Part shown: positions 1-39,472 of the stretch, one piece after another
Numbering within the stretch: the stretch's first letter is position 1
Layout: each line of letters starts with the position of its first letter
Made by a program: the position numbers and the translations under genes
DNA from: Collimonas silvisoli
Lineage (GTDB): Bacteria > Pseudomonadota > Gammaproteobacteria > Burkholderiales > Burkholderiaceae_D
Length of the DNA stretch: 39,472 nucleotides
Assembly (NCBI RefSeq): GCF_018305005.1
Contig: NZ_JAGQEG010000051.1
Span: 1-39,472 of the forward strand
Reading direction: 5' to 3'
The notes under the pieces: generated by a model
What the model saw: the letters and a program-made list of their open reading frames with translations, nothing else
Told to the model about the DNA's origin: nothing
Database searches by the model: none

Positions 1-173
1 CCAGCGCACGTTTTGGTTGGAACCCTTCGGGAACGGCTGCAGGCGTCGCATGCCGTTGTTGCAGCTCCTTGCCGTGGCACCGCCACGTCGCGTCGTTGCG
101 CCTAGGCACGCAACGCCTGCCGCGCGTTCGCACTCACAAATCAATTGCTAGCAGGCCCTGGGTAACCATCGCT
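1..173. other. Left-edge non-coding stretch with two hairpins
   Basis: No convincing gene is seen here. Two perfect small stem-loops lie side by side downstream of the response regulator, which reads leftward: CGTGGC/GCCACG at 73-87 with a 3-nt loop, and CGTTGCG/CGCAACG at 94-115 with an 8-nt loop. Neither has a T-tract, so a terminator role is only possible. The long rightward frame that crosses this region is the antisense of the regulator. Confidence 0.4.
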
Positions 174-800
174 TCAGCGGAAATTATTCTCCACCGCGAA
201 CTTGATCAGCTCGGCCTGGCCATCGATATCCAGTTTGCGCTTGATATTCAGCCTGTGGGTCTCCACGGTGCGCACGCTCAAATCCAGTTCACGCGCAATC
301 TGCTTGTTCGATTCGCCATTCGCGATGTGTTGCAATACCTGGCGCTCGCGTGCCGTCAGCAACTGCCCCGGCGTCATCGGCCGCGCCAGTTTTTGCGCCA
401 GCGCCGCGCTGTAGTACATGCCGCCGGAAATCACCGTCTCTATCGCCTGCACGATGTCCTTGCCGGGCGCATCTTTCAGCACATAACCGCGGGCGCCGGC
501 CTGCACCGATTGCATCAGGTATTCGGTCTTGTCGTGCATGCTGAGGATCAGCACCGCGATTTCGGGGAAGCTGACATGAAAGCGTGCGGTCAGGTCGATG
601 CCGTTGATGCTGCCGCGCAGATTGATATCCATCAGGATCAAGTCGATCGGCTGCTGTTCGGCGCGCTGCAAGGCTTCGTCGGCGCTGCCGGCTTCAGCCA
701 CGATGGCGAATGCCGGCACGGCTTCGAGCCGCGCGCGCAAGCCGTCGCGCACCAAAGGGTGATCGTCGACCAGCATGATTTTGGTAATTGTTTCAGGCAT
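174..800 (-). CDS. NarL/FixJ-type response regulator
   Basis: A 208-residue two-component response regulator. The receiver domain (about residues 6-122) shows the acidic pair D12-D13, the likely phospho-acceptor D58 (context LILMD) and the conserved K109 (YVLKD). A LuxR-type helix-turn-helix follows at about 146-205 (LTARERQVLQHIA, then SVRTVETHR). Its start overlaps the stop of the upstream kinase gene by 8 nt (ATGCCTGA), so the two are translationally coupled and form a pair. The pair is divergent from a cstA-type transporter. By analogy with BtsSR/YpdAB and MxtR/ErdR control of CstA-family transporters, I infer that this protein activates that transporter when the kinase senses a small carboxylate. 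The family call is firm; the target is inference. Confidence 0.93.
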   Translation of the reverse strand: MPETITKIMLVDDHPLVRDGLRARLEAVPAFAIVAEAGSADEALQRAEQQPIDLILMDINLRGSINGIDLTARFHVSFPEIAVLILSMHDKTEYLMQSVQAGARGYVLKDAPGKDIVQAIETVISGGMYYSAALAQKLARPMTPGQLLTARERQVLQHIANGESNKQIARELDLSVRTVETHRLNIKRKLDIDGQAELIKFAVENNFR

Positions 801-2157
801 AGGAAGTATGGGGAATGGTAGCCAGCACCGTGGTGCCGGCCGCTGACGAACTGACTTTCAGATTGCCGCCGACTGCTTCCAGCCGTTCGACCATATTGCG
901 CAGGCCGATGCCGTGTTTCGGATTGCCGTCGATCTGATCGACATCGAAACCGACGCCGTTGTCGTGCACGGTCAGGGTAATCGCTTGCGCATCGCCTTGC
1001 AACAGCACTTCGATCTGCGTCGCCTGAGCGTGGCGGGCGATGTTGGTCAAGGCTTCCTGGGCGATGCGGAACAACACCGTATTGGCGACCGCCGGCATGC
1101 CGTCGGTGCTGCCGCTGTGCCGGAATTCGATAGGAATGCCGGCGTGTTCCAGCCACTCGTGGGTCAGGTGGGCTAGCGCCGCCGCCAGGCCGAGGTCATC
1201 CAGAATCGCCGGCCGCAAATCGTGCGAAATGCGGCGTACTTCGCCCAGCACGTCGTTCAGCTGGCCGGCGGTGCGCTCGAAAGTTGCGCGTGCGGCGGCG
1301 GTCTGCTGCGGCCCGCTATCGAGTTTGGCGATGCCCGCTTCGATTTGCAATTTTATCGACACCAGCCACTGGCTGATGCCGTCGTGCAGGTCGCGCGACA
1401 ATCTGGCCCTTTCCTCTTCCTGCGAACGCACCACGCGCTGCGCCAGGACTTTCAGCTTGGCGTCAGCCACCCGATGTTCGCTGATATTCAACACCAGTCC
1501 CGACATGCCCACCACCAGCGCGCTCAGGATCGCAATGCCGGCAATCCACCACATGGTGTTGCGGATATTGCCGGATACCTGGGCGTCGATCTGGTTCAGC
1601 GCTTCGTCGACATCGTCCAGATAAATGCCGGTGCCCAGCATCCAGCCCCAATTGGGCAGCGCCGCCACATAACCCAGCTTGGGCGCGACATGGTGGCTGG
1701 ACGGCTTTTCCCACAGATAGCGCTCAAAACCGCCGCCGCTCCTGGCGCGTTCTATCAGATGCTGGATGGTGAGGCTGCCGTTGGCGTCTTTCATATCCCA
1801 CAGATCGCGCCCGACCAGTTCCGGCTGGCGCGGATGCATCAGGTTCTTGCCCTGCATGTCGTAGATAAAGAAATAACCGTCGTCGCCATAAGAAAGCTTG
1901 GCCAGGATCGCCTTAGCCTCGTCCAGCGTGGCCTGGTCGTTGCGGCCGGAATCGTACAGATGGGCAATCGAACGGGTGGCCAGCGCGACATAGTGTTTCA
2001 GCTCGGCTTCCTTGCTGGCCAGATAGGCGGCCTGGATCGTCGCCCGTTGCTGCTGGCCGAGCGAAATGGCCTGGTGGCGCACCGCCAGGGCGATCGCACA
2101 CAGCGCCAGAATCAAGGGGACGATGGCCAGGAAGATGATTTTCTGCCGTAATTTCAT
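793..2157 (-). CDS. Sensor histidine kinase with Cache sensor domain (HisKA_3)
   Basis: A 454-residue membrane-bound histidine kinase. One membrane segment (about residues 6-27) leads into an extracytoplasmic single-Cache-type domain (about 35-195; blocks GDDGYFFIYD and NWGWMLGTGIYLDD). A second membrane segment lies at about 203-224. The dimerisation/phosphoacceptor region is HisKA_3 type with H258 in SRDLHDGISQW, followed by a HATPase_c domain with DNGVGF. Single-Cache domains with the FFIYD/LMHP signature are known to bind small organic acids, so a carboxylate such as pyruvate or acetate is a reasonable but unproven ligand. It is encoded immediately before, and overlapping, its response regulator. 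Start ATG at 2157. Confidence 0.92.
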   Translation of the reverse strand: MKLRQKIIFLAIVPLILALCAIALAVRHQAISLGQQQRATIQAAYLASKEAELKHYVALATRSIAHLYDSGRNDQATLDEAKAILAKLSYGDDGYFFIYDMQGKNLMHPRQPELVGRDLWDMKDANGSLTIQHLIERARSGGGFERYLWEKPSSHHVAPKLGYVAALPNWGWMLGTGIYLDDVDEALNQIDAQVSGNIRNTMWWIAGIAILSALVVGMSGLVLNISEHRVADAKLKVLAQRVVRSQEEERARLSRDLHDGISQWLVSIKLQIEAGIAKLDSGPQQTAAARATFERTAGQLNDVLGEVRRISHDLRPAILDDLGLAAALAHLTHEWLEHAGIPIEFRHSGSTDGMPAVANTVLFRIAQEALTNIARHAQATQIEVLLQGDAQAITLTVHDNGVGFDVDQIDGNPKHGIGLRNMVERLEAVGGNLKVSSSAAGTTVLATIPHTSYA

Positions 2158-2389
2158 GGCGCTACTTTACCCGGAATCGCCGCCGATTCTATAAAAAACC
2201 TCCAGCTAGAACGAGTTGCTTTCAATTACGACTACGTAGTATTACGCAAAACCCTTGCGTAGTACCGCGCTTGTCCTGATACCGCATATGCCAAATACTT
2301 TGGCCGCGGCCTAAGTGCTGCGGTGGCGCGGTCTACCGCCTAATAAAAATAATATTCCACAACATTCATTCCCGCCTGGGAGGAGAACA
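2158..2389. promoter_or_regulatory. Divergent kinase/cstA regulatory region with paired inverted repeats
   Basis: This 232-nt region separates two divergent transcripts. It contains a 10-bp palindrome ACTACGTAGT at 2231-2240. Directly beside it is an inverted repeat TACGCAA (2243-2249), 5-nt spacer, TTGCGTA (2255-2261). The shared TACG/CGTA half-sites suggest that a dimeric helix-turn-helix protein binds here, and the adjacent NarL-type regulator is the obvious candidate. I could not identify convincing -35/-10 pairs by eye. The cstA start has a strong Shine-Dalgarno (GGGAGGAG). Confidence 0.5.
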
Positions 2390-4462
2390 ATGAATCGTCT
2401 ATTTTCAAAAATGGGCTGGCTTGCGCTGGCCCTGCTCGGTGCATTCGCGTTTGGCTATATCGGCCTGCAGCGCGGCGAATCCATCAGCGCCATCTGGATC
2501 GTGATTGCCGCTGTCTGCGTCTATCTGATCGCCTACCGCTTCTACAGCCTGTATATTTCCGACAAGGTGCTGGGCCTGGACGCCACCCGCATGACGCCCG
2601 CCTATAAGTACAACGACGGGCTGGATTATGTACCGACCAACAAGAACGTTTTGTTCGGCCATCACTTTGCGGCGATTGCCGGCGCTGGCCCGCTGGTGGG
2701 GCCGGTGCTGGCGGCGCAGATGGGTTATCTGCCGGGCATGCTGTGGATTCTGGCCGGCGTGGTGTTTGCCGGTGCGGTGCAGGATCTGATGGTGTTGTTC
2801 ATCTCCACCCGCCGCGACGGCCGTTCGCTGGGCGATTTGATCAAGTCCGAGCTGGGGCCGGTGCCGGGCGTGATTGCTCTGTTCGGCACTTTCATGATCA
2901 TGGTGATCATCCTGGCGGTGCTGGCGTTGATCGTTGTCAAGGCATTGGCGGAATCGCCCTGGGGCACTTTCACGGTGGCGGTGACCATCCCGATCGCCTT
3001 GTTCATGGGTGTATATACCCGTTATTTGCGGCCGGGGCGGATCGGCGAGATATCGGTGATCGGCTTTGTGCTGTTGATGCTGGCGATTGTCGGCGGCCAG
3101 TACGTGCAAGAGCATCCGGTATTGAGCGCCATGTTCACTTTCACCGGCAAGGAATTGACCTGGTTGCTGATCGGCTATGGTTTCATCGCCTCGGTGCTGC
3201 CGGTCTGGCTGTTGCTGGCGCCGCGCGACTATCTCTCTACTTTCCTCAAGATCGGCACCATCGTCGGCCTTGCGCTGGGCATCGTGTTTGTCGCGCCGGA
3301 ACTGAAAATGCCGGCGTTCACGCAGTTCATGGACGGCTCCGGCCCGGTCTGGTCGGGCAGCTTGTTCCCCTTCCTGTTCATCACCATCGCCTGCGGTGCG
3401 GTATCCGGTTTCCACGCCCTGATCGCTTCCGGCACCACGCCGAAATTGCTGGAGAACGAGCGCCATGCGCGCTTCATCGGCTACGGCGCGATGCTGATGG
3501 AATCGTTTGTCGCCATCATGGCGCTGATCGCGGCGTCCTGCATTGAACCGGGCGTGTACTTTGCAATGAACAGCCCGGCCGCCTTGATCGGCAGCACCGT
3601 CGATACGGCAGCGCACGCCGTCTCGCAATGGGGCTTTTACGTGACGCCGGAAATGCTGACCCAGGTGGCCAAGGATGTCGGCGAGCACAGCATCATTTCC
3701 CGCGCCGGCGGCGCACCGACGCTGGCAGTCGGCATGGCGCATATCTTGTCGAGCGTAGGCGGCGGCAAAGCGATGATGGCGTTCTGGTATCACTTCGCGA
3801 TCCTGTTCGAAGCCTTGTTCATCCTGACCGCGGTGGATGCCGGAACCCGCGCCGGCCGTTTCATGCTGCAGGATTTGCTGGGTACTTTTGTGCCATCGAT
3901 GCGCAAGACCGAATCACTGCCGGCCAGCTTGATCGCGACCGCCCTGTGTGTCGCCGGCTGGGGCTATTTCCTGTATCAAGGCGTGGTCGATCCGCTCGGC
4001 GGCATCAATACCTTATGGCCCTTGTTCGGCATTTCCAACCAGATGCTGGCGGGAATCGCGCTGATTCTGGCGACTTGCGTGCTGTTCAAGATGAAACGCG
4101 ACCGCTTTGCCTGGGTCACCATCGTGCCGACTATCTGGATCCTGATCTGCACCCTGACTGCCGGCTGGCAAAAAATATTCGACGCCAATCCGCGCGTCGG
4201 TTTCCTGGCCCATGCCAGCAAGTATCAGGCCGCGCTCGCAGACGGCAAATTGCTGGCGCCGGCGAAATCGATCGCGCAGATGCAGCAGGTGATCTTCAAC
4301 GATTACCTGGATGCAGGTCTGGCCGGTTTCTTTATCCTGGTGCTGTTGAGCATTCTCGGTTTTGGCGTCAAGACTGTGCTGGCGGCGCGCGCCGCCAACC
4401 GGCCGAGCGCCAAGGAAACGCCGTTCGAATCGTTGCCGGCGAGTGCTTTGCCGTCAGCCTGA
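2390..4462 (+). CDS. cstA: CstA-family carbon starvation / pyruvate-type transporter
   Basis: A 690-residue polytopic inner-membrane protein of the CstA/BtsT family, which imports peptides or pyruvate. E. coli CstA and BtsT are about 700 residues. The family block GHHFAAIAGAGPLVGPVLAA is present near residue 85, followed by the FAGAVQDLMVLF helix and many hydrophobic segments spread over the whole length. I place the start at the ATG at 2390 rather than at an upstream in-frame ATG at 2315, because GGGAGGAGAACA precedes 2390 at good spacing and the family N terminus matches. A ybdD-type gene follows 10 nt downstream. A divergent sensor kinase/regulator pair upstream probably controls it. Whether pyruvate or another substrate is carried cannot be read from the sequence. 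Confidence 0.93.
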   Translation: MNRLFSKMGWLALALLGAFAFGYIGLQRGESISAIWIVIAAVCVYLIAYRFYSLYISDKVLGLDATRMTPAYKYNDGLDYVPTNKNVLFGHHFAAIAGAGPLVGPVLAAQMGYLPGMLWILAGVVFAGAVQDLMVLFISTRRDGRSLGDLIKSELGPVPGVIALFGTFMIMVIILAVLALIVVKALAESPWGTFTVAVTIPIALFMGVYTRYLRPGRIGEISVIGFVLLMLAIVGGQYVQEHPVLSAMFTFTGKELTWLLIGYGFIASVLPVWLLLAPRDYLSTFLKIGTIVGLALGIVFVAPELKMPAFTQFMDGSGPVWSGSLFPFLFITIACGAVSGFHALIASGTTPKLLENERHARFIGYGAMLMESFVAIMALIAASCIEPGVYFAMNSPAALIGSTVDTAAHAVSQWGFYVTPEMLTQVAKDVGEHSIISRAGGAPTLAVGMAHILSSVGGGKAMMAFWYHFAILFEALFILTAVDAGTRAGRFMLQDLLGTFVPSMRKTESLPASLIATALCVAGWGYFLYQGVVDPLGGINTLWPLFGISNQMLAGIALILATCVLFKMKRDRFAWVTIVPTIWILICTLTAGWQKIFDANPRVGFLAHASKYQAALADGKLLAPAKSIAQMQQVIFNDYLDAGLAGFFILVLLSILGFGVKTVLAARAANRPSAKETPFESLPASALPSA

Positions 4463-4472
4463 AAGGTCGCTC

Positions 4473-4673
4473 ATGCTGGAAGAACTATCGAAAGCCGGAC
4501 GCTACCTCGGGCAAACCATGCGGCTGATGGTGGGTCTGCCTGAGTACGGCACTTATGTGACGCATATGGAAAACACCCATCCAGGCGAGCCGATGATGAG
4601 CTACGAAGAGTTTTTCAAGGAACGGCAGGAAGCCCGTTACGGCGGCAATGGCCGGGTTGGACGCTGCTGCTAG
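4473..4673 (+). CDS. YbdD/YjiX family small protein
   Basis: A 66-residue soluble protein matching the YbdD/YjiX (DUF466) family: GLPEYGTYVTHMENTHPGEP, then the acidic/aromatic MSYEEFF and a C-terminal Cys pair. Members are almost always encoded directly behind cstA or btsT, as here, and have been linked to function of that transporter. The start is the ATG at 4473, 10 nt after the transporter stop. It is the last gene before an intrinsic terminator at 4711-4741, so cstA and this gene form a two-gene operon. Confidence 0.88.
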   Translation: MLEELSKAGRYLGQTMRLMVGLPEYGTYVTHMENTHPGEPMMSYEEFFKERQEARYGGNGRVGRCC

Positions 4674-4710
4674 TGGCTTAAAAATCAAGCGTCCTATGGG
4701 GGATGTTGCT

Positions 4711-4741
4711 GCCGATCGGTCCGCCGGTCGGCATTTTTTTT
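4711..4741 (+). terminator. Rho-independent terminator of the cstA operon
   Basis: GCCGATCGG (4711-4719), tetraloop TCCG, CCGGTCGGC (4724-4732). The stem is 9 bp with one G-U pair and is followed by an A and eight T residues. The leftward gene ending at 4746 may share the hairpin. Confidence 0.85.
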
Positions 4742-4745
4742 GCAC

Positions 4746-5276
4746 CTAGCTGTTCAACGGACCGCTATAGGCGCCCTGCGCCGGCTGAGCACTACGGTAA
4801 AGGCTGACGACGCGCAGCAGGCGGCCGATGAACATGCCGTTGAAGACGCCGTAGAGCGCACAGACAGCGGCCGTAAATGCGGCGTCGTGCGCCAGCCCGG
4901 GATGCATCGCCAGCGTCACGCCAACCGTATATTTGGTCAGGAAAATCCCCATCATCAGCATCAACGGCAGCCAGCTGCCGCGCTGGAACACCACGCCGCG
5001 TTCCGGATAGGCAATCACGCGCTCCTTCCGGAACAGGCGCCAGTTCAGCGTCGCCGCGGCGGCGGCCGCCAGCAGCCAGCACAGCATGGGCAACGGCGTG
5101 ACGCCGAACACGGTCGACACGCCCTGCCAGGACAGCGCCAGCATTATCAGCGGAATGATGGATAGTTTTTTGAGCGTCACTTCGCGGTCGACGCTGGCCA
5201 GGATGCCGCGGTAGATCAGGAACGCCAGCAGCGCCCAGACCCAGATTGGCGTGTGCGAAATGATTTGCATAAACAT
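4746..5276 (-). CDS. Small inner-membrane protein, DUF6622-like
   Basis: A 176-residue protein of five or six hydrophobic segments with no soluble domain. The N terminus HTPIWVWALLAFLIYRG and the later TKYTVGVTLAMHP remind me of the uncharacterised DUF6622 family of Burkholderiales membrane proteins. That assignment is from memory and not checked. No catalytic motif is seen. It follows a GntR-type regulator gene in the same direction, 144 nt downstream of it, so the regulator may control it, but a separate promoter is equally possible. Function unknown. Confidence 0.75.
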   Translation of the reverse strand: MFMQIISHTPIWVWALLAFLIYRGILASVDREVTLKKLSIIPLIMLALSWQGVSTVFGVTPLPMLCWLLAAAAAATLNWRLFRKERVIAYPERGVVFQRGSWLPLMLMMGIFLTKYTVGVTLAMHPGLAHDAAFTAAVCALYGVFNGMFIGRLLRVVSLYRSAQPAQGAYSGPLNS

Positions 5277-5420
5277 GTATTTCTCCCGTTGAGTGATCTG
5301 CGGCGATTATCTGGGCGCCGCAGAGACAGGAGAAGCGGGATGCGACGAGATGAAGGAATACGTCGTGAATCGACAGCCAGCGAGGATGGTGTGCAGCGGG
5401 TTTGTCCCCTGCTCCTGCTG

Positions 5421-6257
5421 CTAGAGGATTTCGGCTGAGTGCTGGAAGCGCTCCGCCGGCACGAAGGAAGTGCGCCATTCGACCGGTTCGCCGGCGTGAT
5501 CCAGCATCAGCCGCTCGACGCAGATCGCCACGGTCTTGGTTTTCAGCTTGAACACGGAAGCATTGGCCCGGTTCAAGGGCTTTGCCGTCAAGTCATCGAT
5601 GGCGCGGGAGACCAGCACATCGCATTCGCTCTCATAGACGGGATACAGGAATGGCGGCGAATTGCTTTTAAGATATTTCTGCAGCTTCCTGAAGCGCGCC
5701 AGCGGCAGCCAGATATGTTCTGACAGAACGATTTCATCGTTCAAAGAACGGGTGCGGTGCAGATATAGCGCCTTGTCGCGCGGCTTGAGCTTGAGTTTGT
5801 CCGCTACCGCAGCGGGAGGTATAGCGGTCGTCATCGAACGGATGTGAGCGGTCGGCAGCTGGCTTTTAACCTTGCCATGGATACGCACGAAACGCAGCAT
5901 CGAAGAGCGTTCGGCAGCGCGCGCGACAAATGTCCCGCGTCCGCGCACGCGCTCGACGACGCCATCGGTGACCAGAGCGTCCAGCACCTTGCGCATGGTG
6001 CCGACCGCAATTTCATATTCGGCGGCCAGCTTGTCCTCGGATGGCAGCGCTTCATCAGCCGCCCAGCTACGCAAAGTGATCCTTTGCAGCAGATCGTCAC
6101 GGACTTGCAGATAGCGCGGCAAGCGCGGATCAGGCCCGTTTTCTGACGGGAGAGACGCATTTTTTTGCGAGAGAGGCGCGTTTTTTTTCAGGAGAGACGT
6201 ATTTTTTTTCGAGGGAGACGCGTTTTTTGCACTTTTTTTAATCAGCATTAACAACAT
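5421..6257 (-). CDS. GntR/HutC-type transcriptional regulator with UTRA domain
   Basis: A GntR-family winged-helix domain (YLQVRDDLLQRI, then LPSEDKLAAEYEI and GVVERVRGRGTFVAR) is joined to a C-terminal UTRA ligand-binding domain (LHRTRSLNDEIVLSEHIWLP and LMLDHAGEPVEWR). This is the HutC subgroup, which normally represses transport or catabolic genes until an effector binds. The N terminus before the HTH is unusual: four imperfect heptapeptide repeats of the KNASxxK type, encoded by 21-bp DNA repeats rich in T-runs. The start is uncertain. ATG at 6257 gives 278 residues, ATG at 6248 gives 275, and TTG at 6281 gives 286 with a GGGAA 9 nt upstream. All three include the repeats. A large inverted repeat surrounds its probable promoter, suggesting autoregulation. 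The effector is unknown. Confidence 0.88.
   Translation of the reverse strand: MLLMLIKKSAKNASPSKKNTSLLKKNAPLSQKNASLPSENGPDPRLPRYLQVRDDLLQRITLRSWAADEALPSEDKLAAEYEIAVGTMRKVLDALVTDGVVERVRGRGTFVARAAERSSMLRFVRIHGKVKSQLPTAHIRSMTTAIPPAAVADKLKLKPRDKALYLHRTRSLNDEIVLSEHIWLPLARFRKLQKYLKSNSPPFLYPVYESECDVLVSRAIDDLTAKPLNRANASVFKLKTKTVAICVERLMLDHAGEPVEWRTSFVPAERFQHSAEIL
6150..6233. repeat. Four tandem 21-bp repeats with poly-T runs inside the GntR gene
   Basis: Four consecutive 21-nt units begin at 6150, 6171, 6192 and 6213. On the plus strand each reads roughly GAGAGACGC followed by T6-T8. On the coding (minus) strand each encodes a heptapeptide KN(A/T)(S/P)xxK. The period is exactly 21, so the frame is kept. 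T-runs of 7, 8, 8, 6 and 7 nt lie at 6160-6166, 6181-6188, 6202-6209, 6223-6228 and 6233-6239. Confidence 0.85.
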
Positions 6258-6311
6258 TTCAAACTTGGGAAGGGCCCGCAATTTACCAAGTTCCCATTTT
6301 TTTTACAACAC

Positions 6312-6355
6312 ATATGTGAATCTCTACTTCTATACAGAACCAGAGATTCACATAT
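6312..6355. promoter_or_regulatory. Perfect 14-bp inverted repeat, probable operator of the GntR gene
   Basis: ATATGTGAATCTCT at 6312-6325 and AGAGATTCACATAT at 6342-6355 are perfect reverse complements separated by 16 nt. On the minus strand the spacer contains TATAGA, a plausible -10 for the leftward GntR gene that starts about 55 nt downstream. The arms are not followed by a T-tract on either strand, which argues against a terminator. Binding of the GntR protein to both arms would cover the promoter. Confidence 0.65.
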
Positions 6356-6357
6356 TG

Positions 6358-6876
6358 TTAACTCTGGCTAAGCGCAACGCATGCCGGGCGCGGCTTGCGC
6401 TCCGCCAGCCACAGCAGCACGATCGCTGCTATCGAATAAATCCAGTAGTCGGTCGGCACCGCGCCCAGCCAATGCTTGTGCCACGGCACATCGACCGGAT
6501 TGAAGCGCGCCAGGCCGTAAGCCGGGTTGAGGACAAACCACAGCCAGTCCTCGCTGATCCAGAACACCATGATGGAGGCCATGATGCGGCATTCGCCACG
6601 CCAGTCCCAACTGCCGTTGAACCAGATGGGATAGTGAAACATCAGGGCGATGAAGGGGAAAATCCAGGCGTGGTAACCGGTCATGACGCGGCCGCCCCAG
6701 AAGATGTCGAGCAGCCAATGCTGTTCGATGCGCCAGGTCGGCAAGTTGGCGGCCCAACCGGCGGCGCCCTCGATCTGGATTTCGACATTGGCGAAGAAGA
6801 AGGCAGTAAGAATGGCCCAGAACAACATGCCGAACAGGCGGCGATATGCAGTAGTTGCGGGTGTAGTGGCGGTCAT
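6358..6876 (-). CDS. Uncharacterised multi-spanning membrane protein
   Basis: A 172-residue, tryptophan-rich membrane protein. I see about four or five hydrophobic segments, including LFGMLFWAILTAFFFANVEI, GYHAWIFPFIALMFHYPIW, RIMASIMVFWISEDWLWFVL and WIYSIAAIVLLWLAE, with a conserved-looking WRIEQHWLLDIFWGGRVMTG loop. I do not recognise the family. The ATG at 6876 overlaps the stop of the upstream glycosyltransferase gene by 4 nt (ATGA), so the two are translationally coupled and probably act together, for example in making or moving a glycolipid. That role is inference from context only. Confidence 0.72.
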   Translation of the reverse strand: MTATTPATTAYRRLFGMLFWAILTAFFFANVEIQIEGAAGWAANLPTWRIEQHWLLDIFWGGRVMTGYHAWIFPFIALMFHYPIWFNGSWDWRGECRIMASIMVFWISEDWLWFVLNPAYGLARFNPVDVPWHKHWLGAVPTDYWIYSIAAIVLLWLAERKPRPACVALSQS

Positions 6877-8069
6877 GTGGATGGCGAATGAAATTGAGAA
6901 TTGACTTGAGAATCGAGTTTGCCGAGGACGGTTTTCAATACGGCGCGGCCGGCGTGCGGGCGCCCCAGCGCGAGGCTGCGCTGCCGCAAGGCTTGCAGCT
7001 GTTGCGGTTGCTGCAGCAGTTGCTGGACCCGGAACGCTAGCGCGGTCAGGTCGATCGCCTTCAGCGCTGCGCCTTGTTCCAGCAGATAGTCGGCGTTGCG
7101 TTCTTCCTGGCCCGGGATCGGCGAGTGGATAATCATCGGCACGCCCATCGCCAGGCATTCGGAGGTGGTCAGGCCGCCAGGCTTGGTGATCGCCAGATCG
7201 GCGCAAGCCATCAACTGTTCCACCTGGTTGGTAAAACCGAAGGGAAACAAGCGGCCCGGCTGGGCCGCCGCCAGTTGCTGCAGATTGTTCAGCAGCGTGG
7301 CGTTTTTACCCGCCAGCGCCAGCAGCTGGAAATCATCGGGCAACGCCAGCAGCCGTTGCACGGTTTTATCGAGATCGCCGATGCCGGCGCCGCCCGACAT
7401 CATCAAGATAATCTTGCGCTCCGGGTCCAGGCCGAATTGCTGTGCGCATTGCCGGCGTTGCAGGCTGTGTCCGAACCCCGGCATGATCGGGATCCCGGTG
7501 ACGTGCACAGCGTCGGCCGCCAGCCCGCGCGCCCGCATGCGGTAAGCGATTTCTTCGGTGGCGGCAAAATAGCCCCGCATCAGCGGTTGCAGCCACATGC
7601 TGTGCAAATCGAAATCCGTGACTTGCACCCACACCGGGCAGACCACCCGCTGCTTGCCGATTTCGCGCGCCAGCAGTTCAGCCGGCAGGAAGTGGGTGCA
7701 GATGATGGCGTCCGGCGCCGCCGCCCGGATCGCAGTGCGCAAGGGACGGGTGCTGATGCGTTCGATTGCGCGCCGCAGTTTCTGGGTCGGCGAACTGCTC
7801 AACGCCTTGTCGCTTTTTTGGTAGACATAGCCCCACAGCGCGGGATGGCGGTTTACCAGATGCAGATAAAAATCGGTATATACCGCACGAAATCCGGCCG
7901 GCACAAAATCCATCGCATCCAGATGGATCGCTTCGGCATCCGGGAATTCGGCGGCGGCGTAGGCTTTGAGCGCCTCGGCGGCGCGCATGTGGCCGGCCCC
8001 GGCGGATACGCTTAGCAGCAATAATTTGCGGGGGCGCGGCAGTTTGGCGGCAGCGCCCAAAGGCGGCAC
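6873..8069 (-). CDS. MGDG-synthase-like glycosyltransferase (GT28/MurG-like)
   Basis: A 398-residue GT-B glycosyltransferase of the monogalactosyldiacylglycerol synthase / processive diacylglycerol glucosyltransferase / MurG group. The N-terminal domain carries the loop LLSVSAGAGHMRAAEALKAY typical of the MGDG_synth family. The C-terminal domain has the nucleotide-sugar site (KPGGLTTSECLAMGVPMI, then PGQEERNADYL). The expected reaction is transfer of a hexose from a UDP-sugar to a lipid acceptor at the inner face of the membrane. The start appears to be GTG at 8069: there is no in-frame ATG before the glycine loop, and a stop lies a short way upstream. No clear Shine-Dalgarno is visible. It is coupled by ATGA overlap to the membrane protein gene downstream. 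Sugar and acceptor cannot be told from the sequence. Confidence 0.88.
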   Translation of the reverse strand: MPPLGAAAKLPRPRKLLLLSVSAGAGHMRAAEALKAYAAAEFPDAEAIHLDAMDFVPAGFRAVYTDFYLHLVNRHPALWGYVYQKSDKALSSSPTQKLRRAIERISTRPLRTAIRAAAPDAIICTHFLPAELLAREIGKQRVVCPVWVQVTDFDLHSMWLQPLMRGYFAATEEIAYRMRARGLAADAVHVTGIPIMPGFGHSLQRRQCAQQFGLDPERKIILMMSGGAGIGDLDKTVQRLLALPDDFQLLALAGKNATLLNNLQQLAAAQPGRLFPFGFTNQVEQLMACADLAITKPGGLTTSECLAMGVPMIIHSPIPGQEERNADYLLEQGAALKAIDLTALAFRVQQLLQQPQQLQALRQRSLALGRPHAGRAVLKTVLGKLDSQVNSQFHSPST

Positions 8070-8198
8070 ATTTTCTGGCTTATGAATAATAGGCTCCGGC
8101 CGTTATAGGTTTACTGCCGGTAATGCAAAAGTGACCACTTTCAAGCATACTCCTGGCAATCTGCATTCGGATTTTTACACTAGGCGATTGCCCAATCC

Positions 8199-8223
8199 CG
8201 CTGATGATAGGGATAAATCAGCG
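8199..8223. promoter_or_regulatory. Inverted repeat upstream of the EamA transporter gene
   Basis: CGCTGAT (8199-8205), 11-nt spacer, ATCAGCG (8217-8223) lies 55 nt before the transporter start, in the 208-nt region divergent with the glycosyltransferase gene. It is a possible operator with no assigned regulator. Confidence 0.3.
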
Positions 8224-8277
8224 CTGAGTAAAATGACATTTATGACAAACAATCCCCGTCTCTGAAAGACTGAAAAA

Positions 8278-9177
8278 ATGCCTGTTACTCGCAAACCGCT
8301 GGACGGTTTGGCCATGAGCCTGATGTTAATCCTGTGCCTGTGCTGGGGCTTGCAACAAGTAGCAATCAAAGTGGCGGCGCCGAGCATCTCGCCGATTTTG
8401 CAAAACGGCCTGCGTTCGGCTGTGGCGGCGCTGCTGGTGAGCGGCCTGATGTGGTGGCGCGGCAGTAAATTTTCCCTGACCGACGGCACCTTCTGGCCAG
8501 GCCTGGCGACCGGTTTGCTGTTTGCCGGGGAATTCCTGTGCGTCTCGGTCGGCTTGAACTACACCACGGCTTCGCACATCTCGGTATTCGTCTACACCGC
8601 GCCGATTTTCACTGTGCTGGGCCTGCACTGGCTGGTGCCGGGCGAGCGTTTCGGCGTCACCCAATGGCTGGGGGTGAGCGCTGCATTTGCCGGGATTGCG
8701 GTGGCGTTTGCCGGCGGCTTTGAAGCTGGCTCAGGCTTCAACCGGAGCTTGATCGGCGATGCGCTGGGAGTGCTGGCCGCCGTATTCTGGGCCGCCACCA
8801 CCATCATGATCAAGCGCAGCGTCCTCACCAATACCGCGCCCAGCATGACTTTGTGGTACCAACTGGCGGTTGCCGCACTGACGCTGCCATTGGTGGCCCT
8901 GGTCTCGGGGCAGACCGAAGTCGCGCCGTTGAGCGGCATCATGTGGGTGAGCCTGGTGTTCCAGTCCTTGATCGTCGCTTTCGGCAGCTTCCTGGCCTGG
9001 TTCTGGATGTTGCGCCGCTACCTGGCTTCGCGGCTGACCGTGTTTTCCTTCCTGACGCCTTTGTTCGGCGTCAGTTTCGGCGTGCTGCTGCTGGATGATC
9101 CGGTTGGCTTGCCGTTTGTATTCGGCGCCTTGCTGGTGTTGAGCGGGATTGTGCTGGTGAACTGGCAAAGTAAATAA
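8278..9177 (+). CDS. EamA/DMT-family transporter
   Basis: A 299-residue inner-membrane transporter of the drug/metabolite superfamily. It has the usual ten-helix layout in two EamA halves. The first half shows LCWGLQQVAIKVAAPSISP and SVGLNYTTASHISVFVYT, and the second shows LGVLAAVFWAATTIMIKR and TVFSFLTPLFGVSFGVLLL. These proteins usually export amino acids or other metabolites; the substrate is not readable here. Start ATG at 8278, with a weak upstream purine run as the only ribosome site. It is a single gene closed by a strong bidirectional terminator at 9179-9214. Confidence 0.9.
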   Translation: MPVTRKPLDGLAMSLMLILCLCWGLQQVAIKVAAPSISPILQNGLRSAVAALLVSGLMWWRGSKFSLTDGTFWPGLATGLLFAGEFLCVSVGLNYTTASHISVFVYTAPIFTVLGLHWLVPGERFGVTQWLGVSAAFAGIAVAFAGGFEAGSGFNRSLIGDALGVLAAVFWAATTIMIKRSVLTNTAPSMTLWYQLAVAALTLPLVALVSGQTEVAPLSGIMWVSLVFQSLIVAFGSFLAWFWMLRRYLASRLTVFSFLTPLFGVSFGVLLLDDPVGLPFVFGALLVLSGIVLVNWQSK

Positions 9178-9178
9178 A

Positions 9179-9214
9179 AATGCGGGTTAACAGCGCTCAC
9201 TGTTAACCCGCATT
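9179..9214. terminator. Bidirectional intrinsic terminator (15-bp perfect stem)
   Basis: AATGCGGGTTAACAG (9179-9193), loop CGCTCA, CTGTTAACCCGCATT (9200-9214). It lies between convergent genes. The A-run before it serves as a T-run for the leftward transcript, while on the right only AAATTT follows. A second, smaller hairpin, GACCCGC/GCGGGTC with a six-A loop, sits at 9224-9243. Confidence 0.8.
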
Positions 9215-9258
9215 AAATTTGGCGACCCGCAAAAAAGCGGGTCAAACCCACAAAGTTC

Positions 9259-9855
9259 TTAGGCTTTGAAAGTTCCTTCAGAAACCAAGGCTTGCAAAGG
9301 CAAGCGCGGGCTTGGTTCTTCCTTGGCGCGCAAACCTTCCGGCAACATGGCTTTATCGCCGATCTTGCCGATGGCGACTGCGGCTTCAATCGCGAAATTG
9401 GCCGGTACGCCCAGCTCGGTGCGGGTTTTTTCCTTGTCGAAGCCAGCCATGCCGTGTGCGTGCCAGCCGGACAAGCTGGCTTGCAGCGCCAGGTAACCCC
9501 AGGCTGAACCGGCGTCGAACGAGTGGGTTGGCGCCGGCAATTCTTCGCTGCTGCCCGGTGGCGCAAAGGTGGTTTTCGACAAAACGATCACCAGCGCCGC
9601 TGCGTTTTCCGCCCAGCTGCGGTTGAAGTCGTTGAGCAGGCCCAGCAGCTTGGTCCAGTGCGGTGTGCCGCGCCGCGCGAAGACGAAACGCCAAGGTTGC
9701 GAATTGTAGGACGATGGCGCCCAGCGTGCCGCTTCCAGGACGGTCAGCAATTCTTGCTCGGAGATTTGGTCATTGGCATAGGCGCGTGGCGACCAGCGGC
9801 TGAGGAATTGCGGATGGGCCGGATGATCGGCTACGCGTGGCGTGGACTGGGTCAT
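9259..9855 (-). CDS. Nitroreductase-family flavoprotein
   Basis: A 198-residue protein of the FMN-dependent nitroreductase fold. The N-terminal signature SRWSPRAYANDQISEQEL is followed by ARWAPSSYNSQPWRFVF, which contributes to FMN phosphate binding. The end has AIGKIGDKAMLPEGLRAKEEP. Such enzymes use NAD(P)H to reduce nitro compounds or quinones; the physiological substrate is unknown. The start is the ATG at 9855, which has AGGAA 6 nt upstream, although the frame stays open further left. It is divergent from argS across about 290 nt. Confidence 0.9.
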   Translation of the reverse strand: MTQSTPRVADHPAHPQFLSRWSPRAYANDQISEQELLTVLEAARWAPSSYNSQPWRFVFARRGTPHWTKLLGLLNDFNRSWAENAAALVIVLSKTTFAPPGSSEELPAPTHSFDAGSAWGYLALQASLSGWHAHGMAGFDKEKTRTELGVPANFAIEAAVAIGKIGDKAMLPEGLRAKEEPSPRLPLQALVSEGTFKA

Positions 9856-10035
9856 GAAGATTCCTGTATATAAATAAGCAAGGCAAAATCGGTACGGTCG
9901 GAAGTATGTCAGAAGCGCTCCGGCCAAGGTGTTGCATATTAGCAGCAGTTTTTGATGCTTGCAGAGTGCGGCCGGATTTGCGGGACGTCGTGCTCTGCCC
10001 GGGCAAACCGGGTGAAGATTGCCCCGCCAAGCCGG

Positions 10036-10041
10036 TATAAT
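10036..10041 (+). promoter_or_regulatory. Possible -10 element for argS
   Basis: A perfect TATAAT hexamer lies 105 nt before the argS start, in the divergent intergenic region. No good -35 is found 16-18 nt upstream. An 8-bp palindrome GCCCGGGC lies at 9997-10004. Weak call. Confidence 0.3.
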
Positions 10042-10145
10042 CGGCAATAATCATGGCTGCCTTGACGCCGTCCAAGAGATTGAACGGTTTCATAGATTTT
10101 TCGCATTAATCCAGTACGGCCTCCGTATAACTGACTACCTATCCT

Positions 10146-11894
10146 ATGCTTGCACCACAGAAACAACAGATCATCGACCTTTTCAACGCTGCCTTGCAGC
10201 CGATTATTGCCGGCACCGAGCTGCTGCCGACGGTGACGCTGGAGCGTCCACGCGATCCTTCGCACGGCGACGTCGCCTGCAATATCGCCATGCAACTGGC
10301 CAAGCCGCTGAAAAAAAATCCGCGTGAACTGGCGCAAGCTCTGGTAGCCGCCGTGCTGGCAGGCGCCGAGCATGGCAATCTGATCGAAACCGCGGAAATC
10401 GCCGGCCCCGGTTTTATCAACCTGCGCCTGACCGCGGCGGCCAAGCAGCAAGTGGTCAAGACTGTGCTGCAAGAGGCGGCTGACTACGGCAAGAGCCAGC
10501 TCGGCGCCGGTAAAAAAGTGCTGGTCGAGTTTGTTTCCGCCAATCCGACCGGGCCTTTGCATGTGGGGCATGGCCGCCAGGGCGCGCTGGGCGACGCCAT
10601 GTCGGCCCTGTTCGAGATACAAGGTTTCGATGTCATCCGCGAGTTTTACTACAACGACGCCGGGGTTCAGATCGCTACCCTGGCGACTTCGGTCCAGGCC
10701 CGTGCCAACGGCTTCAAGCCGGGCGACGCCGCATGGCCGGAGAGCGCCTACAACGGCGATTATATTGCCGATATTGCACAGGATTTCCTGGCCAGGAAGA
10801 CGGTAGCCGCCAGCGATGGCGAACCGGTCACCGCCAGCGGCGACATCGGCGATGTCGAGTCGATCCGCAAATTCGCCGTTGCCTACCTGCGCCGTGAGCA
10901 GGATCTGGATTTGCAGGCCTTCGGCGTCAAATTCGACAACTATTATCTGGAAACGTCGCTGTACAAGGACGGCAAGGTCAATGCCGCAGTCGAGGCATTG
11001 ATCGCTGCCGGCGTTACCTATGAACTGGATGGCGCATTGTGGCTGCGCACCACCGACTACGGCGACGACAAAGACCGCGTGATGAAGAAGACCGACGGCA
11101 CTTACACCTACTTCGTGCCCGACGTTGCCTACCACATCGTTAAATGGCAGCGCGGTTTTGGCAAGGTCATCAATGTCCAGGGCAGCGACCACCATGGCAC
11201 GATCGCGCGGGTGCGCGCCGGCCTGCAAGCCGTCAACCTGGGGATTCCGCAAGGCTATCCCGACTACGTGCTGCACAAGATGGTGACCGTGATGAAGCAC
11301 GGCGAGGAAGTGAAGATTTCCAAGCGCGCCGGTTCCTACGTCACGCTGCGCGACCTGATCGAATGGTCGGCTGGTGAAGACAGCGCTGCGGCGGATGGTG
11401 CGCCGGACAGCCCGCGCGATCTGACCCGCGGCCGCGACGCCGTGCGCTTTTTCCTGATTTCGCGCAAGGCCGATACCGAATTTGTGTTCGATGTCGATCT
11501 GGCGCTGGCCAAATCCGACGAAAATCCGGTCTATTACGTACAGTACGCCCATGCCCGCATCTGTTCGGTGCTGGCGCAATGGACCGGCGACGAAGCCTGC
11601 CTGAGCACGGTCGACCTGAGCCCGCTGACCGCACCGCGCGAGGCCAGCCTGCTGGCCAAGCTGGCCGAATATCCGGATATGCTGCAGCATGCGCTGGAAG
11701 AGCTGGGGCCGCATCAGGTCGCGTTTTATCTGCGCGATTTGGCGGGCGAGCTGCATAGCTACTACAATGCTGAGCGGGTCTTGGTGGACGATGAGGCGCT
11801 CAAGATGGCGCGCCTTGCCTTGATGTACGCAACCCGCCAGGTATTGCGCAACGGCTTGGCGCTGATCGGCGTATCGGCCCCTGCCCGTATGTGA
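10146..11894 (+). CDS. argS: Arginyl-tRNA synthetase
   Basis: A 582-residue class I aminoacyl-tRNA synthetase that charges tRNA-Arg in the cytoplasm. An N-terminal Add-1 domain (about residues 5-95, with [13 protein letters not shown]) precedes the catalytic core. The HIGH-type motif is [14 protein letters not shown] at about 132-145, and the KMSKS position reads VKISKRAG, as is usual in ArgRS, which often lacks the canonical lysine motif. The C-terminal DALR anticodon-binding domain holds [13 protein letters not shown]. Length matches the family. Start ATG at 10146, upstream of an otherwise clean frame. An SPOR-domain gene follows 84 nt downstream in the same direction, an order seen in related betaproteobacteria. 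Confidence 0.97.
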
Positions 11895-11924
11895 TCATAT
11901 GTAATGCGAATCTAGAATCGGCGA

Positions 11925-11947
11925 TCTCTGGCGGTAGCCGCCAGAGA
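11925..11947. other. Perfect 10-bp hairpin between argS and the SPOR gene
   Basis: TCTCTGGCGG (11925-11934), loop TAG, CCGCCAGAGA (11938-11947). There is no T-tract after it, so it is not a typical intrinsic terminator. It may stabilise or attenuate the argS transcript end. Confidence 0.45.
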
Positions 11948-11978
11948 CGGCCAGTAACCAGGATGTCATTGGGGAAGT

Positions 11979-12692
11979 ATGAGCAAACTTAACAACAAGC
12001 AAGCTGGCGGTACCTTACTGGGCCTGATTTTCGGCCTGATCATCGGATTGGCGATTGCCGTCGTGGTGGCGATCATGATTACCAAGACGCCGACACCTTT
12101 TACCAACAAGACTGCAAAAGCCGACAAAGCGCCGGACGCCATCACCGCGCCAACCGCTGCGGCGCCAGCATCGCCAGCGACTGCGCCATCTAACGCCGAT
12201 CAGTTGCCGGATCCGAACAAATCGCTCTACGGTAACAAGGATGCGGCGAAGGAAGCCGCCAAGGCGTTTGCCCCGCCGGCGCCGACAGCAGAAGGTGCTC
12301 CGCCAACCGCGGCCGCCGAGAAAAAGCTGGACGCCCTGGTCGCCAAAGCGCAGGACAAGCCGGCCCCTATCGTCGACAAATCCATCGCCGACAAGACCAA
12401 GAAAGTGGCCGGCGATATCGCCGAAGCCAAAACCAAAGCTGCAGCTGCCGACGATAACTGGATTTATTTCCTGCAGGTCGGCGCCTTCCGCGAGCAGGCT
12501 GAAGCCGAAAGCGCCAAGGCCAGACTGGCTTTGATGGGTTTCGAGGCGAAGATCAGCGAACGCCAGGCCGATACCGGTTCCTTGTATCGGGTACGGGTGG
12601 GACCGTTTAATCAGTTGGAAACAATGAACCGGATACGCGGGAAGTTGTCAGATAACGGCGTTAATGCAGCAGTGGTGCGGGCTGCGAAATAA
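11979..12692 (+). CDS. SPOR-domain (FtsN-like) cell-envelope protein
   Basis: A 237-residue bitopic membrane protein. A short cytoplasmic start precedes one membrane helix (about residues 10-34, GLIFGLIIGLAIAVVVAIMI). A long Ala/Pro/Lys-rich linker follows to about 150, and then a C-terminal SPOR domain (WIYFLQVGAFREQAEAESAK through SLYRVRVGPF). SPOR domains bind denuded peptidoglycan at the division septum. This architecture is that of FtsN-like proteins, so a role in cell division is likely but the exact FtsN identity is not proven. It lies between argS and dsbA. Confidence 0.88.
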   Translation: MSKLNNKQAGGTLLGLIFGLIIGLAIAVVVAIMITKTPTPFTNKTAKADKAPDAITAPTAAAPASPATAPSNADQLPDPNKSLYGNKDAAKEAAKAFAPPAPTAEGAPPTAAAEKKLDALVAKAQDKPAPIVDKSIADKTKKVAGDIAEAKTKAAAADDNWIYFLQVGAFREQAEAESAKARLALMGFEAKISERQADTGSLYRVRVGPFNQLETMNRIRGKLSDNGVNAAVVRAAK

Positions 12693-12762
12693 AAGACCCC
12701 TGGCAGTATGTCCTGCTGCGTAGGTAAAAAATCAAACATTTTTCATTTCGATAGGATATCTC

Positions 12763-13518
12763 ATGCGTTTTTTTCAAAAAGCCTTGGCTGTCGCTGGTCT
12801 TAGTCTGAGTTTCGGCCTGGTTGCCGCCAGCGCAGGCGCATCGCCGGCTAATCCGGTCGCCGGCACAGAATACAAAGTTCTCGACAATCCACAGCCGACC
12901 GATTCCTGGCTGGGGAAAAAAGTCGAAGTGACAGAATTTTTTGGATATTTCTGCCCGCATTGCAATGCGCTCGAACCTGCGTTGGAAGACTGGATCGCAA
13001 AACAAGGCGACAAGATCTCTGTGAAACGCGTGCCGGTCGACTTCTCTATCGATCCTGTGCACCCGGACCCGCAGGCAAAATCACCCTATTTGCCGCAGAA
13101 AAAGCTGTACTACACGCTGGAAGCCATGGGCAAGCTGCCCGAGATGCACAAGAAGGTCTTTAACGCGATCCACGTGCAACGCCAGCGGCTGGATAAAGAT
13201 GACGCCGTCATCGATTTCGCGGTCAAGCAAGGTCTCGATAAAGCCAAGTTTCTGGATATCTACAATTCATTCGCTGTGCAAACCAAAGTGACCCGCGCCG
13301 CCCAGCTGCAAAATGCTTACAAGGTGGACGGCGTGCCGATGCTGGTGGTTGACGGTCGTTACGTGACTTCGCCATCGATAGTCGGCGCTACGCCTGGCGC
13401 CGGCGATAACGAACCGGCTTTGTTCAAGTCGACCCTGCAAGTGATGGATGGCCTGGTAGCCAAGGCTGCTGCGGAAAAGGGCAAGACAGCAGCGCCGGTG
13501 ACAACCGCCAAGAAGTAA
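12763..13518 (+). CDS. dsbA: Periplasmic thiol:disulfide oxidoreductase DsbA
   Basis: A 251-residue secreted protein. A signal peptide of about 26 residues (MRFFQKALAVAGLSLSFG, cleavage near ASAGA) precedes a DsbA-type thioredoxin fold. The active site is C64-P-H-C67 in GYFCPHCNALEP, the classic DsbA CPHC dipeptide. The cis-proline loop is present as VDGVPMLVVDGRY. It introduces disulfides into periplasmic proteins and is reoxidised by DsbB. Start ATG at 12763, with AGGATAT upstream. The C terminus has an Ala/Lys-rich tail. Closed by hairpins at 13543-13611. Confidence 0.95.
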   Translation: MRFFQKALAVAGLSLSFGLVAASAGASPANPVAGTEYKVLDNPQPTDSWLGKKVEVTEFFGYFCPHCNALEPALEDWIAKQGDKISVKRVPVDFSIDPVHPDPQAKSPYLPQKKLYYTLEAMGKLPEMHKKVFNAIHVQRQRLDKDDAVIDFAVKQGLDKAKFLDIYNSFAVQTKVTRAAQLQNAYKVDGVPMLVVDGRYVTSPSIVGATPGAGDNEPALFKSTLQVMDGLVAKAAAEKGKTAAPVTTAKK

Positions 13519-13542
13519 GTAAGAAATAAGCAAAATAGATGA

Positions 13543-13561
13543 GCTGACCGCCACGGTCAGC
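13543..13561. other. Hairpin after dsbA
   Basis: GCTGACCG (13543-13550), CCA loop, CGGTCAGC (13554-13561). A perfect 8-bp stem without a T-tract, lying just before a proper terminator. Confidence 0.5.
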
Positions 13562-13580
13562 CGCTAGCAGACGTTGAAAA

Positions 13581-13611
13581 GTCCGCCACTCGCAAGAGGG
13601 CGGGCTTTTTT
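13581..13611 (+). terminator. Rho-independent terminator of dsbA
   Basis: GTCCGCC pairs with GGCGGGC (one G-U), then CTC/GAG closes a GCAA tetraloop with one bulged A. Six T residues follow (13606-13611). Confidence 0.85.
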
Positions 13612-13646
13612 ATCGCGGTTTGGCTAAATTCAGATTGAGCGCTTCC

Positions 13647-14432
13647 ATGAAACGTGTATTCATCACCGGCGCTTCCAGCGGCATCGGCGCCGCCCTCGCG
13701 CAATACTATGCGGAGCAGGGTGCAACGCTGGGGCTGGTGGCCAGGCGCCAGGCAGTGCTGGAGCAGTTGCTGGCAGGCTTGCCGCATCCGGAACGGCATC
13801 GCCTGTATGCGCTGGATGTCAACGATCACGCCGCACTGACCGCTGCCGCCGAAGATTTCATCGCGGCTGGAGATGGCGTCGATGTGGTGATCGCCAGTGC
13901 CGGGATTTCGCACGGCACTTTGACCGAACATGCAGAAGACCAGCCCGTGTTCGAACAAGTCTTTGCCACCAATGTGCTGGCGACGGTTGCCACTTTTACG
14001 CCGTTTATCGCCACCATGAAACGGCAGGCCAAAGCCGGGCAAACCGATTTACGGCTGGTCGGAGTCGGCAGCGTGGCCGGGATTCGCGGCTTGCCTGGGG
14101 CAGGCGCCTACAGCGGCTCGAAGGCGGCGCTGATCGCTTACTGCGAATCGCTCAGGGTGGAATTGCGCGCCAGCGGCATCAAGGTGGTCACCATCGTTCC
14201 AGGTTATATCGACACCCCCATGACCCAGATCAATCGCTACAAGATGCCGTTCCTGATGCCGGTGCGGCAGTTCGCCGCCAAAGCCGGCGCTGCGGTTGCG
14301 CGCGGCAGCAGCTATCAGGTGATCCCGTGGCAGATGGGGATGGTCGCCAAATTGCTGCGGCTGTTGCCGAACTGGTTATACGATCTGGCATTTTCAAGAG
14401 CGCCACACAAGGCGCGCAAAACTACGGACTGA
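13647..14432 (+). CDS. Short-chain dehydrogenase/reductase
   Basis: A 261-residue classical SDR. The NAD(P) glycine motif TGASSGIG is at about residues 7-14. The catalytic tetrad elements are visible as GVGSVAG (Ser) and YSGSK (Tyr and Lys). The usual NNAG block reads IASAG, a tolerated variant. The start is the ATG at 13647, so that the Rossmann fold begins directly (MKRVFITGAS); an in-frame ATG at 13620 would add nine residues and sits near the upstream terminator. A LysE-type exporter gene follows 9 nt after the stop, so the two are probably co-transcribed. Substrate unknown. Confidence 0.88.
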   Translation: MKRVFITGASSGIGAALAQYYAEQGATLGLVARRQAVLEQLLAGLPHPERHRLYALDVNDHAALTAAAEDFIAAGDGVDVVIASAGISHGTLTEHAEDQPVFEQVFATNVLATVATFTPFIATMKRQAKAGQTDLRLVGVGSVAGIRGLPGAGAYSGSKAALIAYCESLRVELRASGIKVVTIVPGYIDTPMTQINRYKMPFLMPVRQFAAKAGAAVARGSSYQVIPWQMGMVAKLLRLLPNWLYDLAFSRAPHKARKTTD

Positions 14433-14441
14433 TCAGAGCTT

Positions 14442-15065
14442 ATGGACTTTCACAATTTTTTCTTATTCGTATTGACGGAATTTGCGCTGTCGGCGTCGCC
14501 GGGGCCGGCGGTCATGCTGGTGGTTGCCTACGGCATCACGGTTGGCTGGAAGAAGGCGATTTTCGCCATTCTGGGCATACTCACCGCCAATGCGATTTAT
14601 TTCACCATTTCCGCGACCGGCCTGGGCGCCTTGATCGTCGCCTCGCATACCTTGTTCAGCGTGGTCAAATGGCTGGGCGTGGCTTACCTGGCTTATCTGG
14701 GTTTGTCCGCAATCTTTGGCCGGCCTTCGCCGATTACCGCCTCCAAACTGGATAGCCGCAACGCCTCCGGCTGGAAAATCTGGTTCAGCGGCCTGACTTT
14801 GCAACTGGCCAATCCCAAGGCGCTGATTTTTTTCATCGCCATCTTGCCGCAATTTCTCAATCCCGCCGCCAACGTACCGTTGCAAATGATCTGGCTGGCG
14901 GCCGGTTCGATTATTCCGGAGTTCTTTATCCTGACCGGCTACGCCGTGCTGGCGGGGAAAATGCAAACCGTCGCCACCCGCCCGAGTTTTGCCCGGATTA
15001 CCGACCGCGTCGCCGGCAGCCTGATGCTGGCGGTAGCGATGATCGTGGCGGCGATACAGCAGTAA
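14442..15065 (+). CDS. LysE/RhtB-family exporter
   Basis: A 207-residue membrane protein with about six hydrophobic segments. It carries the LysE-family N-terminal signature FALSASPGPAVMLVVAYGI, followed by GWKKAIFAILGILTANAIYF, and the mid-protein block LQLANPKALIFFIAILPQF. Family members export amino acids or homoserine lactone-like compounds. It lies directly behind the SDR gene and ends 3 nt from the stop of the convergent MBL hydrolase gene, with no terminator between. Confidence 0.9.
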   Translation: MDFHNFFLFVLTEFALSASPGPAVMLVVAYGITVGWKKAIFAILGILTANAIYFTISATGLGALIVASHTLFSVVKWLGVAYLAYLGLSAIFGRPSPITASKLDSRNASGWKIWFSGLTLQLANPKALIFFIAILPQFLNPAANVPLQMIWLAAGSIIPEFFILTGYAVLAGKMQTVATRPSFARITDRVAGSLMLAVAMIVAAIQQ

Positions 15066-15068
15066 TTT

Positions 15069-16133
15069 CTACGCGAGGCTGAAACGGTAAACCTGGTCCG
15101 CATCCAGCCGCCGTTTCAGTGCGCCGTCAAACCACAGCTTATGCAAATGCGCCAGCGCCTCGCCCAGAGCGAAAGTCATTTGATGCGCATCCAGCGGCCG
15201 GCGGAACATGATCGGCACGATATCGCTGGCCGAGCGCGGCGTGGCGCAGGCTTCCAGCACTTCGGCCAGCCGCTCGCGATGATGCTGCTGCAACTGGTCG
15301 ATACGGATCTGCAAACCGCGGAACGGCTTGCCGTGCGACGGTAGCACCAGTGTCTCGGTGGGCAGGGCGCGGTATTTTTCCAGCGAATCGATGTATTGCT
15401 GGACCGGGTTGGATTCCGGTTCGATCGCGAACACCGAGACATTGGTGGAAATCCGCGGCAGCACCATATCGCCTGAAATCAACAGCTCCAGATCGGCGCA
15501 ATACAGCGCCACATGTTCCGGCGCATGGCCGAAGCCGGTGATCACGCGCCATTGATGCTGGCCGATGCGCAGCTGTTGCTGGTCGGCCAGCCGATGATAG
15601 GCCAGCGGCACCGCCGGCACCATGGTCGGATAGTAGGATTTGCGCTGAGCCACCTTGGCGATGACTTCCGGATCGTGCATGCCGTGTTGCTGAAAATGCG
15701 GCAACGCCGCGCTGCCGTCGGCGCCAGACAGTGCCGCCGACATGATGCGCGCCGAAAAATATTCGCCGCCGCTCATCCATAACGGCGCTTGCCAGCGGCT
15801 GCACAGCCAGTCGGCCAGGCCGACGTGGTCCGGATGGCAATGGGTGACCAGCACCCGCAGCACCGGCAAGCCGCGCAGCTGGGTGGCGAAAATGACATCC
15901 CAGGCGGCGCGCGTGGCGTCGTTGGCGATCCCGCAATCGACGATAGTCCAGCCGTGCTTGACGCCGTCGTCAGTCTCTATGCTGTCTTCCAGCAACCATA
16001 AATTGATATGGTCCAGCGCAAATGGCAAAGCCATCCGCAGCCAGCGTACGCCAGGCGCGACTTCGAGGGTAGCGCCGCCGGCCGGCAAGTTGTCGCCGAA
16101 GGCGTAGCTGAGCTGGGCTTCGAGTGCATTCAT
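15069..16133 (-). CDS. MBL-fold metallo-hydrolase
   Basis: A 354-residue metallo-beta-lactamase-fold protein. The metal-binding signature is VTHCHPDHVGLADW (HxHxDH), with the further ligands in GFGHAPEHVALY (His), LISGDMVLP (Asp) and LPSHGKPF (His). The C-terminal 80 or so residues look like the winged-helix extension of LACTB2-type hydrolases. Substrate unknown; thioester or phosphoester hydrolysis is possible. Start ATG at 16133, with AGGAA 8 nt upstream. A 347-nt AT-rich region precedes it. Confidence 0.88.
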   Translation of the reverse strand: MNALEAQLSYAFGDNLPAGGATLEVAPGVRWLRMALPFALDHINLWLLEDSIETDDGVKHGWTIVDCGIANDATRAAWDVIFATQLRGLPVLRVLVTHCHPDHVGLADWLCSRWQAPLWMSGGEYFSARIMSAALSGADGSAALPHFQQHGMHDPEVIAKVAQRKSYYPTMVPAVPLAYHRLADQQQLRIGQHQWRVITGFGHAPEHVALYCADLELLISGDMVLPRISTNVSVFAIEPESNPVQQYIDSLEKYRALPTETLVLPSHGKPFRGLQIRIDQLQQHHRERLAEVLEACATPRSASDIVPIMFRRPLDAHQMTFALGEALAHLHKLWFDGALKRRLDADQVYRFSLA

Positions 16134-16481
16134 TTTGATAATTCCTATTTATTAACAATGGCTTGTGACTGGCGGGACTGAGTTTACAAGCTACCGTCGC
16201 GCGATGCTTTATTCCACCATGAATTATTTGGCGTCTCGTGGAGCGTCATACAAGAATGATATCTATTTAGTTGCTTATAGTTAATAATATTGCAAATAAT
16301 TGGTAATTTTTTAATCATAAAATCCCGCACGCCCTCCAATCCATGCGGCCTTGATTAGATAAAATACAATATTGTTTACTTGGCAAGTTGTTGCGCAATC
16401 CTTACACTGCACGTTGTTTTTTAATTAAGCCATTCAGACACGATCTTTATGGCGTCTATCAACGTGGGATGAAAGGCAATT
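16134..16481. other. AT-rich intergenic region between MBL hydrolase and metallopeptidase genes
   Basis: This 348-nt stretch has no convincing gene. It is much richer in A+T than the genes to its left, has many possible -10-like sequences, and contains a 10-bp palindrome ACAATATTGT at 16366-16375. It presumably holds divergent promoters for the MBL hydrolase and for the peptidase. It also marks the left boundary of the low-GC segment. Confidence 0.5.
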
Positions 16482-18542
16482 GTGTCAAACGAAAACTTCA
16501 CAAAAGAACTTCGGCTAAGAAATTTAATATCGAGCTTTACAGTAGTTGCTGCCGTCTCTCTTTTAAGTGCTTGCGGCGGTGGCGGTGAGGACTCATTTTT
16601 TGCCGCAGATAAAGAGCAGACTATTGATGGTGGTAAGGACTCATCTTTAGTCGCGGATAAGGATAAGGAGCAGACTATTCCGCCAGCAGTCGTCAAACCA
16701 GGCTTGTATATCAGCGAGCTAGCCGCAAACTATCGCCGGACAGACGGAGTCAGTTGGGTTGAAGTTTTCAATAATTCAACGGAAGCGATTGACTTAAGCC
16801 ACTATCGCCTGCGAGCAAAGGGGTGGAACGTCGCGACGCAGGATATTAGTAGCGTTCCAATGATTTTTGACCTTCCCGAAGTGAGCGTCCCGGCAGGCGG
16901 ATATATTGCCATAGCGGGGAAAACGGTGTCGTTTCTCACGGATACGCCTAGCTCCGTTTACATCTCGGCCACCTCATCGACTTCGGACAACGGGATGAAC
17001 AAAACATATGCACCTTACTGGACCGACACAGACGGTTTTGTCGAGTTATTGAGAGCTAGCGATAATGCAACAGCAGATTTCGTTCGCTTCGGAACCTCGA
17101 CAACCGCACCGCTTACCGCCTCAGCGTGGAACGGGGACAATGTTGCCGCGTTCCCTGCGAAGCCTAATTATGTGACAGTCGTTACACCTGATCCCTTAGA
17201 TAGTCACGATGGATCCATAGTGCGGCTGAGCAGCAATTTTCAAGCAAGCGGGACAAAAAATGATTGGAGCCGTGTAGCATTTTCGACGCCCGGCGGACCT
17301 AATGACATATTGACCAACGCAGTGGACAGCGACCATGACGGCATTCCCGATTCGGCCAAAATGCCGGGAGGGACATATGGCGGAATGGATTTGTATAGCC
17401 TGGGCGCCCGTAAAGGTCAGCAAGACGTATTTATGCATGTCAGCTATATGACAAAGGCTAGAGATCCGGCCACTGTTCCGAAGATAGAGGCATTGGAAAA
17501 GGTCGCCAATGCATTCAGAGAACGCAATATTCATATTCATTTCGATGCGGGTAATTTATTTAATGCTTCGGTGGATCCGGCCAGTTTTAATTTATCGGGC
17601 AACGTCAGCCATGAAGTTCCTTATGCGCAATGTACTCAACTATTAAATGAGGCAGCACTCAGGAAAGGCAACGATTACGGCTTTGTCCCCGATGTAGGCT
17701 GCACCAGTATTTATCAATATTCGAGCGGCTCCGTCGATGTACGTCGCAAGCCGATTTATCGGTTTATGCAGCTGGCTAACTCACAACTTGTTAACGGGCG
17801 AGGCGGCAGCTCAGGGATTGCAGAACTTCCCGGCAATAAATTTCTTATGACGCTTGGTTCATGGGGATTTGCGTCGAATCCCTTGTCCCAAACTATTCTT
17901 GTCAATTATCAGGCGGGAACGATCATGCATGAATTCGGGCATACCCTGGGATTGCGTCATGGCGGTTTTGAAAATCAAAACTATAAACCCAATTATTTCA
18001 GCACCATGAATTATATGTATCAGCTCAACGGGCTTCCTTTTAGCGCAAGCGGCAAAGGGCCGACGCAGCGTTACTATCACACGTTGAATCAAATTTTCAA
18101 CTTCGACGTTCCAGGATATGCAGCAGGCACTTACCCCTTGTGCGCCATGCCGGACGGTCCCTGCAACACCGCCATGAAGATAGATTATTCAAATGGATCG
18201 GGGAAAGATCTGGATGAGGCGAATTTATTCGAGATTGATAATATCGGCCGAGGGAGTGAGGATGGCGCATATTTTGACTGGAACCTGAATGGGAAATTCG
18301 ATCCTCAGAGCTACCCATTTGACTGGATTAATGCACATACTGTGATGAAAGACCATGATGATTGGAGCAAACTGACATTAGCCCCAAATCCTCACGACGT
18401 CACAGCACAAATCCTGGCAGCCACAGCAGGCGTGCAGTTCGAAGCAAGGAAACAGTTGCATGTCGGTAGGAAGCCCGGGGAGATCGCGGCGGAAGAATTG
18501 CCGTCGGCTCATCTCATAAGAGAAATCGGCAACTTGAAATAA
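16482..18542 (+). CDS. Lipoprotein zinc metallopeptidase with lamin-tail domain
   Basis: A 686-residue predicted lipoprotein. A signal peptide ends in the lipobox LLSAC with Cys31. A lamin-tail (LTD) beta-sandwich domain follows at about residues 75-195 (LYISELAANY, WVEVFNNSTEAIDLSHYRL). A calcium-loop-like DSDHDGIPD is at 282-290. The catalytic part has the metzincin-type zinc motif HEFGHTLGLRH (H483, E484, H487, H493) and a Met-turn-like STMNYM (M509). It therefore probably cleaves proteins at the cell surface. The start is GTG at 16482 with AAAGG close upstream. The N terminus carries an internal duplication. Lower GC than the flanking genes suggests transfer. I do not recognise a named subfamily. 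Confidence 0.82.
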   Translation: MSNENFTKELRLRNLISSFTVVAAVSLLSACGGGGEDSFFAADKEQTIDGGKDSSLVADKDKEQTIPPAVVKPGLYISELAANYRRTDGVSWVEVFNNSTEAIDLSHYRLRAKGWNVATQDISSVPMIFDLPEVSVPAGGYIAIAGKTVSFLTDTPSSVYISATSSTSDNGMNKTYAPYWTDTDGFVELLRASDNATADFVRFGTSTTAPLTASAWNGDNVAAFPAKPNYVTVVTPDPLDSHDGSIVRLSSNFQASGTKNDWSRVAFSTPGGPNDILTNAVDSDHDGIPDSAKMPGGTYGGMDLYSLGARKGQQDVFMHVSYMTKARDPATVPKIEALEKVANAFRERNIHIHFDAGNLFNASVDPASFNLSGNVSHEVPYAQCTQLLNEAALRKGNDYGFVPDVGCTSIYQYSSGSVDVRRKPIYRFMQLANSQLVNGRGGSSGIAELPGNKFLMTLGSWGFASNPLSQTILVNYQAGTIMHEFGHTLGLRHGGFENQNYKPNYFSTMNYMYQLNGLPFSASGKGPTQRYYHTLNQIFNFDVPGYAAGTYPLCAMPDGPCNTAMKIDYSNGSGKDLDEANLFEIDNIGRGSEDGAYFDWNLNGKFDPQSYPFDWINAHTVMKDHDDWSKLTLAPNPHDVTAQILAATAGVQFEARKQLHVGRKPGEIAAEELPSAHLIREIGNLK
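16584..16679 (+). repeat. Imperfect tandem duplication near the start of the metallopeptidase gene
   Basis: About 45-48 nt are repeated. GGTGAGGACTCATTTTT...GCAGATAAAGAGCAGACTATT (16584-16625) is followed by GGTAAGGACTCATCTTT...GGATAAGGAGCAGACTATT (16632-16679). In protein it gives EDSFFAADKEQTI and KDSSLVADKDKEQTI, just after the lipid-attachment Cys. The second copy has a 6-nt DK insertion. Confidence 0.7.
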
Positions 18543-18553
18543 TTGGTGAGCAC

Positions 18554-19147
18554 ATGACTATCTCGATACGCTTCTTCCTTCGGTTGCTATCGAGTGCAAC
18601 TCTGGCAGGTTGCGCCTGCCAGAGCGTAGCGACGGAACGGTTGCAATTTGACGGAATACCTTGGCAGCCTACTGAAACGCTGGTCCAAGACTTGAACGCC
18701 GGCACGGACGGCGTAATGAAATTTGAACTGTCCCCCCAGCATTCAGTGAAAATATTTCCCTGGCCGAGCACTTTACCAAGGCATCTTCAAGCGCAATACG
18801 TTACGGTCCGCCAGACCATGCACCCAGCGGGAGCAATGCAGTCTTTGGTTTTGCGTACAGCAGAAAGCAAATTGCCTTGGCTAACGCTAATGTCCAATGG
18901 CAATTTGCGTTGGCAGTTGCTACCCGGTGTTCGCCTGATGCAGAATGAAGACGGCGGGATCGACATCCGTGGTTTGGCAAGGGATTTTCCGGTACGGCTT
19001 AAGCAGACAATGACGTTCCACGATCAAGCTATGCATTGCTGGCAGTTTGTCTTGCTAGATAGCAGAGTTCCAGAAGAGACCCTTGGAATCGCCCAAGAGA
19101 AGGAACCTCGTGTTGATTGGTATTTACGCCGAGATATAAGCTGCTGA
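18554..19147 (+). CDS. Hypothetical lipoprotein
   Basis: A 197-residue protein with a signal peptide ending in the lipobox LAGC (Cys20), so it is probably an envelope lipoprotein. No family is recognised. The mature part is mixed alpha/beta with several Trp and three further Cys residues. It starts 11 nt after the peptidase stop, with GGTGAG as ribosome site, so it is probably co-transcribed with the peptidase and could be its partner, inhibitor or chaperone. That is inference from position. Base composition matches the low-GC peptidase gene rather than the rest of the window. Confidence 0.65.
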   Translation: MTISIRFFLRLLSSATLAGCACQSVATERLQFDGIPWQPTETLVQDLNAGTDGVMKFELSPQHSVKIFPWPSTLPRHLQAQYVTVRQTMHPAGAMQSLVLRTAESKLPWLTLMSNGNLRWQLLPGVRLMQNEDGGIDIRGLARDFPVRLKQTMTFHDQAMHCWQFVLLDSRVPEETLGIAQEKEPRVDWYLRRDISC

Positions 19148-19351
19148 CTTGGCCTTGGTTATCCTTGTTACATGTTCTATACATGGATCAACTTAGTACC
19201 TGTAGCCATAGGAAGATATACGTGCATTCGCAAGCCGATGCAGTCTCATTTACTGCCAAAAAATACTACCTTTCGTTGCAATAATCCCATCTTCCTCCTC
19301 ACTTTAAGCGCCTAGTAGTTTTTCGGTGTTTTCATTTTCCGCCAGCGCGCC
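19148..19351. other. Non-coding gap before the liu promoter
   Basis: No open frame of note and no clear intrinsic terminator is seen after the lipoprotein gene. The sequence stays AT-rich until about 19340, where composition returns to that of the host chromosome. Confidence 0.4.
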
Positions 19352-19380
19352 TACAATGTGCTTTACGTTAACGTTAACTG
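19352..19380 (+). promoter_or_regulatory. Putative liu promoter with LiuR-type operator
   Basis: TACAAT (19352-19357) is a good -10, with TTTTCA 17 nt upstream as a weak -35. Just downstream is the perfect 12-bp palindrome GTTAACGTTAAC (19367-19378) inside TTTACGTTAACGTTAACTG. MerR-type LiuR regulators are known to bind palindromes with TTTACGT-like halves upstream of leucine-degradation genes. The match here is by recollection. The regulator starts 50 nt downstream. Confidence 0.55.
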
Positions 19381-19428
19381 CCATTGCACCTAAACCGTAA
19401 TCTTCTGTTCCTTGATGCCAATTTGATC

Positions 19429-19833
19429 ATGCCGACTTACACCATCACTGAACTTTCCCGTGAATTTGACATTACCCCCAGGGCGATCCGTTTCTACGAG
19501 GATCAGGGTTTGCTGAGTCCGAAGCGGGATGGCGCCGGTGGCCGCAACCGGGTCTACGCCGCCCGCGAGCGCACTCGCCTGAAGCTAACCCTGCGCGGCA
19601 AGCGGCTGGGGTTGACGCTGTCGGAAATCAAGAGCCTGGTCGATATGTACGATACCCCCAAGGATTCCGCGCCTCAGCTGGAACTTTTCCTGCAGGTGCT
19701 GGCGCGGCATCGTGAACATCTGGAGCAGCAACGCGAAGATATCGAAGTAACCCTGGCGGAAATTACGGCACACGAGGATGAATGCCGGCGCTTGCTGAGC
19801 AGCGGCGAACTGAGCGATCACGTTGCGCCGTGA
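19429..19833 (+). CDS. liuR: MerR-family regulator of leucine degradation (LiuR-like)
   Basis: A 134-residue MerR-type regulator. The N-terminal winged helix is TYTITELSREFDITPRAIRF followed by YEDQGLLSPKR and the wing NRVYAARERTRLKL. A long dimerisation helix follows (about residues 85-115, PQLELFLQVLARHREHLEQQ). There is no metal-binding Cys cluster in the effector region, as expected for LiuR rather than a metal sensor. The start is the ATG at 19429, since an in-frame ATG at 19384 lies in the promoter region. It is encoded 51 nt before isovaleryl-CoA dehydrogenase, the standard position of liuR. A palindrome upstream suggests autoregulation. Confidence 0.85.
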   Translation: MPTYTITELSREFDITPRAIRFYEDQGLLSPKRDGAGGRNRVYAARERTRLKLTLRGKRLGLTLSEIKSLVDMYDTPKDSAPQLELFLQVLARHREHLEQQREDIEVTLAEITAHEDECRRLLSSGELSDHVAP

Positions 19834-19884
19834 TTTTTACCTATGAATAATTAAACAATTGGCAAAAATAACGAAGGAGACAAC

Positions 19885-21069
19885 ATGATCCATTTACCCG
19901 GTTTGACATTCGATCACGGCGAAGACATCGACGCATTACGCAGCGCCATCCAGGAATTTGCAGCAGCGGAAATCGCCCCGCGCGCTGCGGAACTCGATCG
20001 CAACGATCAGTTTCCCATGGATTTATGGAAAAAAATGGGCGATCTGGGCTTGCTCGGCATCACCGCTGAAGAAGAATACGGCGGCAGCGGCATGGGTTAC
20101 CTGGCGCACATCATCGCCATGGAAGAAATCTCGCGTGCCTCGGCATCGGTCGGCCTGTCTTACGGCGCCCACTCGAACCTGTGCGTCAACCAGATCAAGC
20201 GCAACGGCAGCGCCGAGCAAAAAGCCAAATACCTGCCGAAGCTGATTTCCGGCGACCATGTCGGCGCTTTGGCGATGTCCGAGCCGAACGCCGGTTCCGA
20301 CGTCGTCAGCATGAAACTGCGGGCTGAATTGAAGGGCGACCGCTGGCTGCTCAACGGCACCAAGATGTGGATCACCAACGGCCCCGATGCCGACGTGCTG
20401 GTGGTGTACGCCAAGACCGATCTGGAAGCCGGCGCGCGCGGCATGACCGCGTTCCTGATCGAAAAGAGTTTCAAGGGCTTCAGCGTGGCGCAAAAGCTCG
20501 ACAAGCTCGGCATGCGCGGCTCGCACACCGGCGAGCTGGTGTTCCAGGATTGCGAAGTGCCGGTGGAAAACGTGCTGGGCGGCATCGGCCAAGGCGTCAA
20601 TGTGCTGATGTCCGGCCTGGATTACGAACGCACTGTTCTTTCCGGCGGCCCGCTTGGTATCATGCAAGCGTGTATGGATGTCGTTGTCCCTTACGTGCAT
20701 GACCGCAAGCAGTTTGGCCAGTCCATCGGCGAATTCCAGCTGATGCAGGGCAAACTGGCCGATATGTATTCGACCATGATGGCTTGCAAGGCCTATGTAT
20801 ACGCCGTTGGCCAGGCATGCGACCGCGCCAGGACGCCGGCCGCCGCCAGAGCCTTGCGCAAGGATGCTGCCGGGGCGATCTTGTATTCGGCGGAAAAGGC
20901 GACCTGGATGGCAGGCGAAGCGATCCAGGCGCTGGGCGGCAACGGCTACATCAATGAATATCCGGTGGGACGCCTGTGGCGCGACGCCAAATTGTACGAA
21001 ATCGGCGCCGGCACCAGCGAAATCCGCCGGATGCTGATCGGCCGTGAATTGTTTGCCGAAACTTGCTGA
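19885..21069 (+). CDS. liuA: Isovaleryl-CoA dehydrogenase
   Basis: A 394-residue FAD-dependent acyl-CoA dehydrogenase that oxidises isovaleryl-CoA to 3-methylcrotonyl-CoA, the first committed step after leucine transamination and decarboxylation. Family motifs are [13 protein letters not shown] and [20 protein letters not shown], plus the C-terminal [20 protein letters not shown]. The isovaleryl-specific catalytic glutamate is E248 in [16 protein letters not shown], placed as in IVD rather than in the short-chain paralogs. Start ATG at 19885, with a strong GAAGGAGA ribosome site. Its position directly after the MerR regulator supports the call. Confidence 0.95.
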
Positions 21070-21084
21070 TGAAATGCGCTGTAA

Positions 21085-21114
21085 TTGCTTAATTAATGGC
21101 ACAATTGATATAAG
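21085..21114 (+). promoter_or_regulatory. Possible internal promoter before the dehydratase-aceK pair
   Basis: TTGCTT (21085-21090), an 18-nt spacer, TATAAG (21109-21114). The match to sigma-70 boxes is fair. It lies in the 63-nt gap after isovaleryl-CoA dehydrogenase and could give aceK expression independent of the liu promoter. Confidence 0.35.
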
Positions 21115-21132
21115 GGCAACAGCGTCAAGAAC

Positions 21133-22074
21133 ATGACTTCACTGCATATTCACACGGCATTACTGCGACACCCGCAACTTTCCGTCGCACTCGACAAGCA
21201 AGTTTTGCTGAAGATGGAAAACACCCAGCCGGCCGGCTCCTTCAAGCTGCGCGGGATAGGTTTGTTATGCCAGCGCGCAGTTGCCGCCGGCGCCAGCCAC
21301 CTGATCTGCCCGTCTGGCGGCAATGCCGGTTTTGCGGCGGCGTTTGCCGGCGCCGCGCTGGGCATCAAAACCACGATCCTGGTGCCGGAGACTACCAGCG
21401 CAGAGGTCGGCCGGCGCATCCGTGAAATCGGCGCCGAGGTAATCGTCCACGGCAGCGTCTGGGATGAAACCAATCAACGCGCGCTGCAACTCTGCGAGCA
21501 GCCCGGCAGCGTCTACATCCCGCCGTTCGATCACCCTGACATCTGGGACGGCAACGCCACCATGATCGACGAAGCGGTGCTGCAGGCGCGTGAGCTGGGC
21601 GTCGATTTCGACGTTGTCATCTGCTCGGTCGGCGGCGGCGGTTTGATGAGCGGCGTGCTGAGCGGTTTGCATCGCAACGGCTTGCCGCATATCCCACTGA
21701 TCGCGGTAGAAACCGAAGGCGCCGCGTCTTTGCACGCCGCAGTGCAGGCCGGCGAGCGGGTGACGCTGCCGGCGATTACCTCGATTGCCAGCACCCTCGG
21801 CGCCAAGCGCGTGGCCGCAGAGTGTTTTGCCTGGACTCAGCGCCATGAAGTGCATAGCGTGGTGGTCAGCGACGCCCAGGCAGTGGCGGCCACCCTGGCC
21901 TTTGCCGACCAGATGCGCACGCTGGTCGAACCGGCATGCGGCGCGGCGCTGGCCGTGGCCTACGAAAAATTACCGGTGCTGGCGCCATATGAACGGCCGC
22001 TGATCGTGGTGTGCGGCGGCATCGGCGTCAGCTTGGCAACCTTAGCTAACTGGAAGGCGCAATTCTCGCTATGA
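21133..22074 (+). CDS. Serine/threonine dehydratase-like PLP enzyme
   Basis: A 313-residue fold-type II PLP enzyme. The Schiff-base lysine is K38 in [13 protein letters not shown], the asparagine loop is CPSGGNAG, and the phosphate-binding glycine run is [12 protein letters not shown]. It lacks a C-terminal ACT regulatory domain, so it resembles the short catabolic serine/threonine dehydratases (SDS/TdcB-like), which give pyruvate or 2-oxobutyrate plus ammonia. The start is the ATG at 21133, although no strong ribosome site is seen. Its stop overlaps the aceK start (ATGA), so the two are translationally coupled. Whether Ser, Thr or another hydroxyamino acid is used is open. Confidence 0.88.
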
Positions 22075-23846
22075 TCACGTCGGCCAACTTTCCAAAATTA
22101 TTGTCGTCGCAGATCGCTTTCGATACTGCGCGCATGATCTTGGACGGTTTCGACAAGCATTACCGCCTGTTTCGTGCGGCCAGCGTGCTGGCCAAGCAGC
22201 ATTTCGAAAATGCCGACTGGAAAACCGCGCAACTTGCCGCGCGCGAACGGATCGGTTTCTACGACGCCCGCGTGCATGAATGCGTGCAGGCGCTGGAAGA
22301 CGAGTACGAACAAAGCGATCTGACCGATGAAGTCTGGCGCGAAGTGAAGCTGCACTACATCGGCATGCTGACCGACCACAAGCAGCCGGAACTGGCCGAG
22401 ACCTTCTTCAACTCGGTCTGCTGCAACATCCTGCATCGCACCTATTTCCACAACGATTTCATTTTCGTGCGGCCCGCGGTGTCGACCGACTACATCGACA
22501 CCGATGAAGCCCTGCCCACCTACCGCGTCTATTACCCGGTCAAAGACGGCTTGCATTACACGCTCAAGCGCTTGATCACCAACTTCCAGCTGCAGCGCCC
22601 GTTCGCCGATCTCGATCGCGATATCGCGCTGGCGGAACAACGCATTGCACAAGCTTTCGACGCCGCGCCGCTAGAGCCGAATCACCAGATCCAGGTGCTG
22701 TCGAATCTGTTCTTTCGCAACAAAGGCGCTTATGTGGTCGGCAAGATGATCAACGGCTCGCGCGAGTATCCGTTCGTGGTGCCCATCCTGCATGACCGCG
22801 ACGGCAAGCTGATACTGGATGCGGTGCTGTTCGATAACAAGATACTGACCGTCCTGTTCTCTTTCACTCGCGCCTACTTCATGGTCGACATGGAAGTGCC
22901 TTCAGCCTACGTGCAGTTCTTGCGCAGCCTGTTGCCGAACAAGCCGCGCAGCGAAATCTATACCATCCTGGGTTTGCAAAAGCTGGGCAAAGCGCTGTTT
23001 TATCGCGATTTCCTGCGCCATCTGCGGCATTCGTCGGATCATTTTGAAATCGCCCCCGGGATTCGCGGGCTGGTGATGGTGGTATTTGCCTTGCCGTCGT
23101 TTCCGTATGTGTTCAAGGTCATCAAGGATTACTTCCCGGCGCCCAAGGAAACCACCAATGCGCTGGTCAAGGAAAAATACCTGCTGGTCAAGCATCACGA
23201 CCGCGTCGGCCGCATGGCCGATACCTTGGAGTATTCCAGCGTGGCCTTTCCGCGCGCGCGTTTCTCTGAGGAGCTGCTGGCCGAACTGAAACAAGTCGCG
23301 CCGTCGGTAGTCGAAGAAGACGGCGACGAAATCATCATCAAGCATTTGTATATCGAACGGCGCATGGTGCCGCTGAATATTTATCTGAACAATGCCGAGA
23401 AAAATAACGACCTGGCCTCGCTTGAGCATGGCGTCACCGAGTACGGCAACGCTATCAAGGAGCTGGTGGCGGCGAATATTTTTCCAGGCGACATGCTGTA
23501 TAAAAATTTTGGCGTGACGCGTCACAACCGTGTCGTGTTTTACGACTATGATGAGATCGAATACATTACCGACTGCAATTTCAGGACTATCCCGCAGCCG
23601 CGTAACGAGGAAGACGAAATGTCCGCCGAGCCCTGGTATTCCATCGCCAAGAACGATGTCTTCCCAGAACAATTTGGTGTATTTCTTCTCGGGAATCAAA
23701 ACGTGAAGAAATACTTTATCAAACATCATGCAGATTTATTAACCCAGCAATATTGGCAGCAACGCAAGCAGCACATTCTTGAAGGGCATTTCGACGATGT
23801 TTTTCCCTATCCGCAGGAATGTCGTTTTACTTACACACAAAGTTGA
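22071..23846 (+). CDS. aceK: Isocitrate dehydrogenase kinase/phosphatase
   Basis: A 591-residue bifunctional enzyme (E. coli AceK 578) that phosphorylates and dephosphorylates isocitrate dehydrogenase and so diverts isocitrate into the glyoxylate bypass. The N-terminal regulatory half is followed by the kinase/phosphatase domain with the nucleotide loop [20 protein letters not shown], the [11 protein letters not shown] lysine and the catalytic-loop block [20 protein letters not shown]. Start ATG at 22071, overlapping the dehydratase stop by 4 nt. Unlike in enterobacteria it is not beside aceBA but lies inside a leucine-degradation cluster. This fits, because leucine yields only acetyl-CoA and acetoacetate, so growth on it needs the bypass. 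Confidence 0.96.
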
Positions 23847-23984
23847 TTGATCGGCAGCAGACGCAGCAAATCGGAAGCTTTTATTTTTAACCAACCAGGC
23901 AGCAGAGCCGCTTCCGGGCACCGCAGATGAGTGCCAAGCGATTCCCGGGGCTGCTTACAAGTTGTCGTAATCTGGAGAAGCAAC

Positions 23985-25181
23985 ATGAATGACCCAATCG
24001 TTATCGTCGGTGCAGCACGTACTCCAATGGGTGCGTTTCAGGGTGATTTTTCGGCGTTGACCGCCAGCGACCTGGGCGCTGTGGCGATCAAGGCCGCCGT
24101 TGAGCGCGCCGGTCTGAAGCCGGAGCAGGTCGACGCTGTGTTGTTCGGCAATGTATTGCAAGCCGGCCAAGGCCAGGCGCCGGCGCGGCAGGCAACCATC
24201 AAAGCCGGTTTGCCGGTTGGCACCAATGCCGCAACCATCTCCAAGGTATGCGGATCGGCGATGCAAGCCACCATGTTCGCCTTCGACTCCTTGCTGGCAG
24301 GGACCAATGAAGTAGTGGTCGCCGGCGGCATGGAATCGATGACCAATGCGCCTTACCTGATCCCGAAAGGACGCAGCGGCTATCGCATCGGCCACGCCAC
24401 GATTTTCGACCACATGATGCTGGACGGCCTGGAAGATGCTTACTCCAAGGGCGACAACGGCGGCGGTCGTTCGATGGGTACTTTCGGCGAAGAGTGTGCT
24501 GCCAAATACCATTTCAGCCGTGCCGATCAAGACGCGTTTGCGATCGCTTCGGTGCAGCGCGCGCAAGCTGCGACCGCCGACGGTTCCTTCAAATGGGAAA
24601 TCGCACCGGTGACGGTCACCAGCCGTGCCGGCGAAGTCGTGATCGACAAGGACGAAGGTCCGCAAAAAGCCAAGCTCGACAAGATCCCGTCGCTGCGCGC
24701 CGCGTTCAAGAAAGACGGCACCATCACCGCCGCTTCGTCGTCATCCATCAACGACGGCGCTGCCGCACTGGTGCTGATGCGCGAATCGACCGCCAAGAAA
24801 CTCGGCTGCACGCCGATTGCCCGCATTCTCGGCCATGCCAGCCATTCGCAAGAACCGGAATGGTTCACCACCGCACCGGTAGGCGCGATTGAAAAACTGT
24901 ACAAGAAAGTCGGCTGGAGCGGCGCCGATGTCGATCTGTATGAAGTCAATGAAGCGTTCGCAGTGGTGCCGATGGCCGCCATGAAAGAACACAATATCCC
25001 GCACGACAAAATCAATGTCCATGGCGGCGCTTGTGCTCTCGGCCATCCTATCGGCGCTTCCGGCGCACGCATCATCGTCACTTTGCTGGGCGCCTTGAAG
25101 GCCAAGGGCGGCAAGCGCGGCGTGGCCTCGCTGTGCATCGGCGGCGGTGAAGGCACGGCGATTGCTGTCGAACTGGTTTGA
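23985..25181 (+). CDS. Acetyl-CoA C-acetyltransferase (thiolase)
   Basis: A 398-residue biosynthetic-type thiolase. The nucleophilic Cys is C89 in SKVCGSAMQATMFA. The C-terminal active-site blocks are NVHGGACALGHPIGASGAR and ASLCIGGGEGTAI (second Cys). In leucine catabolism it would split acetoacetyl-CoA, made from acetoacetate, into two acetyl-CoA. The start is the ATG at 23985, with GGAG 7 nt upstream; the frame is open for 54 nt further but without a ribosome site. It lies between aceK and a DsbA-like isomerase gene in the same orientation. Confidence 0.94.
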   Translation: MNDPIVIVGAARTPMGAFQGDFSALTASDLGAVAIKAAVERAGLKPEQVDAVLFGNVLQAGQGQAPARQATIKAGLPVGTNAATISKVCGSAMQATMFAFDSLLAGTNEVVVAGGMESMTNAPYLIPKGRSGYRIGHATIFDHMMLDGLEDAYSKGDNGGGRSMGTFGEECAAKYHFSRADQDAFAIASVQRAQAATADGSFKWEIAPVTVTSRAGEVVIDKDEGPQKAKLDKIPSLRAAFKKDGTITAASSSSINDGAAALVLMRESTAKKLGCTPIARILGHASHSQEPEWFTTAPVGAIEKLYKKVGWSGADVDLYEVNEAFAVVPMAAMKEHNIPHDKINVHGGACALGHPIGASGARIIVTLLGALKAKGGKRGVASLCIGGGEGTAIAVELV

Positions 25182-25231
25182 TCGAAGACAGCAAGTCTTA
25201 GTTAGCGCAACACAGTAGTCAGCAGTAAATG

Positions 25232-25274
25232 GATCAGCGTTTTTCCGTGGAATTCCCGCGGATTCACGCTGATC
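25232..25274. repeat. Long palindromic hairpin (REP- or terminator-like) after the thiolase gene
   Basis: GATCAGCGT (25232-25240) pairs with ACGCTGATC (25266-25274). Inside, TCCGTGG pairs with CCGCGGA (one G-U). It is followed by TTTGTT. It could be a terminator or a dispersed palindromic element. Confidence 0.55.
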
Positions 25275-25326
25275 TTTGTTATTGATCTTCGTGAATTGCG
25301 ATTTAAACAATTAGGGTAAAAAAAAG

Positions 25327-25932
25327 ATGGCTGCCGCAATTGATTTCTACTTTGATTTTTCCTCGCCATATGGCTATTTTGCCGCCACCCGCATCGATGA
25401 GCTGGCGGCAAAGTACCAGCGCGACGTCGAATGGCATCCGATCCTGTTGGGGCCGGTATTCAAGACCACCGGTTCGATGCCCTTGCCGCAGGTGCCGATC
25501 AAGGGCGATTACTCGTTCCACGATTTCGAACGCAGCGCGCGTTTTCACGGCATCCCCTACAAGCGTCCCGGTGCCTTCCCGATTTCCACCCAGGCGGCGG
25601 CGCGTGCGGTGCTGTGGGTGCGCGGCAAACAAGGCGAAGACAAGGCCATCAAATACGCCAAGCAGATTTACAAAGCCTATTTTGTCGACGGCATCAACAT
25701 CGGCGAACCTATGCATTTGCTCGAAATCGGCCATCACAGCGGCATCGATACCAACGGCCTGACCGACGGCATCAACAGCTTGCCGATCAAGAATCAGTTG
25801 AAAGCGGAAGTCGATCTGGCGATGGCACGCGGCGTATTCGGTTCGCCGTTCGTGATGGTCGATGGCGAATCGTTCTGGGGTTTCGACCGCTTCGATCAGC
25901 TCGAAGCATTCCTGAGAGATGGCAAGATTTGA
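25327..25932 (+). CDS. 2-hydroxychromene-2-carboxylate isomerase-like DsbA-family protein
   Basis: A 201-residue protein of the DsbA/kappa-GST thioredoxin superfamily. It begins with IDFYFDFSSPYGYFAATRID, where the active-site Cys pair is replaced by SSPY, typical of HCCA isomerases, which use glutathione as cofactor. The second signature is VFGSPFVMVDGESFWGFDRF (the cis-Pro loop and active-site Trp/Phe). The name comes from naphthalene catabolism, but most genomic copies act on unknown substrates. The AGGGTAAAAAAAAG upstream is a weak ribosome site. Its stop overlaps the next gene's TTG start (TTGA). Confidence 0.88.
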   Translation: MAAAIDFYFDFSSPYGYFAATRIDELAAKYQRDVEWHPILLGPVFKTTGSMPLPQVPIKGDYSFHDFERSARFHGIPYKRPGAFPISTQAAARAVLWVRGKQGEDKAIKYAKQIYKAYFVDGINIGEPMHLLEIGHHSGIDTNGLTDGINSLPIKNQLKAEVDLAMARGVFGSPFVMVDGESFWGFDRFDQLEAFLRDGKI

Positions 25933-26336
25933 AGGACAAGGCAAATGATTGCCCCTGCGGCGGCGGCAAGTATGCACAGTGTTGCGGCCGCTTTCATAGC
26001 GGCGCAGAAACGGCGCCGACCGCACTGGCGCTGATGCGCTCGCGCTACAGCGCCTACGTCATGGGCCTGGGCGCGTATCTGCGGGCGACCTGGCATCGCA
26101 GCAGCCGGCCGGCCGAGCCTATCGTCGCCGAGGCCGGGCTGAAATGGCTGGGCCTGGAGGTGCGCAAGCATCAGGCCGAGGGCGATAGCGCCACGGTGGA
26201 ATTCGTGGCGCGTTACAAGATCGGCGGCCGCGCAGAGCGCTTGCACGAGGTAAGCCGCTTTGTGCGCGAGTGTGAACCCGGGACAGAAGGCCAGCCACGC
26301 TGGTTCTATGTCGATGGCAGTTTCCCTGAAAAATAA
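25929..26336 (+). CDS. YchJ-family SEC-C motif protein
   Basis: A 135-residue YchJ-like protein. The N-terminal SEC-C zinc-binding motif is NDCPCGGGKYAQCCG, followed by the family block ALALMRSRYSAYVMG and a WLGLEVRKH segment within a cystatin/NTF2-like fold. The function of YchJ is not established. The likely start is TTG at 25929 (LKDKANDCPC), which overlaps the stop of the isomerase gene by 4 nt. No ATG or GTG is available in the right place between that stop and the zinc motif, so the start is unusual. Confidence 0.82.
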   Translation: MKDKANDCPCGGGKYAQCCGRFHSGAETAPTALALMRSRYSAYVMGLGAYLRATWHRSSRPAEPIVAEAGLKWLGLEVRKHQAEGDSATVEFVARYKIGGRAERLHEVSRFVRECEPGTEGQPRWFYVDGSFPEK

Positions 26337-26381
26337 AAAACATTGCGGGAAGCATCAGCAGGCTAAACAGGAGACAAAACC

Positions 26382-28076
26382 ATGACGCAACTGAATTCCA
26401 GCATCGATCGCGGCAGCCAGGACATACCGCTGATCGAACAAACTATCGGCCGTTTTTTCGACGGCATGGTGGAACGGGTTGCCGAGAATGACGCACTGGT
26501 ATCGCGCCATCAGCAGATCCGCCTCAGCTATCGGCAACTGCAAAGCCAGGCCAGGCAACTGGCCAGCGCCATGCTCAAGCTCGGGCTGCAGCCGGGCGAC
26601 CGCATCGGCATCTGGTCGCACAACAATGCCGAGTGGCTGCTGACGCAATTGGCCACGGCCTACGCCGGCATCGTGCTGGTGAATATCAATCCGGCCTATC
26701 GGGTCAGCGAACTGGAGTACGCGCTCAACAATGTCGGTTGCAAGGCGCTGATTTCGATGACCAGTTTCAAGAGCAGCGACTATCTGGAAATGATCTGCAC
26801 GCTGGCTCCCGAGCTGCAACATGCCGCTCCAGGCAGCTTGCAGGCAGCGCGCCTGCCGACCCTGAAAACCGTGATCCAGCTCGGCGGCGATGAAGTGCCG
26901 GGCATGTTGCGTTTCGCCGATCTGATGGCCGGCGGCGATGCGGCCGATCCGCAACTGGCTGTCATCGGCGCGACATTGCGAGCCAGCGATCCGATCAATA
27001 TCCAGTTCACCAGCGGCACCACCGGCTTTCCGAAAGGCGCCACGCTGACCCATCGCAATATCCTGAACAACGGCTTTTTCATCGGCGAAGCGATGAAGCT
27101 GAGCGCGCAGGACCGGCTCTGCATCCCGGTACCCCTGTATCACTGCTTCGGCATGGTGCTTGGCAATCTGGCTTGCCTGACGCATGGCGCCACGATTGTC
27201 TATCCGAACGACGCTTTCGATGCGTTCTCGGTATTGCAGGCGGTGCAAGAAGAACGCTGCACCGGCTTGCACGGCGTGCCCACCATGTTCATTTCCGAAC
27301 TGGACCACCCGCGCTTTGCCGAATTCGATTTGTCGACCCTGCGCACCGGCATCATGGCCGGCTCGCCGTGTCCGATCGAAGTGATGAAACGCGTAGTGCG
27401 CGATATGCATCTGGCACAGATCACGATCGCCTACGGCATGACCGAAACCAGTCCGGTCAGCTGTCAAAGCATGACCGACACGCCGCTGGAAAAACGCGTT
27501 TCCACGGTCGGCAAGGTGCAGCCGCATTTGCAGGTCAAAATCATCGACCCGGATTCGGGCGCGATCATGCCGATCGGCAGTTCCGGCGAATTGTGCACCC
27601 ACGGTTATTCGGTGATGCACGGTTATTGGGGCGATGAAGAAAAAACCCGCGAAGCGATCGACAGCGAAGGCTGGATGCATACCGGCGACCTGGCCATCAT
27701 GGATGGCGAAGGCTACGTCAATATCGTCGGCCGCATGAAGGACATGGTGATTCGCGGCGGCGAGAATATCTATCCGCGCGAGATCGAAGAATTTCTATAC
27801 CGGCATCCAGCGATCCAGGATGTGCAAGTGGTCGGCGTGCCGGATCAGAAATACGGCGAAGAATTATGTGCATGGATTATCCTGCGGCCCGGTCACGCCG
27901 CAGATGAACAAGCCATACGCGATTTTTGCCAAGGCCAGATCGCCCACTACAAGGTGCCGCGCTACATCCGTTTTGTCGACGCTTTCCCGATGACGGTAAC
28001 CGGCAAGATCCAGAAATTCAAGATCCGTGAAGCGATGAAGGATGAGTTGAAGATCAACGACATCCCCACTGCATAA
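26382..28076 (+). CDS. AMP-binding acyl-CoA synthetase
   Basis: A 564-residue ANL-superfamily acyl-CoA ligase. The P-loop is [11 protein letters not shown], with further AMP-binding motifs [10 protein letters not shown] and the hinge/C-terminal part [35 protein letters not shown] and [11 protein letters not shown], whose lysine completes the adenylation site. It resembles the ACSF2/FadD35-like medium-chain group. In this cluster it probably activates isovalerate, another branched acid or acetoacetate with CoA, but the substrate is not readable. Start ATG at 26382, with a good AGGAGA 9 nt upstream. The carboxylase gene follows after 36 nt. Confidence 0.92.
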
Positions 28077-28112
28077 AAGCCGCTCAAAATAAAAGACACA
28101 AAGGACATCGCA

Positions 28113-29735
28113 ATGCCCCAAATAGAAAGCAAGCTGAACCCACGCAGCGAAGAATTCCAGCAAAACGCCAACGCACTCAACCTGCTGGTAAACGATCTGC
28201 GCCAGAAAGTCGCACAGATCGCCGAGGGCGGCGGCGAGGCCGCGCGCAACAAGCATGTGGCGCGTGGCAAGCTGCTGCCGCGCGACCGCGTGCAGATGCT
28301 GCTCGATCCCGGCACGCCGTTCATGGAGTTTTCCCAACTGGCCGCCTATCACGTCTACAAAGACAAGGATGGCAGCGATGCAGCGCCCGCCGCCGGCGTG
28401 ATTACCGGCATCGGCCGCATCGCCGGCCAGGAATGCGTGGTGGTCTGCAATGACGCCACCGTCAAGGGCGGCACCTACTATCCGCTCAGCGTCAAAAAAC
28501 ATTTGCGGGCGCAGGAAATCGCCGAGCAAAACAACTTGCCTTGCATCTACCTGGTCGATAGCGGCGGCGCCAATTTGCCGAATCAAGACGAGGTGTTTCC
28601 TGACCGCGACCATTTCGGCCGCATCTTCTACAACCAGGCCAACCTGTCGGCCAAAGGCATTCCGCAAATCGCGGTGGTGATGGGATCGTGCACCGCCGGC
28701 GGCGCCTATGTGCCGGCGATGAGCGACGAATCGATCATCGTCAAGAACCAGGGCACGATTTTCCTGGCCGGCCCGCCGCTGGTGAAAGCGGCGACTGGCG
28801 AAGTGGTCAGCGCCGAGGATCTGGGCGGCGGCGATGTTCACACCCGCTTGTCAGGCGTGGCCGATCATCTGGCGCAAAACGATATGCACGCGTTGTCGCT
28901 GGCGCGCACCATCGTCTCCAACCTGAACCGGCAAAAACCGCCAGGCCCATTGCTGCGCCCGGTAGTCGAACCGAAGTACCCGGCGCAGGAACTGTATGGC
29001 GTGATTCCGCTCGATACCCGCAAGCCCTTCGATGTGCGCGAAGTAATCGCACGCATCGTCGACGGCAGCGAATTCGATGAATTCAAGGCGCGCTACGGCA
29101 GCACGCTGATTTGCGGCTTTGCCCATATCTACGGCATGCCGGTCGGCATCGTCGCTAACAACGGCATCCTGTTTTCCGAAGCGGCCCTGAAAGGCACGCA
29201 CTTCATCGAGCTTTGCTCGCAACGCAAGATCCCGCTGGTGTTCCTGCAAAACATCACCGGCTTCATGGTCGGCCGCCGCTACGAAAACGAAGGCATCGCC
29301 CGCAACGGCGCCAAGATGGTGACTGCGGTGGCGACTACTGCTGTGCCCAAGCTGACGGTGATCATCGGCGGCAGTTTCGGCGCCGGCAACTACGGCATGT
29401 GCGGCCGCGCCTACTCGCCGCGTTTCCTGTGGATGTGGCCGAATGCGCGGATCTCGGTGATGGGCGGCGAACAAGCCGCCGGCGTGCTGGCGACCGTCAA
29501 GCGCGATGGCATCGAAGCCAGGGGCGGCAACTGGAGCGCCGGCGAGGAAGAAGCTTTCAAAAAGCCGATTCGCGATCAGTATGAACATCAGGGCCATCCG
29601 TATTACGCCTCCGCTCGCTTGTGGGACGACGGCGTGATCGATCCGGCCGATACGCGCCGGGTGCTGGGGCTGGGTTTGAGCGCTGCTTTGAATGCGCCGA
29701 TTGCGGAAACCAGGTTCGGTGTGTTCCGGATGTAA
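28113..29735 (+). CDS. liuB: Methylcrotonyl-CoA carboxylase beta (carboxyltransferase) subunit
   Basis: A 540-residue carboxyltransferase that moves CO2 from biotin (on the LiuD subunit) to 3-methylcrotonyl-CoA, giving 3-methylglutaconyl-CoA. Motifs are [53 protein letters not shown] and [15 protein letters not shown], with the C-terminal acyl-CoA-site block [17 protein letters not shown] typical of MCC rather than propionyl-CoA carboxylase. Length matches LiuB of pseudomonads (about 535). Start ATG at 28113, with AAAGGA upstream. Its partner subunit is displaced about 7.6 kb downstream, with six other genes plus one micro-ORF between. Confidence 0.95.
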
Positions 29736-29744
29736 GCCCAAACA

Positions 29745-30692
29745 GTGAAAAAAATCATGGCAAAAATAACAGGGGTATCGGTGACACGGGCAATACGGCA
29801 TGGCCTGGCTGGCTCATGTCTGTGCGCATGTGCCTACCTAAGCATCTGGTCCGCGCATGCGGCAGACCAGCCCCTGGCTCAGGATTTGAATGAGGCTGTT
29901 ACCAGCTTGCCGGTGAAGGTCAAGAATTTGTATGGCCGTCCCGTCTCCGGCAATGTCATCGTGACGCAATTCAAGCCCGCCGGCGCCGGGCCGTTTCCGA
30001 TTGTCGTCATCAATCACGGCCGCAATGGCAACGATCGTTCCAAACCGGCGCGCTTCCGCTACACGCCGCAAGTGCGCTTCTTCATCGAGCGCGGTTTTGC
30101 CGTGTTTGTGCCGACCCGGCTAGGCTATGGCGACACCGGCGTCGAGCCCGACCCGGAAGATAGCGGCGGCTGCCGCGATAAAGATTACGGACCGATGGCC
30201 GAGGCTGCCAGCAGCGAAGTGCTGGCGGTGCTCGATTACGCCAGGCAGCAGCCCTACGTCAATCCTGAGCGGGTGCTGCTGGTCGGCCAGTCGGTTGGCG
30301 GTTACACCACTACCGCCACTGCGGCCAGGATGCCGCAAGGGTTGGTGGCGGCAATCAATTTTGCCGGCGGCGCCGGCGGCGATCCGGAGACGCATCCCGG
30401 TGTGCCTTGCCAGGGCGCCAAGCTGGAAAGCATGTACGCGCAATTCGGCAAGACTGCCAAGGTGCCGATGCTCTGGGTCTACACCCAGAACGACTTGTAT
30501 TTCGGTCCGCAATACAGCCAGGCGTGGCATGCCGCGTTTAACCAGGCCGGCGGCCAGGCTGAATTCAAATTGCTGCCGCCGTTTGCCAAGAATGGACATT
30601 TGCTATTTTCATCCGGTCTCAGCATCTGGGAACCAGTGGTGGCTGAATTTCTGGGACGGAATGGATTTCATGCGGAGCCAGTAAATAAATGA
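29745..30692 (+). CDS. Exported alpha/beta hydrolase (dienelactone hydrolase-like)
   Basis: A protein of about 315 residues with an N-terminal signal peptide ending near IWSAHAADQP, so it is secreted to the periplasm. The fold is alpha/beta hydrolase: the oxyanion region is VVINHGRNGND, the nucleophile is the Ser in VGQSVGGYTT, and the final His lies in NGHLLF; an Asp in YTQNDLYFG is a candidate third member. The start is GTG at 29745 or ATG at 29757, and neither has a clear ribosome site. It is not part of the known leucine route, although it sits between liuB and liuC. Its stop overlaps a 26-codon micro-ORF (ATGA). Confidence 0.83.
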   Translation: MKKIMAKITGVSVTRAIRHGLAGSCLCACAYLSIWSAHAADQPLAQDLNEAVTSLPVKVKNLYGRPVSGNVIVTQFKPAGAGPFPIVVINHGRNGNDRSKPARFRYTPQVRFFIERGFAVFVPTRLGYGDTGVEPDPEDSGGCRDKDYGPMAEAASSEVLAVLDYARQQPYVNPERVLLVGQSVGGYTTTATAARMPQGLVAAINFAGGAGGDPETHPGVPCQGAKLESMYAQFGKTAKVPMLWVYTQNDLYFGPQYSQAWHAAFNQAGGQAEFKLLPPFAKNGHLLFSSGLSIWEPVVAEFLGRNGFHAEPVNK

Positions 30693-30769
30693 TGCAACAA
30701 TATTTCGCAACGCTGGCCCGTTACTATGTCTGGGCCGTAGCAATGCGGCAAGTGGAGATGAACAAGTGA
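30689..30769 (+). CDS. 26-residue micro-ORF bridging the hydrolase and liuC
   Basis: ATG at 30689 overlaps the hydrolase stop (ATGA), and its TGA at 30767-30769 overlaps the GTG start of the hydratase (GTGA). It encodes MMQQYFATLARYYVWAVAMR plus six more residues, an aromatic, possibly membrane-associated helix. GGAG lies 11-14 nt upstream. It exactly fills the gap between the two genes and would carry ribosomes to the liuC start. Its role may be only coupling; a functional peptide is possible. No family known. Confidence 0.5.
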   Translation: MMQQYFATLARYYVWAVAMRQVEMNK

Positions 30770-31551
30770 CTTATCAAACGTTAGCAGTCCAGCATGCGCC
30801 TCAGGTGGCCACTATCGTCCTCAACCGGCCCGAAGTACGCAACGCCTTCAACGAGACCATGATTGCCGAAATCACCCACGCTTTTGCCGCACTGGGCAGC
30901 GCCGCGGAAGTGAGGGCGATTGTGCTGACCGCCAACGGCGCGGCGTTCTGCGCCGGCGGCGACCTTAACTGGATGAAGGCGATGGCGGACTACACGCCAG
31001 AACAGAACCGCGCCGACGCCGCGCTGCTGGCGACCATGTTGCGCACCATTTACCAATGCCCGAAACCGGTGATCGCCAAAGTACAGGGCGATTGCTATGC
31101 CGGCGGACTCGGCCTGGCGGCTGCCTGCGATATCGTGGCGGCGGTGGATACGGCGCAGTTCTGCCTGTCGGAAGTGAAGATAGGCTTGATCCCGGCGACC
31201 ATCTCGCCCTACGTCATCAAAGCCATCGGCGAGTCGGCTGCACGCCGCTACTTTATTACCGCCGAACGCTTTTCCGCCGAGACTGCGCAGCGGATCGGGC
31301 TGGTGCATGAAGTGGTCGAGGCGGAAAAACTGGATGAAAGCGTGGGCTTGCTGCTCAAGGCATTATTGGCGGCCAGTCCTAACGCAGTCACCGAAGCCAA
31401 GCGTCTGGTGCGGGCGATTGCCGGGCAGCCGCTGACGGAAATACTGATTGCCGATACGGTCGAAGAGATCGCCAAAATCCGGGCTTCCGCTGAAGGACGC
31501 GAGGGCGTGCGCGCTTTCCTGGAGAAGCGCAAGCCGTCTTGGTTGGCGTGA
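30766..31551 (+). CDS. liuC: Methylglutaconyl-CoA hydratase (enoyl-CoA hydratase family)
   Basis: A 261-residue crotonase-fold enzyme that hydrates 3-methylglutaconyl-CoA to HMG-CoA in leucine catabolism. Visible motifs are IVLNRPEVRNAFNETMIAE, the oxyanion block AAFCAGGDLNWMKAMADYT (the DLNWM form typical of LiuC/AUH) and GDCYAGGLGLAAACDIVAA, with SEVKIGLIPATISPYV for the second catalytic Glu region. The start is GTG at 30766, with GGAG 9-10 nt upstream; there is no usable ATG. Translation is probably coupled to the micro-ORF before it. Expected next enzyme, HMG-CoA lyase, is not in the window. Confidence 0.92.
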   Translation: MTYQTLAVQHAPQVATIVLNRPEVRNAFNETMIAEITHAFAALGSAAEVRAIVLTANGAAFCAGGDLNWMKAMADYTPEQNRADAALLATMLRTIYQCPKPVIAKVQGDCYAGGLGLAAACDIVAAVDTAQFCLSEVKIGLIPATISPYVIKAIGESAARRYFITAERFSAETAQRIGLVHEVVEAEKLDESVGLLLKALLAASPNAVTEAKRLVRAIAGQPLTEILIADTVEEIAKIRASAEGREGVRAFLEKRKPSWLA

Positions 31552-31583
31552 TCACATACAATCTCGTCCTTGCAGAGATTTAA

Positions 31584-31610
31584 ATGTCGGAAAAGATATT
31601 AAATGATTAA
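31584..31610 (+). other. 8-codon leader ORF overlapping the P450 start
   Basis: ATG at 31584 opens an 8-residue frame (MSEKILND) that ends in TAA at 31608-31610, overlapping the P450 ATG at 31603 by 8 nt (ATGATTAA). GAGAT lies upstream. It may be chance, but the overlap length is the same as between the following genes. Confidence 0.3.
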
Positions 31611-32886
31611 CGAAGCGTTTTTGAAGGACCCTTACCCTGCCTACCACGCTCTGCGTGCAGAAGGCGCGCTGCACTGGAGCCCGGAGTTTTGCGGCGGCGC
31701 CTGGCTGTTGACCGGCCATGCCGATGTCGCCAGCGTGTTGCGCGATCCGCGCTTCTCGGTGCGGCGCGCGGGCGGCTGGGCCAATAGCAGCGGTCCGGAA
31801 GCATTGACCGAATTGCGTGAATTCAAACGGATTTTTTCACGTTCGCTATTGTTCGTGGATGCGCCGCAGCACAGCCGTTTGCGCCAGGTGATGAATGCGG
31901 GTTTCAAACCGGCCGCATTGCAGGAGCTGGGGCCGCAGATACAGACCATCGTCGACCGTTTGCTGGATCAGGTATTGGCCAAGGCCGCTGACAGCGCGCC
32001 CGGGCAATTTGCTCAATTCGACTTTATGCGTGATTTCGCCCGTCCCCTGCCGGCGCTGGTGATCGCCAGCATGCTCGGCATCGCCGCCGAAGACCGCAGC
32101 GAATTCGTCGCCTGGTCCGACGATATCGCGGCCTTCATCGGCAGCCCGACGCCGACGCTGGAGATTGCCCGCGCGGCGCAGGTCAGCCTGATCGCCATGA
32201 ACGAATATTTTCGTCAGCTGCTGCCGCAGCGCCGCGCCGCCCTCGGCGACGATCTGATGAGCCAGCTGATACGCGCCGAAGCCAGCGGCGGCGTCATCAC
32301 CACCAAGGAATTGCTGGCGCAGTGCTGCACGCTGTTGTTCGCCGGCCATGAAACCACGCGCAATCTGCTAGGCAACGGCATGCTGGCGCTGCTGCAACAT
32401 CCGCAGCAATGGCAAGCGCTGCAAGACACGCCGTCGCTGCTGCCATCCGCCTTAAAGGAATTATTGCGTTTCGACAGCCCGGTGCAATACACCGGACGCC
32501 GCCTCAAGGTCAACGTCGAGATGCATGGCCAGCTGATGAAAAAAGGCGATCTAGTGATTCCGCTGATCGGCGCCGCCAATCGCGACCCGGCCAAATTCAC
32601 CGACCCGGACCGGCTCGATATCGAGCGCAACCAGGGTGCGCATCTGTCCTTCGGTTACGGCCCGCATGTCTGCATCGGCGCGACGCTGACCTATCTGGAA
32701 GCGGAAATCGCCATGCGCAGCGTGATGCGGCGTTTGCCGCAGCTGCAGCTGGCTAGCGCCACTCAATCATGGGGCGGCAACGCGGTATATCGCAGCCTGA
32801 ACCAGCTGCCGCTGCAATTTGCACGGCCGTCGGCAGCTGCGTCCATGGCCACGTCCGCACTACCAGTGGAAGCACAATATGCCTGA
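31603..32886 (+). CDS. Cytochrome P450, BioI-like by context
   Basis: A 427-residue soluble bacterial P450. The I-helix oxygen-activation motif is FAGHETTRN (residues 246-254, with T251/T252), the ExxR motif is KELLRF, and the heme-thiolate loop is FGYGPHVCIG with Cys357. No redox partner is fused or adjacent. A TAA stands directly before ATG 31603, fixing the start. Its stop overlaps the bioF start by 8 nt (ATGCCTGA at 32879-32886), the same arrangement as bioF/bioA and bioA/bioD. In Bacillus, the P450 BioI in the biotin operon cleaves acyl-ACP to make pimeloyl-ACP. I infer a similar role here. Another oxidation is possible, since family membership alone does not show it. Confidence 0.87.
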   Translation: MINEAFLKDPYPAYHALRAEGALHWSPEFCGGAWLLTGHADVASVLRDPRFSVRRAGGWANSSGPEALTELREFKRIFSRSLLFVDAPQHSRLRQVMNAGFKPAALQELGPQIQTIVDRLLDQVLAKAADSAPGQFAQFDFMRDFARPLPALVIASMLGIAAEDRSEFVAWSDDIAAFIGSPTPTLEIARAAQVSLIAMNEYFRQLLPQRRAALGDDLMSQLIRAEASGGVITTKELLAQCCTLLFAGHETTRNLLGNGMLALLQHPQQWQALQDTPSLLPSALKELLRFDSPVQYTGRRLKVNVEMHGQLMKKGDLVIPLIGAANRDPAKFTDPDRLDIERNQGAHLSFGYGPHVCIGATLTYLEAEIAMRSVMRRLPQLQLASATQSWGGNAVYRSLNQLPLQFARPSAAASMATSALPVEAQYA

Positions 32887-34087
32887 ACTGCTGACCCAGA
32901 TCCGCGAGCAACTGGCTGCGCTGCAAGAGCAGAAGCTATTGCGCAAGCGGCGCATCGTCGACGGCCCGCAAGGGCCGCTGCTGGAGCTCGAAGGCCGCCA
33001 ATACCTGGCCTTTTGCAGCAACGATTATCTCGGCCTGGCGAACCATCCGGCACTGCACGCCGCAGCGCAGGCCGGGCTGGATCGGTACGGCGTCGGCGCC
33101 AGCGCTTCGGCGCTGATCAGCGGCCACACCAGCGTGGTCGAAGAGCTGGAACTGGCGCTGGCGGCATTCGTCGGCATGCCGCGCGCCTTGCATTTTTCGA
33201 CCGGCTACATGGCCAACATGGGAACCATCCCGGCGCTGGTCGGCCCCGGCGATATTGTTTTTTCGGACCGCCTGAATCATGCTTGCCTGATCGACGGTGC
33301 GCGCTTGTCGGGCGCGCAGTTCCGCATTTACCCGCATGCCGATGTGGCGCGGCTGGAACAATTGCTGGCCAAGAGCAGCCACCCGCGCAAGCTGATCGTC
33401 ACCGACGCGGTCTTCAGCATGGACGGCGATATCGCGCCGTTGCCGGAGTTGCTGGCCCTGTGCGAGAAATACGATGCCTGGCTGCTGGTCGACGACGCCC
33501 ACGGTTTCGGCGTGCTGGGTCCGCAAGGGCGCGGCAGCCTGGCGCATTTCGGCCTGCAGTCGCAACGCATCCTGTATATGGGAACCCTGGGCAAGGCAGC
33601 CGGTGTGGCCGGCGCTTTCGTCGCCGGCGATGCATTGCTGATCGAGTGGCTGCTGCAACGCGCGCGCACTTACGTGTTTACCACCGCCAGCCCGCCCATG
33701 TTGGCGAGCGCCTTGCTGGCGGCAGTCGAGTTGATGCAGACCGAAGACTGGCGGCAACAGCATTTGCGCGTATTGATTGCGCACTTGCGCAACGGGCTGG
33801 CCAGCCTGCCATGGCCCTTGCTGCCGTCGGAGACGCCGGTGCAGGCATTGATCGTCGAAGACAACCAGCTGGCGCTGGACCTGATGGCTGGCTTGCGCGA
33901 GCAAGGCATCTGGGTGCCGGCGATCCGGCCGCCAACCGTACCAAAGGGCACGGCGCGCCTGCGCATATCGCTGTCGGCAGCGCACAGCATCGAACAAATA
34001 GATCAATTGGTCGGCGTTTTGCATGCGCTGGCCAAAAATTATGCGGGCGCGGATTCGCGCAGCATAGCGAGGAGTGCAGTTGAGTAA
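32879..34087 (+). CDS. bioF: 8-amino-7-oxononanoate synthase
   Basis: A 402-residue PLP enzyme of the alpha-oxoamine synthase family. It condenses pimeloyl-ACP/CoA with L-alanine to form 8-amino-7-oxononanoate. Motifs are YLAFCSNDYLGLANHPAL near the N terminus, GVGASASALISGHTSVVEEL, the PLP-aspartate region LLVDDAHGFGVLGPQGRG and the Schiff-base lysine K239 in MGTLGKAAGVAGAF. The start is the ATG at 32879, with GGAAG 5 nt upstream, inside the last codons of the P450 gene. Its stop overlaps the bioA start by 8 nt. The chain of overlaps means one transcript with coupled translation. Confidence 0.95.
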   Translation: MPELLTQIREQLAALQEQKLLRKRRIVDGPQGPLLELEGRQYLAFCSNDYLGLANHPALHAAAQAGLDRYGVGASASALISGHTSVVEELELALAAFVGMPRALHFSTGYMANMGTIPALVGPGDIVFSDRLNHACLIDGARLSGAQFRIYPHADVARLEQLLAKSSHPRKLIVTDAVFSMDGDIAPLPELLALCEKYDAWLLVDDAHGFGVLGPQGRGSLAHFGLQSQRILYMGTLGKAAGVAGAFVAGDALLIEWLLQRARTYVFTTASPPMLASALLAAVELMQTEDWRQQHLRVLIAHLRNGLASLPWPLLPSETPVQALIVEDNQLALDLMAGLREQGIWVPAIRPPTVPKGTARLRISLSAAHSIEQIDQLVGVLHALAKNYAGADSRSIARSAVE

Positions 34088-35453
34088 AAAGAATACACCC
34101 GCACCGCAGTCAGATCTGGTTCAGCGCAGCCTGAACAGCGTCTGGCATCCGTGCACCCAGATGCAACACCATGAATCGGTGCCGCTGATCGCGGTCAGCC
34201 GCGGCCGTGGCGCCTGGTTGTACGACAGCGACGGCAAACGTTACCTGGACGCGATCAGCTCCTGGTGGGTCAACCTGTTCGGCCACGCCAATCCGCGCAT
34301 CAACGCTGCATTGAAGGATCAGCTCGACCAGCTTGAACACGCGATGCTGGCCGGCTTCACGCATGAACCGGTAGTGCAGCTGTCGGAGCAACTGGCGGCG
34401 CGTACCGGTAATGTGCTGGGCCATTGTTTTTATGCTTCGGATGGCGCCTCTGCGGTCGAGATCGCTCTGAAGATGAGTTTCCACGCCTGGCGCAACGCCG
34501 GTTACGGCGACAAGCAGGAATTCGTTTGCCTGAAGGGCAGTTATCACGGCGAAACCATCGGCGCGCTGGCGGTCACCGATGTGCCCTTGTTCCGCGACGC
34601 CTATGGCCCCATGCTGCGGCAGGCGCATGTGGTGGCCTCGCCCGATGCGCGCGCCGCCCGCGACGGCGAGAGCGCCGCCGACGTCGCTCATCGCGCTGCC
34701 GCCACGCTGGAAATATTACTGCAGCAGCGCTCCAGTCATATCGCCGCCATCATCGTCGAACCGCTGGTGCAATGCGCCACCGGCATGGCGATGCACGATC
34801 CGGTTTATCTGCGCGAATTGCGTGCCTTGTGCGACCGCTACAAAGTCCATCTGATCTTTGACGAGATTGCCGTCGGCTGCGGACGCACCGGGACTTTCTT
34901 TGCCTCCGAACAGGCGGCAGCCCCGGGAGAACCGCCAATCTGGCCTGACTTCCTCTGTCTGTCGAAAGGCATCAGCGGCGGTTATCTGCCTTTATCGCTG
35001 GTGATGACGCGCGCTGAAATCTACCAGGCGTTCTACGATCACGACCTGGCGCGCGGTTTCCTGCACTCGCATTCCTACACCGGCAATCCGCTGGCTTGCC
35101 GCGCTGCGCTGGCGACGCTGGCGATTTTCGAGGAAGACGACGTACTCAACGCCAATCGCCAGCGGGCGCAACGTATTACTGCAGCGCTGGCGCCATTGGC
35201 GCAACATCCGAAAGTGCAGCATTTCCGTCAGCGCGGCATGATCTGGGCCTTCGACGCTGTCATCGACAACAAGGCGCAGGCAGCGACATTCTCGCGCCGG
35301 TTTTTCAGCAGCGCGGTGGAGCATGAGCTGCTGCTGCGGCCGATTGGCAAAACCGTCTACCTGATGCCGCCGTATATCCTCGACGACGAAGAAATCGCGT
35401 TGCTGGCAAGCCGTACAGCCGCAGTTTTCGAAAGCGTGATCGGCCATGACTAA
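34080..35453 (+). CDS. bioA: Adenosylmethionine-8-amino-7-oxononanoate aminotransferase
   Basis: A 457-residue fold-type I, class III aminotransferase. It converts 8-amino-7-oxononanoate to 7,8-diaminononanoate with S-adenosylmethionine as amino donor. Signatures are [65 protein letters not shown] and the PLP lysine K296 in [15 protein letters not shown] choose TTG at 34080 (AGGAG 5 nt upstream, overlap TTGAGTAA with bioF) over GTG at 34074, which would place the start inside the ribosome site. It also overlaps bioD by 8 nt at 35446-35453. Confidence 0.95.
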
Positions 35454-36201
35454 CGCGACCGTGCATCCGCCAAAGGCTGCGTGGTTCGTCGCCGGCACCG
35501 ATACCGAAATCGGCAAGACGCTGATCACCGGCGCCTTGCTGCATGGACTGAGAAAAACCGGCGTTCGCAGTGCCGGCATGAAGCCGGTTGCCGCCGGCGC
35601 CGAATTGCGCGACGGCGTCTGGCACAACGACGATGCAGACATATTGGCGGCAGAGGGCAGCGTGGCGCTGCCGCAGGAACTCACTACACCGTTTTTGTTG
35701 CGCCAGCCGACTGCACCGCATATCGCCGCAGCACAAGAAGAGCGGACGATCGAACTGGCGGATATCCTGTCCTGTTATCGGCAGATCGCCGCGTTGGCCG
35801 ATGCAGTGGTAATTGAAGGCGTTGGCGGTTTCCGCGTGCCGCTCAACGATACGCACGATACCGCCGACCTGGCGCAGCAGCTCGGCTTGCCGGTGGTGCT
35901 GGTGGTGGGCTTGCGGCTGGGTTGCATCAGCCACGCGCTGCTGACGGTCGAGGCGATTGCGGCGCGCGGTTTGCCGCTGGCCGGCTGGGTGGCCAACACA
36001 GTCGACCCCGCCATGCTGAATGGCGACGCCAACATTGCCGCATTGAAGCAGCGCATCGATGCGCCCTTTCTAGGCCACGTGCCGCGCATGAGCGTATTGC
36101 CCGCCAAAGCGCTGGTCGAAGCCGCCGCCGGTCATTTGAATTTTTCCTGTTTGCCGGGTTGGCCTGACTCATTCGATGCCAAGCCCGCCGGCAACACATA
36201 A
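35446..36201 (+). CDS. bioD: Dethiobiotin synthetase
   Basis: A 251-residue ATP-dependent enzyme that closes the ureido ring of dethiobiotin from diaminononanoate and CO2. The P-loop is GTDTEIGKT (residues 17-25). MKPVAAGAE supplies the conserved Lys, and [12 protein letters not shown] the switch-II-like region. The final base-recognition part includes [11 protein letters not shown]. Start ATG at 35446, overlapping bioA by ATGACTAA. It is slightly longer than E. coli BioD (225). The bioB gene follows after 39 nt. Confidence 0.95.
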
Positions 36202-36240
36202 CTCTTAACCGTATTCCCTCAACACAAAGGAAGTCAGATC

Positions 36241-37287
36241 ATGTCATCGCAACCAATTACATTCCAGCCAGCGGCTAAGCCAATGGTTTTGCCGACCGAC
36301 GCCAAGTGGCCGGTGCAAGCTGTGCTGGATCTCTTTAACCTGCCATTCAACGAATTGTTGTTCAAGGCGCAGCAGGCGCATCGCGAAAATTTCGACCCGA
36401 ATGAAGTCGAACTGGCGACGCTGTTGTCGATCAAGACCGGCGGCTGTCCGGAAGATTGCGGCTATTGCCCGCAAGCGGCGCGTTACGACACCGGCGTCAC
36501 CGCGCAAAAAATGCTGCCGCTGGACACCGTGCTGGAAGCCGCACGGCAAGCCAAGGCGCATGGCGCAACGCGTTTCTGCATGGGTGCGGCATGGCGCGAA
36601 CCGAAAGACCGCGATCTGGAAAAAGTCGAAGAGATGGTGCGTGAAGTCAAGGCGCTGGGCCTGGAAACCTGCGCCACGCTGGGCATGCTGGGCGAAGGCC
36701 AGGCTGAACGCCTGAAGGGCGCCGGTCTGGATTACTACAACCATAACCTCGATACCGCGCCGGAAATCTACGGCGACATCATCACCACCCGCGATTACCA
36801 GAACCGCCTGGATACGCTGGACAGCGTGCGCGGCGCCGGCATCAAGGTTTGCTGCGGCGGCATCGTCGGCATGGGTGAATCGCGTTTGCAACGGGCCGGC
36901 CTGGTGGCGCAACTGGCGAATCTGGAACCGTATCCGGAATCGGTGCCGGTGAATAACCTGGTGCAGGTCGAAGGCACGCCGCTGCACGGCATCGACCCGA
37001 TCGACCTGTTCGAGTTCGTACGCACCGTAGCCGTGGCTCGCATCACCATGCCGAAGGCGCGGGTACGTTTGTCCGCCGGCCGCCGGCAAATGGGCGAGGC
37101 GATCCAGTCCCTGTGTTTCCTGGCCGGCGCCAACTCGATTTTCTACGGCGACAAGCTGCTCACCACCGGTAATCCGGAAGTCGAAGAAGACCGCGCTCTG
37201 CTGGAGAAGCTCGGCATGCATTCGCGTTCCTCGACCTTCGATGCGCGTTGCGAAGTAACCGCTGACAGCAACGCCCAACCACAATAA
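36241..37287 (+). CDS. bioB: Biotin synthase
   Basis: A 348-residue radical-SAM enzyme (E. coli BioB 346) that inserts sulfur into dethiobiotin. The 4Fe-4S cluster motif is C69-x3-C73-x2-C76 in [14 protein letters not shown]. Residues for the second cluster are seen in [11 protein letters not shown] and [14 protein letters not shown], with the Arg in [14 protein letters not shown]. Start ATG at 36241, with AAGGAAG 8-9 nt upstream. It is the last of the biotin genes. The biotin-dependent carboxylase subunit follows 20 nt later, so the same transcript could make cofactor and apo-enzyme. Confidence 0.97.
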
Positions 37288-37307
37288 TTCCAATGGGGGG
37301 AGACAGC

Positions 37308-39338
37308 ATGTTTACCAAAATCCTGAGTGCCAACCGCGGCGAGATTGCCTGCCGCGTGGCTGCCACCGCACGGCGCATGGGTATCAAGACCGTGGCCGTG
37401 TATTCGGAAGCCGACGCCGGCGCCAAGCACGTCGCGGTGTGCGACGAGGCGGTGCTGATCGGCCCCGCGACGGCCAAGGAAAGTTATCTGCGCGCCGACA
37501 AGGTCATCGAAGTGGCCTTGGCCACCGGCGCGCAGGCGATCCATCCCGGCTACGGCTTCCTGTCCGAAAACGCCCAGTTTGCCGCAGCCTGCGCCAAGGC
37601 CGGCCTGGTATTCATCGGCCCGCCGGCCAGTGCGATTTCGGCGATGGGTTCGAAATCGGCTGCCAAGGAGTTGATGGAAACAGCCAAGGTGCCGCTGGTG
37701 CCCGGTTATCACGGCGAGACCCAGGATGCCGATTTTTTGCAGCAGCAGGCCGACAAGATTACTTATCCGGTGCTGCTCAAAGCCAGCGCCGGCGGTGGCG
37801 GCAAGGGCATGCGCATCGTTGAGCAAAGCGCCGATTTCAAGGCTGCGCTGGCGTCTTGCAAACGCGAGGCGATCAACAGCTTCGGCGACGACAAGGTGCT
37901 GGTCGAACGCTATCTGACCCGCCCGCGTCATATCGAGATCCAGGTGTTTGCCGATACCCGGGGCGAATGCGTTTACCTGTTCGAACGCGATTGCTCGGTA
38001 CAGCGCCGCCATCAGAAAGTGCTGGAAGAAGCGCCGGCGCCGGGCATGACGCCGGAACGCCGGCGCGCCATGGGCGAAGCAGCGGTGGCGGCGGCCAAGG
38101 CGGTCGGCTACGTCGGTGCGGGTACGGTGGAATTCATCGCCAACCAGGACGGCTCTTTCTATTTCATGGAGATGAACACCCGCCTGCAGGTAGAACATCC
38201 GGTGACAGAAATGATTACCGGCCTCGATCTGGTCGAGTGGCAATTGCGGGTGGCTTCAGGTGAACCGTTGCCGCTCAAGCAGGAGCAATTGCAACTCAGC
38301 GGCCACGCGCTGGAAGCGCGGATCTATGCCGAAAATCCGGACAAGGGATTCCTGCCGTCGACAGGTACTTTGCGTCATCTGCACACGCCAGCCGCCAGTG
38401 AATTTGCGGTCAGCCAGTCCAGCGCCAGCATCGTGCGGATCGATTCCGGCGTGCGTCAGGGCGACGCCATTTCGCCGTTCTACGATCCGATGATCGCCAA
38501 GCTGATCGTCTGGGGCCAGGACCGGCAGCAAGCGCTGGCGGCGATGGCCAAGGCGCTGGCGGAATATCAGATTGTCGGCCTGGCCAGCAACGTCAAGTTC
38601 CTGCAGCGTCTGGTGGCAAGTCAGGCGTTCTCCGAAGCGGATCTGGATACCGGCCTGATCGAACGTCATCAGGACACGCTGTTTCCAACCGCCACTCCGG
38701 TGGCGATTGAAGTGCTGGCCTTGGCGGCGGCATCGCTGCTGCTGTCGGAACGCAACGCCGTCAACAATGCAGGCAGCGATCCATGGACCAATACCGATGG
38801 CTGGCGCCTGAACGGCAACCTGCAACGTCGCTTGGCATTTGTCGACGACGGCAAGGCCAGTCCGCTCGATGTCACGTATGAAGCGGCGCGCTGGCTGCTG
38901 CACCACGAGCAGCTTGAGACGCAGACTTTACAGCAGACTTTCAAGCAGATGACCGTGCTGGAGCAAGACGGCGATTTCATCGAAATCAGTCTCGGCGACA
39001 GAACCGCGGCCGGCACCGTGGTGCGCGAAGGCGAGCAGTTCCACGTGTTTTACGCCGGCAGCCAGCACACGCTAGGTTACGTCGATCCGTTGCTGCACGC
39101 CGGTGATGTCGAAGCCGAAGGCGGCCGCCTGACAGCGCCGATGCCAGGCAAGATCGTCGCGCTGCTGGTAAGCCAAGGCGAACAGGTAAAAAAAGGCGCA
39201 CCATTACTGATCATGGAAGCAATGAAGATGGAGCACACGATTGCAGCCCCGGCCGACGGCCTGGTTGAAGAACTGCTGTACGCGGTAGGCGATCAGGTAA
39301 GCGAATCCGCCCAGCTGCTGGTCTTTAAAGCGGCTTAA
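37308..39338 (+). CDS. liuD: Methylcrotonyl-CoA carboxylase alpha subunit (biotin carboxylase + BCCP)
   Basis: A 676-residue biotin-carrying subunit. The N-terminal biotin-carboxylase domain (about residues 1-450) begins with KILSANRGEIACRVAATAR. It has the ATP-grasp glycine loop KASAGGGGKGMRIV and the catalytic block FYFMEMNTRLQVEHPVTEM. A linking BT-type domain follows, and then a C-terminal biotinyl domain with biotin on K640 in IMEAMKMEHTI. Size matches LiuD (about 655). Acetyl- or propionyl-CoA carboxylase would look similar, so the MCC call rests on the surrounding liu genes. The start is the ATG at 37308, with GGGGGGAGA upstream. Encoded well apart from its partner liuB. Confidence 0.94.
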   Translation: MFTKILSANRGEIACRVAATARRMGIKTVAVYSEADAGAKHVAVCDEAVLIGPATAKESYLRADKVIEVALATGAQAIHPGYGFLSENAQFAAACAKAGLVFIGPPASAISAMGSKSAAKELMETAKVPLVPGYHGETQDADFLQQQADKITYPVLLKASAGGGGKGMRIVEQSADFKAALASCKREAINSFGDDKVLVERYLTRPRHIEIQVFADTRGECVYLFERDCSVQRRHQKVLEEAPAPGMTPERRRAMGEAAVAAAKAVGYVGAGTVEFIANQDGSFYFMEMNTRLQVEHPVTEMITGLDLVEWQLRVASGEPLPLKQEQLQLSGHALEARIYAENPDKGFLPSTGTLRHLHTPAASEFAVSQSSASIVRIDSGVRQGDAISPFYDPMIAKLIVWGQDRQQALAAMAKALAEYQIVGLASNVKFLQRLVASQAFSEADLDTGLIERHQDTLFPTATPVAIEVLALAAASLLLSERNAVNNAGSDPWTNTDGWRLNGNLQRRLAFVDDGKASPLDVTYEAARWLLHHEQLETQTLQQTFKQMTVLEQDGDFIEISLGDRTAAGTVVREGEQFHVFYAGSQHTLGYVDPLLHAGDVEAEGGRLTAPMPGKIVALLVSQGEQVKKGAPLLIMEAMKMEHTIAAPADGLVEELLYAVGDQVSESAQLLVFKAA

Positions 39339-39354
39339 AAAAATAGCAAACGGA

Positions 39355-39416
39355 GTTAAATGGGGTCAGAGTTTTTTTTCGCGGCTTTTGCGAAAATTAC
39401 TCTGACCCCACTTAAC
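39355..39416. repeat. REP-like palindrome with TGGGGTCAGAGT arms
   Basis: GTTAAATGGGGTCAGAGT (39355-39372) pairs with ACTCTGACCCCACTTAAC (39399-39416), with a single A/C mismatch. Inside, TTTTCGC pairs with GCGAAAA around GGCTTTT. This arm sequence is a common dispersed palindrome in betaproteobacterial genomes and is often found beside REP-associated tyrosine transposases, from recollection. It may also terminate the liu/bio transcript on both strands. No second copy is seen in the window. Confidence 0.75.
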
Positions 39417-39472
39417 GGCCCACAAAGCACAAACCGCAGCAATCGCTCTAAGCAAACCAAAAAATTGTTTGA

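Follow-up and report, generated by a model that had tools for sequence, protein, structure and literature searches.

Pimelate suppliers in biotin operons and the Collimonas locus

The BioC/BioH pathway, which is found in E. coli and some Burkholderiaceae, works through a methyl-ester disguise and not by oxidative cleavage. Where present, its genes adjoin bioF, as the cytochrome P450 described here does in Collimonas, and the five loci of this kind that we fetched all have the order bioF, hydrolase gene, and bioC. A P450 encoded among the bio genes is likewise known from the Bacillus subtilis bio operon, namely BioI (CYP107H1). As far as the available parts of two published accounts state, BioI makes pimeloyl-ACP and yet is dispensable, with B. 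subtilis relying on BioW and having a BioF that cannot use pimeloyl-ACP (PMC7645780, PMC11089781). By comparison, the Collimonas P450 sits before bioF and overlaps it. The BioZ protein of alphaproteobacteria is given in the available part of one account as a proteobacterial replacement for BioC/BioH inside the bio cluster (PMC7645780), the same part that the P450 would play, although BioZ is a FabH-like condensing enzyme. Among the literature titles and abstract openings that we searched, a set with subscription papers mostly outside its scope, no P450 in a proteobacterial biotin operon was found.

The window, i.e., the whole stretch of Collimonas silvisoli DNA analyzed here (39,472 nt), contains the features in Table 1, where the TIGR models cited for the four bio genes are those of NCBIfam.

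Table 1. Biotin genes, the P450 gene, and flanking genes in the C. silvisoli window
Feature	Position	Strand	Basis
Acyl-CoA carboxylase carboxyltransferase subunit, flanking	28113..29735	+	Methylcrotonyl-CoA type suggested by context
Enoyl-CoA hydratase family gene, flanking; ends 51 nt 5' of P450	30766..31551	+	PF00378; leucine-breakdown role suggested by context
Cytochrome P450, 427 aa; proposed pimeloyl-ACP-forming enzyme	31603..32886	+	Over Pfam cut-off; best Foldseek matches are BioI
bioF	32879..34087	+	TIGR00858, 488.6 bits (cut-off 426.45)
bioA; TTG start, 8-nt overlap with bioF	34080..35453	+	TIGR00508, 520.1 bits (cut-off 405)
bioD; 8-nt overlap with bioA	35446..36201	+	TIGR00347, 158.6 bits (cut-off 83.3)
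bioB, biotin synthase; 39 nt 3' of bioD	36241..37287	+	TIGR00433, 405.7 bits (cut-off 225)
Biotin carboxylase/biotin carrier protein, flanking; likely of the same carboxylase as 28113..29735	37293..39338	+	

Reading the junctions directly from the sequence, we confirmed the three 8-nt overlaps that an earlier note on this DNA had pointed out, these being ATGCCTGA between the P450 gene and bioF (32879-32886), TTGAGTAA between bioF and bioA (34080-34087), and ATGACTAA between bioA and bioD (35446-35453). The second depends on the TTG start of bioA, since translation from the GTG further upstream (34074) would lengthen the overlap to 14 nt. Here, an AGGAG ends 5 nt 5' of the TTG, and the combination of TTG start, 8-nt overlap, and AGGA-like site recurs in seven of nine named relatives (L008-L016), the exceptions being L016, which differs, and L010, which is not readable in the same way. 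The note had also called the P450 gene the first of the biotin operon, which holds among the biotin genes only, given the same-strand enoyl-CoA hydratase gene just upstream. Moreover, the same-strand run continues past bioB into the carboxylase gene, a scan of positions 30600-31700 returned neither a terminator nor a forward-strand promoter match, and an Rfam scan of the window found nothing. In a reduced relative (locus L013), the P450 gene opens a free-standing bio operon. Serial overlaps, which had been offered as proof of operon membership, are weak when taken alone, but the membership of the P450 is upheld because both the P450-bioF pair and its overlap are conserved among relatives.

Distribution of the P450-bioF pair

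Our sample consisted of 392 genomes drawn evenly from the GTDB family. The P450 search gave a match at E<=1e-40 in 102 of them and one of at least 375 bits in 53. In 43 of these 53, the P450 gene lies directly upstream of bioF. This placement, whose presence or absence in close relatives had been named as a check on chance insertion, holds for every one of the 15 genomes sampled from the window's genus. Four further genera show it as well, namely the genus holding Glaciimonas soli (5/5), genus g27 (21/21), and those of two single genomes (G036 and G314); the remaining bio genes are arranged differently from one group to another. As an observation apart, G314 carries an extra P450-bioF pair. 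After duplicate proteins and junctions had been dropped, 43 distinct P450/bioF junctions remained, which we read with whichever bioF start lay closest to the expected place. Of these, 26 overlap by exactly 8 nt, three by 4 nt, and one by 16 nt, and 13 have a gap of 1-145 nt. The 8-nt overlap recurs even where the P450s are only 50-53% identical, and its recurrence exceeds chance.

Within g27, the P450 and bioF are inherited together. All 21 P450-positive genomes have bioF beside the P450 gene, and 10 of the 12 P450-negative genomes tested lack bioF at E<=1e-65, a threshold that could miss a strongly divergent bioF (Fisher value of 7e-7, which ignores kinship). This bioF search covered 40 hand-chosen genomes, with G330 (g27, 63% complete) outside it. 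In three Collimonas comparisons, dN/dS is 0.08-0.10 for the P450 and 0.07-0.11 for bioF, which indicates purifying selection on both; the values against Glaciimonas were left out because they are saturated for the P450, bioF, and bioA. Also, a 1.7-Mb Collimonas genome listed as 99% complete (G102) retains P450-bioFADB. The bioA tree was poorly resolved.

Unlinked homologs occur as well. The 10 remaining genomes of the 53 belong to g19, whose 14 loci score 407-426 bits and whose P450s form a sister clade, about 50% identical, that is the nearest kin of the bio-linked P450s (tree support 99/97). At the six g19 loci inspected (four genomes), no bio genes lie within 15-16 kb, and none were seen at four loci from the 49 genomes with a weaker P450 match, three of which end at a contig edge. 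Conversely, G301 and G316 have the same type of bioF together with bioA, bioD, and bioB and show no P450 match at E<=1e-40, though in G316 a contig end lies 200 nt from the start of the operon. In Mesorhizobium norvegicum, an intact P450 relative is found next to a degenerate bioF remnant only. This last case and the unlinked g19 relatives would fit a P450 of unrelated metabolism placed in the operon by chance, but such an origin is highly improbable, since 43 genomes from five genera have the linked arrangement, the 8-nt overlap recurs, the P450 is under purifying selection, and P450 and bioF are jointly present in g27.

Comparison of the P450 with BioI

The operon P450 is the only one in the C. 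silvisoli genome, and its motifs are all intact, including AGHETT (the I-helix AGxET), ELLR at 286-289 (ExxR), and the heme-thiolate FGYGPHVCIG. The heme cysteine is Cys357. Members of one CYP family share over 40% identity. With BioI (CYP107H), the P450 shares 36% (129 of 355 aligned residues), and so it is not established as a CYP107H member. In the tree, BioI falls outside the bio-linked P450s and is not placed as their sister, although the long branch on which it sits makes this placement uninformative. By fold, BioI is the nearest structure. A Foldseek search with the predicted fold (a moderate model, pLDDT 74.8 and below 50 in the heme loop at 348-356) placed 12 BioI chains at ranks 1-12 ahead of PikC, by a small margin (E of 8.5e-25 at rank 12 versus 1.2e-24). 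By single-sequence score, PikC is closer than BioI, whereas a 13-sequence profile against the PDB ranked BioI best at 294 bits, followed by PksS (285) and PikC (275).

Ligand-lining positions were taken from the available part of PMC10741444, which lists 31, including a Ser56 where the chain has Phe (we used the position number); 28 were mapped and three were unmappable. Ten of the 28 are identical to BioI (R59, L81, F82, I168, T284, and five others), compared with seven for PksS and four for PikC, the latter with gaps at several positions. Set against the full-length comparison, the pocket shows no greater similarity to BioI (10/28 versus 130/357). Among 13 bio-linked P450s it is unusually constant (17/28 positions versus 85/330), yet 13 of those 17 residues are identical in the unlinked g19 P450s. 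Pocket residues were accordingly dropped as proof of a BioI-like function, being mostly unlike BioI and, in their constancy, mostly shared with g19.

A constant pocket that differs largely from that of BioI, the overall identity of 36%, and the sharing of most pocket residues with g19 P450s (about 50% identical, away from bio genes at 6/6 loci) would be consistent with a P450 that serves biotin metabolism by acting on something else, for instance by supplying a precursor such as free pimelic acid, by hydroxylating an intermediate, or by making a biotin-like metabolite. This we judge improbable, as the P450 gene adjoins bioF, the spot taken by pimelate genes in other genomes, and BioW, which would activate free pimelate, appears in 0/15 genomes. 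Instead, the protein is best read as a BioI-like P450 that was probably recruited separately from Bacillus BioI.

Known pimelate suppliers and the proposed role of the P450

The complete bioC/bioH route or BioW might have been encoded elsewhere in the C. silvisoli genome, but a search found none over its cut-off. The best BioC match (TIGR02072) has 173 bits against a cut-off of 184.95 and begins at profile position 17. Matches to this model at E<=1e-30 occur in 383 of the 392 genomes among the matches listed, including 10/10 g27 genomes that lack bioF, and their similar scores suggest one orthologous protein, possibly a relative of NDUFAF5. The 11 that were placed in a tree make up a separate clade (100/100). 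Of the over-cut-off BioC proteins, from which this clade is distinct, 19 of 20 cluster together. The 173-bit match was consequently rejected as BioC, being near-universal in the family, present without bioF, outside the BioC clade, and missing in bioF-bearing G102, whose best BioC and BioH matches reach 42.5 and 47.4 bits.

For BioH, the best C. silvisoli matches (74.5 and 60.4 bits, neither over the 206.95 cut-off) were both rejected as PcaD 3-oxoadipate enol-lactonases; four bioF-linked BioH genes of other genera, at 146-183 bits, likewise fall below that cut-off. BioW (TIGR01204) was found in 0/15 genomes, with B. subtilis and M. jannaschii controls positive, while B. subtilis itself uses BioW according to the available parts of its accounts (PMC7645780, PMC11089781). 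BioG (PF04301) matched in 0/15 genomes, the control genomes being equally without a match, and no BioZ was present among nine proteins scanned around the operon.

Among the matches listed, a BioC protein passes the cut-off in 20 of the 392 genomes, and 28 genomes show two matches to the BioC model; none of the 43 linked-P450 genomes belongs to either set. Over-cut-off BioC lies within 2 kb of bioF in seven of the nine such genomes searched for bioF. Elsewhere, at 13 loci that we fetched from other genera (L135-L147), the bio genes are accompanied by neither P450 nor bioC, and for 11 of these genomes the matches listed include no second BioC match. Hence, there is a further pimelate route, which Collimonas might share, and since many relatives make biotin with no recognized pimelate source, a second, hidden route is conceivable. 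Collimonas might then use a pimeloyl-ACP route common to many Burkholderiaceae, such as the near-universal BioC-like protein plus some esterase, with the P450 as accessory or back-up. The 13 loci, the P450-less G301 and G316, the near-cut-off score of a match so widespread, and the position of the C. silvisoli BioC-like gene beside a comF/gntX-type gene, as for E. coli bioH, all speak for such a route. Nevertheless, we consider it unlikely, because the BioC-like match is kept in g27 genomes without bioF, is missing from G102, belongs to a separate clade, and occurs as an additional, weaker match in 19 of the 20 over-cut-off genomes (among the matches listed).

On balance, the P450 is probably a dedicated supplier of the pimeloyl thioester to the co-encoded BioF, in place of BioC/BioH. 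This is argued by its linkage to bioF in 43 genomes with a recurrent overlap, the co-presence of both in g27, BioC, BioH, and BioW scores below cut-off, over-cut-off or second BioC matches that never accompany a linked P450, the retention of P450-bioFADB in G102 without a BioC-like protein, a dN/dS resembling that of bioF, and BioI as best match by fold and profile. Counted against it are G301 and G316, L135-L147, the BioC-like gene, the pocket shared with g19, the small Foldseek margin and moderate model, the higher single-sequence score of PikC, a tree that does not place BioI as sister, and what is reported in part for B. subtilis, i.e., a dispensable BioI and a BioF unable to use its product (PMC7645780, PMC11089781). 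Gene comparison thus favors the P450 route to the pimeloyl moiety that the earlier note had raised, and the comparative checks proposed there brought no refutation.

By analogy with B. subtilis BioI, the P450 would most likely bind a long-chain acyl-ACP from fatty acid synthesis, oxidize the acyl chain at C7 and C8, and break that bond. The product would be pimeloyl-ACP, with ACP as carrier rather than CoA or the free acid, which BioF would condense with alanine before BioA, BioD, and BioB complete biotin. Growth without biotin would then need the P450. A wider proposal, which could equally prove right or wrong, is that an independently recruited P450 lineage is the sole dedicated pimelate source in Collimonas, Glaciimonas, and part of g27, that the matching BioF takes pimeloyl-ACP, and that P450-bioF is a translationally coupled module that also moves between genomes (as the extra pair in G314 and the M. 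norvegicum relic may reflect).

These findings bear on the puzzle of BioI, which makes pimeloyl-ACP in an organism that, in the available parts of the accounts, neither needs it nor has a BioF using the product (PMC7645780, PMC11089781). With a co-inherited P450 and bioF, and with BioC, BioH, and BioW below cut-off in C. silvisoli, this bacterial group offers a system for a direct test of a P450 biotin route, and the enzyme itself may be of use in producing biotin. The findings also raise the question of the means by which many other Burkholderiaceae form the pimelate moiety. If the wider proposal is true, this would be a bacterial group with oxidative fatty-acid cleavage as its main road to biotin.

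The P450 gene and its linkage to bioF

Here, the coordinates revealed that the P450/bioF, bioF/bioA, and bioA/bioD junctions each overlap by 8 nt, just as an earlier note had claimed, though the second overlap depends on bioA starting at a TTG. An AGGAG lies 5 nt upstream of this codon, and the same start is seen in seven of nine named relatives. The note had also made the P450 the first gene of the biotin operon. It is indeed the first biotin gene, but its place as first gene of the transcript is uncertain, since the biotin run is flanked by acyl-CoA carboxylase genes and an enoyl-CoA hydratase gene. Between these carboxylase and hydratase genes lies an alpha/beta hydrolase with a signal-peptide-like start (29745-30692), which is present in the loci of some relatives only and gave no match to the BioH model at E<=0.001.

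Genes of the biotin run in the window
Gene	Position	Family match	Remark
P450	31603-32886	over curated cut-off	
bioF	32879-34087	over curated cut-off	
bioA	34080-35453	over curated cut-off	TTG start
bioD	35446-36201	over curated cut-off	
bioB	starts at 36241	over curated cut-off	after bioD

The window P450 shares 85-94% identity with its counterparts in eight Collimonas records, 79% with that of Glaciimonas soli, 73% with that of Mesorhizobium norvegicum, and 30% with the match in an eleventh record, while a Pfam search of its own genome (5.66 Mb, 241 contigs) found no second P450. Among 392 genomes of the GTDB family, matches at E<=1e-40 were found in 102 and matches of at least 375 bits in 53; the P450 immediately precedes bioF in 43 of these stronger ones. 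As a check on chance insertion, this linkage was looked for in the window's genus and found in 15 of 15 genomes; it likewise occurs in genera g15 (5/5, including Glaciimonas soli) and g27 (21/21 P450-positive genomes), and in genomes G036 and G314. The remaining ten belong to genus g19, whose P450s form a separate clade in the P450 tree (100/99) and have no bio genes nearby in six loci read from four genomes; at L079-L084, the g19 P450 is ~50% identical and retains most of the same mapped pocket.

Gene order varies from P450-bioF-bioA-bioD-bioB in the window to bioB-P450-bioF-bioA-bioD in most of g27, with P450-bioF lacking other bio genes at loci in G296 and G314, and the P450/bioF overlap is 8 nt at 26 of 43 distinct junctions and 4 nt at three others. 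In three Collimonas comparisons, dN/dS was 0.08-0.10 for the P450 and 0.07-0.11 for bioF. Both genes are split between reading frames in one genome of the window's genus (G197, locus L039), by either joint decay or sequencing errors. The P450-bioF pair of G314 (L093:7582-14952) is additional to its ordinary bio operon (L169) and lies at a different place, beside thiolase, FadJ-like 3-hydroxyacyl-CoA dehydrogenase, and CoA-transferase genes; G014 holds two additional decayed bioB-P450 copies (L167, L168); and in M. norvegicum (L017:7001-8560) an intact P450 precedes what is left of a degenerate bioF, so that a transfer of the pair from betaproteobacteria into alphaproteobacteria is possible.

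Other candidate suppliers of the pimelate moiety

The earlier note had seen neither BioC nor BioH in the window, and searches of the whole genome agree with this: the best BioC match reached 173 bits, below the 184.95 cut-off and starting from profile position 17, and the two top-scoring hits to BioH (74.5 and 60.4 bits) were rejected, both being PcaD lactonases. BioW was absent from all 15 genomes searched, with controls detected, and BioG gave no match in 15 genomes, the control genomes likewise.

Across the family, and among the matches listed, BioC was matched at E<=1e-30 in 383 of 392 genomes and exceeds the cut-off in only 20. The gene for this BioC-like methyltransferase (L001:490-2331) is divergent from a comF/gntX-type gene, resembling the E. 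coli bioH and yhgH arrangement (L181), and is retained in genomes without bioF. In the BioC tree, 11 weaker-type proteins form their own clade (100/100), and another group (89/90) unites all but one of the 20 over-cut-off proteins, the exception lying elsewhere on a long branch. Nine over-cut-off genomes were searched for bioF, and BioC lies within 2 kb of it in seven and on another contig in G038 and G087. All five fetched loci have the order bioF, hydrolase gene, bioC; four of these hydrolases, when scanned, matched BioH best (146-183 bits, under the strict cut-off of 206.95). An excerpt of PMC3494674 describes esterases around BioC as exchanging for one another.

The main rival reading, a hidden shared pimelate route with the P450 as accessory, appears unlikely to us. 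Here, two BioC matches were found, among those listed, in 28 genomes; neither these nor the 20 over-cut-off genomes include any with the linked P450, and the 28 were counted in favor of pimeloyl-ACP supply by the P450. Moreover, one reduced genome of the window's genus (G102; 1.7 Mb, 130 contigs, listed as 99% complete) has best matches of 42.5 bits for BioC, thus lacking even a BioC-like protein, and 47.4 bits for BioH, with an assembly gap as a possible cause of these absences. A Collimonas assembly, L013, has the identical P450 and bioF; it retains P450-bioF-bioA-bioD-bioB with the P450 intact, and has only a fragment of the flanking hydratase, no carboxylase gene found in 15 kb, and a large gene upstream of the P450 on the other strand.

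bioF with and without the P450

Throughout the 21 P450-positive g27 genomes bioF adjoins the P450. Ten of the 12 P450-negative ones tested have no bioF at E<=1e-65 (G152, G185, G196, G239, G286, G291, G306, G311, G321, and G326) and may be biotin auxotrophs; all ten have a BioC match, none over the cut-off. The other two, G301 and G316, carry the operon without a P450, and so speak against a strict need of this type of bioF for the P450. The contig edge near the P450-less operon of G316 was counted against pimeloyl-ACP supply.

In the bioF tree, operons without P450 or bioC form one clade (99/100) and bioC-linked ones another (100/100), and the P450-linked ones share a less well supported branch (95/78) with those of G301 and G316. 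Thirteen family genomes (L135-L147) have bio genes, often within leucine-degradation-type genes, at a locus with neither P450 nor bioC. Compared with these, the window bioF is 49-56% identical and bioA (found in 12 of 13) 74-80%. This pattern fits a bioF that was replaced together with its supplier or co-evolved with it, and may partly reflect the species tree. No second BioC match was found, among those listed, in 11 of the 13 genomes; its presence in G038 and G030 was counted against pimeloyl-ACP supply. BioW was absent from six of six tested.

Sequence and structure comparison with BioI

The earlier note had proposed a comparison with BioI. The window P450 is 36% identical to BioI over 355 residues, and a profile of 13 bio-linked P450s ranked BioI best in the PDB (294 bits), ahead of PksS (285) and PikC (275), whereas with the single sequence PikC (257.6) scored slightly above BioI (251.1). 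Foldseek with a template-free AlphaFold model (pLDDT 74.8, with low values around the heme loop) placed 12 BioI-ACP chains at ranks 1-12 and PikC next, by a small E-value margin that was counted against pimeloyl-ACP supply. The P450 tree does not join BioI to the window P450 clade. Of the ligand-lining positions in BioI, 28 could be mapped, and the window P450 is identical at 10 of them, no higher than the overall rate. While 17 of these 28 are invariant in the 13 bio-linked P450s, as opposed to 85 of 330 positions elsewhere, 13 of the 17 are common to the unlinked g19 P450s, which also counted against pimeloyl-ACP supply.

Excerpts of PMC7645780 and PMC11089781 describe B. subtilis BioI as dispensable, BioW as the key enzyme, and pimeloyl-ACP as not usable by B. 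subtilis BioF; in its excerpt, PMC11089781 adds that BioI is found in a limited number of microorganisms. None of the listed titles and abstract openings dealt with a proteobacterial P450 of biotin synthesis. The window P450 probably works like BioI, and we make no assignment to CYP107H. Its substrate and product are ones that we wholly infer; the best reading, and in our view a likely one, is that this BioI-like P450 provides its co-produced BioF with pimeloyl-ACP.
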